A stretch of DNA of 64,000 bases from Thermoleophilaceae bacterium (GTDB lineage: Bacteria; Actinomycetota; Thermoleophilia; Solirubrobacterales; Thermoleophilaceae). The position numbers were made by a program, and so were the translations under genes. The stretch is from the NCBI GenBank assembly GCA_036378175.1, contig DASUWY010000018.1, positions 1 through 64,000 on the forward strand, given 5' to 3'. Every line of letters starts with the position of its first letter. The first letter of the stretch is position 1. The notes beneath the pieces are model-generated. The model searched no databases, was not told the origin of the DNA, and was given only the letters and a program-made list of their open reading frames with translations. This document shows positions 1-64,000 of this stretch, one piece after another.

Positions 1-220
1 CGCGTGAGGCGATCACGGGCGCGCCCACGCGCGCGTTGGTGGTGAAGCGCGCGGCGGACACGGTGTCAGCGGAGTCCGAGACGAGCACACCGACATCGAG
101 GCCGGCGGGCTTGAGCCCGGCAGCCACCCCGGCGGCGCGGAAGCCGGCGGGCAGCCCGTTCGGCTCGAGCTCCCGCACGTGAGGGGGCTGTTCGACCCAG
201 CGCGAGCGGAAGAAGGTCAC
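1..220 (-). CDS. argJ: Glutamate N-acetyltransferase / amino-acid acetyltransferase ArgJ, N-terminal part
   Basis: Only the first 73 codons are in the window; the gene runs off the left edge. The translation contains GFRAAGVAAGLKPAGLDVG followed by RFTTNARVGAPV, the typical N-terminus of ArgJ, which recycles the acetyl group between N-acetylornithine and glutamate in arginine synthesis. The GTG start overlaps the argC stop codon by four bases (GTGA), so the pair is probably translationally coupled. The catalytic Thr-Met autocleavage site lies outside the window. Identification rests on the N-terminal pattern and on the argC-argJ order that is usual in actinobacteria. Confidence 0.85.
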   Translation of the reverse strand, partial: MTFFRSRWVEQPPHVRELEPNGLPAGFRAAGVAAGLKPAGLDVGVLVSDSADTVSAARFTTNARVGAPVIASR

Positions 221-1197
221 AGGAGCCCCGCCGTCTCGTCGAGGCCCAGCATCAGGTTCAGGTCCTGAACGGCCTGCCCGGCCGCGCCCTTCCAGAGGTT
301 GTCGATCGCGGCGAACACGAGCACCCGACCCGTCGCGGGCTCGACGGTCGCGTGGATCCGGCACATGTTCGTGTCGCGCACGTCGCGCACTCCCGGCGGC
401 GAATCGGCCAGCTCCACGAACGGCTCGTGGCCGTACTCGTCCTCGAACAGACCGCGCACCTGCTCGGCGGTCATGCCGTTGTCCGTGCTCACGTAGCAGC
501 TCGCGAGCAGGCCCTGGTCGAGCGGCACCAGATGCGGAGTGAAGGTGATCGGCGCGTGCTCCCCCAGTTCCTGCTCGAGCTCGGCGCGGTGCCGGTGGCC
601 CTCGACCTTGTAGGCGTTCACGTTCTCGTCCACCGACACGAAGTGCGTCGTGCCCGTGGCCTCCCGGCCCGCGCCGGACACGCCGGACTTCGCGTCCACG
701 ATCGCGTCGCGCATCAGCTCGCGAAGCGGATGGAGCGCGAGGATCGCAGCCGTGGGATAGCAGCCGGGCGCGGCCACGAGCTCGGCCTCCCGGATCGCGT
801 CGCGGTGCAGCTCGGTGAGCCCGTACACCGCCTCCTCGAGCAGCTCCGGCGCACCGTGCGGCTGGTAGTAGCTCTCGTAGCGGCCCTGCTCGAGGCGGAA
901 GTCCGCCGACAGGTCCACCACCTTCACACCGCGCTCGCGCAGCGCCTTCACCGCGGGAGCAGAGGCGCCGTGCGGGTATGCCACGAGCGCGGCGTCGGCC
1001 GCCTCGGCCACCGCGTCGGCGTCGAACTCGTGCATCTCGAGCGACACCCGGTAGCGCGGGTAGAGCTCGTCATGGCGCCTGCCGGCGTCGCTGCGCGCGG
1101 TGACGTGCGTGAGCTCGAGCTCGGGGTGGCGCTGCACGATCGCGGCGCACAGCGCGCCGGCGAAGCCCGCCGCTCCACATACCGCGACCCTAGCCAC
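217..1197 (-). CDS. argC: N-acetyl-gamma-glutamyl-phosphate reductase ArgC
   Basis: A 326-residue NADPH-dependent reductase of arginine biosynthesis that makes N-acetylglutamate semialdehyde. Seen: a Rossmann motif GAAGFAG at residues 8-14 and the active-site cysteine in APGCYPTAA (Cys146); length fits the type 1 family. A longer reading frame extends 44 residues upstream, but that extension is arginine- and serine-rich and lies inside pheT. The GTG at 1197, directly before ARVAVCGAAGF, gives the normal N-terminus and overlaps the end of pheT by eight bases. It sits between pheT and argJ in the same operon. Confidence 0.95.
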   Translation of the reverse strand: MARVAVCGAAGFAGALCAAIVQRHPELELTHVTARSDAGRRHDELYPRYRVSLEMHEFDADAVAEAADAALVAYPHGASAPAVKALRERGVKVVDLSADFRLEQGRYESYYQPHGAPELLEEAVYGLTELHRDAIREAELVAAPGCYPTAAILALHPLRELMRDAIVDAKSGVSGAGREATGTTHFVSVDENVNAYKVEGHRHRAELEQELGEHAPITFTPHLVPLDQGLLASCYVSTDNGMTAEQVRGLFEDEYGHEPFVELADSPPGVRDVRDTNMCRIHATVEPATGRVLVFAAIDNLWKGAAGQAVQDLNLMLGLDETAGLL

Positions 1198-3592
1198 GAA
1201 GCCGGCCTCCCAGCTCCCCGAGCTCGCGCTCGATCGCCTCCCGGCGCTCAGCCACCTCCTCGTCCGTGAGGGTGCGATCGGGTGCGCGGAACTCGAGCCG
1301 CAGCGCCAGCGACTTCTTGCCCTCGCCAACCTGCTCGCCGCGATACTCGTCGAACAGCGTCACGCGCTCGAGCAGGTCCCCGCCCGCCTCCGCCACCGTC
1401 GCGTGGACCACTCCAGCGAGCACGTCGTCGTCAACCACCACGGCGATGTCCTGGATCACGGCCGGGAACGGCGAGATCGGCTCGTACTGGCGCGCGTCTG
1501 GCACGATCTCCGCGAGCAGGTCGAAGTCGATCTCGAACGCCGTGCAGGTGCCGCTCAGATCCCACTCGGCCAGCACCATCGGATGCAGCTCGCCGATCCA
1601 GCCGAGCTTGCGCTCGTCGCCCGCGAGGATGCTGGCGCTCCGGCCCGGGTGCAGGAAGGGACGCTCGGCAGGCTCCACCCACCATTCAGCGCCGGCGGTC
1701 TCGAGCACGCCCTCGAGGATCCCCTTGAGCGCGCGGAAGCCGCCCCCGCCGAGCATGAGCGCGCCGATGTGGTGGCGCTCCATGGCGGGCGTGGTGCCCT
1801 GCTGCGGCTTGTCCCCGTTTGACGAGAGGTTGCCCGCCGGCCGGTACACGTGCGCGGACTCGAACAGCGCGAGCGTGCCGCGCCCCCGCGCGGCGTTGTG
1901 CGCCGCGCTGTCGAGCAGGCCAGGCAGGAGCAGCGGCCGCATGACCCTCTGGTCCTCGCTCAGCGGGTTGTCGATCCGCAGCAGCGGCACATCGCCCAGA
2001 CGCAGCTGCTCCATCGCCTCGGGCCGGGTGAAGCTCCACGAGATCGCCTCGCTGAGGCCGCGGTCGCGCAGGGCGTCCTCCACGAGTCGGCGCAGCCGCT
2101 GCTCCGGGGTGAGGCGTCCCACCGCCTGCGCGCGCTCGGGCAGCGTCGCCGGGAGGCTGTCGAGCCCGTGGATGCGGCCCACCTCCTCGATGAGGTCCGC
2201 CTCGCGCTGAACGTCCCCGTCGCGCCAGTACGGCACCGTCACGTGCCAGGCGCCCTCGCCGGCGTCGCACAGCTCGAAGCCCAGGCGCTCGAGGATCGCC
2301 GCCACCTCGTCCTCCGGGATGCGGTCCCCGAGCAGCCGCTCGATGCGCTCGTAGCGGAGCTCCACCACCCGCGGGGCGACGGGATGCGGGTACACGTCGA
2401 CCGTCCCCGGAACGAGCCGTGCCCCGCACAGCTCCACCATCAGGCGCGCCGCCAGCCGCTGCGCCGCGATCGCCAGGTCCGGGTGAAGCTGCTTCTCGAA
2501 GCGCGCGCTGGCCTCGCTCCGCAGGGCGAGCTTCTTCGACGTCTGCAGGATGTTCGGCCCGACCCAGGTGGCCGCCTCCATCAGCACGCGCGTCGTGGAG
2601 TCCGACACCTCCGAGATCTGGCCGCCCATCACGCCTCCGATGCCGGACGGGCCCTCCGCGTCGCACACGAGGGCCATGCTCGAGTCGAAGGTGCGCTCCA
2701 CGTCGTCGAGCGTGGTCATCTTCTCACCGTCGTGCGCCCGTCTCACGTCGATGCGCCCGCCGCGCACCCTGTCGAGGTCGAACGAGTGCAGCGGCTGGCC
2801 GGTGGCCAGCAACACGTAGTTTGTGATGTCGACGACGTTCGAGATCGGCCGCTGGCCTGCCGCCGTTAGGCGCTGCTTGAGCCACAGCGGCGACGGCCCG
2901 ACCTTCACGTCCTCGAACACGCGCGCCGTGAAGCGCAGGCAGATCTCGGGGTCGATCGTGATGGTCACGTGGTCGTCGGCGCTGTCCGAGCCGGATGGCT
3001 CGGCATCCCGCGCCGTGGGGTCCTCGGCCAGCGGTGCCCTCGTGAACGCGTGCACGTCGCGCGCCACCCCGTACACCGAGAGCGCGTCCGGGCGGTTGGG
3101 ATTCACCTCGAGGTCGAGCACCTCGTCCTCGATCACGAGCGCCTCGGTGAGCGGCGTGCCCGGCGCGAGGTCGTCCGGCAGGACCATCGTCTCGGCGTGG
3201 TCCTGGCTGATTCCCACCTCGTCCTCGGCCAGGATCATGCCGCTCGACTTCACTCCTCGGAGCTTCGCCTCGCCGAGCGTCTGGCCGTCCGGCATCACGG
3301 CCCCCGGCCGCGCCACCGCCACGGTCTGCCCCGCCGCCACGTTGGGGGCGCCACAGACGATCTGCCGCTCCTCACCGGAGCCGTCGTCGACCATGCACAC
3401 CGACAGCCGGTCGGCGTCCGGATGCTTCTCGCACGACAGCACGCGACCGACGACGAAAGCGGACACATCCCCCACCCCAACCCGATCGATCCGCTCGGGC
3501 TGAAGCCCGATAGACGCAAGCCGCTCCGCGAGTTCGCCGGTTGGGAGTCCGGGATCGCAATAGGCGCGCAGCCAGGAAAGCGGAACCCTCAT
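1190..3592 (-). CDS. pheT: Phenylalanine--tRNA ligase beta subunit
   Basis: An 800-residue subunit of the cytosolic alpha2-beta2 phenylalanyl-tRNA synthetase. It starts MRVPLSWLRAYCD, standard for the family. An EMAP-like tRNA-binding domain covers about residues 40-150 (FVVGRVLSCEKHPDADRL). The B3/B4 editing region and B5 domain follow, and the ferredoxin-fold anticodon-binding domain occupies the last 90 residues, beginning near PISPFPAVIQDIAVVV. The length is normal. The start codon overlaps the pheS stop by one base (TGATG), so the two subunits are almost certainly co-translated. Confidence 0.97.
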   Translation of the reverse strand: MRVPLSWLRAYCDPGLPTGELAERLASIGLQPERIDRVGVGDVSAFVVGRVLSCEKHPDADRLSVCMVDDGSGEERQIVCGAPNVAAGQTVAVARPGAVMPDGQTLGEAKLRGVKSSGMILAEDEVGISQDHAETMVLPDDLAPGTPLTEALVIEDEVLDLEVNPNRPDALSVYGVARDVHAFTRAPLAEDPTARDAEPSGSDSADDHVTITIDPEICLRFTARVFEDVKVGPSPLWLKQRLTAAGQRPISNVVDITNYVLLATGQPLHSFDLDRVRGGRIDVRRAHDGEKMTTLDDVERTFDSSMALVCDAEGPSGIGGVMGGQISEVSDSTTRVLMEAATWVGPNILQTSKKLALRSEASARFEKQLHPDLAIAAQRLAARLMVELCGARLVPGTVDVYPHPVAPRVVELRYERIERLLGDRIPEDEVAAILERLGFELCDAGEGAWHVTVPYWRDGDVQREADLIEEVGRIHGLDSLPATLPERAQAVGRLTPEQRLRRLVEDALRDRGLSEAISWSFTRPEAMEQLRLGDVPLLRIDNPLSEDQRVMRPLLLPGLLDSAAHNAARGRGTLALFESAHVYRPAGNLSSNGDKPQQGTTPAMERHHIGALMLGGGGFRALKGILEGVLETAGAEWWVEPAERPFLHPGRSASILAGDERKLGWIGELHPMVLAEWDLSGTCTAFEIDFDLLAEIVPDARQYEPISPFPAVIQDIAVVVDDDVLAGVVHATVAEAGGDLLERVTLFDEYRGEQVGEGKKSLALRLEFRAPDRTLTDEEVAERREAIERELGELGGRLRG

Positions 3593-4635
3593 CAGAACTG
3601 TTCCAGGAACCGCATGTCGTTCTCGAACATCAGGCGAAGGTCCGGGATGCCGTACTTGAGCATCGCGATGCGGTCGATGCCCATCCCGAACGCGAAGCCG
3701 GACACGTGCTCGTGGTGGTAGCCCATCTCGGACACGAAGCCGTAGACGTTGGGGTCGACCATTCCGGAGCCGAGGATCTCGATCCAGCCCGAGCCCTTGC
3801 AGAGCGAGTCCCTCTGCGAGCCGATCCAGCCGGTGCCCCCGCAGTTGAAGCAGGAGATGTCCACCTCCACGCTCGGCTCGGTGAACGGGAAGTAACCGGA
3901 GCGCAGCCGCACCTCCCGGTCAGGTCCGAACATCGCGCGCGCGAACTCGAGCAGAACGCCGCGCAGATCCGCGAGCGTGATGTCCTCGTCCACCGCCAGG
4001 CCCTCGAGCTGGTGGAACATCGGCGTGTGGCTCGCGTCCGAGTCGCGCCGGTACACCCGACCTGGCACAACGATGTAGATGGGCGGACGTTGGAGCTCCA
4101 TCGAGCGCGTCTGCATCGGCGAGGTGTGCGGGCGCAGCACCACGTCGGGCGATAGGTAGAACGTGTCCTGCAGGTCCCGCGCCGGATGGTTCGGCGGGAT
4201 GTTGAGCGTGGTGAAGCTGTAGTAGTCGAACTCCACCTCAGGGCCCTCGACCACGTTGAAGCCGAGGCCGATGAAGATGTCCTCCATCTCGCGCCGCGTC
4301 TGGCTGACGATGTGCAGGTGGCCCGCGGGGCTCGGCGGGTGGCCCGGCAGGGTGACGTCGATGCGGTCGGCCGCCAGGCGGGAGTCGAGCTCGCTCGCCT
4401 CGAGCTCCGTCGTGCGGCGCTCGAGCAGCTGTTCGAGGCGGGCCCGCACGGCGTTGGCGGCCTTCCCCACCGGTCCGCGCTCCTCCGGCGGGAGCTCGCC
4501 GATTCCGCGCAGCGTCTGCGTGAGGACTGCCTTGCGGCCGAGGTAGCGCACCCGCAGCTCCTCGAGCTCGGCCGCCGAGGCCGCGCTCGCGATCGCGGAC
4601 TCGGCCTCTTCGCGCAGGGCTTCGAGGTCAGCCAT
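3592..4635 (-). CDS. pheS: Phenylalanine--tRNA ligase alpha subunit
   Basis: A 347-residue catalytic subunit of PheRS. The N-terminal coiled coil (about residues 1-85) is followed by the class II core. RRDSDASHTPMFHQLEG is the motif 2 region and GFAFGMGIDRIAMLKYG near the C-terminus is motif 3. The usual cysteine-rich insert reads CFNCGGTGWIG and then LCKGSGW, with fewer cysteines than in many homologues. The ATG at 4635 overlaps the end of the rRNA methylase gene by eight bases. Confidence 0.97.
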   Translation of the reverse strand: MADLEALREEAESAIASAASAAELEELRVRYLGRKAVLTQTLRGIGELPPEERGPVGKAANAVRARLEQLLERRTTELEASELDSRLAADRIDVTLPGHPPSPAGHLHIVSQTRREMEDIFIGLGFNVVEGPEVEFDYYSFTTLNIPPNHPARDLQDTFYLSPDVVLRPHTSPMQTRSMELQRPPIYIVVPGRVYRRDSDASHTPMFHQLEGLAVDEDITLADLRGVLLEFARAMFGPDREVRLRSGYFPFTEPSVEVDISCFNCGGTGWIGSQRDSLCKGSGWIEILGSGMVDPNVYGFVSEMGYHHEHVSGFAFGMGIDRIAMLKYGIPDLRLMFENDMRFLEQF

Positions 4636-5323
4636 GGGCGGCCATCCTATTGCTGAGGTCGTAGAGCGCCACCGTCGCGGCCATCGCGACGTTGAGCGAG
4701 TCGGGACCGTCAGGTCGAAGCGGGATCTCAGCGCGCACGCTCGCCTCTTCCGACACGCTCGGCGGTAGTCCTTCCCGCTCGGCGCCGAGGCAGATCACCG
4801 CGGGCGCCGATGCCTCCACCTGGGCGAGCGCCAGGCCGGCGCCCCGCTCGAGGGCGATCGTCATGCCCGGCAGCTCGCCGAACTGCGCTCGCGCGGGCGG
4901 GCGCGCGAACACCGATCCCATGCTCGCCCGCACCGCCTTGGGCGACCAGGGATCGGCGCAGTCCGGCCCGAGCACCACGGGGCCATCACACAGCGCGTGT
5001 GCGGAGCGGATCACGGCGCCCACATTCCCGGGGTCATGGACGGCATGTAGATACACCGAGAGGTCGCCACCAATCGACGTCCACTTCTGCTCGTAGACGC
5101 CAACCACCCGGGTGCCGGACCCAAGCGAGCTGACGGCGTCGAGCAGCTCGGGCTCCACATCCTCTCCGGCAACCAGCAGGATCTCCGCTTCCCAGCCAGC
5201 GGCAGCTGCCGCCGCCACGAGATCCTCCCCTTCGGCCACGAACATGCCGAGGCGCTCCCGGTGCTTCTTCTCGTGAAGCTTCCGGATCGTCTTGAGCTGT
5301 TCGTTCTGTCCTGACGTAATCAC
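4628..5323 (-). CDS. SpoU/TrmH-family RNA 2'-O-methyltransferase
   Basis: A 231-residue SPOUT methyltransferase, the position usually called tsnR or spoU in actinobacterial pheST operons. An N-terminal substrate-binding region (KLHEKKHRERLGMFVAEGEDL) precedes the knotted SAM-binding domain. That domain carries motif 1 in HAVHDPGNVGAVIRSA, motif 2 in LGAEREGLP and motif 3 in SLNVAMAATVALYDL. It probably methylates a ribose in rRNA; the exact nucleotide cannot be told. The upstream reading frame is longer, but homologues begin at ITSGQNEQLKTIRKL, so I place the GTG start at 5323. That codon directly follows the T-run of the rplT terminator, leaving no room for a ribosome-binding site outside the hairpin. 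Confidence 0.88.
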   Translation of the reverse strand: MITSGQNEQLKTIRKLHEKKHRERLGMFVAEGEDLVAAAAAAGWEAEILLVAGEDVEPELLDAVSSLGSGTRVVGVYEQKWTSIGGDLSVYLHAVHDPGNVGAVIRSAHALCDGPVVLGPDCADPWSPKAVRASMGSVFARPPARAQFGELPGMTIALERGAGLALAQVEASAPAVICLGAEREGLPPSVSEEASVRAEIPLRPDGPDSLNVAMAATVALYDLSNRMAAHG

Positions 5324-5349
5324 AAAAAAAGGCGCCTCTCTGGGCGCCC
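5324..5349 (-). terminator. Rho-independent terminator after rplT
   Basis: Read on the minus strand, GGCGCC and GGCGCC flank a six-base CAGAGA loop and are followed by seven T residues. It lies about 30 bases after the rplT stop codon. The T-run ends exactly where the rRNA methylase GTG codon begins, so it may act as an attenuator between the ribosomal-protein genes and the methylase-pheST-arg genes. Confidence 0.8.
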
Positions 5350-5378
5350 TGGGAGTGGTTCGTGCGGTCCTGCTGCGA

Positions 5379-5738
5379 TCAGGCAGCGGCCGCCTCCCGG
5401 GCGCGCTCGGCAAAGCGTCGGAACGTCTCGGGATCGCGGACTGCGATGTCCGCGAGGATCTTGCGGTCGAGCTCGATCTCGGCGAGCCGCAGGCCGTGCA
5501 TGAACTGGCCGTACGTCATGCCCTCGCGGCGGGCGGCGGCGTTGATGCGGGTGATCCAGAGGCGGCGGAAGTCGCGCTTCTTGTTGCGCCGGTCGCGGTA
5601 CGCGTAGCTGTCGGCCTTGAGCAGGGCCTCCTTCGCCCGGCGATAGCTCGAATGAGCCTCGCCGCGGAAGCCCTTGGTGCGCTCGAGCGTGGCCCGGCGC
5701 TTCTTGCGTGCGTGGACTGAGCGCTTGACCCGGCTCAT
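5379..5738 (-). CDS. rplT: 50S ribosomal protein L20
   Basis: A 119-residue, highly basic ribosomal protein that binds 23S rRNA early in large-subunit assembly. The sequence MSRVKRSVHARKKRRATLE, the KGFRGEAHSSYRRAKEALLKA block and RLWITRINAAARREGMTY are diagnostic. Its start overlaps the rpmI stop (ATGA). In many bacteria L20 autoregulates this operon; I see no obvious copy of its known target structure here. A clear terminator follows. Confidence 0.98.
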   Translation of the reverse strand: MSRVKRSVHARKKRRATLERTKGFRGEAHSSYRRAKEALLKADSYAYRDRRNKKRDFRRLWITRINAAARREGMTYGQFMHGLRLAEIELDRKILADIAVRDPETFRRFAERAREAAAA

Positions 5739-5929
5739 TTGCGGAGCAGCTCCTTCACGCGCGGCGCGTCGTGGTTCGAGAGGATCACGTCCTTCTCGAG
5801 GCGGCGCTTGCGCTTGGCGCTCTTCTTACCGAGGATGTGCGAGGTCATGGCGTGACGGCCGCGGACCTTGCCGTTGGCAGTGATCTTGAAGCGCTTCTTG
5901 GCGCCCGAATGGGTCTTCATCTTGGGCAT
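5735..5929 (-). CDS. rpmI: 50S ribosomal protein L35
   Basis: A 64-residue basic ribosomal protein, starting MPKMKTHSGAKKRFKITANG and ending in the conserved LSNHDAPRVKELL block. It sits between infC and rplT as in nearly all bacteria, 13 bases downstream of infC and overlapping rplT by four bases. Confidence 0.98.
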   Translation of the reverse strand: MPKMKTHSGAKKRFKITANGKVRGRHAMTSHILGKKSAKRKRRLEKDVILSNHDAPRVKELLRK

Positions 5930-5942
5930 GCGAGGGCCCTAT

Positions 5943-6650
5943 TCAAGCAGAGCGGCGAATTTCTTCTTCCGCGGGGGGCGCGGCGGGCTGCGGCGCGGCG
6001 GGTTGTTCGCCCTCTGCGGCGGCGGCCGCGGCCCGGTTGCGGCGGCTGTCCTTGCCGCTGCCCGAATCCCGCTTGTGCTCGGAGTCGCCATCGGCGGCCT
6101 CCTTCTGCTTCACGGGCCCGAGGACCATCGTCATGTTGCGGCCGTCCAGGTTGGGCCGCTGCTCGATCGCGCCGAGGTCCGCCACGTCCTCCGCGAGCCG
6201 CATGAGCAGCTGCTCACCCCGCTCCGGATGAGTGGTCTCGCGGCCGCGGAACATGATCGTGATCTTGACCTTGTCCTGGTTGCCGAGGAAGCGGCGCACG
6301 TGGCCCTTCTTCGTCTCGTAGTCGGCGGTGGCGATCTTCGGCCGCAGCTTGATCTCGCGGATCGTGATCTGCTTCTGATGCCTACGGGCGGCCTTGGCCT
6401 TCTGCTCCTGCTCGTACTTGTACTTCGAGTAGTCGAGTACCCGAACCACCGGCGGGCGCGCCTCGGGAGCCACCTCCACGAGGTCCAGATCGCGCTCCTG
6501 CGCGTAGCGGAGCGCCTGGTCGGTCTTGACCACGCCCACCTGCTGGCCGTCGTCGCCGATGAGCCGCACCTCGGGCACGCGGATGCGCTCGTTGATACGC
6601 GTTTGATCCCGCTCAGGCGGGCGCCGATCGAACCTGCGAGGGATCGGCAC
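5943..6650 (-). CDS. infC: Translation initiation factor IF-3 with an acidic/alanine-proline C-terminal tail
   Basis: IF-3 prevents 30S-50S joining and checks the initiator codon. The N-domain starts at [18 protein letters not shown] and the C-domain includes [18 protein letters not shown] and ITIMFRGRE. The start is GTG at 6650. The core ends at about residue 180; the last 50 or so residues are a low-complexity tail rich in Ala, Pro, Glu and charged residues (about 181-235). Such tails occur in several actinobacterial IF-3 proteins and have no clear role. It is the first gene of the infC-rpmI-rplT unit. Confidence 0.96.
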
Positions 6651-6709
6651 TAAGACTGGAGCGAGCTAGACGTCAAAGGCAAATAGACCGGACGATTGAC
6701 AGGCTGGCG

Positions 6710-6738
6710 AGTATAGCCGTGCGACGGCGTGTCCACTA
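6710..6738 (-). promoter_or_regulatory. Possible promoter for infC-rpmI-rplT
   Basis: On the minus strand a TATACT hexamer (6710-6715) lies 17 bases after TAGTGG (6733-6738), about 60 bases upstream of the infC GTG and just after the thrS stop codon. The -10 match is good and the -35 match poor, so this is only a candidate. No thrS terminator is evident in the same gap, so infC could also be read from thrS. Confidence 0.3.
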
Positions 6739-6750
6739 CCGCCACCTCGT

Positions 6751-8649
6751 TTAGGCCCTTCGGGCGATCTCCTCGCGCGCGCGGGCGGCGAACTCCTCAA
6801 CTCCCATCGCGCCGAGGTCGCCCTCGCGGTGGCGGCGCACGGACACCTGCCCCGCTTCGGCCTCGTTGTCGCCCACCACGAGCATGTACGGCACCTTCCG
6901 CAGCTCGCCCTCGCGGATCTTCTTCCCCACCGACTCGGTGCGGTCGTCCACCTGCACGCGCAGGCCTTCCAGCTGCGCGGCCACCTTCCTCGCATAGTCC
7001 TCGTGGCGGTCGGCGATCGGAAGGATCAGCGCCTGCACCGGCGACAGCCAGAGCGGGAACTCGCCGGCGTAGTGCTCGATGAGGATGCCGATGAAGCGCT
7101 CGAACGAGCCGAGCAGCGCGCGGTGGATCATCACCGGACGGTGCTCCGCGTTGTCGGCGCCCGTGTACTCGAGCTCGAAGCGCTCGGGCATCTGGTAGTC
7201 GAGCTGCACGGTGCCGAGCTGCCACGAGCGGCCGATCGAGTCGGTCATGTGGAGGTCGATCTTGGGCCCGTAGAAGGCGCCGTCGCCCTCGTTCAGCTCG
7301 TACTCGAGCCCCCTGGCCTTGAGTGCCCCCTCGAGCGCCGCCTCCGCCGCGTCCCACATCTCGTCCGAGCCCAGGCGGTTGTCCGGGCGGGTGGACAGCT
7401 CGAGCCGCGGCTCGAAGCCGAACAGGTCGTAGAAGAAGAAGCCGAAGTCGAGGCAGGCGATCACCTCGTCCTGGATCTGCTCCTCGGTGCAGAAGATGTG
7501 GGCGTCGTCCTGCGTGATCGAGCGCACGCGCAACAGGCCGTGCAGGGTGCCGCTCGGCTCGTGACGGTGCACGAGGCCTTGCTCGGCGTAGCGCACGGGC
7601 AGGTCGCGGTAGGAGCGGCGCTCCTCCTTGTAGATCTGGATGTGCGCCGGGCAGTTCATGGGCTTGAGGCCCATCGGCTTGCCCTCCACGTCCGTGAAGT
7701 ACATGTTGTCGCGGAACTTGTCCCAGTGGCCGGACTGCTTCCAGAGGTCGACGTCGTAGAGGATCGGCGTGCGCACCTCGGTGTAGCCGCGCGCGACGTT
7801 CTCGGTCCGCCACAGCTCGGTGAGCTCGTTCCACACGTGGGTGCCCGCCGGCTGCCAGAACGGAAAGCCGGGCGCGAGCTCGCTGAACATGAACAGGCCG
7901 AGCTCCCTGCCGAGCTTGCGGTGATCGCGGGCGCGGGCCTGCTCGAGGCGCTCGAGGTGGGCGTCGAGATCGTCCTTCGAGAAGAACGCCGTGCCGTAGA
8001 TGCGGGTGAGCATCGGCCTATTCGAGTCGCCTCGCCAGTACGCGCCGGCGGTTGACATCAGCTTGAAGGCTTTGATGCGCTTGGTGCTCGGGCCGTGCGG
8101 GCCGCGGCAGAGGTCGGTGAAGGGGCCGTTCCTGTACAGGGACACGGTCGGCTCCCCCAGGTCCTCGATCAGCTCGACCTTGTAGTCCTGCCCTTCCTTC
8201 TTGAAGCGCTCGATCGCCTCCTCGGCGCTCACCTCCGTGCGCTCGAACGGCTCGTCCGCCTTGATGTGCTCGCGCATCTTCTGCTCGATGCGCTCGAAGT
8301 CGGCGTCCGAGATCTTCACGCCGTCCGGGAAGTCGAAGTCGTAATAGAAGCCGTCCTCGATCGGCGGGCCGATGGTCACCTGCGTGCCGGGATAGAGCTC
8401 GAGCACCGCCTCGGCGAGCACGTGAGCGGTGTCGTGGCGGAGCAGGTCGAGGGCGTCCGGGCTGCGGTCGGTCACGATTTCGATCGGCTCGCCGTCTTCG
8501 AGCGAGGCCGAGAGATCGCGCAGCTGCCCGTCCACCTTCACGGCCAGCGCGGCGCGCGCCAGCCCCTCCCCGATCGCGCGCGCGGCATCCGCGCCGGTGG
8601 CGCCGTCCTGGAGCTCGAGCTCCTTGCCGTCGGGAAGCGAGACCTTCAT
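6751..8649 (-). CDS. thrS: Threonine--tRNA ligase
   Basis: A 632-residue class II synthetase with the full domain order. A TGS domain covers about residues 1-60. The second additional (editing) domain has HDTAHVLAEAV near residue 73. The catalytic core has the zinc-ligand region MNCPAHIQIYK, the tRNA-acceptor loop EPSGTLHGLLRVRSITQDD and motif 3 around PVMIHRALLGSFERFIG. An anticodon-binding domain forms the last 100 residues. It lies directly upstream of infC, an arrangement well known from proteobacteria and Firmicutes. A 363-base gene-free leader region precedes it. Confidence 0.97.
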   Translation of the reverse strand: MKVSLPDGKELELQDGATGADAARAIGEGLARAALAVKVDGQLRDLSASLEDGEPIEIVTDRSPDALDLLRHDTAHVLAEAVLELYPGTQVTIGPPIEDGFYYDFDFPDGVKISDADFERIEQKMREHIKADEPFERTEVSAEEAIERFKKEGQDYKVELIEDLGEPTVSLYRNGPFTDLCRGPHGPSTKRIKAFKLMSTAGAYWRGDSNRPMLTRIYGTAFFSKDDLDAHLERLEQARARDHRKLGRELGLFMFSELAPGFPFWQPAGTHVWNELTELWRTENVARGYTEVRTPILYDVDLWKQSGHWDKFRDNMYFTDVEGKPMGLKPMNCPAHIQIYKEERRSYRDLPVRYAEQGLVHRHEPSGTLHGLLRVRSITQDDAHIFCTEEQIQDEVIACLDFGFFFYDLFGFEPRLELSTRPDNRLGSDEMWDAAEAALEGALKARGLEYELNEGDGAFYGPKIDLHMTDSIGRSWQLGTVQLDYQMPERFELEYTGADNAEHRPVMIHRALLGSFERFIGILIEHYAGEFPLWLSPVQALILPIADRHEDYARKVAAQLEGLRVQVDDRTESVGKKIREGELRKVPYMLVVGDNEAEAGQVSVRRHREGDLGAMGVEEFAARAREEIARRA

Positions 8650-8664
8650 GAGGACTGGAAACTA

Positions 8665-8735
8665 GCGAGGAGCCGCCGCGCGTTCTCTGTGGCAGCGCGA
8701 GTCGCACGGCAACCCGCGCGCCATCGGCACCTCGC
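8665..8735 (-). promoter_or_regulatory. thrS: Structured thrS leader hairpin
   Basis: On the minus strand, positions 8722 to 8691 fold into a stem of about 13 base pairs with one bulge, two G-U pairs and a five-base CCGTG loop. It is enclosed by a second stem of ten positions with one mismatch (8735-8726 with 8674-8665). It ends about 15 bases before the thrS ATG. There is no T-run, so if it regulates thrS it would act on translation rather than as a terminator. In a GC-rich genome strong stems arise by chance, so the case is moderate. Confidence 0.4.
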
Positions 8736-8796
8736 CCTGGCCGGTGTGCGGCTGACGCGGGCCCGCCCGAGAGCTCGCACCCGATTCTCCCTTCGC

Positions 8797-8820
8797 ACTG
8801 GTCCCAAGTTGGGACGATCC
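8797..8820. repeat. Palindromic element, copy 1
   Basis: GTCCCAAGTTGGGAC (8801-8815) is a perfect inverted repeat of seven bases around a single central G. The shared block with copy 2 is longer than the palindrome: ACTGGTCCCAAGTTGGGAC is identical in both. On the minus strand a CCTATTC element lies 12 to 18 bases before the palindrome in each. It could be an operator for a dimeric regulator acting on thrS, or one member of a dispersed intergenic repeat family. Confidence 0.7.
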
Positions 8821-8926
8821 CGAATAGGGAGCCCAGTCCCAGCGCCGCGCGCGACGTGGTTGACCCGAACGCTGACAATCAGCGCTTCGATCGACCACGT
8901 CCGCCCACTCCCGCTAGGCGTGGCGG

Positions 8927-8950
8927 ACTGGTCCCAAGTTGGGACCATCT
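8927..8950. repeat. Palindromic element, copy 2
   Basis: This is the second copy of GTCCCAAGTTGGGAC (8931-8945), exactly 130 bases from the first and in the same orientation. The palindrome extends by one more base pair here (GGTCCCAA/TTGGGACC). It lies 60 to 80 bases after the stop codon of the hydrolase gene on the minus strand. Confidence 0.7.
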
Positions 8951-9012
8951 CAAAAGGGAATAGGCCGCCGCCGGAGGCCTGCCCGCGCGCACTGCGCGCG
9001 CCGCTCAGCGCG

Positions 9013-9753
9013 CTAGCCGCGCTGCACGCGGGAGCCCGGCACGATGTCGTCCTTGCCGTTCTCCCAGCGGACCCAGGCCTTGTGGCCACCGTCGTAGTCG
9101 GGAGCCCAGAGCACCAGGGTGGCCGGCTCGCCCTCGACGGTGCACCTCTCATCCGACTCCTCGTCGAGGCCGCGCCAGACGCGGATGAACGCGTTGTTCT
9201 CCCACTCCTCGCCGATGGTCGTGGGATCGGTGTGTCCCGGACGGATCACGACCTCCGGCCGCAGCTTCATCAGCACGTCCATGATCGAGTGCTTGAGGTC
9301 CTCGAAGGTCGTCGAGCCCGGCGCTCGCACGCCGCCGACCGAGCCCTTGAACAGCGTGTCGCCTGTGAAGACCTCTTCGTCGTTGATCAGGAAAGAGAGC
9401 ATCCCGGCGGTGTGACCCGGGGTGGAGATCGCCTGGATGTGCAGGCCGCCGACCTTGAGCGTCTCGCCGCCCATGATGTTGCGGTCCACGTCCATCAGCT
9501 CCGCGGACTCCACCGGGTCAGCGAGAATCTCGACGTCGTAGCGCTCCTTGTACACGTGGTTCTCCGCCACGTGATCGCCGTGGTGGTGCGTGAGCAGCAG
9601 GTACCGCGGCGCGATGCCGTTGCGATCGATCATCTCGATCAGAGGAGCCGAGGGGCCGCCCGAGTCGATGATCACCGCGAAACCGCCCGGCTCGTCCGCG
9701 ACCACGTAGGCGTTGGAGAGCCAGTCCGGGTGCATCGAGCGCTCGACGATCAC
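9013..9753 (-). CDS. Metallo-beta-lactamase-fold hydrolase (glyoxalase II-like)
   Basis: A protein of about 246 residues with the metal-binding signature THHHGDHVAEN, a second ligand region STPGHTAGMLSF, the FTGDTLFKGS motif and a late RPGHTDPTTIG histidine. These place it with glyoxalase II-like hydrolases; the substrate is unknown. The frame opens with TTG at 9762, but relatives begin at the equivalent of VIVERSMHPDWLSNAY, so I choose the GTG at 9753, with an AGG about nine bases upstream. It is divergent from the aminotransferase gene, with only 28 bases between starts. Confidence 0.85.
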   Translation of the reverse strand: MIVERSMHPDWLSNAYVVADEPGGFAVIIDSGGPSAPLIEMIDRNGIAPRYLLLTHHHGDHVAENHVYKERYDVEILADPVESAELMDVDRNIMGGETLKVGGLHIQAISTPGHTAGMLSFLINDEEVFTGDTLFKGSVGGVRAPGSTTFEDLKHSIMDVLMKLRPEVVIRPGHTDPTTIGEEWENNAFIRVWRGLDEESDERCTVEGEPATLVLWAPDYDGGHKAWVRWENGKDDIVPGSRVQRG

Positions 9754-9781
9754 GCCCTGCAACCTAACATGCGCCCTCGCG

Positions 9782-10861
9782 ATGGACCCAGCCGCCTTCC
9801 GAGCCGAGTTCCCCGTCTTCGAACGGCGGGCCTATCTGAACGCCGGGACCGACGGTCCCGTGCCGAGGCGCGCCATTGAGGCGGCTCAGGAGCGCATGCG
9901 GCACGAACTCCAGAACGGCCGCTCGGGACGGCAGCACTTCGAAGGGATCATGGGCCTGATGCAGCGCCGGCGAGAGCTGCTGGCCGCGCTTCTTGACTGC
10001 GCCCCCGAGGAGGTCGGCCTCACCCACTCCACCACGGACGGCGTGAACATCGTGCTCGGCGGGCTCGACCTGGGGGCCGGCGACGAGGTACTGACGAGCG
10101 ACGAGGAGCATCCCGGCCTGCTGGCCCCGCTCGCGGCGGCCCGCAAGCGGTGCGGAATCATCATCAGGCAGGCGCCGTTTGCCGAGCTTGCGAACGCGGT
10201 GACGAGCAGCACGCGCCTTGTTGCGACCTCGCACGTGTCGTGGGTGAACGGGCAGGTCGTCGACTCCGCCGCGCTGCGCGAGACGGGCGTGCCGGTCCTG
10301 CTCGACGGCGCTCAGGGGATCGGCGCGGTGCCGACCCATCCGCGCGAACTTGGCTGTGACTTCTACGCCGCGTCGGGCCAGAAGTGGCTGTGCGGACCGG
10401 ACGGCACGGGCTGCGTGTACGTCAACAAGGACCGGCTCGAGGAGATCGAGCCGCGCTGGTTTGGCTACAGCACGATCGCTGACACCTCGAACGTGCTCGA
10501 GTCGCCGCTGCAGCCAGATGCGCGGAGGCTCGACCTCGGCCTGCTGGCCAGCTCCTCCGGAGCGTGGTCGGTGAGCGCACTCGAGCTCCTCGCCGAGGCC
10601 GGCTGGGAGTGGGTGCATGAGCGGGCGGCCACGCTCGCGGAGAAGCTCGTGCAGATGCTCGCCGAGCGCGGCCGCGAGGTGCAGCCGCGCGGCCGTTCCA
10701 CGCTCGTCTCATGGCGCGACGACGACTGCGAGGCGACCGCGACGAGGATGAGCGAGCAGGACGTGGTGGTGCGCTTCATCCCGGGCACCGGGCTCGTGCG
10801 CGCATCCGTGGGCGCGTGGAACGACGAGAGCGACCTCGAGCGCCTCGTCTCGCTCGCGTGA
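9782..10861 (+). CDS. Class V aminotransferase, PLP-dependent (cysteine desulfurase/epimerase-like)
   Basis: A 359-residue fold-type I PLP enzyme. The N-terminal ERRAYLNAGTDGPVPRRA and the PLP-lysine region YAASGQKWLCGPDGTGCVYV are typical of class V enzymes such as isopenicillin-N epimerase and cysteine desulfurase-like proteins. HVSWVNGQVVD and LLDGAQGIGAV carry the cofactor-contacting Asp and Gln. Substrate and reaction cannot be deduced. The longer frame starts 23 codons earlier inside the divergent hydrolase gene; the ATG at 9782 gives the family's normal N-terminus. Confidence 0.85.
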   Translation: MDPAAFRAEFPVFERRAYLNAGTDGPVPRRAIEAAQERMRHELQNGRSGRQHFEGIMGLMQRRRELLAALLDCAPEEVGLTHSTTDGVNIVLGGLDLGAGDEVLTSDEEHPGLLAPLAAARKRCGIIIRQAPFAELANAVTSSTRLVATSHVSWVNGQVVDSAALRETGVPVLLDGAQGIGAVPTHPRELGCDFYAASGQKWLCGPDGTGCVYVNKDRLEEIEPRWFGYSTIADTSNVLESPLQPDARRLDLGLLASSSGAWSVSALELLAEAGWEWVHERAATLAEKLVQMLAERGREVQPRGRSTLVSWRDDDCEATATRMSEQDVVVRFIPGTGLVRASVGAWNDESDLERLVSLA

Positions 10862-10869
10862 CGCGCGCG

Positions 10870-11118
10870 CTACTTCGACGACATCACGATGATGCCGACC
10901 ACGATGGCGCCGACGCACGCGGCGGCCGCCAGCACCCCGAGCACCGCAAACCCGCTCGCCTCCGCACCGCGGTTGGCGCGCCGCATCTCCACAGAGCGGG
11001 TGGCGCCGAGCACCGCGAGGGAGAACGCGGCAGTCACTCCGATGCCCGCCACGAGCGCCGCGACCACCACCTTGCCAAGCGCCGCCCAGTCGACGAGCTG
11101 ATCGGCGAACGCAAGCAT
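10870..11118 (-). CDS. Small two-helix membrane protein downstream of the PiT transporter
   Basis: An 82-residue protein with two hydrophobic segments, about residues 15-40 (LGKVVVAALVAGIGVTAAFSL) and 58-78. A short charged loop EMRRANRGAE lies between them. Its ATG overlaps the transporter stop codon by one base (TGATG), so it is almost certainly co-translated with the transporter. Small proteins in this position accompany actinobacterial phosphate transporters, which suggests an accessory role, but its function is not known to me. Confidence 0.75.
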   Translation of the reverse strand: MLAFADQLVDWAALGKVVVAALVAGIGVTAAFSLAVLGATRSVEMRRANRGAEASGFAVLGVLAAAACVGAIVVGIIVMSSK

Positions 11119-12224
11119 CACGCGGACTCCGCGGTGAGTGCCGGGCCCCGCTGCAGCCGCCGCGCGAACACGGCGACGATCGCGAGCAGCAGCGCGATCG
11201 ACACCACCAGCGGCCCCGCCGCGCCCGTTCCGAAGATGCGCGTGATGCCGTAGGTGAGCGCGCCCATCAGGCCGGCGGCCGGAATCGTGAGGATCCAGGC
11301 CGCGACGATGTTGCCCGCCACGCCCCAGCGCACCGCGGACAGCCGCTTGGCGGCCCCGGCGCCCATCACCCCGCCCGAGATCACGTGCGTGGTGGACAGC
11401 GGATAGCCGTAGTGCGAAGCCGCGAGGATCACCGCCGCGCCCGCGCCCTGGGAGGAGAAGCCCTGCGCGCTGTCCATCTTGATGATTCGGCTGCCGACGG
11501 TCCGGATGATGCGCCAGCCGCCCGTGTAGGTGCCCAGCGCGATCGCGCTCGCGGCGGAGATCACAACCCACTCGGGCACGTGGAAGTTGTTCGGCGAGAT
11601 GTCGCCGTGCGCGATCAGCGCGAGCGTGATCACTCCCATGGTCTTCTGCGCGTCGTTCGTGCCGTGCGCGAGCGCGAGCAGGCCGCCGGACGCGATCTGT
11701 CCGAGCTTGAAGCCGTTCGTGACAGGCCCGGGCCGGAGCGCGGCCACGACGCGGTAGACCACCAGGATCCCGATGACCGCGACGAGGAATGCGAGCACCG
11801 GAGCGATGATCGCCGGAATGATCACCTTGCCCACGAGGCCGCTGGCGATCACGTTGCCGGTGCCGCTGCCCGCGATCACGGCGCCCACGAGGCCGCCGAT
11901 CAGCGCGTGCGACGAGCTGGAGGGCAGGCCGAAGTACCAGGTGATGAGGTTCCAGGCGATCGCGCCGATGAGCCCCGCGAACACGATCGTGGGCGTGACG
12001 GCGCTCGACTCGACGATGCCGCTGCCAACCGTGGCCGCCACCTTCAGGGAGATGAACGCGCCGGCGAAGTTCAGCAGCGCCGCCATTGTCACGGCGAGCC
12101 GCGGCGACATCGCGCGCGTGGAGATCGACGTGGCGACGGCCGTGGCGGTGTCGTGAAAGCCGTTCGTGAAGTCGAAGGCAAGAGCCGTGACCACGACGAT
12201 GACGAAGACGACGTCGCTGCCCAT
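11118..12224 (-). CDS. PiT-family inorganic phosphate transporter
   Basis: A 368-residue membrane transporter. It has the internally duplicated PiT signature: FDFTNGFHDTATAVATSIST near the N-terminus and LALAHGTNDAQKTMGVI in the second half. It imports phosphate, probably as a metal-phosphate complex, driven by the proton gradient. It overlaps the DUF47 gene upstream and the small membrane protein downstream by one base each. The DUF47/PiT pair is a common functional module. Confidence 0.93.
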   Translation of the reverse strand: MGSDVVFVIVVVTALAFDFTNGFHDTATAVATSISTRAMSPRLAVTMAALLNFAGAFISLKVAATVGSGIVESSAVTPTIVFAGLIGAIAWNLITWYFGLPSSSSHALIGGLVGAVIAGSGTGNVIASGLVGKVIIPAIIAPVLAFLVAVIGILVVYRVVAALRPGPVTNGFKLGQIASGGLLALAHGTNDAQKTMGVITLALIAHGDISPNNFHVPEWVVISAASAIALGTYTGGWRIIRTVGSRIIKMDSAQGFSSQGAGAAVILAASHYGYPLSTTHVISGGVMGAGAAKRLSAVRWGVAGNIVAAWILTIPAAGLMGALTYGITRIFGTGAAGPLVVSIALLLAIVAVFARRLQRGPALTAESA

Positions 12225-12850
12225 CAGGCGTTCTTGAGGACGATTCCCTCGAGCGTGTACGCCACCTTCTCAGTGGCGTCGATGGCTTCCTCGAGGCGCT
12301 CGTAGATGTCCTTCCAGCGGATCACGACCATCGGGTCGATCCCGTCGTCGAACAGCGCGGCGAGCGCCTCCCGCGACAGCCGGTCGCCGTCGTTCTCGAG
12401 CCGGTTGACCTCAACGGTGTAGTGCGAGATGTCCTTGAAACCGCGAAGCCTCGGCATGGCCTCGCAGATCTGCGTGCACGCGAGCACCAGCACCTTCGCC
12501 ATCTTCTGCGCGTGCTCCATCGGCGCCTCGATCTTGTAGAGCCCGAGGAAGTCCGCGACCTCCTCGATGTAGTCCACGATGTCGTCCATCGCTGACGCGA
12601 GCGCGAGAATGTCCTCACGGTCGATCGGCGTGACGAACGTGTTGTTGAGCCGCTGGACGATGTCGTGCGTGATCCGGTCGCCATGCTGCTCGCAGATGAG
12701 GATCTCGCGCGCGAGCTCGCTGGCCTCGGGGAAGTGCTGGAGCATCTGCTCGAGCAGCTCCGCGGCGCGTTTGATGTTGCCGCCGGCCTCCTCGAAGAGG
12801 TCGAAGAACTCGCGGTCTCGCGGCAGGAAGACCTGCGACAGGCGTGCCAT
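12224..12850 (-). CDS. DUF47 / PhoU-like Pit-accessory protein
   Basis: A 208-residue, largely helical protein of the DUF47 family (TIGR00153-like). Seen: LPRDREFFDLFEEAGGNIKRA, EILICEQHGDRITHDIVQRL, IDREDILALASAMDDIVDYIE and WKDIYERLEEAIDATEKVAY. These are the repeated acidic helical motifs of PhoU-like metal-binding proteins. It is thought to modulate the neighbouring PiT transporter, with whose gene it overlaps (TGATG). Confidence 0.92.
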   Translation of the reverse strand: MARLSQVFLPRDREFFDLFEEAGGNIKRAAELLEQMLQHFPEASELAREILICEQHGDRITHDIVQRLNNTFVTPIDREDILALASAMDDIVDYIEEVADFLGLYKIEAPMEHAQKMAKVLVLACTQICEAMPRLRGFKDISHYTVEVNRLENDGDRLSREALAALFDDGIDPMVVIRWKDIYERLEEAIDATEKVAYTLEGIVLKNA

Positions 12851-12855
12851 GTGGC

Positions 12856-13710
12856 TCAGTTCCCTCCTGGGCTTGGTTCGATGCGCGCCGCGATCCTGTC
12901 AAAGCTTCCCGACAACTCGTCTTCCCGAACCGAAGGAAGCCAGAAGACAGTCCGTGTGACGCCTGCGGCAGCATAGTCCTCGATCAGGGCGGGATCGGGT
13001 TTCGCCCCAAATGCCGTGACCTCGGGAAGCTCCCGCCCCGCGTTCTGGCAGGCGCGTCGAAGCTCCTCGAGCCGCCCCATGAACTCTTCGTGCGGCAGCC
13101 GCCCGGGTTGCGGGAACCAGCCGTCGCCGTAGGCGAGCACGCGCTCCACCACGCGCCTGCCCATCCCTCCGATCATCACCGGCGGATGCGGCTTCTGGAG
13201 CGGCTTGGGCCACGACCAGATCGGCCCGAAGTCCACCAGCTCGCCGTGGTACTCGGCCTCGTCCTCGGTCCAGATCGCCTTCATGGCCTCCACGCGCTCC
13301 CGCATGAGCCGGAAGCGCGTGGACGGATCGGTGCCATGGTTTCGCAGCTCCTCCAGGTTCCAGCCGGCGCCGATCCCGAAGATCATCCGCCCGCCGGAGA
13401 GTACGTCCACGCTCGCCACCTCTTTCGCCGTGACGATCGGGTCGCGCTCGGTTACGAGGCAGATGCCGCTGCCGATCTTCACGCGCTCGGTGGCGGCCGC
13501 CGCGGCCATGAGCGACACGAACAGGTCGTGCGTGTGCCAGTACTGCTCCGGCAGGTCGCCGCCGCCCGGGTAGGGCGTGTCGCGGCTGGCCGGGATGTGC
13601 GTGTGCTCGGGAAAGAAGACGGAGTCGTAGCCGCGCTCCTCCGCCATCTGAGCGAAGCGGGCCGGGTCGACCGAGTAGTCGGTGGCGAAGATGGCGGCGC
13701 CGTATTTCAC
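12856..13710 (-). CDS. LLM-class F420-dependent oxidoreductase
   Basis: A 284-residue luciferase-like TIM-barrel protein. YDSVFFPEHTHIPASRDTPY, ERVKIGSGICLVTERDPI, SVDVLSGGRMIFGIGAGWN and PPVMIGGMGRRVVERVLAYG are typical of the F420-dependent subgroup common in actinobacteria. The substrate is unknown. The gene overlaps the phosphoesterase upstream by four bases and ends five bases before the DUF47 gene, so it is embedded in the same operon. Confidence 0.9.
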   Translation of the reverse strand: MKYGAAIFATDYSVDPARFAQMAEERGYDSVFFPEHTHIPASRDTPYPGGGDLPEQYWHTHDLFVSLMAAAAATERVKIGSGICLVTERDPIVTAKEVASVDVLSGGRMIFGIGAGWNLEELRNHGTDPSTRFRLMRERVEAMKAIWTEDEAEYHGELVDFGPIWSWPKPLQKPHPPVMIGGMGRRVVERVLAYGDGWFPQPGRLPHEEFMGRLEELRRACQNAGRELPEVTAFGAKPDPALIEDYAAAGVTRTVFWLPSVREDELSGSFDRIAARIEPSPGGN

Positions 13711-14396
13711 TGTTCTGGCGGGAGCGCGGTGGTGAGCCGCTCAGCCACGTCGTCGGCGAAGTCCGGCATGCGCCGGCGCACCTCGGCGGCCGCGGCCTCA
13801 TGGTCGTAGGGCACCCGGCGCAGCTCGAGCTCGCGCCGGCCGCTCACGAGCGCGTAGGCCGCGCGGGGATCGCCGTCGAACGGCATGCCCACGCTTCCCG
13901 GGTTCACCAGGTCCACCTCCCCCGGCCCCTGCCGCCGGAACTGCACGTGCGTGTGGCCGAACACGAGGCGCCGCTCCTGCGCGCCGTCGATCAGCTCCTC
14001 CTCGTCGTCCGCGGGCTCCGGCAGGAAGCTCCGCATGTCGGAGATCGGCGAGCCGTGGGAGAAGCGCGTGCCGTCGAGCGTCGTCGTCTGCGGCAGGCGC
14101 GAGAGCTCCGCGATGGTCTCGTCGTCGAGCATCCCCCGCGTCCATTTCGCGGCCTCCTGCAGGAAGGGCAGGTCCGGAACATCGCCGGGGGAGGCAAGCC
14201 AGCGTTCCCAGTTACCGCGGATCCAGTGGGCGTCCGGCAGCTCCCGAAGCACGGCGAGCACCTCGAGCGGCCAGCCGCCGAGCGCCGTGTAGTCGCCGCC
14301 GAGCATGTAGCGGGCGGCGCCCGCATCGCGGGCGTCTTCGAGCACCGCCTCGAGCGCCGGCAGGTTGCCGTGGATGTCGTACAGGACGGCGAGCAT
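13707..14396 (-). CDS. Calcineurin-like metallophosphoesterase
   Basis: A 229-residue protein starting MLAVLYDIHGNLPALEAVL, the dinuclear-metal DxH motif, followed by MLGGDY, WIRGNWERW in place of the usual GNH(D/E), and FGHTHVQF near the C-terminus. It belongs to the YfcE/MJ0936-like phosphodiesterase group. The natural substrate is unknown; small phosphodiesters or cyclic nucleotides are possible. Overlaps with the genes on both sides tie it to the phosphate-transport and partner-switch run. Confidence 0.88.
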   Translation of the reverse strand: MLAVLYDIHGNLPALEAVLEDARDAGAARYMLGGDYTALGGWPLEVLAVLRELPDAHWIRGNWERWLASPGDVPDLPFLQEAAKWTRGMLDDETIAELSRLPQTTTLDGTRFSHGSPISDMRSFLPEPADDEEELIDGAQERRLVFGHTHVQFRRQGPGEVDLVNPGSVGMPFDGDPRAAYALVSGRRELELRRVPYDHEAAAAEVRRRMPDFADDVAERLTTALPPEQ

Positions 14397-14662
14397 CAGA
14401 AGAGCGTCTCGCCCGCGCGCGAACGCGAACTCGTCCGGCGCGGCACGCCCGCCGCCTCGGCCAGCGCGGCTTCCACGTCGGCCAGGATCGCGCGTTCTGA
14501 CCGCGACGCGATCAGGGGTTGCGCGAGGCCGTCCACGTGCACGTAGGTGCGGCGCCCCTCCCCGCGTTCGTCGCCCTCGATCGGCACGAGCGCGAACACG
14601 CGGTCCGCGCGAACGAACTTTCCGTACCCGATGGGAACCATGCGGGGATCGCGCCGAGCCAC
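14396..14662 (-). CDS. RemA/DUF370-like small regulator
   Basis: An 88-residue protein with IGYGKFVRADRVFALVPIEG, then GRRTYVHVDGL and ASRSERAIL. This matches the layout of the DUF370/RemA family (IGxGxxVxxxRIxAxV ... GRRTRAxxxxDSxHxxLS). RemA is a ring-forming DNA-binding activator in Bacillus. The match is by pattern only and the C-terminal 20 residues are unlike it. The stop codon overlaps the phosphoesterase start by one base; the STAS gene ends nine bases upstream. Confidence 0.55.
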   Translation of the reverse strand: MARRDPRMVPIGYGKFVRADRVFALVPIEGDERGEGRRTYVHVDGLAQPLIASRSERAILADVEAALAEAAGVPRRTSSRSRAGETLF

Positions 14663-14671
14663 GCCGCGAGC

Positions 14672-15028
14672 CTACCCAGTCCGGACCGCTTCGATGGCGC
14701 CGGACACGGTGTCCCGCAGCGCGATCGCCTTGTCGACCCCGGTGACGAGCAGGGAGTGCCGGATGAGCGACTCGTCCGGGACCACGAGCGCCAGCCTCTG
14801 CCTCCTGCCGTTGAGCCGCTCGGCGAGCTCGAACAGGATGCGGATCCCGGCGCTGTCGAGGTACTCGGTCTCGGACAGGTCGAGCACGAGGCCCGGGTCG
14901 TCGTTGGGCGCGACGTCCGAGATGTCGCGCTCGAGCCGCGACGCGTTGGAGATGTCCACCTCCCCGGCCAGCCGGACCACCGGCAGGTCGTCGTGGCGCT
15001 CGACGATCAGGCTCGCCATCTCCGCCAT
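14672..15028 (-). CDS. STAS-domain anti-sigma factor antagonist
   Basis: A 118-residue SpoIIAA/RsbV-like protein. PVVRLAGEVDISNASRLERD is the first strand-helix unit, and LDLSETEYLDSAGIRILFEL carries the phosphorylatable serine in DSAGI. It would be phosphorylated by an RsbW-type kinase and dephosphorylated by a SpoIIE-type phosphatase. Both activities appear in the overlapping upstream gene (TGATG junction), which makes the pair a self-contained partner switch. Confidence 0.92.
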   Translation of the reverse strand: MAEMASLIVERHDDLPVVRLAGEVDISNASRLERDISDVAPNDDPGLVLDLSETEYLDSAGIRILFELAERLNGRRQRLALVVPDESLIRHSLLVTGVDKAIALRDTVSGAIEAVRTG

Positions 15029-17235
15029 CACGTCTCCGATCCGATTCGCCGTCGCATCCTCACCTCCGTGCCGTGCTTGCCGCGCTCGATCCGCACGTCC
15101 TCCATCAGCGCGTCGATCAGATTGAGGCCGCGCCCCCGGTGCTTGCCACGCGGCGCCCGCCACGAGCCGGAGTCGCGCACCCACACCGTTACAGTGTCGC
15201 CCTCCAACACGCCCTCCACCTCGAAGCTCGCGGGCCGGGCGCCGTACGCGTGCTCGATCGCGTTGGCGCTCGCCTCCCCGCAGGCGATCGTGATGTCGTA
15301 GATCTCCTGCGCGGTCGCCTCCGTGGCCCGCAGCCAGCGCCTTAGCATCCGCCGCAGCCGCGACAGCTCGCTCGGCTCGGCGCGCAGGCTGGTGTGGAAG
15401 CTCGCGGCGTCCACCTCCACCGGGCGCAGCGCGAGCACGGCGATGTCGTCCGCCCGCTCGGGATCCGGCGCGCTCCATTCGATCACGTGGTCGCACAGCT
15501 CCTCGAGCGACTCCGGAGCGTCGCGCAGCACGCTCTCGAGCCTGGCGATGCCGTCCTCGAGCGTCTCGCCCCGCCGCTCCACCAGGCCGTCGGTGTAGAG
15601 CAGCAGCGTGGTCTGCGGAGAGAGGTCGAGCATCGACGCCTCGTAGCGAGCGTTGGGGGAAACCCCCACGGGCAGGGAGCCGCGGCCGTTTATCGCGGTC
15701 ACGGTGCCGTCCGGGGAGCGGACCAGCGGCGGAGGATGGCCGGCGCGCACGAAGCGCATGCTGCTCGTGCCGGCGTCGAACTCGCCGTACACGAGCGTGG
15801 CCATGTCGTGCTGCTCGAACGTGCGCGTGAGGCGGTTGAGACGCTCCACTGCAGCCGCGGGACCCTCACCGTCGAGCGCGTACGCGCGTAGCGCGTTGCG
15901 GAACTGCCCCATCACCGCCGCGGCCTCGAGCCCGTGGCCGGCCACGTCGCCGATCACGAGCCCCACGCTGCCGTCACCGAGCGAGATGGCGTCGTACCAG
16001 TCGCCGCCGACGTCGAGCTCGGAGGTGGCCGGGAGATAGCGCGCTGCGAACTCGATTCCCGGAATGTCCGGCAGCTGCCGCGGCAGAAGGCTCTGCTGCA
16101 GAGTGACCACCGCGTGGTGCTCCTGCGTGTACATGCGCGCGTTGTCCACCGCGATCGCCGCGCGGCGGGCGAGGTCCTCGGCGAAGCGAAGGTCCTCTTC
16201 GTCGTAGCGGCGCCCGGACTCGGCGTGCACGAGCGTGAGCGCCCCCAGCGTGCGGGCGCGCGCGGTGAGCGGCACGATCAGGATCGAGCTGAGGCCGATC
16301 TCGCGCATCAAGCGCAGCTGCTCGGGATCGTCGATCGCCTCCACCAGCATCTCGTCGGTGATCTCGGGGTAGAGCTCCGAGCGGCCGGTGCGGATCACGT
16401 TGGGCACGCCGGTGGGCGAATCCGGGTCCTGCGGATAGCGCTTGCGTATCTCCTCGGCGAACTTGATCTTGTCGGGATCGCTGTGCGCAGTGGCCGCGTT
16501 GTACAGGCGGCCGTCCTCGGCCACCAGCTCGATCGCGCACCAGTCCGCCAGCCGGGGCACAGCGAGGTACGCCACCTGCTCGAGGGTGCGCTCGAGCTCG
16601 AGCGTCTGGGACATCAGCTCGCTCGCGCGCGCGAGAAAGGTGAGCCGCTCGCGCGACTTCTCAGCCTCCTGGTAGAGGCGCGCGTTGTCCGCCGCGAGCG
16701 CGAAGCGCCTCGCCAGGTGGTGTGCGAAGTCGAGGTCCACGGGCCCGTAGTGACGGCCCTCCCGCGTGGAGAGGAACGTGAGCGCGCCGATCGTCCGGCC
16801 GCGCGCCAGCATCGGGACGATCATGTAGGAGCGCGGGGAGAGCGTCTCGTAGAGGCCGGTCTCGGAGGACGGGATCTCGATCCGCGGCGCGTCGCGCACG
16901 TCCGTCATCAGCTCGGACTCGCCGGTGGCGATCACGTGCATCGCGCCCTCTGAGGTTCCCTTCTCCTCCCGGTAGCGCCGGCGCAGCTCCAGCAGGAGCT
17001 CCTCGACGCGCGGGTCGGGGTGGCCGCTCGTGATCTGCCGCAGCGAGCCGTCCGCCTGCACCACGTCCACACCGCACCAGTCGGCGAACTCCGGAACAGA
17101 GAGCTGCGCCACCTCCGCCAGCGTGCGCTCGTAGTCGAGCGACCGCGCGAGCACGGCGCTTGCTTCGGCGAGGAACCCGAGCGCCCGCTGAGGGTCGAGA
17201 ACCCCTCCTCCCTGATGCGTTGAGTCGTCCGTCAT
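15028..17235 (-). CDS. GAF-GAF-SpoIIE phosphatase-HATPase partner-switch regulator
   Basis: A protein of about 735 residues. Two GAF domains cover about residues 25-180 and 190-365, each containing a VPxxADWCxxxxV start and VPMLARGRTIGALTF or VPLTARARTLGALTL. A SpoIIE/PP2C phosphatase domain (about 385-590) has DVGGDWYDAI, VIGDVAGHGLEAA and LLLYTDGLVERRGE. An RsbW-like ATPase (about 610-735) has IACGEASANAIEHAYG and GRGLNLIDALMEDV. The frame opens earlier, but the ATG at 17235 removes a 24-residue low-quality extension. It probably senses a signal through the GAF domains and controls the STAS protein encoded next. Confidence 0.93.
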   Translation of the reverse strand: MTDDSTHQGGGVLDPQRALGFLAEASAVLARSLDYERTLAEVAQLSVPEFADWCGVDVVQADGSLRQITSGHPDPRVEELLLELRRRYREEKGTSEGAMHVIATGESELMTDVRDAPRIEIPSSETGLYETLSPRSYMIVPMLARGRTIGALTFLSTREGRHYGPVDLDFAHHLARRFALAADNARLYQEAEKSRERLTFLARASELMSQTLELERTLEQVAYLAVPRLADWCAIELVAEDGRLYNAATAHSDPDKIKFAEEIRKRYPQDPDSPTGVPNVIRTGRSELYPEITDEMLVEAIDDPEQLRLMREIGLSSILIVPLTARARTLGALTLVHAESGRRYDEEDLRFAEDLARRAAIAVDNARMYTQEHHAVVTLQQSLLPRQLPDIPGIEFAARYLPATSELDVGGDWYDAISLGDGSVGLVIGDVAGHGLEAAAVMGQFRNALRAYALDGEGPAAAVERLNRLTRTFEQHDMATLVYGEFDAGTSSMRFVRAGHPPPLVRSPDGTVTAINGRGSLPVGVSPNARYEASMLDLSPQTTLLLYTDGLVERRGETLEDGIARLESVLRDAPESLEELCDHVIEWSAPDPERADDIAVLALRPVEVDAASFHTSLRAEPSELSRLRRMLRRWLRATEATAQEIYDITIACGEASANAIEHAYGARPASFEVEGVLEGDTVTVWVRDSGSWRAPRGKHRGRGLNLIDALMEDVRIERGKHGTEVRMRRRIGSET

Positions 17236-17285
17236 GGCTGGGGTTCCGGGCCGGGATCGTATCCCACGCGTCGGGTGCCACCACC

Positions 17286-17939
17286 ATGATTCCGCGCGTG
17301 GATTCATCTCTCGTGAGAGGCACGGACGGCCGCCGGCGCTGCTGGTGGGGCGCGAGCTCGCCCGAGTACGCCGCCTACCACGATGAGGAGTGGGGCCGCC
17401 CGGTGCGGGGCGACGACGCGTTGTTCGAGCGGCTCAGCCTCGAGGGCTTCCAGTCCGGCCTGTCGTGGATCACCATCCTGCGCAAGCGCGAGAACTTCCG
17501 CGCCGCGTTCGCCGGCTTCCAGATCCACGAGGTGGCGCGCTTCACCGAGCGCGACGTGAACCGCCTGCTCGGCGACACCGGAATCGTCCGCAACCGCATG
17601 AAGATCGAGGCGACCATCGCGAACGCGCGCGCTGCCGCCGCGCTGGACGTGCCGCTCTCAGAGCTCGTGTGGAGCTACGCGGAGCCGCGGCGGCCCGCGC
17701 CGCGCACGCGCGACGATCTCCCGGCCGTCACGCCCGCCTCCACCGCGCTCTCGAAGGAGCTCAAGCGGCGGGGCTTCCGCTTCGTCGGCCCCACCACCGT
17801 GTACGCCGCGATGCAGGCGTGCGGCCTCGTGAACGACCACATCTCCGGCTGCCACGTGCGCGGCGAGGTGGGCCGCGAGATCAGGTCCGCGGCGGGAGGC
17901 GATGCCAGGCGCCGGTCCGGACGGGTTCCGGGACGTTGA
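17286..17939 (+). CDS. tag: DNA-3-methyladenine glycosylase I
   Basis: A 217-residue base-excision-repair enzyme that removes 3-methyladenine from DNA. It has the Tag signatures RRCWWG, AYHDEEWGRPV, LEGFQSGLSWITIL, GIVRNRMKIEATIANARA and RRGFRFVGPTTVYA. The zinc ligands are in RCWW, YHDEEW and NDHISGCH. I chose the ATG at 17286; a GTG at 17298 is also possible. The start is 50 bases from the divergent SpoIIE-type gene. No ribosome-binding site is visible, so translation may be leaderless. The last 20 or so residues are arginine-rich and variable. Confidence 0.93.
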   Translation: MIPRVDSSLVRGTDGRRRCWWGASSPEYAAYHDEEWGRPVRGDDALFERLSLEGFQSGLSWITILRKRENFRAAFAGFQIHEVARFTERDVNRLLGDTGIVRNRMKIEATIANARAAAALDVPLSELVWSYAEPRRPAPRTRDDLPAVTPASTALSKELKRRGFRFVGPTTVYAAMQACGLVNDHISGCHVRGEVGREIRSAAGGDARRRSGRVPGR

Positions 17940-18018
17940 CCCCGCCCGGTACCGGCGCCAAGGACCTCGGAGGGTCCGGGCGAGATGAGCGTCGCATGCG
18001 GAGTGCGGCGGGACCAGG

Positions 18019-18186
18019 ATGCGGGCACGTCTCTTCATGGGACGTACACCGCACCCTTTGTGGAAGCTGGTTTCGGACGGCGCTTCCGGGGCGCCCCAGC
18101 CCGCATGGAACTCAAAGGCAGCCATAACGATCAACAAGCCGCGGGAGGAGGTCGAGCGCCTGTGGCGGTCGCCGAAGTACCAGCTC
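18019..18186 (+). pseudogene. N-terminal fragment of an SRPBCC/cyclase-like protein
   Basis: The frame contains [20 protein letters not shown] then RSPKY, which resembles the first strand and helix of START/SRPBCC proteins (AITINRPxxEVYxxWRD). After RSPKYQ the same frame passes straight into alcohol-dehydrogenase sequence. The most economical reading is a deletion that joined the start of an SRPBCC gene to the body of an adh gene. Identification rests on about 20 residues. Confidence 0.45.
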
Positions 18187-19303
18187 CGGGACGCGATCGT
18201 GAAGATCAGCTCCACCGCGATCTGCGGCTCCGACCTCCACCTCTACGACGGCTACGTGCCGACGATGAAGAAGGGCGACATCCTCGGCCGCGAGTTCATG
18301 GGCGAGGTGGTGGAGACCGGCAAGGGCGTGCAGAACCTGCAGGCGGCGACCGCGTGGTGGTGCCCTTCCCGATCGCATGCGGCAACTGCTGGTCCTGCAA
18401 GCACGAGCTCTATTCGGTGTGCGAGAACAGCAATCCCAACTCCGGGATCGCGGAGAATTTCTTCGGCCACTCCACCGCCGGCATCTTCGGCTACTCCCGC
18501 ATCACGGGCGGCTACGCGGGCGGCCAGGCAGAGTACGCGCGCGTCCCGTACGCGGACGTTGGCCCGATCAAGATCGAGGACGACCTCACCGACGAGCAGG
18601 TGCTGTTCCTCTCCGACGTCTTCCCCACCGGCACTTCGGCGCCGACCTCTGCGACATCCCGGGCGGTGACACGATCGCCGTGTTCGGCGCGGGCCCGGTC
18701 GGGCAGTTCGCCATCGCGAGCGCGCTGATGCTCGGCGCGGAGCGGGTGATCGCGATCGACAAGTACGACTACCGGCTGGCGATGGCCCGCAACAAGGCCG
18801 GCGCCACGCACACGATCAACTTCGACCACGATCCCGACGTGGTCGAGCAGCTCAAGGAGCTGAGCGGCGGGCGCGGGCCGGATGCGGTGATCGATGCCGT
18901 GGGCCTCGAGGCCACCCACGGGCACGGCGTGATGCACGCCGCGGACCGCGTAAAGCAGGCCAACCGCATGGAGACCGACCGCGGCCAGGCGCTGCGCGAC
19001 GCGATCCTCGCCTGCCGGCCCGGCTGCATCGTGTCCGTGATGGGCGTCTACGGCGGGCTGATGGACAAGTTCCCCACCGGTGCGTTCATGAACGAGGGCC
19101 TCCAGCTCCGCACCGGCCAGTGCCACGTGCAGAAGTACCTGAAGCCGCTGTACGAGCACATCAAGAACGGCGACATCGACCCGAGCTTCATCATCGCGCA
19201 CGAGGTCGGACTCGACATGGCCTCAGACGCGTACGAGACGTTCAAGCACAAGCAGGACGAGTGCGTGAAGGTGGTCCTCAAGCCAGAAAGGAACGGGAAA
19301 TGA
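18187..19303 (+). pseudogene. Zinc-dependent alcohol dehydrogenase, 5'-truncated and with two frameshifts
   Basis: Glutathione-independent formaldehyde/alcohol-dehydrogenase-like sequence spread over three frames. The first frame has [20 protein letters not shown] and [12 protein letters not shown]. The second has [18 protein letters not shown] and [12 protein letters not shown]. The third has [20 protein letters not shown] and continues to the stop at 19303. Both joins are explained by one missing base in a short run: a G near 18348 (CAGGCGGCGAC) and a C near 18633 (CCGGCACTTC). The usual N-terminal 30 residues are replaced by the SRPBCC fragment. The catalytic zinc Cys and the structural zinc cysteines are otherwise intact. 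It is either a recent pseudogene or a site of assembly errors. Confidence 0.85.
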
Positions 19304-19775
19304 GATTCCCGCGGCCGATCGACTCCACCCTGCACGGGTTCACCGACTACAGCGTGGGCGCCACGCTGCTCACCGTGTTCCCCAGGCTCGCGAACATCGA
19401 GGGCACTGAGTCCGCGCGGCAGATCAGGATCGCGGGCGCCACGCACGCGAGCTACAGCACGCTCACCGACTACCCGCTCGGGATCGTCAAGCTGATCCCG
19501 TACAGGGCCACCTGGCGATCGACGCTGCCGGTGCGCTGGCGCTCGCAGCCACGCCCTTCGTCACCGGGCAGTGGAAGAAGGGCCGCAGGCACTGGCTGCC
19601 CCACGTGGCGCTGTGCGCGTTCGAGCTCACGTCGCTCATGCTGAGCGACCCCACCCAGCGGGGCGACTTCCACGGCGACGTGGATGCCGTGCGGGAGGCG
19701 AACACGGAGAGCCCGTCGCGAAAGATCTACGACGGCCCGCCCGCGGTGCGGCCCGCTACGGCAGTCGCGCACTGA
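19300..19775 (+). pseudogene. Frameshifted membrane protein, co-operonic with adh
   Basis: It begins MRFPRPIDSTLHGFTDYSVG and, after LGIVKLIPYRA, continues in the next frame with HLAIDAAGALALAATPFVTG to a stop at 19775. One missing C near 19511 (GCCACC instead of GCCCACC) explains the break. The restored product would be about 158 residues with two or three hydrophobic segments, resembling small integral membrane proteins found beside SRPBCC and adh genes. The start overlaps the adh stop (ATGA). The 3' end overlaps the convergent nuclease-like gene by 20 bases. Confidence 0.7.
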
Positions 19776-20556
19776 CCAGCAGAACGTCGTGGTCGGTGCG
19801 TAGCGCGGGCACGACCTCGGCCGAGGGCGAGCGGAGCGTGCCGGTTCCATACACCTGCTGAAGGCCGGGATCCTGGGCGGCGGTCCCGTCGGTCCGGGTC
19901 CAGAACCCGGGCGGGGCGCACGAGCCGCGACGGTTCAGATCGCCCGCGAATATCACCGTGTGCGCGCTCGCCCGACGTGCAAGGAGCACGCGAAGCTCGG
20001 CGCACTGCGGGCCATTGGCAGCCACCTCGTCCGGTTCGCGGGTGGCGAGGTGCGCGGTGCACACGTCGAGGCCCCGCGTGGTTACGCACAGCCACTGGCG
20101 CCGCTCGATCGCTGCCTGCGCCTTGAAGGGGCGGCTGGTTGCGGTCTGGATGGCCCCCTTGGCGAGCACCGCGTCGCCGAACAGCCCGCGGCCGCGCGGG
20201 CGGATGCACGGCAGCGGCTTGCCGCCGTAGATCACCTTTGAGAAGCGCACCTGGTAGCCCGTCTGCTGAGCGATGCGCGCGACGTCGCCGCCGCACGCCT
20301 CGTTGAAGGTGACGGCGTCCGGGTGCGCTCGACGGATGTCGGTGATCGCCTCCTCCACCACCGCCGGGTACGCCACCTTGCCGAAGCAACTGCCGAGGCC
20401 CGACAGGCAGAGGTTCATCTGCATCACCGTGTACCTGGGCGCCCGCGGCGAGCGCGCGGACGCACGCGGCTCCGAGGATTGGCCACAGCCCGCGACGGCG
20501 AGGACGAGCGTCAGCCCGGCGGCGGGGATGAGCGCCTGAGCTGTGCGGCCACGAAC
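19756..20556 (-). CDS. Endonuclease/exonuclease/phosphatase-family lipoprotein (5' end unresolved)
   Basis: The mature part has the EEP-fold motifs: VMQMNLCLSG, the metal-binding FNEACGG, VCTAHLAT, FAGDLNRRG (GDxN) and RTDHDVLLVSA (the terminal DH pair). A lipobox LAVAGC follows a hydrophobic stretch, so it is probably an exported lipoprotein. No ATG, GTG or TTG lies in frame near the signal peptide; the nearest is ATG 20745, which would add an unlikely arginine-rich extension. One missing base near 20541 would bring the GTG at 20552 into frame, but would also fuse the frame to the upstream gene. The given 5' end is approximate. Confidence 0.7.
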   Translation of the reverse strand, partial: VRGRTAQALIPAAGLTLVLAVAGCGQSSEPRASARSPRAPRYTVMQMNLCLSGLGSCFGKVAYPAVVEEAITDIRRAHPDAVTFNEACGGDVARIAQQTGYQVRFSKVIYGGKPLPCIRPRGRGLFGDAVLAKGAIQTATSRPFKAQAAIERRQWLCVTTRGLDVCTAHLATREPDEVAANGPQCAELRVLLARRASAHTVIFAGDLNRRGSCAPPGFWTRTDGTAAQDPGLQQVYGTGTLRSPSAEVVPALRTDHDVLLVSARLP

Positions 20557-21002
20557 GCGCCGAGACAGAGCATGGCCAGAGCCTCCACGGCGAGCGCAAA
20601 CACGATCGCCGGGCGATAGCCGCTCTCCCGGAAGCCGAAGAGCGGCGTGCCCTCGCTGATCAGAAGGAACACGATCGATGCTACCGCCATCGCCATTCCA
20701 GCCAGCGCGAGCAGGATCAGAGCCCGCCTGCCGCGGTGCTCCCACAACCGTTCGAGCGGGCTCATCAGCGCTATCGAAAGCACGAGGCCACCGGCGAAGT
20801 TCAGCAGGAATAGCGTTCCGATCGTCGGGATCTGTGAGTAACTGACGTTGACGTATTGCTCGAGATGAATGGCGCCCATCGCGAGCAGGGCGAGCGCACC
20901 GGCATAGCGGAATGCCCGGGCGCCCACCGCGGGACGCGTGCGGGCGCGCTCGCCTTCGCTCAGGTACCTGCGCGGGGTCGCGGTTTGCGATTTGCTCGCC
21001 AT
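20511..21002 (-). CDS. Four-helix integral membrane protein of unknown function
   Basis: A 163-residue protein with a charged N-terminal 30 residues and four hydrophobic segments, beginning at FRYAGALALLAMGAIHLEQY, IPTIGTLFLLNFAGGLVLSI, ALILLALAGMAMAVASIVFL and PAIVFALAVEALAMLCLG. The ATG at 21002 is preceded by GGGAGG at good spacing, which decides the start against a longer frame. The end overlaps the signal-peptide region of the downstream nuclease-like gene. I do not recognise a specific family. Confidence 0.75.
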   Translation of the reverse strand: MASKSQTATPRRYLSEGERARTRPAVGARAFRYAGALALLAMGAIHLEQYVNVSYSQIPTIGTLFLLNFAGGLVLSIALMSPLERLWEHRGRRALILLALAGMAMAVASIVFLLISEGTPLFGFRESGYRPAIVFALAVEALAMLCLGAFVAAQLRRSSPPPG

Positions 21003-21119
21003 CGGTGATCGCCTCCCTTGATCGATGGCGCGGCTTTCAGGGGTAGACGCGGCGGCAGGCCGGATTCTTCCCGCGGGAAGATCTCGCGCGGGCAGCGCGT
21101 CTCTGGCAAGGTGGGACCC

Positions 21120-22100
21120 GTGCAGGTGGATGCGCATGCCTTCTGGCTCCGAGCGCCGGGCTGCGGCGAGATCCGGCCCGTAACGCTGCAGGAGCCCGGC
21201 CGAGGCGAGGTGATGGTGCGCACCATGCGCTCGGGAGTGAGCCGCGGCACGGAGACCCTCGTGTTCCGCGGAGGCGTGCCCACCGCCCAGTACGAGGCCA
21301 TGCGGGCGCCCTTCCAGGAGGGAGAGTTCCCGGCGCCCGTGAAGTACGGCTACCTGAACGTCGGCGTTGTGGAGGAGGGCCCGCGGGAGCTGCGCGGGCG
21401 CACCGTCTTCTGCCTATACCCGCACCAGACCGCCTACGTGGTGCCCGCCGCCGCCGTGACCTTGGTGCCCGACGACGTGCCGCCCGCGCGTGCCGTGCTC
21501 GCGGGAACCGTTGAGACCGCGGTGAACGCGCTGTGGGACGCCGCGCCGCTCGTGGGCGACCGGGTGGCAGTGGTGGGCGCTGGGATGGTCGGCTGCTGCG
21601 TGGCGCGCCTGCTCGGCGGATTTCCGGGAGTGGAGGTCACGCTCGTGGACGTGGATCCCGCCCGGGCGGAGGTGGCCGGCGCGCTCGGCGTGGAGTTCGC
21701 GTTGCCGGAGAACGCTCCCGAGGGCCGCGACCTCGTGGTGCACGCCAGCGCGACCTCGGCGGGGCTGCAGCGATCGCTCGAACTGCTCGCGCCCGAGGGG
21801 ACGGTGATCGACCTGAGCTGGTACGGCGACAGCGAGGTGCGGCTGTCGCTCGGCGGGGCGTTCCACTCGGGCCGGCTCGCGATCCGCGCCAGCCAGGTGG
21901 GCACCCTTTCCCCCACCCGTGCCGGACGTCGCACCAGCGCCGACCGGCTCGCGCTCGCAATGCACCTGCTGCAAGACCCGGCGTTCGACGCGCTCGTCAC
22001 CGGCGAGTCGCGCTTCGGCGAGCTGCCCGACGTGATGGCGCGCCTGGCCGGGGGAAGCCTGCCCGCCATCTGTCACACGATCGCGTACGACGGGGTCTAG
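21120..22100 (+). CDS. MDR-family (zinc-type alcohol dehydrogenase-like) oxidoreductase
   Basis: A 326-residue medium-chain dehydrogenase/reductase-like protein: [19 protein letters not shown], a Rossmann motif [19 protein letters not shown], then [18 protein letters not shown]. The classical catalytic zinc cysteine of alcohol dehydrogenases is replaced (SGVSRGTE). The frame opens at 21018, but the GTG at 21120 with AAGGTGG just upstream fits the family start [14 protein letters not shown]. It is the first of four plus-strand genes with 4-base gaps or overlaps, ending with the methyltransferase. The substrate is unknown. Confidence 0.85.
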
Positions 22101-22104
22101 ACCT

Positions 22105-22503
22105 GTGTTCAGCGTGACCGTGCGCGACCACATGATGATCGCCCACAGCTTCCAGGGAGAGGTGTTCGGGCCCGCGCAGCGCCTCCATGGCGCGACCTAC
22201 GTGGTCGACGCCACCTTCCGCCGCGCTGAGCTGGACGCCGACGGCATCGTGGTGGACATCGGCCGCGCGACCGAGCAGTTGCGCGCCGTGCTGGCGGAGC
22301 TCAATTACCGCAACCTCGACGACGAGCCCGCATTCGCCGGCATGAACACCTCCACCGAGGCGCTCGCCCGCGTGGTGGCGGATCGGCTCGCGGAGAGGGT
22401 GAGGGCCGGTGAGCTCGGCGAGTCCGCGCGCGAGCTCGACGGCCTGGTGGTGACTCTGCGCGAGTCGCACGTGGCCTGGGCGAGCTACGAACGCGCCCTG
22501 TGA
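22105..22503 (+). CDS. 6-pyruvoyl-tetrahydropterin synthase/QueD-like protein with altered active site
   Basis: A 132-residue tunnelling-fold protein. The backbone pattern is clear: HSF at residue 14, LHGATY at 27-32, [35 protein letters not shown] and the C-terminal [11 protein letters not shown] with its glutamate. Canonical enzymes have CxxxHGHxY and a D-H pair in LDHxxLN. Here the cysteine position is Ala24, the third zinc histidine is Ala30 and the D-H pair reads Asn67-Tyr68. It therefore probably does not perform the usual PTPS or QueD chemistry. It starts with GTG four bases after the dehydrogenase gene and overlaps the glycosyltransferase gene (GTGA). Confidence 0.85.
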
Positions 22504-23504
22504 GGACGGTCCACTTCGTGGTGCCGGACGGGATCGACCACCCCGCTCGGCCGAGCGGGGGCAACGTGTATGACCGTCAGGTTTCCGATGGGCTCAGCAC
22601 GCTCGGCTGGTGGGTGCGCGAGCGTGCGGTGCCCGGCTTCTGGTCGCCTCCGGATGCCCATTCGTTCGCCGAACTGGAGCGCGCGCTGCACGAAATCCCG
22701 GACGGCGCGGTGGTTCTGCTCGACGGGCTGATCGCATCCACCGCGCCGAGCGTGCTGGTGCCCCAGGCGGAGCGGCTGCGCCAGGTGGTGCTCGTGCACA
22801 TGCCCGTGGAGCACGATGACGAACGCGCCGTGCTCTCCGCAGCCACCTCCGTCGTCGCCACCAGCGAGTGGAGCCGGCGGCGGCTGCTGGAGCTCCACGG
22901 GCTGCCGGGCGAGCGCGTGCACGTGGCCGAGCCAGGCGCGCCCCGCGCCGAGCTGGCAACGGGCACGCCGGCGGGCGGGGCGCTGCTCTGCGTGGCGGCG
23001 GCCACTCCCGTGAAGGGCCACGACGTGCTGCTCGACGCCCTGGCGACCATGACGGAGCTGTCCTGGCAGTGCGTGTGCGTTGGCAGCCTCGACCGCGACC
23101 CTCGGTTCGCCGAGGCTCTGCGTCGCCACTCGCTGGGGGACCGCGTTTCGTTCCCCGGACCGATGACCGGCGCCGAGCTCGACCGCAGCTACGCGGCGGC
23201 GGACCTCCTCGTGCTGCCGTCGCGCGCCGAGACGTACGCCATGGTGGTGACGGAGGCCCTCGCACGTGGCGTGCCCGTGGTGGCGAGCGACGTGGGCGGG
23301 GTGCCCGAGGCGCTCGGCGGCGGAGGCATCCTCGTTCCCGCCGGCGATGCCGGGGCGCTCGCGGCCGCGCTCCGGGCCTGGCTCGAAGACTCCGGCTTGA
23401 GAGAGCGTCTGCGCGCCGCGGCTCGCGAGCGGCGCGCTTCGCTCCCGCGCTGGTCCACCACCGCCTCGGTCATTGCGGATGTGCTGGCGGAGGCTTCGCG
23501 ATGA
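22500..23504 (+). CDS. GT4-type glycosyltransferase
   Basis: A 334-residue GT-B glycosyltransferase. The N-domain starts [20 protein letters not shown]. The donor-binding C-domain has [34 protein letters not shown] and [17 protein letters not shown], the EX7E motif of the family. Sugar donor and acceptor are unknown. The GTG start overlaps the preceding gene by four bases and its stop overlaps the methyltransferase start (ATGA). This tight coupling suggests that it acts on the product of the dehydrogenase and pterin-like proteins. Confidence 0.9.
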
Positions 23505-24271
23505 CCTTCGAGCGATGGCTCGCTCTCCGGGAGCCAGCGGACGCCGAGGCGCGTTCGGTCGAGCTGGTGGAGCGCCTGCCGGCTAGCGGTCCCCACGTGA
23601 TCCACGACCTCGGTTGCGGCACCGGGGCAATGGGCCGCTGGCTCGCGCCACTGCTCTCGGGAACCCAGCACTGGGTTCTCCACGACCGCGACGAGGCCCT
23701 GCTCGACGCGGCCAGCGTGCCGGCCGCCGCCACCATGGAAACCCGGCTGTCCGACATCACCCGGCTCGCACCGGACGAGCTTGCGGGCGCGACGCTCGTC
23801 ACTGCCTCGGCGCTGCTCGACATGCTCACGGGCCGCGAGCTCAGCAGAGTGGTGGAGGCATGCGCCGAGGCTGGGTGCCCGACGCTGCTCACGCTGTCCG
23901 TGGTCGGCCGAGTGGAGCTCGCACCGGCGGACCCGCTGGACGCGCGCGTGATGGACGCGTTCAATGCCCACCAGCGCCGCGGCCGCCTGCTCGGCCCGGA
24001 CGCGGCAGCGGCAGCGGTCGAGCGGTTTCGCGACCTGGGTGCCGAGGTGCTCGTGCGGCCCAGCCCATGGCGCCTCGGCCCGTCGCATACCGAACTGGCC
24101 GCGGAGTGGTTCAGCGGCTGGGTGGGCGCCGCCAGCGAGCAGCAGCCCGAACTGGCAGCCGGGGCGGACGCCTACGCCCGGCGGCGACTCGAGCAGGCAC
24201 GGCGCGGACAGCTGGCCGTGACCCTGCACCACACCGACCTGCTGGCGCTGCCGCGCTCAGGCCGCCGATAG
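23501..24271 (+). CDS. SAM-dependent methyltransferase
   Basis: A 256-residue class I methyltransferase with motif I HVIHDLGCGTGAMGRWLAPL, an acidic loop HDRDEALLDAA and motif IV-like LVTASALLDML. The acceptor is unknown. A longer open frame runs through the preceding gene, but the ATG at 23501 inside the glycosyltransferase stop (ATGA) is the sensible start. The gene ends head-on into ribA with a 15-base overlap. Confidence 0.85.
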   Translation: MTFERWLALREPADAEARSVELVERLPASGPHVIHDLGCGTGAMGRWLAPLLSGTQHWVLHDRDEALLDAASVPAAATMETRLSDITRLAPDELAGATLVTASALLDMLTGRELSRVVEACAEAGCPTLLTLSVVGRVELAPADPLDARVMDAFNAHQRRGRLLGPDAAAAAVERFRDLGAEVLVRPSPWRLGPSHTELAAEWFSGWVGAASEQQPELAAGADAYARRRLEQARRGQLAVTLHHTDLLALPRSGRR

Positions 24272-24904
24272 CGGGATGTCGAGCGTATGCGCGCCGCTCC
24301 CCGCCTTGGTGGCCAGGTAGCGGGCGTTCGCGCTCGAGAGGTGCACGCCCGTCGGCACCTGGGCGGTGACCGTGATCCCGCACTCCCGGAGCTGCCGCGC
24401 CTTGTCCGGGTTGTTGCTGAGCAGCTCGATTCGCGATACGCCAAGCGCGTGCAGCATCTGCGCCGCCACGACGTAGCTGCGCTCGTCCTCACCGTGGCCG
24501 AGCGCGACGTTCGCCTCATAGGTGTCGAGGCCCGTGTCCTGCAGCGCGTAGGCGTCGAGCTTCGAGTAGAGCCCGATGCCGCGTCCCTCCTGGCGCAGGT
24601 ACAGCAGGAAGCCGCCGGACTCGCCGATGCGCTCCACCGCCTCGCGCAGCTGAGGTCCGCAGTCGCAGCGCTCGCTGCCGAACACATCACCCGTGAGGCA
24701 TTCGCTGTGCGGCCGCACGAGCGGCGCGCGCGTGGCCGTGCCGGACGTGAGCGGCGCTGCGCGGTCGCCCAGGCCAAACGCCACGTGCTCCTGGCCGTCC
24801 ACGAGCCCGTGGAAGCTGAACACGCGCGCGGGCGTGGTGTACCCGTCGGCGAAGCGCAGCGGCACCGGAAGCTGGGTCCGGATCGTGGCGCCGGGCACCG
24901 TCAC
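24257..24904 (-). CDS. ribA: GTP cyclohydrolase II
   Basis: A 215-residue RibA that opens GTP to 2,5-diamino-6-ribosylamino-4-pyrimidinone 5'-phosphate, formate and pyrophosphate. The zinc ligands are Cys69, Cys80 and Cys82 (SECLTGDVFGSERCDCG), and LRQEGRGIGLYSKLDAYALQ is the catalytic region, so it looks active. It lacks a fused RibB domain. The GTG start overlaps the stop of the reductase gene (GTGA); the longer frame is a shadow. No ribB, ribH or ribE lies nearby, so it is likely a second, pathway-specific copy rather than the main riboflavin enzyme. Confidence 0.92.
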   Translation of the reverse strand: MTVPGATIRTQLPVPLRFADGYTTPARVFSFHGLVDGQEHVAFGLGDRAAPLTSGTATRAPLVRPHSECLTGDVFGSERCDCGPQLREAVERIGESGGFLLYLRQEGRGIGLYSKLDAYALQDTGLDTYEANVALGHGEDERSYVVAAQMLHALGVSRIELLSNNPDKARQLRECGITVTAQVPTGVHLSSANARYLATKAGSGAHTLDIPLSAA

Positions 24905-25593
24905 GCCGCTGGGAACCGCGTCGAGAGCGCATAGCGCAGCAACACAACATCGCCGATCTGGCGCACCTCGGCGAGCTCCGCGCGGCGCTCCGGGTTCCAC
25001 GGGAAGCGGCCGTCGAGGACGAAGCGCGGGGCGCGGGAGTCCCCCACGAAGAAGGGAGCGACCACGAGCTGGAGCTCATCCGCCAGGTTGCCGGTGAGGA
25101 ACTGGGTGTGCACCTTGCCGCCGCCCTCGACCATCAGCCGTCCGACGCCGCGCTCCCCGAGGTCCTCGGTGAGCGCGCGCATCCTCACCGGCTGGCCGCC
25201 GTCCACAACCGTTGCCACGCGGCCGAGCCGCGAGCGGGCATCCGCCACGTGAGCGCTAGTGCAGTAAACGAGCTTCTCCGCGTCGCCGGTGGCGAAGAAG
25301 TCGGCACGCGCATCCAGGTCCACGCGCTCGGTGACGGTGACCTTCATCGGCGAGGGCGCCAGGCCGCGGGCGGCGCGTTCCTCGCGCCGTGCCTGCGACC
25401 GCACGAGCAGCCGCGGGTTGTCGTGGCGCACGGTGGTCGCTCCCACGAGGATCGCGTCGCAGGAGGCGCGCACGGCGTCCACGCGGTCGAAGTCGGCGTC
25501 GTTCGACAGCTCGAGGCGGCGAGGCGCGGCACTGCCGAGGTAGCCGTCGAGCGACAGCGCGCAGCTCAACAACGTGTACGGCCGCTCAGGCAT
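24901..25593 (-). CDS. RibD C-terminal-type pyrimidine reductase (dihydrofolate-reductase fold)
   Basis: A 230-residue protein with SLDGYLGSA, DAILVGATTVRHDNPRLLVR, VDGGQPVRM, GVGRLMVEGGGKVHTQFLTG and LADELQLVVAPFFVGD. These are the NADPH- and substrate-binding motifs of the RibD reductase domain. It would reduce the ribosyl side chain of the RibA product or a derivative. The deaminase domain of bifunctional RibD is absent, so the ring may stay in the diamino state. It is flanked by overlaps with ribA (four bases) and the flippase-like gene (eight bases). Confidence 0.88.
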   Translation of the reverse strand: MPERPYTLLSCALSLDGYLGSAAPRRLELSNDADFDRVDAVRASCDAILVGATTVRHDNPRLLVRSQARREERAARGLAPSPMKVTVTERVDLDARADFFATGDAEKLVYCTSAHVADARSRLGRVATVVDGGQPVRMRALTEDLGERGVGRLMVEGGGKVHTQFLTGNLADELQLVVAPFFVGDSRAPRFVLDGRFPWNPERRAELAEVRQIGDVVLLRYALSTRFPAA

Positions 25594-26545
25594 GCAGTAC
25601 CTCCTCTCCGATCCGCGCTTCAGCCCTTTCCAGAAGGCGAACCCGGCGTGCCCATGAAACCACGATCACGGCCGCGCCGGGCAGGCTCGACACGAGCACC
25701 ATCACGCCGTACACCACCGCCGTGGTCACGCCACGGCCCGCCCCGAGGCCGACGGCCGCGAACGCCCACGCGGAACCGCCCTCGCGCGGCCCCCAGCCGC
25801 CCACGCTCGGCACCACCATGATCAGCATCACGAGCAGCGCCAGCGGCAGCATCCGGCCCGGCGATGCTGTGATCCCGGCGGTTCGCGCGGCGATCAGGAA
25901 GGTGATCGCGTGGCCGCAGACCACGAGCACGGAAGCCACCGCGATCCCGAGCCACGCTCTGCGGGCGAGCACGACCCTGCGGAAGTCGCCACCCACGGCG
26001 GCCCGGGCCCTCGCCCAGATGGTGTGACCGCGCCGCGGCTTCACCCGCGCCACCATTGCCAGGCAGGCGATCACCAGGACGATCCCGGCCGCCGCGAGCG
26101 GCATGTACGGGTGCACGGGCGACGGCAGCACCAGCAGCACCACCACGGTCACAACCGCCTGCACCACCTGACCGGCGAAGCGCTCCCATGCCACGGCCCG
26201 CAGCGCGAGGCCCACGTCGCTCACCTCGCGCCCGTGGCTGATTCCGCGGTGCACGTCGCCCACCACTCCGCCGGGCAGCGTGACGTTGAGGAACAGCGAG
26301 CGGTAGTACGCAGCCACCGCCGCAGGCAGGGACAGCCGCGCACCGAGCGCGCGCGACACGATCGTCCAGCGCAAGGCGCAGCACACCGTGGTGAGCACGG
26401 CGAGGCCGCAGGCCGCCGCCAGCGCGCGGGGGTCGACCGTTCGAATGCCGTCAATGAACGGGGTCACGCCCAGGCGCCAGAGCAGCACGCTCACCGTCGC
26501 CGCCGATGCCAGGTAGCGGCCGTAGCGCCACACGGTCCGGCTCAT
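25586..26545 (-). CDS. UPF0104 / lysylphosphatidylglycerol-synthase TM-region family membrane protein
   Basis: A 319-residue polytopic membrane protein with about eight hydrophobic segments. The family block YRSLFLNVTLPGGVVGDVHR and MLIMVVPSVGGWGPREGGSA match the AglD/MprF-flippase-like group (PF03706). Members move or modify lipid-linked molecules; this one lacks the soluble MprF synthase domain. The start is the ATG at 26545, overlapping the acyltransferase stop (ATGA). A 958-residue frame through the next two genes is open only by chance. Confidence 0.85.
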   Translation of the reverse strand: MSRTVWRYGRYLASAATVSVLLWRLGVTPFIDGIRTVDPRALAAACGLAVLTTVCCALRWTIVSRALGARLSLPAAVAAYYRSLFLNVTLPGGVVGDVHRGISHGREVSDVGLALRAVAWERFAGQVVQAVVTVVVLLVLPSPVHPYMPLAAAGIVLVIACLAMVARVKPRRGHTIWARARAAVGGDFRRVVLARRAWLGIAVASVLVVCGHAITFLIAARTAGITASPGRMLPLALLVMLIMVVPSVGGWGPREGGSAWAFAAVGLGAGRGVTTAVVYGVMVLVSSLPGAAVIVVSWARRVRLLERAEARIGEEVLHA

Positions 26546-27681
26546 GCCGGCACCTGCTGCGTCCTGGGACGGCGCCGCCACGCAGGCCAGGACCAGCCGC
26601 CGCTGCGCCGCTGGAACGGGATCTCGAAGATGGCCGCGAAGAGACGCGCGACCGCGATCGTAAGCGGCAGCACCAGGGCCGCCGTGACGAGGAAGGCCGG
26701 CACGCCGTGGTGGAAGCGCGCGGCCACGAACCGCTCGTACACCACGACCACGATCGGGCCGTGGATCAGATAGAGGCTGTACGACGACAGGCCGAGCTGG
26801 CGAAGCGGCCGCGAGTCGAGCAGGCGCAGCAGCCGCTCCGGGCGGCCCGTGGCGAGCGCGGCGAGCAGGCACGCGATGGCGGGGCCGAGAGCGAGGTCGA
26901 CCCAGTAAAGGTGGTCGAGCGTCCACACGGAGCCCAGCAGCCAGATCGCGGCGAACACGGGAAGCGCCGCGGCGAGCGCCAGCCAGTGCCACGGCCACGC
27001 GCGGCGCGCCCTGCTCGCGCCCACGATCCCGGCGGTGAGCACACCGAGCGCGAACAGTGCCGCGAGGTCGGGCGGCGACTGGATCACGAACGTGTGGAGC
27101 TTGGTCACGTGCGGCCCCACGATTCCGATCGCGGCCACGAGGAGCGTGACGCTCGCGACCATCACGGCGGCGCCAAAGCGCCGGACCATCAGGAGCAGCA
27201 GCGGGAACACGAGGTACAGCTGGGCCTCCACGGCCATCGACCAGAACGACCGGTTGGGGCTTGGCGCGAGGACGATGTTCTGCACGAGCAGCCCGTTGGA
27301 GACCACCGAGGTGCCGGTGGGCAGGCCCTGCCCGGGCGGAGGCACCACTAGCCAGGCCACCGCGAGGCTGAAGGCCAGCGCTGCCCAGTACGCCGGGAGG
27401 ATGCGCCGCGCGCGCCGGTACGCGAACCGCGAGGCGCTGCCCAGCCGCCAGCCATGCCGCGCCGGGGAAAGCGCCAGCGAGAAGCCGGAGAGCACGATGA
27501 ACACCACCACCGCGAAGCGCCCGTAGATGAACCAGCTCGCCCAGAACGGGGCATGGTCCGCCGGGTAGCCGGGGAACGCGCGCAGGAAGATGTGGTTCAC
27601 CACCACGAACAGCGCCGCCAGGCCCCGGATGCCGTCGAGGCCCGCGAGCCGCTTGCGTTGTGGTTCCACGGCCGTGTCCAC
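26542..27681 (-). CDS. Acyltransferase 3 (OatA/NodX-type) membrane protein
   Basis: A 379-residue protein with about ten hydrophobic segments. LAGLDGIRGLAALFVVVNHI has the conserved His, FIVLSGFSLALS and RRARRILPAYW follow, and FWSMAVEAQLYLVFPLLLL is the second signature. Such proteins O-acylate extracytoplasmic sugars. The start is GTG at 27681, six bases after the sulfatase-like gene. It lies in the same minus-strand run as the flippase-like, RibD-like and RibA genes. Confidence 0.9.
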   Translation of the reverse strand: MDTAVEPQRKRLAGLDGIRGLAALFVVVNHIFLRAFPGYPADHAPFWASWFIYGRFAVVVFIVLSGFSLALSPARHGWRLGSASRFAYRRARRILPAYWAALAFSLAVAWLVVPPPGQGLPTGTSVVSNGLLVQNIVLAPSPNRSFWSMAVEAQLYLVFPLLLLMVRRFGAAVMVASVTLLVAAIGIVGPHVTKLHTFVIQSPPDLAALFALGVLTAGIVGASRARRAWPWHWLALAAALPVFAAIWLLGSVWTLDHLYWVDLALGPAIACLLAALATGRPERLLRLLDSRPLRQLGLSSYSLYLIHGPIVVVVYERFVAARFHHGVPAFLVTAALVLPLTIAVARLFAAIFEIPFQRRSGGWSWPAWRRRPRTQQVPA

Positions 27682-27687
27682 CGCGAG

Positions 27688-30096
27688 CTAGCCGTTCGTG
27701 GCCGGGGTGTCGAACGCGCCCAGGAACCGGTCGCGGAACGCGCTCATCTTCCACACCGGGGCGGTCGGGCTCGGCCGCAAGCCGGCGTTCCAGCCCCAGC
27801 CGCCGATCCGCTTGAGCACCGACGGGTCGTGGGCGATGATCGAGATCGGCACCTCGTGGCTCGCGCCCTGCCCGCTGACGATTGACCATGGCTGATGGTC
27901 GCCGTACATCACGAGCACCAGGTTGGGGTCCGGGTAGTGCTGCACGAACGACACCAGGCTGCCCAGGGTGTACTGGATCGACTGCGCGTAGGCCGCGCGT
28001 ATGCGCGAGGCACCGCTTCCCCCAAGCCACGCCCACGCCGCGTTCACGGACAGCGAGTCCTTGCTCGTGTGTGCCACCGGGATCCTGTTGAAGATCGAGC
28101 CGTCGCCGAGCTGGTTCCACGGGATCATTCGCGGGATGCGCGTCCACGGGGTATGGCTGGACACCAGGTCCACCTCCGCGAACACGGGCCGCCTGTGCCG
28201 CTTCGAGAGCTCGCGGCGCTGAAGTGCGCCGAGCACGTACTGGTCGGGCATCGAGGCGTAGGCGAACGTCGGTCCCTTGTACCCCACGTTCCGCCGGTCG
28301 TAGAGCTTGTCGTAGTGGTAGAAGGTGGTGCCAGGCGCCCACGCGCGGTCGTTCGACGGCACGTCGTCGACGGTTCGCCATCCCGCCCGCTTGAACGCGT
28401 CGCTGAGCGTGAAGCGGTTGGTGTTGATTAGCTGCCCGTAGCGCCGGCGGCTGTTCACCCACACGCCCGACTGGAGCGTGGAGTGCGCCAGCCAGCTGAT
28501 GCCGCCGAATGTGGGCGAGGTGAGAAAGGCGCTGCGGGCGGAAAAGCCGGCCGCGTGCAGCTTCTTCGTCCCGTTGTCGAGGAGGGCGTCGACCTGTGGC
28601 GAGAACGACGAGCCCTGCACCGCCACCTTGCCGTAGCTCTCCACCACCGCGAGCAACACGTCCTTGCCCCGCAGGCCGGTGAGCAGCCGGTTTGCCGGAG
28701 TCGCGCGCAGCGCGTCGTGGTTGATCTCCTTCGCGAAGGTCGCGTGGTCGTGGATGTCCGCCCGCAGCGCCTTCACCTCGTCAACCGCGAGGGTGGCCGC
28801 GCTCGTGGCCGCGATCGGCGTGTGGGAAACGAAGTTTGCGCCCACGAGCCACAGGAGCACCCAGGCGGCGCCCAGCGCGCCAGCTGCGCGGAGCGACCAG
28901 CCGCGGTTGGCGGCCGCAATCCGGCTGAGGCGCCGCACGGCCAGCGTCATGAGCACGAACAGCCCCGCGATGAGCGCCAGCACCACGCCGATCACAAGGT
29001 TGCCCGTGGCGTTCCCGATCGACGCACGGAGCGTCTCGGCTCCCGTGCTCGCATAGCTCACGTCCTGGTAGGGATCGAACGGCCGATCGAAGGCGGCGAA
29101 GAAGCCGAGGTCGAGGACCTTCAGCAGGACGACCAGGCTGAGCAGTGCGCCCACCACCCACACGAGCACGCGTCGCACCCGTGGTGGCGCGAGGACGATG
29201 AGGGACAGGACGAGGAGGCCCTCGAGCGGCAGCCGCACAAAGGCGGCCGGCTTGAGCAGAACCGGCTGGTCGGGCGCGACAAGGGCTCCCCACACGAAGA
29301 GGAGCGCGAGGATCGTGGGCGCGGCGGCGGCACCGGTCCTGAGCCGTCCACGCCAGGGGCCGGCTGGGGTGGCGGGCGTCGAGTCGCGGCCGGCTGGAGG
29401 CGGTCCGGGAGCACGGTGGCGGTTGCTCCGCAGCCACCACACGTCGTGGCCGAAGGACTCGGCGAGCAGGATGAGTGCGCCGCCCAGGGCCGCGTAGTTC
29501 ACCGGCGCCGGGAGCACGTCTGCGGCCACGGTGGTGAGCACGATGCCCTGCGTCGCGGCCACGAACTTGCGCCAGTAGCGCGGCGGGAGCGACGCTCGCA
29601 TCCACGGCAGCGGCCAGCCGGCAGCGAGGAAGACGTAGCGTGCGGCGCCGATCGCGAGCACCCAGACCGCGCCTGTCGAGCGCGCCACGTACACGCTGAG
29701 GACGAGGATCAGGAACGCGTCCACCTCACCGTCGAACTGAGCGCCGAGCGCGCCGGTCTGCGTGCGGCGCGCCACCCAGCCGTCGAGGGCGTCAAGCGCG
29801 AGCGCCGCACCGGCAAGCGACACGAGAAGCGTGGCGGGAATCGGGCCGCCGAACGAGTGCGCCACCAGGGCAGCCACTCCCACGGCGAGCGTCCCTCGGG
29901 TGAGCGTTATCCAATCGGCCGGCGCCAGCCGCTCGGAGCCGAAGTACGCCATGCCGCGCGCCAGTCCGGCGCTCAACGCCACAGCGCACGTGATTCCCAC
30001 GGCCCGGCCGGCGCCGTCGAGCCCGATGGTGGCCGCAAGTGCAGCGATCAGGAGCAGCTGAGCCAAAAGGCCGGCAAGCGGCCCCGCCTCGGGCAT
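27688..30096 (-). CDS. CDP-alcohol phosphatidyltransferase fused to a sulfatase/alkaline-phosphatase-fold domain
   Basis: A protein of about 802 residues. The N-terminal 230 residues form a membrane CDP-alcohol phosphotransferase: LDALDGWVARRT then GAQFDGEVD, with all four aspartates but one residue fewer than usual between AR and G. A middle region adds several hydrophobic segments. The C-terminal 330 residues (from GKDVLLAVVESYGKV) look like an LTA-synthase/sulfatase domain, with SPTFGGISWLAHSTLQSG, SSHTPW and MYGDHQPW for metal binding. It might make a phospholipid and transfer its head group outside the membrane; this is inference. The start is ATG 30096 after a GGGGGG run; a longer frame to 30210 is less likely. 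Confidence 0.85.
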   Translation of the reverse strand: MPEAGPLAGLLAQLLLIAALAATIGLDGAGRAVGITCAVALSAGLARGMAYFGSERLAPADWITLTRGTLAVGVAALVAHSFGGPIPATLLVSLAGAALALDALDGWVARRTQTGALGAQFDGEVDAFLILVLSVYVARSTGAVWVLAIGAARYVFLAAGWPLPWMRASLPPRYWRKFVAATQGIVLTTVAADVLPAPVNYAALGGALILLAESFGHDVWWLRSNRHRAPGPPPAGRDSTPATPAGPWRGRLRTGAAAAPTILALLFVWGALVAPDQPVLLKPAAFVRLPLEGLLVLSLIVLAPPRVRRVLVWVVGALLSLVVLLKVLDLGFFAAFDRPFDPYQDVSYASTGAETLRASIGNATGNLVIGVVLALIAGLFVLMTLAVRRLSRIAAANRGWSLRAAGALGAAWVLLWLVGANFVSHTPIAATSAATLAVDEVKALRADIHDHATFAKEINHDALRATPANRLLTGLRGKDVLLAVVESYGKVAVQGSSFSPQVDALLDNGTKKLHAAGFSARSAFLTSPTFGGISWLAHSTLQSGVWVNSRRRYGQLINTNRFTLSDAFKRAGWRTVDDVPSNDRAWAPGTTFYHYDKLYDRRNVGYKGPTFAYASMPDQYVLGALQRRELSKRHRRPVFAEVDLVSSHTPWTRIPRMIPWNQLGDGSIFNRIPVAHTSKDSLSVNAAWAWLGGSGASRIRAAYAQSIQYTLGSLVSFVQHYPDPNLVLVMYGDHQPWSIVSGQGASHEVPISIIAHDPSVLKRIGGWGWNAGLRPSPTAPVWKMSAFRDRFLGAFDTPATNG

Positions 30097-30139
30097 GGAC
30101 CCCCCATGTGCGGTAACCACCGCTCCCTGCTTAGGCTCC

Positions 30140-30952
30140 ATGCCAACAGATGACGCCCGCGCCACACCGATCCTTCCCGGCCGCGACTTCGTGAAGCAGG
30201 ACGAGCGCACCCCGTTTGTGGCGGGTCTCGCGCGGGCGCGCGTGGCGGCCTATCCGCCCGGCGAGTTCGTCGAGCAGGAGAGCTTCATGACCGCCGGCCA
30301 GATCCACGAGCTCGCGAGCCGCGCCGGGATTGGCCCCGGCGTGTCCGTGCTGGATGTGTGCTGTGGAATCGCCGGTCCCGGGCGCTTCATCACGCGCGAG
30401 CTCGGCTGCCGCTACCTGGGCGTGGACCTCAGCTCCAGCGCCCTCGACATCGCGCGGGAGCGTGCCGGCGCCCTCCCCTGCCGCTTCGAGGTCGCTCAGG
30501 TCCCCCCGCTCCCGCCCGGTCCGTTCGACGTGGTGCTCTTGCTGGAGACCATGCTCGCGTTTCCCGAGAAGCAGCCGCTGCTCGACGAGATCTCCGCAGC
30601 GCTCACCGACGGCGGGCGCTTCGCCTTCACGCTGGAAGAGGGGCTGCCGCTCACAGAACAAGAGCGCGAGAGGATGCCCGATGCCGACACGGTGTGGCTG
30701 ACGCCGCTCGACGAGATGCTCCTCCACCTCGAGCGGGCGGGACTGGTGGTGCGCTGGCGCGACGACTGGAGCGACTCCCACCGGGGTGTGGCGGATTCGC
30801 TGATCCACGCGTTCACAGCCGACGCCGCGAACATCGCGGCCGACATCGGGCAGCAGGCGCTCGACGAGCTGCTCGCCGCCCACCGGCTGTGGAGCGACTG
30901 GATGCGGGACGGACGGGTGCGCAAGATCGCCTTCGTCGCGGAAAAGTCGTAG
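30140..30952 (+). CDS. SAM-dependent methyltransferase
   Basis: A 270-residue class I methyltransferase with SVLDVCCGIAGPGRFITREL (motif I), YLGVDLSSSALDIARERAG (motif II) and FDVVLLLETMLAFPEK. It resembles ubiquinone/sterol-type C- or O-methyltransferases; the acceptor is unknown. The ATG at 30140 follows AGG at suitable spacing. It diverges from the CDP-alcohol/sulfatase gene with 43 bases between, so the two could share a control region. Confidence 0.85.
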   Translation: MPTDDARATPILPGRDFVKQDERTPFVAGLARARVAAYPPGEFVEQESFMTAGQIHELASRAGIGPGVSVLDVCCGIAGPGRFITRELGCRYLGVDLSSSALDIARERAGALPCRFEVAQVPPLPPGPFDVVLLLETMLAFPEKQPLLDEISAALTDGGRFAFTLEEGLPLTEQERERMPDADTVWLTPLDEMLLHLERAGLVVRWRDDWSDSHRGVADSLIHAFTADAANIAADIGQQALDELLAAHRLWSDWMRDGRVRKIAFVAEKS

Positions 30953-30993
30953 GCGGGGGAAGTTTTCGGCGGATCGCGGCGTCTCTGTTCACG

Positions 30994-31476
30994 ATGCTTC
31001 GCAGCCGCATCGTCGCCCTAGCGCTCGCAGGCGCAGCCATCATCGCCGCGCCGGCTTCCGGTGCCACACGGCACGTCACCCTCAAGGCCGAGCAGGTGTC
31101 CTCGCTCAACTCGAGCGTGCTCGCGGCTCCGAATGGCCGCACGCTCTACCGGCTCAAGCCGGAGACGAGGCGCCACCTGCTCTGCACCTCCTCGACTTGC
31201 CTCAGTGTCTGGCATCCATTCACGGTCGCGTCGAAGAAGACGAAGCTGCGACTCCCCTCCGGAATGACCGGCCACGCCCACCTCTTCAAACGCGGGCACA
31301 GGTTCCAGGTGACGATCGGGTCAGACCCGCTCTACACCTTCGCCGGCGACAGCAGGGCCGGCACAGCCAACGGCCAGGGCATTCAAAGCTTCGGCGGCAC
31401 CTGGATGACGTTCAAGGTGAGCAACGCGCCGTCGAGCACACCGCCTCCCCAGACCCCGGGTCCTTACCCGTACTGA
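30994..31476 (+). CDS. Secreted protein with a PF03640-type repeat
   Basis: A 160-residue exported protein. The signal peptide is residues 1-23 (MLRSRIVALALAGAAIIAAP ending ASG-A). The mature part has NGRTLYRLKPETRRHLLCTS followed by TCLSVWHPFTV, and later YTFAGDSRAGTANGQGI. These match the COG4315/Lipoprotein_15 domain (GxTLYxFxxDT...CxGxCxxxWPP). There is no lipobox, so it is probably soluble or wall-bound; function unknown. It ends with a proline-rich tail. Confidence 0.8.
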   Translation: MLRSRIVALALAGAAIIAAPASGATRHVTLKAEQVSSLNSSVLAAPNGRTLYRLKPETRRHLLCTSSTCLSVWHPFTVASKKTKLRLPSGMTGHAHLFKRGHRFQVTIGSDPLYTFAGDSRAGTANGQGIQSFGGTWMTFKVSNAPSSTPPPQTPGPYPY

Positions 31477-31483
31477 GCACGGT

Positions 31484-32359
31484 TCAGGGTCGCCACGCCG
31501 GGTTTGAGGCACCGCGGCTGATGCGGTGGGCGTTCGAGCCGTCGCGATTCATGATCCACACGGAATCCTGGCTCGGCCGGCTGCCGAGGCGCGCGTACAC
31601 GATCTGACTGCCGTCCCGCGACCACTCGGCGCGATACCCCCGGCCCAGCAGCCGCCCGCCGCCACCCGCGCTCGGCGCGACATAGACCCCGCCGTCGGGC
31701 CCCGTGTACACGATCATGCGCCCATCCCGGGACCAGTGCGCATCGCGGCCCCGAACGATCAGCCGGCGCCGGCTGCCATCGAGCCGCGACGAGATCACGT
31801 GGCCGCAGCCACTGCGTGCTCGGTGGCACGCGGCCGGCCAGTCCTGCGGAATCGTGGACCAGTACGAGTAGGCGATTCTGCCGCCGGGCGCCCACCCCGG
31901 ATACTCAACCTCGGTAGGCCGGCGGGTGGGGACGGATCGCCCACCCGTCCCATCAGGGTGAACGATCCTCAGCGCCCCGTTCGACCGGTAGGCGATCCAG
32001 CGTCCATCGGGCGACCATGAAGGGCTGTAGTCAAAGCGCCCGCGCGTGATGCGTCGCACACCCTTGCCATCCGCGCGCATGACGTAGATCTGAAAAGACC
32101 GGCGACCGTCGGCAGTGCGGGTGAACGCCAGGCGCGAGCCGTCAGGCGACCACGCGGGCTCACTGTCCTCGCGCCCGGCGCGCCGCTTGGTGAGCACAGC
32201 CAGCCGGCGCCCCGACGGATTGATCAGCACCATCCCCCCACTCCCATCTCCGCCATTGTGAGTGGCCAGCGAAACGGCAATCTGCTCGGGCGCGGGCGGT
32301 GTTGCCGCGTTGCCAAAAGCGGCCAGCAGCCCGACAGCCAGGACGAACAGATAGATCAC
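31484..32359 (-). CDS. TolB-like PD40 beta-propeller, exported
   Basis: A 291-residue protein with an N-terminal signal sequence (YLFVLAVGLLAAFGNAA) and repeated WSPDG blades: EPAWSPDGSRLAFTR, SPSWSPDGRWIAYRS, YPGWAPGGRIAYSY, DAHWSRDGRMIVYT and RAEWSRDGSQIVYARL. No catalytic domain is attached. It converges with the preceding secreted-protein gene with seven bases between, and is paralogous to the protein encoded at 34936-35835. Confidence 0.88.
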   Translation of the reverse strand: MIYLFVLAVGLLAAFGNAATPPAPEQIAVSLATHNGGDGSGGMVLINPSGRRLAVLTKRRAGREDSEPAWSPDGSRLAFTRTADGRRSFQIYVMRADGKGVRRITRGRFDYSPSWSPDGRWIAYRSNGALRIVHPDGTGGRSVPTRRPTEVEYPGWAPGGRIAYSYWSTIPQDWPAACHRARSGCGHVISSRLDGSRRRLIVRGRDAHWSRDGRMIVYTGPDGGVYVAPSAGGGGRLLGRGYRAEWSRDGSQIVYARLGSRPSQDSVWIMNRDGSNAHRISRGASNPAWRP

Positions 32360-32512
32360 GACCCGACGCTAGGAACGATCCGCCCGCCAGCCATCGGTGC
32401 CCGCCCGCAAAGATGAACGGCGGACTACTCGATCAAACGGTTCGGGGCTTGCATGGCGGAGTGGCGTCGCTCGTATGAAGCGGGTTCGGTGCGCCAGAGC
32501 GCCTGAGCGACC

Positions 32513-32638
32513 ACCGCCCATGGTCAGGCGAGCGAGGAGCGAGTCTGACGAGGACGCAGGGTGTGGATAGTGCTCCGCACATCCACACCCCGAGGACAAA
32601 GTCAGACGACGCTCCGCAGCCGCCTGACAATGGGCGGT
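32513..32638. repeat. 126-base imperfect palindrome that includes the tRNA-Val 3' end
   Basis: The left arm from 32513 and the reverse complement of the right arm from 32638 agree over most of 62 bases. ACCGCCCAT(G/T)GTCAGGCG differs at one position, then AGC-GGAGCG, GTCTGAC and GGGTGTGGAT match. The centre is a perfect 10-bp stem (32559-32568 with 32581-32590), one bulged base, a 4-bp stem and a TCC loop at 32574-32576. The right arm contains the 3' acceptor strand of tRNA-Val. No T-run follows, so it is not a simple terminator. Confidence 0.8.
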
Positions 32639-32703
32639 ACTGGGCTCGAACCAGTGACCCCCAGCTTGTCGAGCTGGTGCTCTCCCAACTGAGCTAACCG
32701 CCC
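32631..32703 (-). tRNA. tRNA-Val (anticodon GAC)
   Basis: A complete cloverleaf read on the minus strand: acceptor GGGCGGT/ACCGCCC, D-arm GCTC...GAGC, anticodon stem CCAGC/GCTGG with loop TCGACAA, five-base variable loop and T-arm ACTGG-TTCGAGC-CCAGT, then discriminator A. The anticodon reads GAC (Val). CCA is not encoded. Position 33 is C where nearly all tRNAs have U. Confidence 0.9.
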
Positions 32704-32744
32704 TCTACAGGGGCGCGAGCATAGCAGTGGCCAAGCGCCGTTCT

Positions 32745-33746
32745 CTAGGCGCCGACGGGCTGCGCGGGGTCCGGCACGGCGGCCGTCCCGCCGTCTCCGT
32801 TCGCCGGCAGCTTGCCCCGCGCGCGCATCGCGATCTCGAACGTCTCGCGCGTGGAATGCCGCGGCTTCCACCCCACCGACTTGAGCTTGTCGTTGGCCAC
32901 CACCCACGGGTGGAGGGCGAAGTGAAGGTTGCCGGGCGGGGTCTCCGACTGGTGCAGCTTCCACATCATCCCCGCGAGCCGCCACGCCATCTTCAAAGGC
33001 ATCTTGCGCCGCTTCATCCCGATGATGTCGCCGCACTCGTTGATGGTCAGCGTGCCGTCGCCCCCAACGTTGAAGGCGCCGCCGTGCCTTCCCTCGATCA
33101 GCAGGATCAGACCCTCCACGAGGTCGTCCTCGTGCACGAACTGCATCGGCGTGTCGCCCCCACCCACGTCCATCTGGAAGGGCTGGTCGGTCCACAGCCG
33201 GACGATGTAGTTGTTCACGTTCGGCCCGAGCACGATGCAGGGACGCACGATCGTCATCACGCGGTCGGGATTGCGCAGCGCCCAGAGCTGGCAGAGGCGA
33301 TCGCACTCGGCCTTGTCACGCGCGTACTCGAAGTCGGGAACGCCGCGCACCGGCTGGTCCTCCGAGATCGGCACCGGGTTGTCGGGGAAGGCGCCGTACG
33401 CGGTGGCCGACGAGGTGACGAGCATCTGCTGCACCCCGGCGTTCTCCGCCGCCTCGAGCACGTTCTGCGTCCCGCCCACGTCCACCTCGTACATGCGGAA
33501 CTCGTCGTGGATCGGGTTGAGGAGGAACGCGAGATGGATCAGCACGTCCGGCTTCTCCCGCTCGATCACCTCGCGCACGCGCGCCTTGTCGGTCACGTCG
33601 AGCTGCTCGAACTCCGCCTTCGGGCGAAACGAGCTGGGCGGGCGGACGTCGCAGATGAGGATGCGCTCGACGTCGTCGCGCTGCGAGAGCCGCTCCACCA
33701 ACCGGCTGCCGATGTAGCCGGACCCTCCGGTCACGAGATAGCGCAC
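32745..33746 (-). CDS. NAD-dependent epimerase/dehydratase (extended SDR)
   Basis: A 333-residue extended short-chain dehydrogenase. MRYLVTGGSGYIGSRLVERL has the TGxxGxxG motif, VTSSATAYG is the active-site serine region and FEYARDKAECDR carries YxxxK. It looks catalytically complete, acting on a nucleotide sugar or similar; the substrate is unknown. It begins near the hairpin at 33771 and ends 41 bases before tRNA-Val, both on the minus strand. Confidence 0.9.
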   Translation of the reverse strand: MRYLVTGGSGYIGSRLVERLSQRDDVERILICDVRPPSSFRPKAEFEQLDVTDKARVREVIEREKPDVLIHLAFLLNPIHDEFRMYEVDVGGTQNVLEAAENAGVQQMLVTSSATAYGAFPDNPVPISEDQPVRGVPDFEYARDKAECDRLCQLWALRNPDRVMTIVRPCIVLGPNVNNYIVRLWTDQPFQMDVGGGDTPMQFVHEDDLVEGLILLIEGRHGGAFNVGGDGTLTINECGDIIGMKRRKMPLKMAWRLAGMMWKLHQSETPPGNLHFALHPWVVANDKLKSVGWKPRHSTRETFEIAMRARGKLPANGDGGTAAVPDPAQPVGA

Positions 33747-33770
33747 GACGCCATCCTAACCCCACAAACA

Positions 33771-33795
33771 AGAGGGCCCCGCGCGGGGGCCCTCT
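33771..33795. terminator. Strong symmetrical hairpin in a divergent intergenic region
   Basis: AGAGGGCCCC and GGGGCCCTCT form a perfect ten-base stem around a GCGCG loop, followed on the plus strand by CGAAAA. It has the shape of an actinobacterial bidirectional terminator. However, it lies between two divergent start codons (33746 minus and 33910 plus), where no transcript of a known gene should end. It may mark a small RNA or an attenuator. Confidence 0.5.
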
Positions 33796-33909
33796 CGAAA
33801 ACGGACGTGCCACCAACGATCTAGAGAGAGGCGCTGGCTCGTCGGTCCTTGCACGTGGGATCGGCAGCCCACCGGACGACCTTGAGCCGCCCCCGCTACA
33901 GTCGCGCGC

Positions 33910-34932
33910 ATGTTGCCTTGGGGCACAGAGCCGGCCGGGCGCTACGAGGAGCACGTGTTCGAGAGCGAGGCGTTGCGCGGAAACCCGCTCGGCGACCCGC
34001 ATGAGCGCCCGCTCTGGGTGTACGTGCCCCCCGGCTATGACGACGAACCCGAGCGCCGCTACCCGTCCGTCTACATGATCCAGGGGCTCACCGGCCAGGT
34101 GGACATGTGGCGGAACCGCAGCCCCTTCCGCCGCAACTTCACCGAGACGAGCGACGAGCTGTTCGCCAGCGGCGAGGCCCCGCCCTGCGTGACCGTGTGG
34201 GTGGACGCCTGGACGTCCTACGGCGGCGCCCAGTTCCTCGACTCGCCCGGCACCGGCAACTACCACACGTACCTGTGCGACGAGATCGTGCCGTGGGTCG
34301 ATGAGCGCTACCGGACGCTCGCGGCGCCGGAGCATCGCGGCATCGCGGGGAAGTCAAGCGGGGGCTACGGCGCGATGGTCACGCCGATGCTGCGGCCGGA
34401 CCTGTTCGGCGGCCTGGCCACGCACGCGGGCGACGCGCTCTTCGAGTGCTGCTACCTGCCCGAGTTCCGCGACGCGGTGCGTGCGCTGCGCGACCATTAC
34501 GACGGCTCGTTCGACAACTTCTGGCAGGACTTCCGCAGCCGCATCCCGGACAAGTCCGGCGACGACGTGCTGCTCAACGCGTGGTGCATGGCCGCCTGCT
34601 ACTCGGCGGACGAGGACGGCACCGTGCATGTTCCCTTCGACGTCGACACCGGGGAGCTCCGGCCCGATATATGGGAGCGCTGGCTCGACTGGGACCCGGT
34701 ACGGATGGTGCCGAGGCACGCCGAGGCGCTGCGCGGCATGCGCGCGATCTGGATCGACGCGGGAACGCGCGACGAATGGTTCCTCGACCTCGGCGCGGAG
34801 GCGTTCCGCCGAGCGCTCGCCGGCATCGGTGTGACCGACGTCCACTTCGAGCTCTTCGACGGTACGCACGGCGGGATCGACTACCGCTACCCGCTGGCGC
34901 TCAAGTACCTGGCCGAGCGGCTCTCGCCCTAA
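33910..34932 (+). CDS. Esterase (antigen 85/Fes-like alpha/beta hydrolase)
   Basis: A 340-residue esterase-D-like protein. RPLWVYVPPGYDDEPERRYP opens the fold, AGKSSGGYGAMV holds the nucleophile serine (GxSxG form), DAGTRDEWFLDLG gives the acidic residue and DGTHGGIDYRYP the histidine. There is no signal peptide. The substrate is unknown. It converges with the second TolB-like gene, leaving three bases between stop codons. Confidence 0.88.
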   Translation: MLPWGTEPAGRYEEHVFESEALRGNPLGDPHERPLWVYVPPGYDDEPERRYPSVYMIQGLTGQVDMWRNRSPFRRNFTETSDELFASGEAPPCVTVWVDAWTSYGGAQFLDSPGTGNYHTYLCDEIVPWVDERYRTLAAPEHRGIAGKSSGGYGAMVTPMLRPDLFGGLATHAGDALFECCYLPEFRDAVRALRDHYDGSFDNFWQDFRSRIPDKSGDDVLLNAWCMAACYSADEDGTVHVPFDVDTGELRPDIWERWLDWDPVRMVPRHAEALRGMRAIWIDAGTRDEWFLDLGAEAFRRALAGIGVTDVHFELFDGTHGGIDYRYPLALKYLAERLSP

Positions 34933-34935
34933 GCG

Positions 34936-35835
34936 CTAGCGCGGCTGCCAGCTCGGTTCGACGTTCAGCGTGGTGCTGTTCGTGAGGTTCACCGGCTGAG
35001 CACCGGAGAGCGGCACGCGGAAGAGGTCGGCCATACCGCCCGCCAGATCAGCGGCGTCGTACGCGATCTGTTTGCCGTCCGGCGACCAGGCCGACTGGTA
35101 GGCGATGAGGTTCCCCACGGGAGCGGCGCCGGACCCGTCTGCGTTCATCGTCCACAGGTGCATGAGGCCGCCGCTGCTGCGGGACACGTAGGCGATCTTC
35201 TTGCCGCTCGGTGCCCAGCTCGGCTGATCGTCGTACGGGCCGAGCGCCGTCAGCCTCACGGCGTGTGTTCCGTCGGGGTGCATCTTCCAGATGTCGTGGC
35301 TCTTTCCGCGGTCGGTTGCGAACGCGATCCACTTGCCGTTCGGCGACCAGTCGGGGCTGCGGTCGCTCAGCCTGTCAGTGGTGAGGCGCTTGCGATGGCT
35401 GCCATCCGAGTTCATCACCCAGATGTCCGGCCGGCTCACGCGCGGCTGGCGCGGCCCGACGTATGCGATCCGCTTGCCGTCGGGCGACCAGGCCGGCTCG
35501 CTGCCGCGCGCCAGCCTGTGGCGGTGTGAACCGTCGGCGTTCATCACCCAGATCTCGAATGGTCCTGGATGGTTCTGGTCGGTGAAGTCCCGCCGCGCGT
35601 AGGCGATCTTCTTGCCGTTCGCCGACCATGCGGGCGAGATCTCGTTGAGGTTCGCGGTCTTCGTCAGCCGCTTCACCGCCCCGGCGGGCGAAGCGAGATA
35701 GATGTCGTAGGTGCCGTGGCGGAAGCTCGTGAATGCGATGTTGCCGTTGCGGCCCGGAAAGGACGCGTCCGCGGGCGCGGCGAACGCCAGGCCACACGCC
35801 GCCGCCGCTACCGCGGCTGAGGGAATCATTCTCAT
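34936..35835 (-). CDS. TolB-like PD40 beta-propeller, exported (second copy)
   Basis: A 299-residue exported protein with a signal peptide ending near residue 24 (CGLAFAAPADASF). It has at least six WSPDG/WSPNG-type blades: SPAWSANGKKIAYARRD, EPAWSPDGKRIAYVG, SPDWSPNGKWIAFAT, QPSWAPSGKKIAYVS and QSAWSPDGKQIAYDA. It resembles the protein at 31484-32359 in layout and blade sequence. Each blade ends with an IWVMNSDGSHR-like phrase. The partner is unknown. Confidence 0.88.
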   Translation of the reverse strand: MRMIPSAAVAAAACGLAFAAPADASFPGRNGNIAFTSFRHGTYDIYLASPAGAVKRLTKTANLNEISPAWSANGKKIAYARRDFTDQNHPGPFEIWVMNADGSHRHRLARGSEPAWSPDGKRIAYVGPRQPRVSRPDIWVMNSDGSHRKRLTTDRLSDRSPDWSPNGKWIAFATDRGKSHDIWKMHPDGTHAVRLTALGPYDDQPSWAPSGKKIAYVSRSSGGLMHLWTMNADGSGAAPVGNLIAYQSAWSPDGKQIAYDAADLAGGMADLFRVPLSGAQPVNLTNSTTLNVEPSWQPR

Positions 35836-36009
35836 AGCTCGAACCTACGCCGCCCGCGCGGAATGCCATCCGTAATGCGCCGTGCGCCGCAACCTCGAAC
35901 TACGGACCTAAGGAAGCTCTCGAGCGACTGTCGTTTTGGCGCCAGAACGCCGGGTAGCCCAGCGCACCGCATCTCCCTTACGACCAGACGCTCAGGAGGA
36001 CCCGTTCAC

Positions 36010-36552
36010 ATGAAACGCATTGGAATGGCGGCAGCTGCATGCGCCGTGGCGTCCGTGCTCGCGGCGGGCACGAGCGGTGCGTTCGGCTCCGCTCACACCG
36101 CGAAGACGAACTCTTCGCTCGGCCTCGACGAGAACTACCTGCAGAGCTCGATTCAGGGCGACCGCTTCGAGATTCAGGGCGGCAGGCTCGCGCTGCAGAA
36201 GTCGCAGACGCCGGCCGTGCGCACGCTTGCGCAGACGCTGATCAAGGACCACACCAAGTCACTGCGCGAGGCGAAGACGCTCGCCAACAAGCTGCACACG
36301 CAGATCCCCGCGAAGCCGAGCTTCACCCAGGTCTGGCAGCTCCAGGTGGTGAGCAGCTTCAGCGGCAACCAGTTCGACCGCTGGTACTCGAGCCTCGAGG
36401 TGCAGGACCACAAGCAGGACATCTCGGAGGCATCGAACGAGGCGAAGAACGGCAAGCAGGCACACGTGCGCCAGTCCGCGCGTCGTGAGCTGCCGACCCT
36501 CAAGACTCACCTCAAGCTCGCCGAGGCCGCGCTCAAGGCCGCAGGCGGATGA
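36010..36552 (+). CDS. Exported DUF4142-family protein
   Basis: A 180-residue exported helical protein. The signal peptide is residues 1-27 (MKRIGMAAAACAVASVLAAG). The mature part has YLQSSIQGDRFEIQGGRLAL, KSQTPAVRTLAQTLIKDHTK and EVQDHKQDISEASNEAKNG, matching the ferritin-like DUF4142 (PF13628). AGGAGG ten bases upstream of the ATG fixes the start. The function of the family is not established. Confidence 0.85.
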   Translation: MKRIGMAAAACAVASVLAAGTSGAFGSAHTAKTNSSLGLDENYLQSSIQGDRFEIQGGRLALQKSQTPAVRTLAQTLIKDHTKSLREAKTLANKLHTQIPAKPSFTQVWQLQVVSSFSGNQFDRWYSSLEVQDHKQDISEASNEAKNGKQAHVRQSARRELPTLKTHLKLAEAALKAAGG

Positions 36553-36582
36553 GCTAGAAGGCCTCCTCCCCAGGAGTGCGCA

Positions 36583-36611
36583 GAGCCCGGACGGTGAAAG
36601 CCTCCGGGCTC
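36583..36611. terminator. Hairpin terminator between convergent genes
   Basis: GAGCCCGGA (36583-36591) and TCCGGGCTC (36603-36611) form a perfect nine-base stem with an eleven-base loop. It lies between the stops of the DUF4142 gene and the convergent lipoprotein gene, so it can serve both. There is no T-run, as is common for actinobacterial terminators. Confidence 0.65.
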
Positions 36612-36614
36612 GCG

Positions 36615-37139
36615 CTATTTCTGCTGTGTCCAGCCGGCCGCCTTGAACGCCTTCGCCAGATCCTGCAGGCCGGTGCCGCAGACGCGCAGGCCGTAGCTGT
36701 GTGCGTAGTGGTCGCCCTGCGCGTCGATCTCCTTCACCCGGCGCTCGAATCCGAGCGCGGTGACGGTGTCGCGGTGCTGGAACGCGACGCTCGTGAGCCG
36801 GAACAGCGCGGCGCGTGCCTTGAGCGTCTTCACGTAGCCGGCGAACGACTCGACGCCCGGACCGGGTGCAGGACCGAGGGCCTCGAGGCTCCGGATCGAG
36901 CGGTTCATGATCTCGTAGATGCCCTCGTCCTGAACTGCCTGCTGCCGCCAGTCCGGGCCCGACTGGGGCTGGTTGAGCCAGCTGATCATGGTCCTCAGGT
37001 GCATGGCGCACACGTCGTCCGCGCCCACGATGAAGCCGCCCTTCGCGGGGTTGGTGCCGCTCTTCGATCCGCCTCCACCTCCGCAGCCGCCGAGCGCGAC
37101 CACCAGCGCACAGGCGACCACAGGAAGCACGCCCCTCAT
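36615..37139 (-). CDS. Putative lipoprotein of unknown function
   Basis: A 174-residue protein with a lipoprotein signal: MRGVLPVVACALVVALGGC, followed by a glycine/serine linker. The mature part is largely helical and contains three cysteines (DDVCAMHL, LRVCGTGL and the lipid-modified one). GGGAGG nine bases before the ATG at 37139 decides the start over a 21-residue longer frame. I do not recognise a family. Confidence 0.75.
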   Translation of the reverse strand: MRGVLPVVACALVVALGGCGGGGGSKSGTNPAKGGFIVGADDVCAMHLRTMISWLNQPQSGPDWRQQAVQDEGIYEIMNRSIRSLEALGPAPGPGVESFAGYVKTLKARAALFRLTSVAFQHRDTVTALGFERRVKEIDAQGDHYAHSYGLRVCGTGLQDLAKAFKAAGWTQQK

Positions 37140-37228
37140 TGCGCAACCTCCCTGTTGCCTGGCTGTCGGCGCAAGGTAGCTGGATGCGCCGGTGGCGGTC
37201 AAGTGGGGCGCCGGGTTACGCTCGGCGG

Positions 37229-37831
37229 ATGCGCATCTGGCCAGCCCTCCTCCTCGCAGGCGCCCTCGCGGTGCCCGCGAACGCCCTCGCGGTGTCGCGG
37301 CCCCATTACGCGGAGAGTTACCGCGGCACGATCAGCGGCTCGTTCGAAAGTCACGATGCCGGACGGGACGTGAAGGGCCAGTGGAAGATCGGCGGCCTCG
37401 TGTTCCGCCTCTACAAGGTGAGCGCGTTCGAGGGCGGCTTCACAGGGCTCTACAAGGTCACCGCCGGGAAGGTCTCCTACAGCGAGACCGAAAGCGGCGA
37501 CTGCTCTTACTCGGTGTCCGACACGTTCGCGCTGAAGAAGTGGCTGCCCCATCCGCTCACCAGCGTCTCGCTCGCGCTCGACAAGGACCCGCTCGGCCGC
37601 ATGACCACGCTCGGGCTGATCGACGTGAGGCGCAAGCTCAGCGTGACGGAGTCGTGCGCCGACTCGCAGGGCGGCCCTCCCGCCACCGAGCAGCGCGAGC
37701 TCCAGCTCCCGACGCTGTTCGACCCGGCGGAGACGTCATGGAAGCCGGGCCGCCGCCTGCATCACAGGCGCAGCGAGCGCCAGGACAACGGCAAGCAGAC
37801 GTTCAGCTGGAACCTGAAGCCGGGCCGCTGA
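37229..37831 (+). CDS. Exported protein of unknown function
   Basis: A 200-residue protein with a signal peptide (residues 1-22, MRIWPALLLAGALAVPANAL). The mature part is rich in beta-strand-like alternation (ESYRGTISGSFESHDAG, GQWKIGGLVFRLYKVSAFEG) and has two cysteines. No family is recognised. It ends seven bases before the stop of the convergent ABC permease gene. Confidence 0.7.
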   Translation: MRIWPALLLAGALAVPANALAVSRPHYAESYRGTISGSFESHDAGRDVKGQWKIGGLVFRLYKVSAFEGGFTGLYKVTAGKVSYSETESGDCSYSVSDTFALKKWLPHPLTSVSLALDKDPLGRMTTLGLIDVRRKLSVTESCADSQGGPPATEQRELQLPTLFDPAETSWKPGRRLHHRRSERQDNGKQTFSWNLKPGR

Positions 37832-37838
37832 GGCGGGC

Positions 37839-38801
37839 TCACGAGTAGCGCACCCGTGGGTCGAGAAACGCGTAGCCCACGTCGACGACGAGATTTGCGA
37901 TCACGATGAAGAAGGCCGCCAGCTGCACCGTGCCCTGGATGATCGGCAGGTCGGCGCTCTGGATCCCCTGGTATGCCAGGTAGCCGACCCCGGGAACGGC
38001 GAACACCGTCTCCACCAGAACGGCGCCGCCCAGCAGGACGCCGATGTCGATGCCCAGCGCTGTGACGATCGGCGTGATCGCGGCGCGCACGCCGTGACGC
38101 CAGATCACCTGCCGCTCGGGCAGGCCCTTGGCGCGCGCCGTCCGGATGTAGTCCTGCCCCATCACCTCGATCAGCTGCGCTCGCAGTAGTCGCGCGTAGA
38201 AGGCGGCCAGGCTGGCCGCGAGCACGAGCCACGGGAGGATCAGCGAGCCGAACCAGCGAGCTGGGTCGGCGGTCAGCCCTGTGTACGTGCCGGCGCCGTC
38301 GAAGATGTGGATCTTGCCGATGTCGTTTGAGAACAGGAACAACGCCACCAGCCCCAGCCAGTAGATGGGCGCAGAGATCGCCAGAAGCGCCCCGGTCATC
38401 GTGAGGCGGTCGAGCAGGCTGCGGCAGCGGACGGCCGAGATCACTCCCACCGCCATGCCGATGCCCATCCAGATCACGACCGCCCCCACGGTGAGCGAGA
38501 GCGTCGCCGGCAGGCGGTCGAAGATCAGCGTCTTTACCGGTTGCGAGACCTGGTAGCTGTAGCCGAAGTTGAAGTGCAGGACGATCGCCCTGGCGTAGTC
38601 CCAGTACTGGACCCAGAACGGCCGGTCCAGGCCGTACAGGTGGCGAATCTCGGCGACCAGCTGCGGATTTGCGGAGTGGCCGGCACGCAGCACCGCCGGG
38701 TCACCGGGCGGAAGCACGTAGAAGATCACGAACGTGACGAAGCTGACGAAGATCAGCGTCACGACGGCCCAGAAAAGACGGCGGATGAGGTAGCGGACCA
38801 T
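37839..38801 (-). CDS. Dipeptide/oligopeptide-type ABC transporter permease (DppB-like), orphan
   Basis: A 320-residue inner-membrane permease with six hydrophobic segments. It starts MVRYLIRRLFWAVVTLIFVS. The EAA loop DYIRTARAKGLPERQVIWRH contacts the ATPase, and ETVFAVPGVGYLAYQGI follows. These are diagnostic of the DppB/OppB group. The usual DppC permease, ATPases and binding protein are not present on either side, so partners must be encoded elsewhere or the gene is a remnant. It looks intact. Confidence 0.9.
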   Translation of the reverse strand: MVRYLIRRLFWAVVTLIFVSFVTFVIFYVLPPGDPAVLRAGHSANPQLVAEIRHLYGLDRPFWVQYWDYARAIVLHFNFGYSYQVSQPVKTLIFDRLPATLSLTVGAVVIWMGIGMAVGVISAVRCRSLLDRLTMTGALLAISAPIYWLGLVALFLFSNDIGKIHIFDGAGTYTGLTADPARWFGSLILPWLVLAASLAAFYARLLRAQLIEVMGQDYIRTARAKGLPERQVIWRHGVRAAITPIVTALGIDIGVLLGGAVLVETVFAVPGVGYLAYQGIQSADLPIIQGTVQLAAFFIVIANLVVDVGYAFLDPRVRYS

Positions 38802-38842
38802 CTGGGTTGCCGGGCGACGGGAGCGGGCCCGCACCCGGGCAG

Positions 38843-38913
38843 AGGCGCCGACCGGAATCGAACCGGTGTAAACGGCTTTGCAGGCCGCTGCGTAACCACT
38901 CCGCCACGGCGCC
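38843..38913 (-). tRNA. tRNA-Cys (anticodon GCA)
   Basis: Read on the minus strand: acceptor GGCGCCG/CGGCGCC, anticodon loop CTGCAAA giving GCA, T-arm ACCGG-TTCGATT-CCGGT, and discriminator U, which is the usual tRNA-Cys identity base. CCA is not encoded. It lies between the ABC permease and the diguanylate cyclase genes. Confidence 0.92.
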
Positions 38914-38997
38914 GGAGCGGGTCAAGCGTAGCGGGCGGGCGCGGACGGCCCCCGGCGGGTGGCCGTCAGGGTTCATACCTCAAATTGGTGGGTCGCT

Positions 38998-40074
38998 GTG
39001 CCGATAACCACCGCCATGACCGGAGGCTCGTGGCTCTGCCGTGACGACATGGATCGCGACCGCATGCTCGACATGGAGCGGCGGATCCTGCCCGTGCGCG
39101 CCGCCGCCATCGGCATGCTCGGCCTCGCGCTCCTCATCTGCGGCCCCTGGCTCGGCTGGTGGACGCTCGCGCCCCTGGCTCTCGCCGCGCTCGGGTTCCG
39201 GCTCGCCGAGCCGCGCACCGAGGGAGCGGAGCGGCCCGAGTACTGGCTGTTTGCGGCATGGGCGGCGAGCGAGGTGGCGATCGCCGTGGCGGTCGCGCTC
39301 AGCGGCGGCCCGCACAACCCCACGATGGCGTGGTTCGCCATCCCCGTCGTCACGCTCAGCTCGCGCTTCTCGCTGCGTGGGGTGATCGCGGGCGTGGCCT
39401 TCACGCTCGCGCTGCTCCTCACGGTCGCGTTCTCCACCGCGGCCGGCGCAGTGCTCCACAACCCCACGCTGCTCGTCGCGCCGATCGCGCTCGTGGTCGC
39501 CGTGGCGATGCTCTCCACCGCACTGATGCGCTCGGACTTCGAGCACCGCAACGAAGCGGTGATCGACCCGCTCACCGGCATGCTCAACCGCAACGCCCTC
39601 GCAAGCCGCGTGGCGGAGCTCGCGCAGCAGTCCGAGCTGAGCGGCGAGCCGATCGGGCTGATCCTCGCCGACCTCGACCACTTCAAGCAGGTGAACGACT
39701 CGCTCGGCCATGCCACAGGCGACGCCGTCCTCAGTGACGTGGCCTACGTGCTGCGCAAGCAGCTCCGCGCCTTCGACCTCGCCTACCGCCTCGGCGGCGA
39801 GGAGTTCCTCGTGCTCCTGCCGGGCGCGGACGCCGCTCAGACGGAGGCGCTCGCCGAGGAGCTGCGCAGCGCGGTATCGGCCGGAGCCGTGGGCGGGGGC
39901 GTGGACGTGACGCTCAGTCTCGGCGTGAGCGCATCCGAGCGCGGGCGGGCGTTCGACTATGCCGCCGTGTTCGCCGAGGCGGACGCCGCGCTCTACGAGG
40001 CCAAGCGCAGTGGACGCGACCGCGTCTGCAGCGGCTGCGGGACCGCGAGTGAATACGCGGCCGCGGTGTCCTAG
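38998..40074 (+). CDS. Membrane-anchored diguanylate cyclase (GGDEF)
   Basis: A protein of about 358 residues with five or six hydrophobic segments in the first 165 residues, then a GGDEF domain: VIDPLTGMLNRNALASRV, LADLDHFKQVNDSLGH and YRLGGEEFLVLLPG. The signature is GGEEF, so it should make cyclic di-GMP. An I-site RAFD lies exactly five residues before it, suggesting product inhibition. There is no EAL domain. The GTG at 38998 has GGTGGG upstream; ATG 39016 or 39049 are alternatives. Its stop shares a CTAG with the convergent lipase gene. Confidence 0.9.
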   Translation: MPITTAMTGGSWLCRDDMDRDRMLDMERRILPVRAAAIGMLGLALLICGPWLGWWTLAPLALAALGFRLAEPRTEGAERPEYWLFAAWAASEVAIAVAVALSGGPHNPTMAWFAIPVVTLSSRFSLRGVIAGVAFTLALLLTVAFSTAAGAVLHNPTLLVAPIALVVAVAMLSTALMRSDFEHRNEAVIDPLTGMLNRNALASRVAELAQQSELSGEPIGLILADLDHFKQVNDSLGHATGDAVLSDVAYVLRKQLRAFDLAYRLGGEEFLVLLPGADAAQTEALAEELRSAVSAGAVGGGVDVTLSLGVSASERGRAFDYAAVFAEADAALYEAKRSGRDRVCSGCGTASEYAAAVS

Positions 40075-40751
40075 GTGCAGCTTGGCTTGAACGCCGGATC
40101 CGCCGGACCGCTCCGGCCGAGCGCGTCGAGCACCCAGCGCAGCGTGACGGGATCATCCGGGATGGTGAGGTGCTCGCTCGCGTCGAGCGGGCACTGGCTC
40201 TGCAGGACCACGTTCGTCACCTGGCTGGAAGGGCCAGTCAGCGCCTGCGAGGTGAAGGGCGTCACCACCTCGTCGTAGCGGGTGGAGATGACGGTGTAGT
40301 CCGGGCCGGACTGTGTGTCGCCGCCCGCGTTGAGGCTGGTGATGAAGGCGGAGCCTGCCGCCTGCTCCGCGCATGCCGGGCAGAAGGAGCCCGCCGGCGC
40401 GGCGAGCGGGTTCGTGGTGCCGTGGTTGGACGGCGCGATGCCCACCAGGTCGTCGACCTTCGCGGCTCCACCGTCGAACTTCATCCAGTAGCGCGGCATC
40501 ATGCCGCCCTGGCTGTGACCCACGAGGTCCACCTTCGAGGCGCCGGTCTCGGCCAGCACCTGGTCCAGGAAGCTCCCGAGCTGCGACGCCGAGGTGGGGA
40601 TGTCACCGGTCGCGTTGTTGCCGTAGTCGAGGCTGAAGACGCAATAGCCCGCCGCCTTGATCTGCGGCGCGACGGTCTCCCACATGGATTGGTTCTCGAA
40701 CGTGCCGTGGACGAGCACCACCGGGTAGGGATGCGCGGCCCCATGCAGCTT
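40071..40751 (-). pseudogene. Lipase (class 2, LipA/EstB-like), 5'-truncated
   Basis: The homology starts abruptly at AAHPYPVVLVHGTFENQSMW and continues through LVGHSQGGMMPRYW (nucleophile serine), VGIAPSNHGTT and ASEHLTIPDDP (histidine). Relatives have a signal peptide and about 40 more residues before AAHPYP. Here a TAG lies in frame 11 codons upstream of the homology's first GTG (40721), and tRNA-Gly sits just beyond. The enzyme core is complete, but without its export signal it would not reach its normal location, so it is probably a remnant. Confidence 0.65.
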
Positions 40752-40770
40752 CTATACCCAGCCCGCGACC

Positions 40771-40798
40771 GTTCAGGCGCACCACCTGGGGCTATACT
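40771..40798 (+). promoter_or_regulatory. Promoter of tRNA-Gly
   Basis: A TATACT -10 hexamer (40793-40798) lies 12 bases before the tRNA start, with GTTCAG 16 bases further upstream as a weak -35. Position and -10 match fit a tRNA promoter. It overlaps the broken upstream region of the opposite lipase gene. Confidence 0.55.
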
Positions 40799-40809
40799 CA
40801 CTCGCTCTC

Positions 40810-40883
40810 GCGGATGTAGCTCAGTTGGCTAGAGCGTCTGCTTGCCATGCAGAAGGTCGTGGGTTCGAGTCCCATCATCCGCT
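40810..40883 (+). tRNA. tRNA-Gly (anticodon GCC)
   Basis: Acceptor GCGGATG/CATCCGC, D-arm GCTC...GAGC, anticodon stem TCTGC/GCAGA with loop TTGCCAT (anticodon GCC), T-arm GTGGG-TTCGAGT-CCCAT, discriminator T. CCA is not encoded. A TATACT promoter element precedes it. Confidence 0.95.
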
Positions 40884-40983
40884 TCACTGGTCTGCTGTTT
40901 GTAGAGCCCTCTCTCGCCTCATATCGCCGTTGATCTGAGTAGCCGCTTGCCTGCGGCCGCGTTTTGACATTCTAGGCAATTCG

Positions 40984-41001
40984 TGTCACGGTACGGTGAC
41001 A
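40984..41001. promoter_or_regulatory. Probable TetR autoregulatory operator
   Basis: TGTCAC-GGTACG-GTGACA is an 18-base near-perfect palindrome ending on the first base of the TetR ATG. A consensus TTGACA lies at 40964-40969, so the palindrome would cover the -10 region and the transcript start. That is the usual place for a self-repressing TetR operator. Confidence 0.55.
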
Positions 41002-41621
41002 TGAATTTTGCGGCCGATCCTTCCAGCTCCCGCGGCGGGCGCCCGTATCGGATGGTCGCACGCGCCGAGAGCGCGGCACGTACGCACGAGAGGGTCATCG
41101 AGGCCGCGCTCGTGCTCTACACCGAGAAGGACTTCGAGCAGGTGTCGCTGGAAGATGTCGCCGCAGGCGCGGGGGTCACGGTGCGAACCGTTCTGCGCCG
41201 CTTCGGCACGAAGGAGGCGCTGCTCGATGCCGTAGCGGACGCCGCCGACGACGCGATCGACAGCCAGCGAAACGACGTGCCCCCGGGCGACGCCGCGGCT
41301 GCGGTCCGTCGCGCCGTGGCGGATTACGACCGCTACGGCGACGCGATCATGCGCCTGCTCGCCCAAGAGCACCGCGCGCCGGCGTTTCAGCGCATCGCGC
41401 AGCGCGGGCGCGAGCTGCACTACGACTGGGTCGCCCGCACATTCGAGCCGCAGCTGTCGCAGCGCCGTGGCGCCGCGCGAGCGCGGCTGCGCGCCCAGCT
41501 CATCGCGATCACAGACGTCTACATGTGGAAGCTCCTGCGCCGCGACCTGCGAATGGGCAGCAAGGCCACGGCCGCGGCGCTCGGAGAGATGGTTGCCGGC
41601 GTGACACGCCACGACACGTAA
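41001..41621 (+). CDS. TetR-family transcriptional regulator
   Basis: A 206-residue repressor. The N-terminal helix-turn-helix reads ERVIEAALVLYTEKDFEQVS, LEDVAAGAGVTVRTVLRRFG and TKEALLDAVADAAD. The C-terminal ligand domain is unassigned. A GTG at 40983 would add six residues but lies within the palindromic operator; with TTGACA at 40964 the transcript would start almost at the ATG, suggesting leaderless translation. It probably controls the glycosyltransferase gene that follows 11 bases later. Confidence 0.88.
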   Translation: MNFAADPSSSRGGRPYRMVARAESAARTHERVIEAALVLYTEKDFEQVSLEDVAAGAGVTVRTVLRRFGTKEALLDAVADAADDAIDSQRNDVPPGDAAAAVRRAVADYDRYGDAIMRLLAQEHRAPAFQRIAQRGRELHYDWVARTFEPQLSQRRGAARARLRAQLIAITDVYMWKLLRRDLRMGSKATAAALGEMVAGVTRHDT

Positions 41622-41632
41622 GGGAGGCAGTA

Positions 41633-42886
41633 ATGACCCGTTTCCTCGTCTACACCAATCCGCTGCTCGGCCACGTCTATCCGACGGTCCCGACCCTGCT
41701 CGAGCTGAGCCGGCGTGGCCACGAGGTGGTCGTGTACACGGGCGCCGGCGCCGCGGCGCCACTCGAACGGCTCGGCTTGCGCGTCGTGGCGGTGGATCCG
41801 CGGCTAGAGGAGATCGAGAACGACGATTGGAAGGCGCGAACCCCAATCGGTGCGCAGAAGCGCGACGTGCAAAATCTCGTCCGTCGCGCGCAGCTCGAGA
41901 TCCCCGACTTCGAGCGCGCGATCGAGACCGAACGCCCAGATGCCCTGATCGTCGACGTGACCGCGTTCGGTGCGAGCGCGGTGGCCGAGCGGTCGCGCCT
42001 GCCGTGGGCGCATGTCGTGCACTTCCCGGTGCCGGTTCCCTCGCGCGATGTGCCGCCGTATGGGCTTGGTCTCGCGCCGAGCGACAGTGCCGTCGGGAGG
42101 ATCCGCGACGCCGTCGCACGCAGGCTCGTGTTCGGTCTCCTCGAGCGGACGGTCTTGCCGTCGATCAACGACATGCGAGCCTCGCTCGGCCTGCGGCCGC
42201 TCGAGAACGCGACCGAATACTTCGCGCAGGTCCCGCCGCTCGTCCTCTACTACAGCGCGGAGCCATTTGAGTATCCGCGCTCGGACTGGCCGCCGAACTT
42301 CCGCCTCGTCGGCCCCGGTGCCTGGGATCCGCCCAGCGAATCGCTGGGGTGGCTCGACGAGGTCGACCAACCGCTCGTCCTCGCCACCTGCTCGAGCGAC
42401 TTCCAGAACGACGGGAAGCTGGTGACGGCGGCGTTGCGCGGCCTCGCCGGCGAGAACGTCTTCGTCGTAGCGACCACGGCCGGTGTCGATCCGGCGGGCT
42501 TCGAGGCACCCGCGAATGCCCGGGTCGAGCGTTACCTGCCGCACCGCCCGATCCTCGACCGCGCCGCCTGCGTGGTGTGCCACGCCGGCATGGGCATAAC
42601 CCAGAAGGCGCTGGCCGCCGGCGTGCCGGTGTGCGCGGTTCCGTTCGGTCGCGATCAGTTCGAGGTCGCGCGGCGCGTTGCGGTGGCCGACGCCGGAGTG
42701 CTGCTGTCGAAGGGAAAGCTGGGTCCAAAGCGGCTGCGCGGCGCTGTGCTCGAGGCCATGAGCAAGAAAGCAGGCGCCGAGAGGCTGGCAACGGCCTTCG
42801 CAAGTGCGGGTGGTCCCGCAGCCGCGGCCGACTCGCTCGAAGAACTACGCGTTGCCGCGCAAGCGGCGGAAAGGACACTCAACTGA
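41633..42886 (+). CDS. GT1-family (MGT/UGT-type) glycosyltransferase
   Basis: A 417-residue GT-B enzyme: FLVYTNPLLGHVYPTVPTLL at the N-terminus, VERYLPHRPILDRAACVVCH then AGMGITQKALAAGVPVCAVP as the donor-binding motif, and PFGRDQFEVARRVAVADAGV. This is the layout of natural-product and macrolide glycosyltransferases. AGGGAGG six bases upstream fixes the ATG at 41633. It stands between a TetR gene and a SnoaL-like gene, a combination typical of detoxification or small secondary-metabolite loci. Confidence 0.9.
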   Translation: MTRFLVYTNPLLGHVYPTVPTLLELSRRGHEVVVYTGAGAAAPLERLGLRVVAVDPRLEEIENDDWKARTPIGAQKRDVQNLVRRAQLEIPDFERAIETERPDALIVDVTAFGASAVAERSRLPWAHVVHFPVPVPSRDVPPYGLGLAPSDSAVGRIRDAVARRLVFGLLERTVLPSINDMRASLGLRPLENATEYFAQVPPLVLYYSAEPFEYPRSDWPPNFRLVGPGAWDPPSESLGWLDEVDQPLVLATCSSDFQNDGKLVTAALRGLAGENVFVVATTAGVDPAGFEAPANARVERYLPHRPILDRAACVVCHAGMGITQKALAAGVPVCAVPFGRDQFEVARRVAVADAGVLLSKGKLGPKRLRGAVLEAMSKKAGAERLATAFASAGGPAAAADSLEELRVAAQAAERTLN

Positions 42887-43389
42887 TGGCAACTCTCACA
42901 CAGCCAAACGCACGCGAGGTCGCGCTCGCCTCGATCGAGGGGGTGCACAAGCGCGATCTCGACCAGATCGTCGCCGCAGGGCATCCGGATCACTACGTGG
43001 ACGACTTCGTGGCGATTGGCGAGTTCCACGGAAAGGACGGCGTTCGCGCCTTCTTTGCAGAGCTCTTCGACGCGATGCCGGACTTCGAGCTCACGGTGGA
43101 ACACGTGGTCGCCGACGAGCGCACGGCGGCCGTGAAGTGGCGCGCGTCTGGAACGTTCACCGGCGCACCGTTCCAGGGCATCCGGGCGACCGGCAGGCCC
43201 GTGCAGCTCCGCGGAGTCGACTTCTTCGAGATCGAGGACGGCCTGATCCGGCGGAACACGGTCTTCTACGACGGTGCGACGTTCGCCCGCCAGATTGGGA
43301 TGCTCCCGCCGCAGGGTTCGCTCCCGGACCGCGTCGTGCTCCGGCTCTTCAACCTGAAGACGCGGATCACCCGGCCGTTCAGGCGTTGA
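42886..43389 (+). CDS. SnoaL-like (NTF2-fold) ester cyclase/hydratase-type protein
   Basis: A 167-residue NTF2-fold protein. VALASIEGVHKRDLDQIVAA, FHGKDGVRAFFAELFDAMPD, FELTVEHVVADERTAAVKWR and GRPVQLRGVDFFEIEDGLI are typical of SnoaL-like polyketide cyclases and their many uncharacterised relatives. The ATG overlaps the glycosyltransferase stop (TGATG). The substrate is unknown. A basic C-terminal extension (about 20 residues) follows the fold. Confidence 0.85.
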   Translation: MATLTQPNAREVALASIEGVHKRDLDQIVAAGHPDHYVDDFVAIGEFHGKDGVRAFFAELFDAMPDFELTVEHVVADERTAAVKWRASGTFTGAPFQGIRATGRPVQLRGVDFFEIEDGLIRRNTVFYDGATFARQIGMLPPQGSLPDRVVLRLFNLKTRITRPFRR

Positions 43390-43425
43390 CGGGCCACCGA
43401 CGCCCGCTGCGAGTATGGTCGGCGG

Positions 43426-43824
43426 GTGCCGGGCAGCCTGGATGTGGTCAAGGCGTGGGTGGCTGCGTGCAACGACGGCGACGCCGATGCCGCTCTTGCG
43501 CTATGCGATTCCTCGATGGAGCTTGTCGAGGCGAAGGCCCTGCCCGGCGCGGTGACCGCCACCGGCATTGACGCGGTTGGTCGATACCTCGAACGTTTCT
43601 CCGCCCACTGGTCCGAGGTTCAGTGGCTACCACAGGAGTTCTTGGAGTCGGGGGACAAGGTCTTCATGAGGGCGCGTCTTCGACTCCGGGGGCGGCGGAG
43701 CGGGATCGAGGTCGACCGCGAGTGGATCTACGTGTTCACGGTGAGGCACGGAAAGCTCGTCAGGCAGGATGGCTTTGACGAACGGGACGAGGGTCTCCGA
43801 GCGGCCGGAATCGAGGCTGCATAG
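43426..43824 (+). CDS. NTF2-fold protein (SnoaL-like)
   Basis: A 132-residue protein starting with GTG. VVKAWVAACNDGDADAALAL, GIDAVGRYLERFSAHWSEV and REWIYVFTVRHGKLVRQDGF give the standard NTF2-like cone fold. It is a distant paralogue of the preceding protein. Function unknown; it may act with the TetR-glycosyltransferase group or be independent, given a 36-base gap. Confidence 0.8.
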   Translation: MPGSLDVVKAWVAACNDGDADAALALCDSSMELVEAKALPGAVTATGIDAVGRYLERFSAHWSEVQWLPQEFLESGDKVFMRARLRLRGRRSGIEVDREWIYVFTVRHGKLVRQDGFDERDEGLRAAGIEAA

Positions 43825-43928
43825 CCTGGCGGCCGGCGGCATGGAGCGCGCTGGGTCGTAGCTCTTACTCCCTGATAGGCGGGAAACAGCGGATGCCGTG
43901 GTTGCGCGGGCACGGGCAAGCTGTGTTC

Positions 43929-45347
43929 ATGAGGCCTGCAGCACAGATCGCCGGCGCGTTCGTCGTTCTTGCTTGCGCGCTCTGCGTTGCCTCGATGCCG
44001 TCGGTTGCCGAAGCGAATCGCTGGCGCGCGCCGCAGAGGCTCGGCGGGCCTCCCGCCGGCGCGGCGCTGTTCGCCGGCGGCTCGAGCCTTTCTGTGGCGG
44101 CGTGGATCAACCCCGACCAGTCGATCGACGTTGCCGAGGGTGTCGGGCCGCGCTTCGGCCCGGTCCGCCAGGTTCGGCCATCGGGCAACATGATCAACCC
44201 GCCACTCGTCGGGCTGGCGGCTCTCGCCGTGAGTCCCCGCGGCGACGCGGTGCTTGTGTGGGTCTTCAGGGACAGTCCCGGCGGCCCTCCCGAGTACTCC
44301 GTCCGCTCCGGGCTCAGCGGCCAGTGGTCCCCGCCCGCGGCACTCGATAATCGCGGTGAGGCCCTGGCGAGTCTGACGGCGGCAATCGACTCGACGGGCA
44401 CGGTCACGTTCGCCTGGGACGGAAATGGCGGCACAACCTCGCCCACGGGCGCGCCGATCGTGAATGCCCTGCGCACCCAGGTGCGCCTGCCGGATGGCTC
44501 GTTCCTGCCGGTGCAGACCATCTCGCAGGACGCGCCAAGCAACCAGGGCACCCCGCCCTCCTTGCCGCGGGGCTACAGCGCCCCGCGGTTGTCGGTGGCG
44601 CCAAGCGGCGCGGCTGTGGTGGCCTGGGACCGGCCCGCGGCCGGAGGGCGCCGTGAGGTGCTGTTCGCCCAGCGCGCGCCGGGCGCGACGAGCTTCGGCC
44701 CACGCCGAGCAGTGCCCGTACTCGCGCGAGCGGGGCCCGACGCGGGCGGCCGCGCCCTCGCACTGCGGCTCCAGTCGGGAGTGGACAACGCCGGCGGTGC
44801 CCAGCTCGCGTGGCTCTCACGCAGCGGCGGCCGAGCAATCCTGCTGGCCCAGCAGGTGTCCCCTGACGGGCAGCTCGCACGCCTGCGACGGATCTCGCCG
44901 CCGGGGGCCGCAGACCCTCAGCTCGCCGTGAATGCCCGCGGCGACAGCGCCCTTGCCTGGCGCTTCTATCCCACGCGCCCAGCGCGCGTGCGGGTGGCGA
45001 TGGCCGCCCGGGGCCACAGCTTCGGCCGCCCGGTCACCGTGTCGGGTGCGGGAGCGGCCCGGTCGACGCTCACGCCGCGCCTCGCGGTGGACCCCGCCGG
45101 GGCCACGCTCGTTGCATGGACCGACTTCAGGCAGGGCCGGCGAGGCAACAAGCTCTTCGCGAAGAGCAGCCGGCTCTGGTGGAGCCTGGGCGTCCGCGGC
45201 CGGCGGTTCACACCGCCCGCGCGGCTTCCATCAGTCGGATTCGCCACATTGGACGGCATCGCCATGGGTCCAAAGGGTCATGCGGTGGCAGTGTGGGCCC
45301 AGAGCGCGGAAGTCGGCGCCGATGTGATGGGAGCCGTCTTCCGCTAG
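43929..45347 (+). CDS. Exported beta-propeller-like protein of unknown function
   Basis: A 472-residue exported protein with a signal peptide of about 29 residues (AGAFVVLACALCVASMPSVA then EA). The body consists of repeated units with a hydrophobic-SPRGDAVLVWV type core: LAVSPRGDAVLVWVFRD, LSVAPSGAAVVAWDRPA, LAVNARGDSALAWRFYP and LAVDPAGATLVAWTDFR, each ending near an AW/VW. This suggests a sialidase-like propeller without Asp-box catalysis. ATG 43893 is an alternative start. The stop shares CTAG with the convergent ATPase gene. Confidence 0.75.
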   Translation: MRPAAQIAGAFVVLACALCVASMPSVAEANRWRAPQRLGGPPAGAALFAGGSSLSVAAWINPDQSIDVAEGVGPRFGPVRQVRPSGNMINPPLVGLAALAVSPRGDAVLVWVFRDSPGGPPEYSVRSGLSGQWSPPAALDNRGEALASLTAAIDSTGTVTFAWDGNGGTTSPTGAPIVNALRTQVRLPDGSFLPVQTISQDAPSNQGTPPSLPRGYSAPRLSVAPSGAAVVAWDRPAAGGRREVLFAQRAPGATSFGPRRAVPVLARAGPDAGGRALALRLQSGVDNAGGAQLAWLSRSGGRAILLAQQVSPDGQLARLRRISPPGAADPQLAVNARGDSALAWRFYPTRPARVRVAMAARGHSFGRPVTVSGAGAARSTLTPRLAVDPAGATLVAWTDFRQGRRGNKLFAKSSRLWWSLGVRGRRFTPPARLPSVGFATLDGIAMGPKGHAVAVWAQSAEVGADVMGAVFR

Positions 45348-46072
45348 CCCGGGCCTCTCCGGCCAGCTGGGCGGCGCGCCTCCGCGGGGCCAGGCTGCGA
45401 TCCCGCTCCCGGGGCAGGTGGGGGCGAGAACTGCACTGCTGCGGAGGGCGCCGCCCGCGCTTGGGAGTCAGCACGCGCTGGCCGCGAGTCCGAAGAGCTT
45501 TTCGTGGCGGAGGCCCGATCGCGATCGCGGTGGCGACGAGCAGCGGTGCGCAGGACGCGCACAGTGGCCCACACGCCGAGCCGGGCGAGCCGCACGGCCG
45601 CCCGGCCGAGCTGGCCCGGAACATCGGCGGCCGCCGCACGCCCGGCGTCGTTGCGGCGCAACTCGAACCAGATCGTCATTCCACCCGCGTTGCTCGTGCC
45701 CCACCGGTCGGCGATCTGGTCAACGAGGTAGAGCCCATAGCCGGACTCCGCCCCCGGCGGCGGCTTCTCGCCTCGAGCGTCGAACCCATCTCCGCGATCG
45801 CTTATGGCCACTCGCACCGACCGCGCGCCTACAGCGAACCGCAGCAGGATCGGATCAGACGCGGGGCCGCCGTGGCGGACGCTGTTCGTCACCAGCTCGC
45901 TCACCAGAAGGCGTAGCTCGTGCCTGGCCAGCGCGGGAAGCCCTCCGCACTCTGCGTCAACGGCCGCCCGCGCGGTGCGCGCCGCGGTTGGGCCGGCGGC
46001 GATCTCATAAGAGCCGCCCGCCGTCACTGAGCCGTTCCAGTCGCGCCCGTCTCGGGCGTCATCACGTACCAC
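45344..46072 (-). CDS. RsbW-like ATP-binding (anti-sigma/histidine-kinase-fold) protein
   Basis: A protein of about 242 residues. The first 140 form a GHKL ATPase: LRLLVSELVTNSVRHGG (N-box), VRVAISDRGDGFDARGEK (G1) and GYGLYLVDQIADRWG (G2). This matches the small anti-sigma-like kinases frequent in actinobacteria. The last 95 residues are Arg/Ala/Pro-rich and look disordered. The start is uncertain: GTG 46072 has GGAG upstream, GTG 46114 is also possible. No STAS or sigma gene is adjacent. Confidence 0.8.
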   Translation of the reverse strand: MVRDDARDGRDWNGSVTAGGSYEIAAGPTAARTARAAVDAECGGLPALARHELRLLVSELVTNSVRHGGPASDPILLRFAVGARSVRVAISDRGDGFDARGEKPPPGAESGYGLYLVDQIADRWGTSNAGGMTIWFELRRNDAGRAAAADVPGQLGRAAVRLARLGVWATVRVLRTAARRHRDRDRASATKSSSDSRPARADSQARAAPSAAVQFSPPPAPGAGSQPGPAEARRPAGRRGPG

Positions 46073-46182
46073 CCCCTGCGCTCCGTCCGTGCCCCGGGGG
46101 GCACGTCCGGTCACGCGTTGGTGTACTTGGCTTGTCCCCCGGCGCTCGCTCGGCCAAACCCCCCACCAGAGGAGACACCAGC

Positions 46183-46584
46183 ATGCAGATCACCCGCAGC
46201 AGCATCGAGACTCAGAAGGGTCCCGCCGACTGGTTCACGGGGGACGTCTACATCGACGCCGTCGCCGCGCCCGCCGGCACATCGACGTTCGCCGCCGCCA
46301 GCGTCCACTTCACGCCCGCTGCCCGCACGGCGTGGCACACCCACCCGCACGGGCAGACGATCTTCGTCACGGAGGGCGTGGGCCTGTGCCAGCACGAGGG
46401 CGGCCCTGTGGAGGTGATCCGGCCAGGCGACCGCGTCTTCTTCGAGCCGGGCGAGAACCACTGGCATGGCGCGGCGCCGGACCGGTTCATGGTCCACATC
46501 GCGATGCAGCAGCTGGACGATCAGGGAAACGCGGTCAACTGGGGAGAGCACGTGACCGACGAGGAGTACCAGCGCCGAGTGTGA
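46183..46584 (+). CDS. Single-domain cupin protein
   Basis: A 133-residue cupin. TAWHTHPHGQTIFVTEGVGL is motif 1 with its histidines and glutamate-like position, and PGENHWHGAAPDRFMVHIAM is motif 2. It resembles manganese cupins such as the (R)-mandelonitrile lyase-like group and is most likely a small metal enzyme. AGAGGAG upstream supports the ATG. Its 3' end overlaps the convergent hydrolase gene by 50 bases. Confidence 0.85.
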   Translation: MQITRSSIETQKGPADWFTGDVYIDAVAAPAGTSTFAAASVHFTPAARTAWHTHPHGQTIFVTEGVGLCQHEGGPVEVIRPGDRVFFEPGENHWHGAAPDRFMVHIAMQQLDDQGNAVNWGEHVTDEEYQRRV

Positions 46585-47095
46585 CCTCGGCCGCCGGCAG
46601 CACCTCCACCGTCCTGCCCGGATAGCGCAGCGTCGCGAACCGCGCGTTCACGAGCTCCTGAAGCGCGCGGGCGGAAAGGTCCCCATCCGGCCGCGCAGCG
46701 TGGGCGTCGCTCACGAGCACCACGTCGAAGCCGCGGATGAGCGCGGACAGCGCCGTGGTCTGCACGCAGAAGTCGGAGTGCACGCCCGTCACCAGGAGGC
46801 AGCTCACCCCCAGCCGCGCCAGCAGGTCAGCCAGCTCGGTCGCCTCGAAGCCGTCGCGGTAGGTCTTCGGCACGAGCAGTGAGTCCCCCGGCCGCTCGAG
46901 GGAAGCGGCCAGCTCCCAGCCGGGGCGCCCCTTCACGAGCTCGTCGTCGTCCTCGTGCTGGATGAAGATCACGGGAGCCCCCGCCTCGGACGCGCGCGCT
47001 GACAGTCCGTTTATCCGCTCCACCACGGCGGCGCCGTCATCGCACCCCTCGAGGGCCTCCTCCTGCACATCGATCACGAGCAGAGCCGTGGACAC
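46535..47095 (-). CDS. Isochorismatase-like cysteine hydrolase
   Basis: A 186-residue protein with the catalytic triad of the family: Asp in LLVIDVQEEAL, Lys in LLVPKTYRDGF and Cys in LVTGVHSDFCVQTTALSAL. The length matches small nicotinamidase/isochorismatase-like hydrolases. The substrate is unknown. The 3' end overlaps the cupin gene by 50 bases, unusually long for this window. Confidence 0.9.
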   Translation of the reverse strand: MSTALLVIDVQEEALEGCDDGAAVVERINGLSARASEAGAPVIFIQHEDDDELVKGRPGWELAASLERPGDSLLVPKTYRDGFEATELADLLARLGVSCLLVTGVHSDFCVQTTALSALIRGFDVVLVSDAHAARPDGDLSARALQELVNARFATLRYPGRTVEVLPAAEVTLGAGTPRRSRALPS

Positions 47096-47128
47096 AAGCC
47101 GCAGGATGACACGGGATCATTCACGCCC

Positions 47129-48979
47129 ATGGGCCGCCGGGTTGCCGTGGCCACCGCTCTGGCCGCGCTCGCGGCCTCTCCAGCCGCGCACGCGGACACG
47201 CGGTCGCCGGCTGCGCAGCTCGCCACCCGCTACGTGCCCGTGCTCGGCTTTGAGCCGCAGAAGCAGCCGTGCGGCCCGGGCCAGGTGTACCGCCCCACGC
47301 GCGTGGACACGCTGCTCGGCCACCCGGAGGTGAAGCTGCGCGGGCCGGACGGCCGCGTGGTGGGAGACGCACCCACGGGGCCCGAGCTGTTCGGCCTCGG
47401 CGAGGGCTACTACATCGACCAGCCGGGCGACCCGCTGCGCCCGGGTTGCACGTTCGAGAAGAACTGGCTCCGCTGGAGTGCGGGAACGAAGCCGGTGGTC
47501 TACGCGCACCTCGCAACCGATGCCGCACATCGAGACAAGCTCGCGCTCCAGTACTGGTTCTTCTACACGTTCAACGACTTCAGCGGCAAGCACGAGGGCG
47601 ACTGGGAGATGGCGCAGCTGGACTTCGAGGCCACCTCGCCGGAGGAGGCGCTGCGGAAGGAGCCGTACCAGGTGGACGCGGCGCAGCACGCGGGCGGCGA
47701 GCGGACCGACTGGGCGAGCCGCAACCTCGTGAAGCAGGGAACGCATCCGGTGCTCTTCGTCTCCACCGGCTCGCAGGCCACCTACTTCGGACGGGAGCTG
47801 TATCTCGGGCGCGGCCCGTCGGAGGGCTTCGGCTGCGACGACACGCGTGACACCACCACGCTCGTGCATCCCGGATTCGAGCTGCTGCCGGAGGTGCCGG
47901 ACTCGGCGTCGCAGCCCTTCGCGTGGCTCGCCTTCCACGGCCGCTGGGGGCAGCGGGAGAAGGGCTTCAACAACGGCCCCACCGGCCCATCGGCGAAGGA
48001 GGCGTGGACACAGCCGATCGAGTGGGCGGACGGGCTGCGCGACAGCAGCGTGACGGTGCCGGGCACGCGGACGTTCGGCCCGAGCGTGACCCACTTCTTC
48101 TGCGGCGCGGTGAAGCAGGTGTCGGTCGTGCTCAACTGGGCGCTCGTCCACCCGTTTCCGTTCTACATCTTCGCCGGGCTGGTGCTGGCCGGCACCGGGC
48201 AGGCCGCGCGGCGCACCACCTGGCGGCCCGTGCTGCGCGAGCCACTCCGCATGCGCCGCGGCGGTGGGCAGATCCTCAGGGCCGCGCTCCGCATCTACCT
48301 GAGCGACGCACGAACGTTCCTGGGCATCGGAGCGGCGTTCGTGCCTCTCAGCATCCTCGCGGCCGCGGTCCAGTGGGTGCTCTTTCACCTCACCGGCCTC
48401 GGTGCGTTCGTGGCACTCGACGGCAGGCATGGCGCCGTCACCACGCTGCTCGCCCTGCTCATCGGCGGTGTGGGGGCCGCCATCGCGTCCGTGTGCACCA
48501 CGGCGGCGGTGGCCTGCGCGCTCGACGAGCTCGACCGCGGCGGACGGATCGGTCCGGTGGAGGCGTTCAGGCGAGCTTCCCGCCACGCGGGCGAGCTGGC
48601 GAACGCGTTCGTCCGCCAATTCGGGTCGGTGGTGATCCTCAGCCTCCTGGTGATCGGGATCCCCTTCGCCCTCTACCTCTACATCCGCTGGTCGTTGTTC
48701 GCGCAGGCATGCGTGCTCGAAAAGCGCTCGGGGCGGGGCTCCCTGCGCCGCAGCGCTGCGCTCGTGCGGGGGAAGTGGTGGCGAACGTTCGGATTCACCG
48801 CGCTCGTGAACGTTCTGGCCGCGCTGTCGGGACCGCTCTTCGGCGTGGCTCTGCTCCTCCTCACCGACCGCTCGCTGAACTTCATCAACGTGGCGGGCTC
48901 GGTGATCTACACCGCAACCGTCCCCTACGCGATCATCGCCCTCACGCTCTACTACTTCGACCTCGAGGCGCGGAGGTGA
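47129..48979 (+). CDS. Vps62-like exported domain fused to a multi-helix membrane domain
   Basis: A 616-residue protein. A signal peptide (VAVATALAALAASPAAHA) is followed by a domain of about 300 residues resembling Vps62/DUF946: LALQYWFFYTFNDFSGKHEG then DWEMAQLDFE, and HPVLFVSTGSQATYFGR. A hydrophobic segment near residue 340 leads into a C-terminal region with about six hydrophobic segments that resembles DUF975/YciC-like membrane proteins. Function unknown. The fusion has the outer domain probably exposed outside the membrane. Confidence 0.75.
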   Translation: MGRRVAVATALAALAASPAAHADTRSPAAQLATRYVPVLGFEPQKQPCGPGQVYRPTRVDTLLGHPEVKLRGPDGRVVGDAPTGPELFGLGEGYYIDQPGDPLRPGCTFEKNWLRWSAGTKPVVYAHLATDAAHRDKLALQYWFFYTFNDFSGKHEGDWEMAQLDFEATSPEEALRKEPYQVDAAQHAGGERTDWASRNLVKQGTHPVLFVSTGSQATYFGRELYLGRGPSEGFGCDDTRDTTTLVHPGFELLPEVPDSASQPFAWLAFHGRWGQREKGFNNGPTGPSAKEAWTQPIEWADGLRDSSVTVPGTRTFGPSVTHFFCGAVKQVSVVLNWALVHPFPFYIFAGLVLAGTGQAARRTTWRPVLREPLRMRRGGGQILRAALRIYLSDARTFLGIGAAFVPLSILAAAVQWVLFHLTGLGAFVALDGRHGAVTTLLALLIGGVGAAIASVCTTAAVACALDELDRGGRIGPVEAFRRASRHAGELANAFVRQFGSVVILSLLVIGIPFALYLYIRWSLFAQACVLEKRSGRGSLRRSAALVRGKWWRTFGFTALVNVLAALSGPLFGVALLLLTDRSLNFINVAGSVIYTATVPYAIIALTLYYFDLEARR

Positions 48980-49009
48980 CGATGGCCGAGCGACGGATCC
49001 GCGCGCCCG

Positions 49010-52000
49010 TCAGGCGGTCCGCGCCACCGGCGGGGCGCTCTTCAGCGCCATCGCACGGCTGAGGGCGGGCGCGGCACCCAGGAGCTCAAACGTCTCGATT
49101 GCCTGCTCGAGCAGCGGTGCAGCCTCCGCACCACGGCCCTGCGCGAGGAGCCAGCCGGCGAGGTCCGCGTGCGAGCGCGCGAGCCAGTAAGGGCACCCGA
49201 GCTCGCTGAAGCGGGTGATGGCCGCGCCGAAATGCCCCTCCACCCCGTCGGTTTCACCGCGCGCCGCGGCGAGCTGCCCGAATCCATGATCGAGCAGCCC
49301 GCGAAGGAACGGAGCCATGCGCCCCGGCGGTTGCCGCTCGAGCTCTGCGCTGAGCTGCGTGGCTTCCTCGATCCGCCCAGTCTGCACCGCGGCGTCCACG
49401 AGACCCTGCCATCCGGCGCGCAGCCCCTCGCTCGCCGGCCCCTCCCGCTCCAGGCTGGCCCTGGCCATGGCGGACAGCTGGTCGAATGCCTCCTCGGCAC
49501 GGCCCTCGGCAAGGAGATTCATCCCGACCGTGGCGAGGTACAGGTTGTGCGGCTCCAGGTTGAGGGTGGATTCCCACGACGCGAGGCCGTCGAGGGCCTC
49601 CCGCGCCTTGCCGAGCTCTCCGCGCAGGCAGTAGAGCAGCGCCAGCCGGTTCAGCACGTACTCCGGATCGGGGAGCGGCGTGCTGGCGGCCTCGAGCCGC
49701 TCCGTTCCAAGGCGCTCGGCCTCGTCCCAGTCGCCGGAGAGCATGAGCGCGAGCATGACGTTCCCAACTCCCACGGCCTCGCGGCTGCGGTCCCCGAACT
49801 GGCGCGTGATCTCGAGCGCGGCCCGCGTGCGCTCGAGTGTTTCCGGCGATCCCGCCCGCAGGCACGCGTCGCCGGCGTTCCCCTCCGCACGCACCCTCAG
49901 CAGGTTGAGCCCGTGACGCTGCGCGATGTCGATCGCCGCGTTGTAATGCATCAGCCCCTCCTCGTGGCGACCGAGGAAGGAGCAGTACACGCCCTTGTTG
50001 GTGAACGCCACGCACAGAAGCTCGGGGTCGCCGAGCGCGGACGCGGCGCTCAGGGCGCGCTCCATGGGGGCAGCCGCTCGCTCGATCTCGCCGGCGAACG
50101 TGAGGCAGGAGGCGAGCTCCGAGTTGATCGCCGCCACGCTCCTGTCAAGCTCATCCGAGCCGAGCCGCGACAGCGCGTCCTCCATGAGCGTCGCAGCGTC
50201 CTCGTTGCGGCCCATGTAGTTGAGCGCCCGCCCCATCGGCGCCGCCAGCCGCGCCGCCTCACGGTCGCGTCCGGCGGCCGTGTGCGCTTTCGCCGCAGCC
50301 TCGAAGAGGTCGATGCTCTCCTGGAACCTGCCGGCGATCAGCGCCATCTGGCCCGCGGCCTCGGTGAGGCTGATGCGCTCGGTCTCGTCGTCGGTGAGCT
50401 CGAGCGCGTTCCGGTACGCGCGCTCGGCCGCCTCGGGCGCGCCCACGGTCTCCGCACGCTTGGCGGCGCGGCGGAGCGCCGCGAGCGCCTGGGCGCGGAG
50501 CTCGGCGGCGTCAGGGTCATCCTGCGCGGCGGCGTAGGCATCCAGGTAGTGCGCCGCGATCACCTCGGACACGTCCTCACCGTCGTTGGGGAACGCGGCC
50601 CGCAGGTGCGCCGCCACGGCGAGATGCCGCGGCTTGCGCTCGTGCCGGGAGAGCATGTCGTAGGCGACGGTGCGAAGCAGCGTCTGGGCGAAGGCGTACT
50701 GACCGCTGTCGGGCGAGAGGTGGTCCGAACGCACCACCAGCACCTGCTTGCGCACGAGTGCGGCGAGCAGAGCGTCGATGCGCTCTTCGGGCAGGTCCGA
50801 CACCGCGCCCACGGCCGCCCGCGGGAAGCTGCCGCCCATCACGGCGAGGTCCTTCACCAGCGCGCGTTCCTCGGGCTGGAGGCCGTCGAGGCGCGCTGTG
50901 AGGAGCGAGCTGAGCGTGGCGGGCACCTCCAGCTCCCCCAGGTCTCCGGTCACCTTCAGGCGGCCGTCGGACTCCCGCAGCGCGCCACGGTCGGCGAGCG
51001 CGCGCACCGTCTCGAGCGCGTAGAGCGGTATTCCCTCCGACTGGGACACGATCCGCTCGAGCGCGCCGCCGGGGAGCCCCTCCACCAGGTCGCCCAGCAG
51101 CGCCGCGACGGCCTCGCGCGGCAGCGGCTCGAGGTAGAGCGGCGTTACGGCCGGCCTGCTCGGCGGCCAGCCCGGCCGGCGCTCCCCCAGCTCGGGCCGC
51201 GCCAGCGTGAGGATGAAGATCGGCTTCTCCGCCGCCCAGTCGAGCAGGTACTCGATGAAGTCGAGCAGCCCGTCGTCGGCCCACTGGAGGTCCTCGAACA
51301 CCATCACCATCGGCTCGACGTCCGCAAGCCGCTCGAAGAAGAGTCGCCAGCCGGCGAACAGCTCCTGCCGGTTGAGCCCCATCTCCGAGGTGCCGATCAG
51401 CGCGCCTATGCGCGGCGTGAGGAACTCGCGCTCGGTCGCGTCCGGCACCCAGCGCTCGAGGCCCGCGGACAGCTTGGCCTCCGCCTCGTCCGCCTCGGCC
51501 TCCTCCGGGATGCCGAGCCGCGCCCGCACCATCTCGGCGAGCGCCCAGTAGGCCACGCCGTCGCCGTACGAGGGGCAGCGGCCGCTGTGCCAGAGCACCA
51601 GGTCCGCAAGGCCGTCGATGTACTTGAAGAACTCCCAGCGCAATCGCGTCTTGCCCACGCCCGCTGCGCCCGAGACGGCGACGAGGCGCGCGCTCGAGCG
51701 ATCCACGGTGCCGTGGAACAGCTCCTTGATGAGCCGCAGCTCGTGCTCGCGGCCCACGAACGGCGCCTCGAGCTCCTCCTCGCCGCGGTGCGCGCCGGAC
51801 ACGCCCGCCACCACCCGCTGCGCGTGCCACAGCCGCAGGGGCTCGGCCTTGCCTTTCACGGAATGCTCCCCGGCGTCCTGGTAGGAGATCGCCGCCGAGG
51901 TGATCTGGCGCGTGAGGTCGTCCACGTACACCGTGCCGGGCTGCGCCGCCGCCTGCGCCCGCGAGGCGGTGTTCACGCGGTCGCCCACCACGAGGCTCTC

Positions 52001-52537
52001 GCCGGGACTCGCGAGTGCCGCCACCTGGCCTGTGACGACTCCGGCGCGCGCCTTCAGCTCAGGTGAGCCCACCTCGTCGCCAAACACGGACACGGCGTCG
52101 ACGATGTCGAGGCCCGCGCGCACGGCGCGCTCGGCATCGTCCTCGCGAGCGACCGGGGCGCCCCACACGGCCATCACGGCGTCACCGATGAACTTCTCGA
52201 TCGTGCCTCCGTACCGATTCACGATCGTCCGCGCCGTGTCGAAGTAGCGGCCGAGCAGCTCGCGCACATCCTCGGCGTCGCGCGACTCGGACAGCGTTGT
52301 GAAGCCCACAAGGTCCACGAACAGCATCGACGCCATCCGCAGCTCGGCCGCCACGGCGGGTTCCGCACCAGCCCGTGGCGTACTCCCGCCGAGCGGCGTG
52401 CCGCATTCGTCGCAGAAGCGCTGCCCATCGGCGTGGCCGGCCCCACAGGTCGGGCAGTGCAGCGCCAGCGCCGTCCCGCACTGCCTGCAGAAGCGGGCGC
52501 CTTCTCGATTTTCGGCCTGGCAGGACGGGCAGAGCAC
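49010..52537 (-). CDS. Zinc-ribbon / class III adenylate cyclase / AAA ATPase / TPR regulator
   Basis: A 1175-residue protein. Two zinc ribbons cover residues 1-50 (CPSCQAENREGARFCRQCG and CPTCGAGHADGQRFCDECG). A class III nucleotidyl cyclase domain follows (about 65-240; SMLFVDLVGFTTLSESRDAE and GTIEKFIGDAVMAVWGAP with both metal aspartates). A STAND/AAA module comes next (about 260-640; Walker A SGAAGVGKTRLRWEF, Walker B MVMVFEDLQWADDGLLD), then about 500 residues of TPR-like helices. Such proteins are common in actinobacteria and probably couple signal sensing to cAMP production or scaffolding. It converges with the Vps62-like gene. Confidence 0.92.
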   Translation of the reverse strand: MLCPSCQAENREGARFCRQCGTALALHCPTCGAGHADGQRFCDECGTPLGGSTPRAGAEPAVAAELRMASMLFVDLVGFTTLSESRDAEDVRELLGRYFDTARTIVNRYGGTIEKFIGDAVMAVWGAPVAREDDAERAVRAGLDIVDAVSVFGDEVGSPELKARAGVVTGQVAALASPGESLVVGDRVNTASRAQAAAQPGTVYVDDLTRQITSAAISYQDAGEHSVKGKAEPLRLWHAQRVVAGVSGAHRGEEELEAPFVGREHELRLIKELFHGTVDRSSARLVAVSGAAGVGKTRLRWEFFKYIDGLADLVLWHSGRCPSYGDGVAYWALAEMVRARLGIPEEAEADEAEAKLSAGLERWVPDATEREFLTPRIGALIGTSEMGLNRQELFAGWRLFFERLADVEPMVMVFEDLQWADDGLLDFIEYLLDWAAEKPIFILTLARPELGERRPGWPPSRPAVTPLYLEPLPREAVAALLGDLVEGLPGGALERIVSQSEGIPLYALETVRALADRGALRESDGRLKVTGDLGELEVPATLSSLLTARLDGLQPEERALVKDLAVMGGSFPRAAVGAVSDLPEERIDALLAALVRKQVLVVRSDHLSPDSGQYAFAQTLLRTVAYDMLSRHERKPRHLAVAAHLRAAFPNDGEDVSEVIAAHYLDAYAAAQDDPDAAELRAQALAALRRAAKRAETVGAPEAAERAYRNALELTDDETERISLTEAAGQMALIAGRFQESIDLFEAAAKAHTAAGRDREAARLAAPMGRALNYMGRNEDAATLMEDALSRLGSDELDRSVAAINSELASCLTFAGEIERAAAPMERALSAASALGDPELLCVAFTNKGVYCSFLGRHEEGLMHYNAAIDIAQRHGLNLLRVRAEGNAGDACLRAGSPETLERTRAALEITRQFGDRSREAVGVGNVMLALMLSGDWDEAERLGTERLEAASTPLPDPEYVLNRLALLYCLRGELGKAREALDGLASWESTLNLEPHNLYLATVGMNLLAEGRAEEAFDQLSAMARASLEREGPASEGLRAGWQGLVDAAVQTGRIEEATQLSAELERQPPGRMAPFLRGLLDHGFGQLAAARGETDGVEGHFGAAITRFSELGCPYWLARSHADLAGWLLAQGRGAEAAPLLEQAIETFELLGAAPALSRAMALKSAPPVARTA

Positions 52538-52571
52538 CGCGAATCAGCCTAGCCCGGCTCCCGGCCGATCG

Positions 52572-52988
52572 CTACTTGCGCAGCGCCTCGTCCAGCGCCT
52601 CGTTCACCAGCTCGTCCGCCCGCTCGTTCGACTCCCGGCGCACGTTGCGCACGGCCCAGTGGTCGAACTCGCGCAGCTCGCGCATCGTCTCCAGGAAGAG
52701 CGGCTTGAGCCCGGCGTGCTTGACCTTGTACTGACCGCCGATCTGGCGCGCCACGAGCTCCGAGTCGTTCACCACCTCCACCTCGCGCGCGCCCAGCTCG
52801 CGCGCGAGCTCGAGCCCGAGCAGCACCGCCCGGTACTCCGCCACGTTGTTCGTGGCCTCCCCGATATAGACGCCCTTCTCGAGCAGCGGCTCACCGTCGG
52901 GGCTCGACACAACGGCGGCCACCGCGGCGGGACCCGGATTGCCCCGCGCCCCACCGTCCACGTGGACGACGACCTTCTGGACCGCCAC
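52572..52988 (-). CDS. Ribonuclease HI-family protein
   Basis: A 138-residue RNase H fold protein with all four acidic residues: Asp in VVHVDGGARGNPGPA, Glu in ATNNVAEYRAVLLGLEL, Asp in VEVVNDSELVARQIGG and Asp in ESNERADELVNEAL. It resembles the short actinobacterial/archaeal type that lacks the basic protrusion of E. coli RnhA. It lies just downstream of the small RDRR protein gene. Confidence 0.9.
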   Translation of the reverse strand: MAVQKVVVHVDGGARGNPGPAAVAAVVSSPDGEPLLEKGVYIGEATNNVAEYRAVLLGLELARELGAREVEVVNDSELVARQIGGQYKVKHAGLKPLFLETMRELREFDHWAVRNVRRESNERADELVNEALDEALRK

Positions 52989-52993
52989 TGCGG

Positions 52994-53215
52994 CTACGCG
53001 GCGGGTTCGATCGGCGGAAAGGTGCCCTGCACGCGCCGCTGCCGGCGGTCGCGGATCTGGCGCCTGTCGTCCGGGCCGGACTGCTCGCCCCGGCGGCGAT
53101 CCGGACCCTCGCGACGGTCGATGATCACCTTCACGTCCGGATCGTCCTTGTAGTACTCCACGAGCTTGTCGTAGAGCTCGCCGGCCAGCGCCTGGGGAAC
53201 GACGCAGTAGATCAT
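52994..53215 (-). CDS. Small protein with an arginine/aspartate-rich tail, function unknown
   Basis: A 73-residue protein. The first half (IYCVVPQALAGELYDKLVEY, VKVIIDRREG) looks like a folded alpha/beta unit, and the second half is dominated by Arg-Asp-Arg repeats (PDRRRGEQSG, DDRRQIRDRRQRR). Its ATG overlaps the upstream zinc-ribbon gene's stop (ATGA) and it ends five bases before the RNase H gene. A possible nucleic-acid-binding role is only suggested by composition and context. Confidence 0.65.
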   Translation of the reverse strand: MIYCVVPQALAGELYDKLVEYYKDDPDVKVIIDRREGPDRRRGEQSGPDDRRQIRDRRQRRVQGTFPPIEPAA

Positions 53216-53958
53216 TGCTCGGCGGACACTACACCCGCTGCGAGCTGCCCGTCCTCGGTGGCTGAGGCGTTCCACTCGCGCTGTTCCTCGCCAAGCTCGT
53301 CCATCTCCTGGCCCTTGTCGAGCAGGGTCACCGGGTCGCTCGCGTCGCCGAGATCGATCCGGTAGCGGTACCAGGAGAGCTCCCACGCCACGGTGATGTC
53401 CACCTCGCTGGGCGCCTCCGGTCGCGGCAGCGCGCTCACCCAGGGGTGGCCGAGCGTGCGAGCGATGCCGGCGATGGTGCGCGTGTGCTCGGAGTGGTTG
53501 AACATCTCGAGCGCCCGCTCGATCTTCACCTGCGTATTGGTGGGAACCGCACGCACGTGGCGCGGATCCTTGCGGCGGCTCTGGCGGCGGATCTTGGGCG
53601 CGCGCGGCTCAGCCGCCTCATGCTCCTCGGTGGTGGGCTCGTGCTGGGGGTGCTCGCCGTTCTGGATCGGCGGCGGCTCATAGTCAGCTTCGGCCACGGG
53701 CATGTCCTCGCGGCGCTCGCGCCGGAGCCTCCCGAACAGCGGGCGCCGCTGCTCGCGCGGGCGGGTGGCCGGCATGTCCCCGGCGGCAGACTCGCGAATC
53801 CAGCCCTCGTGGTCCGCCCGCGGGATGCACAGCTCGCACACGAGCTTCCGGTGGCCGGCCGGCGCGAGGTAAGCCTCGGTGCGCTCGCCCTTGAGAATCG
53901 TCCGCCCGCAGACGTCGCAGGACACCGCGTCGTGTACGGGACGCAACTCCTTTCGCAT
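53212..53958 (-). CDS. Zinc-ribbon protein of unknown function
   Basis: A 248-residue protein with an N-terminal CxxC...CxxC pair (SCDVCGRTILKGERTEAYL and LVCELCIPRADHEGW) that should bind zinc. A long charged, proline-containing linker covers about residues 65-140. The C-terminal region KIERALEMFNHSEHTRTIAG and VTLLDKGQEMDELGEEQREW looks folded. The start is the ATG at 53958. It begins the minus-strand trio with the RDRR protein and RNase H. Confidence 0.7.
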   Translation of the reverse strand: MRKELRPVHDAVSCDVCGRTILKGERTEAYLAPAGHRKLVCELCIPRADHEGWIRESAAGDMPATRPREQRRPLFGRLRRERREDMPVAEADYEPPPIQNGEHPQHEPTTEEHEAAEPRAPKIRRQSRRKDPRHVRAVPTNTQVKIERALEMFNHSEHTRTIAGIARTLGHPWVSALPRPEAPSEVDITVAWELSWYRYRIDLGDASDPVTLLDKGQEMDELGEEQREWNASATEDGQLAAGVVSAEQ

Positions 53959-53982
53959 CGGAACGATGCTAGCGCCAACGAC

Positions 53983-54064
53983 AGAGCTGCAGAATGGCTG
54001 ATTTGCAGATTGCAGGGATATTAGAAAGCCCTGCAATTCCGCAATTCTGCAACTCCGCAGCTCT
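53983..54064. repeat. 82-base imperfect palindrome after the EF-G-like gene
   Basis: AGAGCTGC at the left edge (53983-53990) matches GCAGCTCT at the right edge (54057-54064). The centre is a perfect nine-base stem ATTGCAGGG/CCCTGCAAT (54009-54017 and 54029-54037) with an 11-base loop. Between them the arms share a GCAATTCTGCAAC-like sequence with small gaps. It is AT-rich compared with its surroundings. It begins eight bases past the EF-G-like stop codon, so it may end that transcript, though there is no T-run. Confidence 0.75.
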
Positions 54065-54071
54065 CCCGCGG

Positions 54072-56147
54072 TCAGGCCTTCACCGCGGCTTCCTCCTCAG
54101 AAGCCTGAGAGATGACCTTCTGTGCCAGATGCGCCGGCACCTCTTCATAGCGGGCGAGTTCCATGCTGTAGTCGCCCTGGCCGCCGGTGATCGCCCGCAG
54201 ATCTGGCGCGTAAGTGAGCATCTCGGCCATCGGCACCTCGGCCTTCACCTCGGTCATGTTGCCCTTTGGCTCCATGCCCAGCGGCCGCCCGCGCCGTGAG
54301 TTGAGGTCGCCAATCACGTCGCCCACGCTGTCCTCGGGCACCGACAGCGTGACGGTCATGATCGGCTCGAGCAGTACGGCGCTCGCGTTGGCGGCGGCGT
54401 CCTTGAAGGCCATCGAGCCCGCCACCTTGAACGCCATTTCGGAGGAGTCCACGGAGTGGTACGAGCCGTCGAAGAGCGTGACCTTCACGCCCTTCAGCGG
54501 GTAGCCGGCCACCACGCCGTCGGCCATCGCCTCCACGATCCCCTTCTCCACCGCGGGGATGAACCCGGACGGGATCACGCCGCCCTTGATGGCGTTCACG
54601 AACTCGAAGCCCTCGCCCTCCGGCAGCGGCTCGATCTCGATGTGGCAGTCGCCGAACTGGCCGCGGCCGCCGGTCTGCTTCTTGTAGCGGCCGTGCGCCT
54701 TCGCCCTGCCCTTGATGGTCTCGTGGTAGGGCACGCGCGGCGGCTTGAGGTTCACCTCCACGCCGTAGCGCTCCCTCATCCGCTCGACGATCACCTCCAC
54801 GTGGATCTGCGACAGGCCGGCAACGATCTGCTCGCCGGTCTGGTTGTCGCGGTGGAAGTCGATCGTCGGGTCCTCCTCCTGGAGGCGGCGAAGCGCCTGG
54901 CCCACCTTCTCCTCATCGCCCTTCGCCTTGGGCTCGATGGCGAATGCCATCACCGGCGTGGGGAACCTGGGCAGCTTGAGCGTCACGTCCATCTCGTGCG
55001 CGGCCAGCACGTCGCCCGCGTGCGTCTCCTTGAGCTTGGCCACCGCGCCGATGTCGCCGGGCCCGAACTCGTCGGTGTGCCCCATCTCCTTGCCCTGCGG
55101 CTCGAGGAGCTGGCCGATGCGCTCCTTCGCGCCGGCCCTCAGGTTCACCACCTGCGAGTCGTGCTGCACCACGCCCTGGTAGACGCGGAAGAGGTTGATG
55201 CGGCCCGCGTACGGATCGGCGAGCGTCTTGAACACGAACGCGACGGCGTCGAGGTCGTCGCGCGGCTCGAGAGTGGTCTCCCCCGCCTCCACGGCTCCGA
55301 CCTTGCCGGGCGACGGCAGGTCCTCCACGATCGCGTCGAGCAGCCGGTTCACCGCGAGGTTGTGCGTGGCCACGCCGCAGGTGACCGGGAAGAGCCGTCC
55401 CGCGGTCACGCCGGTCTTCAGCGCGGCCACCGTCTCCTCGTGGGAGATCTCCTCGCCCTCGAGGTAGCGCTCCATCAGCTCGTCGGAGTTCTCCGCCACC
55501 TCGTCAAGCAGCTTCTCGCGGTACTCCTCCGCCTGCGCCTGGAGCTCTTCCGGAATCGGGATCTCCTTGCAGTTGTCCTTGCCGTCCCCGGAGTACTCGT
55601 AGGCCTTCATGTCCACGAGGTCGATCACGCCGCGCACCTCGTGCTCGGCCCCGATCGGGATCTCGGTGGCGACAGCGTGCGGCCCGAACGAAGACTTGAG
55701 CGACTCGAGCGTGCGGAAGAAGTCGGCCCGCTCCCGGTCGAGCATGTTCACGAAGATGAGCCGCGCGAGACCGCGCTCCTGCGCCCGCTCCCACAGGCGC
55801 ATGGTGCCCACCTCCACGCCCATCACGGCGTTCACCACGAAGATCGCGCCCTCGCACACGCGCAGCGCGGTGAGCGCGTCCGCCACGAAGCTCGGCTCGC
55901 CCGGCGTGTCGATCAGGTTGATCTTGCGGTCCTGCCAGTGGAACGACGCGAGACTCGACGCGATCGACATCTCGCGCGCCTTCTCATCCGGCGCCGAGTC
56001 CGACACCGTGGTTCCGTCCGCCACCGAGCCAAGACGATTGATCGCTTCCGCCTGGAACAGGAGCGCCTCGTTGAGCGAGGTCTTGCCGCTGCCTCGGTGG
56101 CCAACCAAGGCCACATTGCGGATCCTCTTTGCAGCTTCGTGGGGCAT
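54072..56147 (-). CDS. Elongation factor G-like GTPase (EF-G2 type)
   Basis: A 691-residue translational GTPase with the EF-G domain order I-V. The P-loop is ALVGHRGSGKTSLNEALL, the G4 motif is FVNMLDRERADF and domain IV begins near YHETIKGRAKAHGRY. The G3 motif reads DTPGEPSFVADALTALR: the catalytic histidine of DTPGH is glutamate. Both this and the unusual P-loop separate it from canonical FusA and place it with the second EF-G-like proteins of actinobacteria, whose role is unclear. GAGAGGAG precedes the ATG. No rpsL, rpsG or tuf is nearby, which also argues against the housekeeping copy. Confidence 0.9.
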   Translation of the reverse strand: MPHEAAKRIRNVALVGHRGSGKTSLNEALLFQAEAINRLGSVADGTTVSDSAPDEKAREMSIASSLASFHWQDRKINLIDTPGEPSFVADALTALRVCEGAIFVVNAVMGVEVGTMRLWERAQERGLARLIFVNMLDRERADFFRTLESLKSSFGPHAVATEIPIGAEHEVRGVIDLVDMKAYEYSGDGKDNCKEIPIPEELQAQAEEYREKLLDEVAENSDELMERYLEGEEISHEETVAALKTGVTAGRLFPVTCGVATHNLAVNRLLDAIVEDLPSPGKVGAVEAGETTLEPRDDLDAVAFVFKTLADPYAGRINLFRVYQGVVQHDSQVVNLRAGAKERIGQLLEPQGKEMGHTDEFGPGDIGAVAKLKETHAGDVLAAHEMDVTLKLPRFPTPVMAFAIEPKAKGDEEKVGQALRRLQEEDPTIDFHRDNQTGEQIVAGLSQIHVEVIVERMRERYGVEVNLKPPRVPYHETIKGRAKAHGRYKKQTGGRGQFGDCHIEIEPLPEGEGFEFVNAIKGGVIPSGFIPAVEKGIVEAMADGVVAGYPLKGVKVTLFDGSYHSVDSSEMAFKVAGSMAFKDAAANASAVLLEPIMTVTLSVPEDSVGDVIGDLNSRRGRPLGMEPKGNMTEVKAEVPMAEMLTYAPDLRAITGGQGDYSMELARYEEVPAHLAQKVISQASEEEAAVKA

Positions 56148-56185
56148 GTACCGGCTCCTCTCTCCGTTGGAGCCTCAGGGTACCG

Positions 56186-56977
56186 CTAGCCCGCGCCCTC
56201 CAGGATGTCCGTCTGCAATCTCGACTTGAGACGCAGCACCGCCTTCGTGTGGAGCTGCGATACGCGCGACTCGGTCACGCCGAGCACCTCGCCGATCTCC
56301 CGCAGCGTCAGGTTCTCGTAGTAGTAGAGGGCGATCACGAGCTTCTCCCGCTCGGGCAGGCGGGCGATGGCATCCGCGAGGCGGTCCTTCGTCTCGGTCT
56401 GGTCCATCGCCTGGGCCGGATCGGTGGCCTGCGGGTCCTGGATCGTGTCGAGCAGCGACACCTGGTCGCCGCTCGCATCGGACAGCGTCCACAGCTCGTC
56501 GAGCGCGATCACCGACGAGTTGGAGATGCGCGTGAGCGACGCCTGGAAGTCCTCCACGGTCATCTCGAGCGCCGTGGCCATCTCCCGGTCGGTGGGCGCG
56601 CGGTGCAGCTCGTGCTCGAGCTTCGCGTTCATGCGCTCGATCTCCCGCGCCTTAGCCCGCACGGAGCGCGGCACCCAGTCCAGCGAGCGCAGCTCGTCGA
56701 TGATCGAGCCCTTGATGCGGGTGATCGCGAAGGTCTCGAACTTGATCTCGCGGCTCGGATCGAAGCGCTCGATCGCCGAGATCAGGCCCAGCAGCCCGTA
56801 CGAGATGAGGTCGGACTCCTCGACGTGGGCGGGCAGCCCGCTTCCCATGCGGCCGGCCACGTACTTCACGAGCGGCGAGTAGGCGAGAACCAGTCGCTCC
56901 CTGGCCCTCTGGTCGGCCTCATCCTTGTAGCGGCGCCAGAGTTCCTTGAGCTCGATCGCCTTGACGTTGGTCTCCAG
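56186..56977 (-). CDS. WhiG/FliA-type sigma factor (sigma-28 group) with apparent CTG start
   Basis: A 263-residue alternative sigma factor. Region 2 contains VKYVAGRMGSGLPAHVEESD then LISYGLLGLISAIERFDP and FAITRIKGSIIDELRSLDW. Region 3 has RAPTDREMATALEMTVEDF. Region 4 has LPEREKLVIALYYYENLTL then REIGEVLGVTESRVSQLHTK. Homologues begin at the equivalent of KAIELKELWRRYKDEADQ. No ATG, GTG or TTG lies at the right place; AGGAGG at 56983-56988 stands five bases before a CTG (56975-56977), which I take as the start. It controls motility or development genes in relatives; no such genes lie nearby. Confidence 0.88.
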   Translation of the reverse strand: METNVKAIELKELWRRYKDEADQRARERLVLAYSPLVKYVAGRMGSGLPAHVEESDLISYGLLGLISAIERFDPSREIKFETFAITRIKGSIIDELRSLDWVPRSVRAKAREIERMNAKLEHELHRAPTDREMATALEMTVEDFQASLTRISNSSVIALDELWTLSDASGDQVSLLDTIQDPQATDPAQAMDQTETKDRLADAIARLPEREKLVIALYYYENLTLREIGEVLGVTESRVSQLHTKAVLRLKSRLQTDILEGAG

Positions 56978-56994
56978 TGAAGCCTCCTGCCCGT

Positions 56995-57909
56995 TCAGGC
57001 CCGCGGATGCGCGGTCGCGTACGCCTTTCTGAGGCGCTTCGACTCTATCCGAGTGTAGGTCTGCGTCGTGGAAATGCTGGCATGTCCGAGCAGCTCCTGG
57101 ATCGCGCGCAGGTCCGCTCCCCCCTCCAGCAGATGCGTGGCGAAGGAGTGACGAAGCGTGTGCGGGGTCACGCCGCCGGCGAGCGCCGCCTTCCGAGTCC
57201 ACACGCTGAGCCGTCTGCGGACGTCGCTCGTGGAGAGCCGCCGGCCGGACTTGGAGATGAACAGCGCGGGCTCGATCGCGCCGCCCTCGCTCGCCAGAGC
57301 GGTGCGGCCGCGCTGGAGATATGACTCGATCGCGCGCCACGCGTGCTCGCCCGCGGGCACCACGCGCGTCTTGCCGCCCTTGCCGTTCACGCGCAGCTCC
57401 TCGCCGTCCGGATCGAGATCGGTGAGGTCGATGTTCACGATCTCCTCCGCGCGCAGGCCCGCCGCGTAGGCGAGCTCGAACATCGCGCGGTCGCGGAGCT
57501 CGAGCGGTGTGCTCGCCGGAATGCGCTGGAGCATCTCCGCCACCTCGCCGGGCTTGAGCACGCGCGGCAGGTAGGAGTCGCGCTTGGGGCTCGCCACGAG
57601 ATCCGCGGGGTTCGCCTCGATCTCGCGCCGCTCCATCAGCGAGCGATAGAAGCTGCGGATCGCCGCGAGCTTGCGCGCCACCGTGGTCTTCGAGCAGCCG
57701 CCCTCGGTCAGCACGGCGGCGTAGCGGCGCAGCTCGCGCGCGGTCAGCTCGAGCGGGCCGATGCCGCGCCCGGACGCCCACTCGGCGAGCTGGCCGAGGT
57801 CCACGCCGTACGCCCGGCGCGTCTTCTCGGCCATGCCGTGCGCGCGCAGGCTCGCGTCAAACGAGCTCAGCGCATTCGCCCAGCGGGGATCGAGCGTGGT
57901 CTCTTCCAT
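56995..57909 (-). CDS. Tyrosine recombinase XerC/XerD
   Basis: A 304-residue site-specific recombinase. The N-terminal SAM-like DNA-binding domain covers about residues 10-95. The catalytic domain has Arg in YAAGLRAEEIVNID, Lys in GKGGKTRVVP, HTLRHSFATHLLEGG (H-x-x-R), LGHASISTTQTYTRI (His and the nucleophile Tyr). The full catalytic set and the normal length suggest the chromosomal dimer-resolution enzyme rather than a phage integrase. It is followed 17 bases later by the sigma factor. Confidence 0.92.
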   Translation of the reverse strand: MEETTLDPRWANALSSFDASLRAHGMAEKTRRAYGVDLGQLAEWASGRGIGPLELTARELRRYAAVLTEGGCSKTTVARKLAAIRSFYRSLMERREIEANPADLVASPKRDSYLPRVLKPGEVAEMLQRIPASTPLELRDRAMFELAYAAGLRAEEIVNIDLTDLDPDGEELRVNGKGGKTRVVPAGEHAWRAIESYLQRGRTALASEGGAIEPALFISKSGRRLSTSDVRRRLSVWTRKAALAGGVTPHTLRHSFATHLLEGGADLRAIQELLGHASISTTQTYTRIESKRLRKAYATAHPRA

Positions 57910-57959
57910 GCCGGATACCACGTTCGACGTAGGGCGCTCGCGCCCTTTTCTCGCGGCGC

Positions 57960-59000
57960 CTAGGCGATGTAGACCGGGGTGCCGACCGACACCTGGTCGT
58001 ACAGCTGCACCACGTCCGGGATCCGCATGCGCACGCAGCCGTGCGAGGCGGCCGAGCCGATGGACGCCAGCTCGTCCGTGCCGTGGATCCCCGCACCGTT
58101 GAAGATGCCCATCCAGCGCGCCTTGATCGGATCCTGCGGACCCGGCGGGATGACCTTGCCCGCGAGGCTGCCGGCCCACGCGCTGTTCGGCACGTGCCAG
58201 GACGGGTTCACCTGCTTGTCCTGGATGTGGTAGAGCCCTGCGGGGGTTTCGAGCCCCTGCATGCCCACGGCGATCGGGTACGTGTGGACGAGCTTCAGGT
58301 TCTTGAAGAGCCGGAGCTGGAACGTCCCGCGGTCGATCGTGATGAAGGCCGGGTACCTCGCTGCGAGCTCGCTCGTGGTGACCTTGGGCTTCGTGATGAT
58401 GCTTTCCGCCTTCACCACGCGGGCGCCGTCCGGGCGGACGAGCGCGGCGCTCACGTCGCGCGCCAGCTGGTGAGCGCGGACCGTGACGCCGAGCTTGGCC
58501 GGCACCGCGTTCAGGCCGCTGGCGGATGGCTGGACGGTCGCGTCCTGCGGAGCGCGGTTCACCTTCGACTTCACCCGCCGCACCAGAGCCCGCACCGCCG
58601 CGTGCGAGTAGCTCACCTGCGAGGGCACGTTGTCGTCGACGCTTCCGCCGGTGATGCCGCGGACCGCCCGCGAGACGAAGTTCCCGCCACGGCTCTTGTC
58701 GAGGGCTTCCTGGACCATCGCGTCCACGTTCGTCTTGAGGTGCGCGCGGGCCGCGGAGAGCGTGAACTTGCGGTGCCCGTAGCGCACCACCACGGGCCGC
58801 TCGAGCGGTGCCGACAGCTTCTGCTCGAGCACCCTCCTCGCCTGCGCCGCTGACATGCCGCCGATGTCGATCCCGCCGGCCGACACGCCCTTGGCGATCG
58901 TGTTCTTCCGCGACGAGTCATAGGCCCATGCAGCGACCGCGCCGGCAACGAGGACGCCGACCACCACTGCGGCCACTACGAGAAGGGAGCGCTGTTTCAT
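57960..59000 (-). CDS. L,D-transpeptidase (YkuD) with peptidoglycan-binding-like domain
   Basis: A 346-residue membrane-anchored cell-wall enzyme. One N-terminal hydrophobic helix (LLVVAAVVVGVLVAGAVAAW) is followed by a VanW/PG-binding-4-like region with two similar halves (about residues 45-215). The C-terminal YkuD domain holds AGIHGTDELASIGSAASHG then CVRM, with the active-site histidine and cysteine. It makes 3-3 cross-links in peptidoglycan. The start is ATG 59000; a 12-residue longer frame is possible. Confidence 0.92.
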   Translation of the reverse strand: MKQRSLLVVAAVVVGVLVAGAVAAWAYDSSRKNTIAKGVSAGGIDIGGMSAAQARRVLEQKLSAPLERPVVVRYGHRKFTLSAARAHLKTNVDAMVQEALDKSRGGNFVSRAVRGITGGSVDDNVPSQVSYSHAAVRALVRRVKSKVNRAPQDATVQPSASGLNAVPAKLGVTVRAHQLARDVSAALVRPDGARVVKAESIITKPKVTTSELAARYPAFITIDRGTFQLRLFKNLKLVHTYPIAVGMQGLETPAGLYHIQDKQVNPSWHVPNSAWAGSLAGKVIPPGPQDPIKARWMGIFNGAGIHGTDELASIGSAASHGCVRMRIPDVVQLYDQVSVGTPVYIA

Positions 59001-59067
59001 CTGTTGCGAGCTACCCGGGCCATGGCGCCCAAGCACATGGCATTGTGGCCTAAGGCACAGGGAATTA

Positions 59068-59099
59068 GCAACCCATCGCGATTTTGCAACCTGGGTTGC
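59068..59099. terminator. Possible terminator hairpin after the epimerase gene
   Basis: GCAACCC (59068-59074) and GGGTTGC (59093-59099) can pair, or GCAACC-TG-GGTTGC can pair locally. It lies in the 118-base gap between the epimerase stop and the L,D-transpeptidase start on the minus strand. The pairing is short and there is no T-run. Confidence 0.35.
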
Positions 59100-59118
59100 G
59101 GGTGGCGGGTGTGCCCGA

Positions 59119-60543
59119 TTAGGGGCTGGGGCTTGCGGCCCGCCTGGCGAGGACGGCGTCGATCGCCGACGTCACGCTCTCGCGCGCCAGCGCGTTCGCC
59201 TCGTACTCACGCAGCGCCTGCAGGTCGCTCGCGTCGAGCGAGCCGAGCAGTGAGATGACCTCCTCCGCCTCGAGATCGTCGTAATGCTCGACGGGCGGCC
59301 CACCCAGTGCGGGCGGCGGCGGAGGCTCCGGCGGCAGCGGAGGCTCCGGCGGCTCCACCGGCGGCGGCGGCGGAGGCTCGACGGGCGGGGGCTCCACGGG
59401 CGGAGGCTCGATCGGCGGCTCCTCGATAGGAGGCGGCTCGACAGGAGGCGCCTCGGCAACCGTCCCACCGACCTCCGACCTCTGGCCTCCGACCTCCCCC
59501 CTGTTCCTCACATGCGGACTCCAGCGCAGGAAGTCCTCCACCTCCCGCTCGTACTGGTAGGGCTCCCGCACGCCGCGCAGGATCGGGTCGAGCCGCATGT
59601 GCTCGCGGAGCTTGATCACCGTCTCGCGGGTGGTGTAGCGGTAATGGAAGCCGGTGGCCTTGAACTTGCGGTTGTCGAGCCCGCGGCCGAAGCGCAGTTG
59701 ACTAAGCATCTCGGGCGGCACGTTGATCCCCAGCCCCAGGCGACGAAGAACGCCGGCCGCCAGGCCGGTGCCCCACGGTGGCAGCACCGGCAGGTATGGC
59801 TTGCCGAGCAGGCCGGCCACCTCGCTGAGGGCGAGCACGCCGTCGGCGGCCACGTTGTAGATGCCCGGGACGTCCTCGCGCAGCGCGTGCGCGAGCGCTG
59901 CCACCACATCGTCCTCGTGAACGAACTGGTAGCGCGGGTCGAAGCCGAGGATCATCGGCACGACCGGCAGTGACAAGAGCGAGCGGTGCGACGTGCGCAC
60001 GTCAGGACCGAGCACGTTGGTGCAGCGCAGGACCGTGACCGTCGTGTCCGGGTTCTGCTCCGCGAACTCCGCCACCGCCGCCTCCGCGTCCAGGATGTCT
60101 CGCTCGATGGCCGTGGCCGGCGGGTGCGGCCGCCCCATCTGCTCGGTGAAGAAGGCCGGGTCGTCCTGCGCTGTGCCGTAGAAGTGCGCGGACGACTTGA
60201 ACACGAGCTTGCGCACCGTCGAATCGGGGCCGCTGCACGCCGCGAGGATGTTCATGGTCCCGATCACGTTGTTCTCGTGCGCCTGGCGCGAGGTCGTGAT
60301 CGTCGAATCCGGAATGAGCCGCGAGTCGATCACGGTGTCGATCTCGGCCGCCTCCACGATCCGCCGGAGCAGCGCGTGCTGGGTGCCCACGCGAACGAAC
60401 TCGGTGCGCTCGAGTTCGCGTGTGGGGTCCTCGAAGTCCACGCCGATGATCACCTCCACCTCGGGGTCCGCCTCGAGCGCCTGGGCGAGGCGACCGCCCC
60501 AGTAGGTCGACAGGCCGGTGACCAGTACGCGGCTGCAGCTCAT
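59119..60543 (-). CDS. SDR-family NAD-epimerase-like protein with proline-rich linker and conserved C-terminal helix pair
   Basis: A 474-residue protein. Residues 1-330 are an extended-SDR-like fold (RVLVTGLSTYWGGRLAQAL, LVFKSSAHFYGTA, YQFVHEDDVVAALAHALRE), but the usual YxxxK is not obvious and the glycine motif is degenerate. A proline-rich linker (about 365-425) of PPxEPP units follows, then HYDDLEAEEVISLLGSLDAS and DLQALREYEANALARES, a short domain I have seen at the C-terminus of several actinobacterial proteins. The start is the ATG overlapping the acyltransferase stop (ATGA). A 29-base repeat shared with the intergenic region at 62321 lies inside the linker. Confidence 0.8.
   Translation of the reverse strand: MSCSRVLVTGLSTYWGGRLAQALEADPEVEVIIGVDFEDPTRELERTEFVRVGTQHALLRRIVEAAEIDTVIDSRLIPDSTITTSRQAHENNVIGTMNILAACSGPDSTVRKLVFKSSAHFYGTAQDDPAFFTEQMGRPHPPATAIERDILDAEAAVAEFAEQNPDTTVTVLRCTNVLGPDVRTSHRSLLSLPVVPMILGFDPRYQFVHEDDVVAALAHALREDVPGIYNVAADGVLALSEVAGLLGKPYLPVLPPWGTGLAAGVLRRLGLGINVPPEMLSQLRFGRGLDNRKFKATGFHYRYTTRETVIKLREHMRLDPILRGVREPYQYEREVEDFLRWSPHVRNRGEVGGQRSEVGGTVAEAPPVEPPPIEEPPIEPPPVEPPPVEPPPPPPVEPPEPPLPPEPPPPPALGGPPVEHYDDLEAEEVISLLGSLDASDLQALREYEANALARESVTSAIDAVLARRAASPSP
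59468..59496 (+). repeat. 29-base dispersed repeat, copy inside the epimerase gene
   Basis: CCGACCTCCGACCTCTGG followed by CCTCCGACCTC. The copy at 62321-62349 is identical at 27 of 29 positions and in the same orientation. Here it encodes part of the low-complexity junction (GEVGGQRSEVGG) between the SDR fold and the proline-rich linker. Confidence 0.7.
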
Positions 60544-61457
60544 CCGAACCACACCGAGCCCCGCTGCTCGACCATGTCGAACAGGTTCTCCTGGATGCGC
60601 GCCCTGATGTCGTGTGCGACCGTCTGCACGAGGCTCTTGTCCTCGTCGAGGCCCGGCTCGTCAAAGCGGATCGGCTCGAGGAAGCGGATGCGGAACTTCG
60701 CCGGCAGGTAGCCGAGCATCCCGAGCAGCCCGAAGTGCGGGAAGGTGGGCGTAAGCGGCGCGTAGATCAGGCCGGTGAGCTTCTGCAGCGGGCTGAGGTG
60801 AGCGAAGATCGGCGCCGCCTCCTCGGCTCCCACCACGCAGACAGGCACGATCGGCGCGCGCGCCCGCATGGCAGCCTCGACGAATCCGCCGCGGCCGAAC
60901 CTGCGCAGGCGGTAGCGGTTCTTGTAGAGCTTCTCGGTCCCCTTGCGCCCCTCGGGGAAGACGAGCACGAGTTGACCCTCGTCGTACAGGAGACGGTGCA
61001 CGTTTGCCGGGTGCGCCGCCACGCAGCCGATCTTCGACACGAGCATCGAGAAGCCGGGATAGCCCTTGAAGAAGTGCTCGACGGTGATGTTCACCGGCCG
61101 CGGGTGGGGGTGCTCCTCCTTGATCGCCTTCGCGATCATCGGCGCGTCCGGCGGCAGAGCGCCGGCGTGGTTCGACACGAGCATCGCGCCGCCCGTCGAG
61201 GGCACGTTCTCGATGCCCTCCACGTCCACGCGGAACCAGTAGCGGTACATGAAGTCGTAGAGGAGCTTGTCCATCGCCCCCTCCACGCGCTCGGAGCGAC
61301 CCCAGTCGTCGAGCTGGCGGTCCGGCTCCACGCCCGGGAGGTGACGGCGGAGGTCCTCCTCGTAGGGCACGGGCAGCCCGCGGCCGTCGCCGTTGCCCGA
61401 CCCGCCGTTCGAGTGCGTTGCCTCCGGGCGAAGGCTCGTGCGTTCCCGCTCCGCCAT
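60540..61457 (-). CDS. Lysophospholipid acyltransferase (PlsC/LPLAT-MGAT-like)
   Basis: A 305-residue acyltransferase. AMLVSNHAGALPPDAPMIAK holds the catalytic histidine and aspartate (spacing slightly longer than classic HX4D, as in the MGAT-like group). LVLVFPEGRKGTEKLYKNRY is the phosphate-binding block, and PIVPVCVVGAEEAAP follows. It transfers an acyl chain to a lipid or related acceptor. The ATG at 61457 removes a long shadow extension. It is followed by, and overlaps, the epimerase-like gene. Confidence 0.88.
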   Translation of the reverse strand: MAERERTSLRPEATHSNGGSGNGDGRGLPVPYEEDLRRHLPGVEPDRQLDDWGRSERVEGAMDKLLYDFMYRYWFRVDVEGIENVPSTGGAMLVSNHAGALPPDAPMIAKAIKEEHPHPRPVNITVEHFFKGYPGFSMLVSKIGCVAAHPANVHRLLYDEGQLVLVFPEGRKGTEKLYKNRYRLRRFGRGGFVEAAMRARAPIVPVCVVGAEEAAPIFAHLSPLQKLTGLIYAPLTPTFPHFGLLGMLGYLPAKFRIRFLEPIRFDEPGLDEDKSLVQTVAHDIRARIQENLFDMVEQRGSVWFG

Positions 61458-61566
61458 AGACCGGCGATTGTGGCATGCGGGAGGGGGTCGGCGCGCCCGC
61501 CGAGGGGGAACGCCGCGCGCGCTCCGGTCCTGGGACGGCTGACCCGCTGAGTACGATCCCCGCCGG

Positions 61567-62283
61567 ATGCGCTCGAAGGACGAGGTGCGGCAGGAGATCT
61601 GGCGGGCAATGGACCGCGAGGGCGTGTCGCGCTTTCCGGGCGCCGAGGGGCGGATCCCGAACTTCGCGGGCGCGAAGGCCGCGGCTGAGCGCCTCGCCCG
61701 GCACCCGCAATGGGTGAACGCGGAGACGATCAAGGCGAATCCCGACTCGCCGCAGACCCATGCGCGGCGCCTGGCACTCGCTCAGGGAAAGTGCGTGGTG
61801 ATGGCGGTCCCGCGGCTGCGCGAGGAGCACCCGTTCCGCCTGCTCGACCCGCGCAAGCTGTCAGCCGACGAGATGCGGGAGGCCGCCACCATCAAGGGCG
61901 CGCTTCGCCACGGGCGGGTGATCGATCTCGAGCAGGTGCCGGAGCTCGACTTCATCCTCACCGGGTCGGTGGCCGTGAACCTGAAGGGCGCGCGGGTCGG
62001 CAAGGGCGGCGGGTTCTCGGATCTCGAGTACGGCCTGCTGTCGGAGGCCGGCAAGGTCGATCGCCGCACGGTGGTCGCCACCACGGTCCACCCCATCCAG
62101 ATCGTGCGCGAGAACCTGATGGTCACAGGGCACGACATCCCGGTCGACCTCGTGGCCACCCCGCGCGCGGTGATCGAAGTCGAGCGCGCCTACGACCGGC
62201 CCCGCGGGATCATGTGGGACCACCTCCAGCCCCCACAGATCCACGAGATCCCGGTGCTGGAGCGGATGGGATATGCCGGTTGA
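61567..62283 (+). CDS. 5-formyltetrahydrofolate cyclo-ligase-like protein
   Basis: A 238-residue protein of the 5-FCL family: MRSKDEVRQEIWRAMDREGV, then AKAAAERLARHPQW, IKANPDSPQTHARRLALAQG, LILTGSVAV-type strand (DFILTGSVAVNLKGARVG), and KGGGFSDLEYGLLSEAG, which corresponds to the ATP-binding GKGxGYYD motif. The divergence (GGGFSDLE) is typical of the MTHFSD-like branch, so the exact substrate is uncertain. It diverges from the acyltransferase gene with 109 bases between. Confidence 0.8.
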   Translation: MRSKDEVRQEIWRAMDREGVSRFPGAEGRIPNFAGAKAAAERLARHPQWVNAETIKANPDSPQTHARRLALAQGKCVVMAVPRLREEHPFRLLDPRKLSADEMREAATIKGALRHGRVIDLEQVPELDFILTGSVAVNLKGARVGKGGGFSDLEYGLLSEAGKVDRRTVVATTVHPIQIVRENLMVTGHDIPVDLVATPRAVIEVERAYDRPRGIMWDHLQPPQIHEIPVLERMGYAG

Positions 62284-62320
62284 AAGCGGGGGCATAGGGC
62301 ATCGGGCATAGGCCCGAGCT

Positions 62321-62349
62321 CCGACCTCCGACTTCAGGCCTCCGACCTC
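62321..62349 (+). repeat. 29-base dispersed repeat, intergenic copy
   Basis: CCGACCTCCGACTTCAGG followed by CCTCCGACCTC, within a run of similar CTCC-rich units reaching about 62376. It fills most of the gap between two convergent genes and closely matches the copy inside the epimerase gene at 59468-59496. Confidence 0.7.
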
Positions 62350-62373
62350 GGGCCTCCCGCCTCCGGCCTCCCC

Positions 62374-62937
62374 TCACCCCAACTTCTTCAACACCGGCTC
62401 CAGCCGCTCGGTCAGCTCGGGCCAGTCCGCGCCGCCTATCACGCCGTCTGTTTCCACCAGCTCCTGGTTCCAGGGGTGCACGATCGTGGCGGCCACGATG
62501 CCCTCCGCGCGGGCACGGCGGAGGTTCACCGGGCTGTCGTCCACCAGCACGTGAATCCCGAGCTCGACGCAGCGCGCGATCTTGTCGTACGAGCAGTGCA
62601 GATCGTCGTAGGGCATGCCGATCGAGTCGAGCCACTGCTCGGTGGCGGCGTACGCGCGGCCGGAGCGATGGCTCGTCACATGGATCCAGTGGCCCTCCTG
62701 CTTCCAGCGCCTGACGGTCTCGACAGCGCCCGGATACGGCTCGGCTGACAGCACGTTCTCGTCGGAGTGCGTCTCTTCCACGCACGCGATCAGCTGGTCG
62801 CGCTCCAGCAGGGTGATGCCCCAGTCCGTCTGCTCCTCGTAGGGCATCTCAACGCCATAACGCTCCTGGGAGATGCGGTCGAGCAAATCCCAGTAGTGGT
62901 GGAGCGTCGAATCGATGTCCAGCGCGATCTTGGCCAT
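62374..62937 (-). CDS. HAD-superfamily 5'(3')-nucleotidase-like protein
   Basis: A 187-residue HAD protein: AKIALDIDSTLHHYWDLLD has the DxDxT nucleophile motif, IHVTSHRSGRAYAATEQWLD gives motif II with Thr/Ser, and HVLVDDSPVNLRRARAEGI motif III with two aspartates. This fits the NT5C/YqfW-type nucleotidase group. The substrate is unknown. The ATG at 62937 is preferred over a frame eight codons longer. It diverges from the hydrolase gene with 23 bases between starts. Confidence 0.85.
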   Translation of the reverse strand: MAKIALDIDSTLHHYWDLLDRISQERYGVEMPYEEQTDWGITLLERDQLIACVEETHSDENVLSAEPYPGAVETVRRWKQEGHWIHVTSHRSGRAYAATEQWLDSIGMPYDDLHCSYDKIARCVELGIHVLVDDSPVNLRRARAEGIVAATIVHPWNQELVETDGVIGGADWPELTERLEPVLKKLG

Positions 62938-62960
62938 GCGATTAGTACGGTACGGCGTCA

Positions 62961-63938
62961 ATGGCGAAAACGATTCTTCCTTCCAACGCCCGGCCGGCGA
63001 GCATCCGAGCGGCCAGACTCGCCGACGAGGGCTACGGCGCCACCGCGCGACCGGACTGGCGCGACACCGATTGGCGCGAGCATCTGCACGAGCTCGAAAT
63101 CGGCGGCCGCAGGGTGAACTACGTGGAGATGGGCGCCGGCGACGAACCGCCCGTCGTGTTCGTCCATGGCCTGGGCGGCGCCTGGCAGAACTGGCTCGAG
63201 AACATCCCGCGCTTGGCGCAGGAGCGGCGCGCCCTGGCGCTCGACCTGCCCGGATTCGGCCGCTCCGAGATGCCGCGCGACGAGATCTCGATCGCGGGCT
63301 ACGGGCGCACGGTCCACGCTTTCTGCGAGCAGTTGGGGCTTGACGAAGTGGTGCTGGTCGGCAACTCGATGGGCGGTTTTGTTGCGGCGGAGGCCGCGAT
63401 CCAGTTCCCCGGTCTCGTCGAGCGGCTCGTGCTGGTGTCCGCCGCAGGGATCTCGATCACCAACCTGCTGCGGCGTCCGGCCGTCACGTGGGGCCGGGTG
63501 GCTGCCGCCTTCGGCAGCTACGGCGCCGCGAACAGCCGCGCCGCCGTCACGCGACCGGTCATCCGCCATCTCGCGCTCGGGTTCGTGATGCGCCACCCCA
63601 CCCGACTGCGCGCCGACCTCTGCTGGGAGCAGGTGCACGCCGCTGGGACGCCCGGCTTCAACGATGCGCTCGAGGCGCTCCTCGGCTACGACTTCCGCGA
63701 CCGCCTCAGCGAGATCTCCTGCCCGACGCTGATCGTGTGGGGCAAGGAGGACATGATGGTGCCGGTGAGGGACGCGGACGAGTTCGAGCGACTGATCCCC
63801 AACTCGCGCAAGCTGCTGATGGAGGACACCGGCCACGTGCCGATGCTCGAGCGGCCGCTGAAGTTCAACGAATGTCTGGTGGAGTTCCTCGCCGAGTCAC
63901 GCGAGGCGCCGCGGAGCGAAGCCGAAGCGACCGTCTAG
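62961..63938 (+). CDS. Alpha/beta-fold hydrolase
   Basis: A 325-residue hydrolase with the oxyanion motif VVFVHGLGGAWQNWLENIPR, the nucleophile elbow VLVGNSMGGFVAAEAA, aspartate in IVWGKEDMMVPVRDADEF and histidine in MEDTGHVPMLERP. It resembles C-C bond hydrolases and haloalkane-dehalogenase/epoxide-hydrolase-like proteins; the substrate is unknown. The remaining 62 bases to the window edge hold no recognisable gene start. Confidence 0.9.
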   Translation: MAKTILPSNARPASIRAARLADEGYGATARPDWRDTDWREHLHELEIGGRRVNYVEMGAGDEPPVVFVHGLGGAWQNWLENIPRLAQERRALALDLPGFGRSEMPRDEISIAGYGRTVHAFCEQLGLDEVVLVGNSMGGFVAAEAAIQFPGLVERLVLVSAAGISITNLLRRPAVTWGRVAAAFGSYGAANSRAAVTRPVIRHLALGFVMRHPTRLRADLCWEQVHAAGTPGFNDALEALLGYDFRDRLSEISCPTLIVWGKEDMMVPVRDADEFERLIPNSRKLLMEDTGHVPMLERPLKFNECLVEFLAESREAPRSEAEATV

Positions 63939-64000
63939 CGGCGCCCCGGTCCACCCGCGCGCGCCCCAATCAGGCGGTTATCGCACCCTCGGACGCCGAT

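What the first reader, a model, noticed from the sequence alone, without database searches (positions are those of the whole stretch)
32513..32638. 126-base palindrome whose right arm includes the 3' end of tRNA-Val
The two arms match over most of 62 bases, with a perfect central stem. The left arm therefore carries an inverted copy of the tRNA acceptor 3' strand and the sequence downstream of it. This is far larger than a terminator and could be a fold-back duplication, a mobile-element footprint at a tRNA, or a processed structured RNA that affects tRNA maturation.
Basis: seen in the sequence. Interest (0 to 1): 0.56.

Follow-up and report, generated by a model that had tools for sequence, protein, structure and literature searches.

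The report
Mobile DNA hairpins at gene ends
The 126-base palindrome beside this tRNA gene is one copy of an apparently undescribed family of dispersed DNA hairpins in a class of bacteria, which sit at the ends of genes and often carry a reversed copy of the end of the gene they sit next to.

Summary
The palindrome is real (minus-strand fold -87 kcal/mol, z -10.3), but it is neither a one-off nor specific to tRNA-Val. It belongs to a family of ~120-190-nt palindromic elements. The window's genome has at least 21 strong copies; six abut tRNA 3' ends (Val, Lys x2, Asp, Pro x2). The family is widespread in the class (112 of 299 genomes) and nearly absent elsewhere in the phylum sample (3 one-hit genomes). 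In 56 of 71 copies a gene 3' end lies within 30 nt of the leading edge, in sense orientation. Orthologous junctions are occupied in some genomes and cleanly empty in others, even within the window's genus. Middle arms and an unpaired internal loop are conserved; tip and base stems vary but stay paired. In the window's family the base stem often runs into the host gene, so the far arm is an inverted copy of that gene's end (8-12 nt in all six tRNA cases). Best reading: non-autonomous mobile hairpins whose outer arms are copied from the host gene end by template switching. The mobilising enzyme is unknown. New variant of a known kind.

The parts
32513..32638 (-). palindromic element (R2 match 32512-32639), sense strand = that of tRNA-Val
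   Evidence: fold -87.0 kcal/mol, z -10.3; R2 120.5 bits, the only match in the window
32631..32703 (-). host gene tRNA-Val(gac); its last 8 nt are inside the palindrome
   Evidence: ARAGORN, Rfam RF00005 64.9 bits
32621..32638 (-). host-side outer arm: tRNA 3' end plus the following 10 nt
   Evidence: 18-nt arm aligned outward from the core (own_L172)
32513..32530 (-). far outer arm: inverted copy of the tRNA 3' end and following bases
   Evidence: 18-nt arm, score 15.5; control
32591..32600 (-). internal loop, first strand (TTTGTCCTCG)
   Evidence: unpaired column block conserved in the family alignment
32549..32558 (-). internal loop, second strand (TGCGTCCTCG)
   Evidence: same
32559..32590 (-). 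tip hairpin with the motif TGTGCGGAGCACTAT; GCRGAGCACTAT occurs six times in the genome, always in a tRNA-linked copy

Best explanation
The palindrome is a recent copy of a non-autonomous mobile palindromic element (it behaves like a MITE or REP) of the class Thermoleophilia. Shown: many copies per genome; empty and occupied orthologous junctions; position at gene 3' ends, mostly in sense orientation; a common anatomy (variable paired base, conserved middle arms, conserved unpaired internal loop, variable paired tip); outer arms that in many copies are an inverted copy of the host gene's own end. Inferred: an unknown enzyme places the element at stop codons and tRNA 3' ends. The base stem is written or rewritten by replication template switching: the nascent strand folds back at the hairpin and copies the gene end in reverse. 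Only copying from the constrained gene side into free intergenic DNA survives selection.
For: 21 copies below E 1e-7 in the own genome; family in 112 of 299 class genomes. Clean empty sites: tRNA-Val occupied in 1 of 12 syntenic loci; rpsR-rplI 10 occupied, 1 remnant, 13 empty of 24; rplE-rpsN 3 of 30 occupied, gap 165-168 nt against -1 to 12. Gene 3' end within 30 nt of the leading edge in 56 of 71, trailing edge 12 of 71; 20 of 23 with more than 150 nt of free space after them still abut the gene. Mirror: arm score above the 95% point of swapped flanks in 76 of 95, above the 99% point in 55 of 95. Mismatches outside four consensus wobble columns are G-U 32, A-C 35, as expected for copied arms that decay. 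Mirrors follow diverged orthologous gene ends (L072, L099). A short direct copy of the tRNA end follows the mirror in 7 of 12 tRNA copies (6 nt or more; control 27 of 132).
Against: No transposase or other enzyme was identified. In the second set, mostly other families, only 7 of 26 meet the same 30-nt rule and arms usually stop at the stop codon instead of entering the gene. The strict gene-only mirror test is positive at the 95% point for just 17 of 56. The internal loop stays unpaired in all copies, so homogenising template switches cannot act freely; some selection or a requirement for mobility must keep it. Stop-codon duplication is exact in some copies only.
Confidence: 0.6

Rival explanations
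1. A cis-acting RNA: the transcribed hairpin at mRNA and tRNA 3' ends terminates transcription, protects from exonucleases or is a processing site, and pairing is kept by selection on the RNA.
For: Sense orientation at gene ends; strong covariation (504 double-change cells against 156 shuffled); the wobble U-G at columns 29:128 is never broken in 54 copies; conserved internal loop.
Against: G-U 32 against A-C 35 outside consensus wobble columns; the antisense strand folds better in 45 of 54. Copies lie between essential co-transcribed ribosomal genes. The only terminator-like pattern at the window copy lies within the leading arm, not after the hairpin. Presence/absence within genera.
Confidence: 0.2
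2. A switch of tRNA maturation: the far arm competes with the tRNA 5' strand for the acceptor 3' strand and delays or controls processing.
For: In the joint fold of tRNA and element the acceptor 3' strand pairs with the far arm; six tRNA genes carry it.
Against: Same element at protein genes; the same tRNA-Val lacks it in 11 relatives.
Confidence: 0.07
3. A REP/BIME-type repeat moved by a RAYT (Y1 transposase).
For: Dispersed palindromes next to gene 3' ends, as reported for REPs (PMC3733652, passages read).
Against: PF01797 found in 0 of the 31 genomes of the window's family and in 3 of 61 relatives in all; 120-190 nt rather than 20-40.
Confidence: 0.04
4. A one-off fold-back duplication at this tRNA.
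For: The same-genus genome lacks it.
Against: An 85% identical core behind tRNA-Lys(ctt) and a genome- and class-wide family.
Confidence: 0.01

Closest known systems
REP / BIME, including CGTC-tagged REPs (PMC3733652)
   Same: Dispersed palindromes, close to the 3' ends of genes, variable stems; CGTC REPs lack a known transposase (paper's first part and passages read)
   Different: REPs are 20-40 bp with a GTAG or CGTC tag at one end; these are 120-190 nt single hairpins with an internal loop and host-fitted outer arms; no RAYT in the family
ERIC/IRU and other bacterial MITEs (PMC2759123, PMC2229807, PMC10969869: search listing only)
   Same: About 127 bp (ERIC, from the listing), dispersed, palindromic, intergenic
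   Different: Different sequence and hosts; host-derived inverted arms are not something I know of in ERIC (recalled, not tested)
Rickettsia palindromic elements (RPE)
   Same: Small dispersed palindromes that live in or at genes
   Different: RPEs lie in frame inside open reading frames (PMC3733652 background); these lie at gene ends
Template-switch mutations that create and repair hairpins (PMC8794818)
   Same: A single event writes a reverse-complement copy next to its source and keeps arms paired (abstract and part of Results read)
   Different: Described for microRNA and rRNA stems, not for a dispersed element that does so at each host gene

Membership tests
MITE (non-autonomous inverted-repeat transposable element) | short, non-coding, dispersed, with long terminal inverted repeats | tested here: met
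   21-24 copies in the own genome, ~120-190 nt, palindromic throughout
MITE (non-autonomous inverted-repeat transposable element) | insertion polymorphism with an empty site | tested here: met
   rpsR-rplI, rplE-rpsN and tRNA-Val junctions
MITE (non-autonomous inverted-repeat transposable element) | direct target-site duplication of fixed length | tested here: inconclusive
   stop codon repeated in G226 (TAA) and G128 (TAG) but different stop codons on the two sides in several others
MITE (non-autonomous inverted-repeat transposable element) | an autonomous partner with the same ends | not tested
   only PF01797 was searched; no search for long copies was made
REP with RAYT | RAYT (Y1_Tnp) gene in the genome, flanked by the repeats | tested here: not met
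   0 of 31 family genomes
REP with RAYT | 20-40 bp hairpin with a terminal GTAG or CGTC tag | tested here: not met
   120-190 nt; CGTC occurs in the internal loop, not as a terminal tag
intrinsic terminator | GC-rich hairpin followed at once by a T-run | tested here: not met
   no T-run after the palindrome in the window; one pattern hit within the leading arm
Rfam-described structured RNA | match to a curated covariance model | tested here: not met
   no match besides tRNA at gathering score in the window; none of note at E up to 1 in five loci

The most novel reading that the evidence does not exclude
A new type of mobile DNA hairpin that integrates at stop codons and tRNA 3' ends by a mechanism that writes the target's end back in inverted orientation (self-primed fold-back synthesis), so that each insertion is custom-fitted to its host gene.
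Probability: 0.27. Interest if true: 0.8.

Novelty: new variant of a known kind. Interest (0 to 1): 0.6.

Why it matters
It adds a class-wide family of gene-end palindromes in a poorly studied bacterial class, sitting at tRNA genes and inside core ribosomal operons. The host-fitted arms together with empty sister sites give a natural experiment on how long palindromes arise and are kept: copying by template switching and selection on RNA can be told apart with more genomes. It also warns that strong covariation need not mean a functional RNA.

Tried and rejected
One-off fold-back: rejected by further copies. tRNA-only feature: rejected, most copies are at protein genes. REP/RAYT: rejected for lack of PF01797. 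Rfam family: none. Phage or plasmid origin: no blastn match. RNA-level selection as the main cause of the pairing: not supported by the G-U versus A-C count nor by strand stability, though the unbroken U-G at columns 29:128 speaks mildly for it. ORF context by longest ORF was unusable in this GC-rich DNA and was replaced by frame-composition scoring. A first swap control had a maximum of 40.5, which I put down to a tandem pair in one locus; one search excludes same-locus pairs. Integron attC sites were considered from memory for their position after stop codons and set aside by eye, without a test. Rows dropped before counts: 7 own-genome rows of the relatives list (counted instead), own_L187 and own_L193 (partial hits) in the mirror tests, 4 weak S18-like loci (L255-L258) in the rpsR count. 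In the rplE set 3 of 30 junctions (L272, L275, L280) were not called by the script and are read as empty by eye. Literature: searches listed no description of this family; subscription papers and preprints were not searched.

Full report
Observation. The inverted repeat at 32513-32638 is real and far beyond chance: on the minus strand it folds as one hairpin at -87.0 kcal/mol against -48.2 (sd 3.8) for shuffles. The minus strand carries tRNA-Val(gac) at 32631-32703, so in transcription order the tRNA comes first and the palindrome follows it, sharing the last 8 nt. Upstream lies an NAD-dependent epimerase gene (32745-33746, minus), downstream a PD40-repeat protein gene (31484-32359, minus).

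More copies in the genome. A DNA search of the window's genome found an 85% identical copy on another contig and weaker ones; the first four of these lie next to other tRNA genes. The tip motif GCRGAGCACTAT occurs six times in the genome, once in each of the copies behind tRNA-Val(gac), Lys(ctt), Lys(ttt), Asp(gtc), Pro(ggg) and Pro(cgg): 6 of the 48 tRNA matches. In each of the six the outer arm matches that tRNA's own acceptor end.

The family. A covariance model from these six (R1) found matches in 53 of 101 genomes (own included) at E<=0.001. Reading them showed the same anatomy mostly at stop codons of protein genes. A second model from 54 copies (R2) gave 24 hits in the own genome at E<=0.01, 21 of them below 1e-7, and at E<=1e-8 matches in 112 of 299 genomes of the class and in 11 of 296 of a phylum sample, 3 of the latter outside the class. 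Only some candidates per genome are scored, so counts are lower bounds. The 16 contigs with a consensus pattern bear titles of Thermoleophilaceae, Solirubrobacterales or less closely named Actinobacteria/Actinomycetes/Actinomycetota MAGs. That the class is Thermoleophilia rests on these names. The window holds one copy.

Anatomy. From the gene outward: a base stem of variable sequence; conserved middle arms (about GCTGCAAACCGTCGCCTGGC and GCCATGCTCGGTTTTCGC); a conserved unpaired internal loop (GCGTC[A/C]TCGG on one strand, CTCTTCCTTG or CTGCGTCCTTG on the other); and a tip hairpin of variable stem. Pairing holds in 87.8% of cells, with 504 double-change cells against 156 in shuffles. Outside four columns where G-U is frequent by consensus (19:135, 27:130, 29:128, 38:120), G-U cells number 32 and A-C cells 35 (summed from the column counts), and the antisense strand folds better in 45 of 54. 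That fits copying of one arm from the other followed by decay better than selection on RNA pairing. The consensus U-G at columns 29:128, never broken in 54 copies, is a reservation.

Position. Of 71 elements (24 own, 47 from relatives), 56 have a gene 3' end within 30 nt of the leading edge, mostly -9 to +3 nt; 12 have one at the trailing edge. Where more than 150 nt of free space follows, 20 of 23 still abut the gene. A further set of 26, mostly from other families, gave only 7 of 26 by the same 30-nt rule. Inspection shows why: there the element is longer and the gene ends at about -33, at its outer terminus, which often reads AGTG...CACT overlapping the stop codon. That 'the element starts at the stop codon' holds there too is a reading made after the fact.

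Empty and occupied sites. tRNA-Val: element in the window's genome, none in the other 11 epimerase/tRNA-Val loci, including the same-genus G001. rpsR-rplI: 10 occupied (one antisense), 1 remnant and 13 empty of 24; the own genome is occupied and G001 empty; G013 is occupied and its congeners G022 and G027 are empty. rplE-rpsN: 3 of 30 occupied, with gaps of 165-168 nt against -1 to 12 nt in the 24 empty ones that the script called. In G226 the junction reads TAA-element-TAATGG where G118 reads TAATGG. These are clean insertions in ribosomal operons; S18 and L5 are confirmed by Pfam, L23, L2, S14 and L9 are named by eye from translations.

Mirror. The outward arm score has median 10 in 95 elements against 3.5 in 570 swapped flanks; 76 exceed the control's 95% point and 55 its 99% point. 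Into the gene itself the mirror reaches at least 9 nt in 22 of 56 against 10.1% of swaps, and at least 1 nt in 48 of 56 against 44.3%. A stricter, unanchored test with the last 20 nt of the gene alone is positive for 17 of 56 at the 95% point and 12 of 56 at the 99% point, and the own flank is the unique best match for 13 of 56. So the mirror is sure as a population feature and plain in all six own tRNA copies (8-12 nt of tRNA each), but not in every copy. Orthologous hosts show it following the gene: the ends of a gene shared by G003 and G001 (thiolase-like by eye) differ, and so do their mirrors (L072 and L099). At tRNAs a short direct copy of the tRNA end often follows the mirror (7 of 12 with 6 nt or more, control 27 of 132), as expected if synthesis returned to the original template within the tRNA end.

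Mechanism. Shown: dispersal, gene-end position, presence/absence differences, arm copying as a statistical pattern. Inferred: an enzyme that inserts at gene ends (unknown) and template switching that writes the host end into the far arm. The general mechanism is described in PMC8794818 (abstract and part of the Results read). REPs share the gene-end position (PMC3733652, first part and passages read), but the family has neither their size nor a RAYT.

Verdict. A real and, as far as the searches show, undescribed family of gene-end palindromes; the window copy is one recent member. New variant of a known kind, with an unusual host-fitted base stem.

Noticed in passing
L033 (own C48) versus L145 (G001 C270): tRNA-Lys(ttt) appears inverted relative to its neighbour gene between the own genome and G001: the sequence upstream of the tRNA in one is, reverse-complemented, downstream in the other.
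   Followed up: no
window 32631-32703 versus L158-L164: The acceptor stem of tRNA-Val in the window is GGGCGGT/ACCGCCC while most relatives have GGGCCGT/ACGGCCC: one base pair is flipped on both sides.
   Followed up: no
L047 (own C16:71194-71907): The contig end carries the same tRNA-Glu(ctc) twice in inverted orientation, which may be an assembly fold-back.
   Followed up: no
L086 (G034), L247 (G013), L189 (own C82): Tandem or partial repeated copies of the element follow one another at one gene end.
   Followed up: no
L245 (G005 rpsR-rplI): One element at the rpsR junction lies in antisense orientation, against the sense rule.
   Followed up: partly
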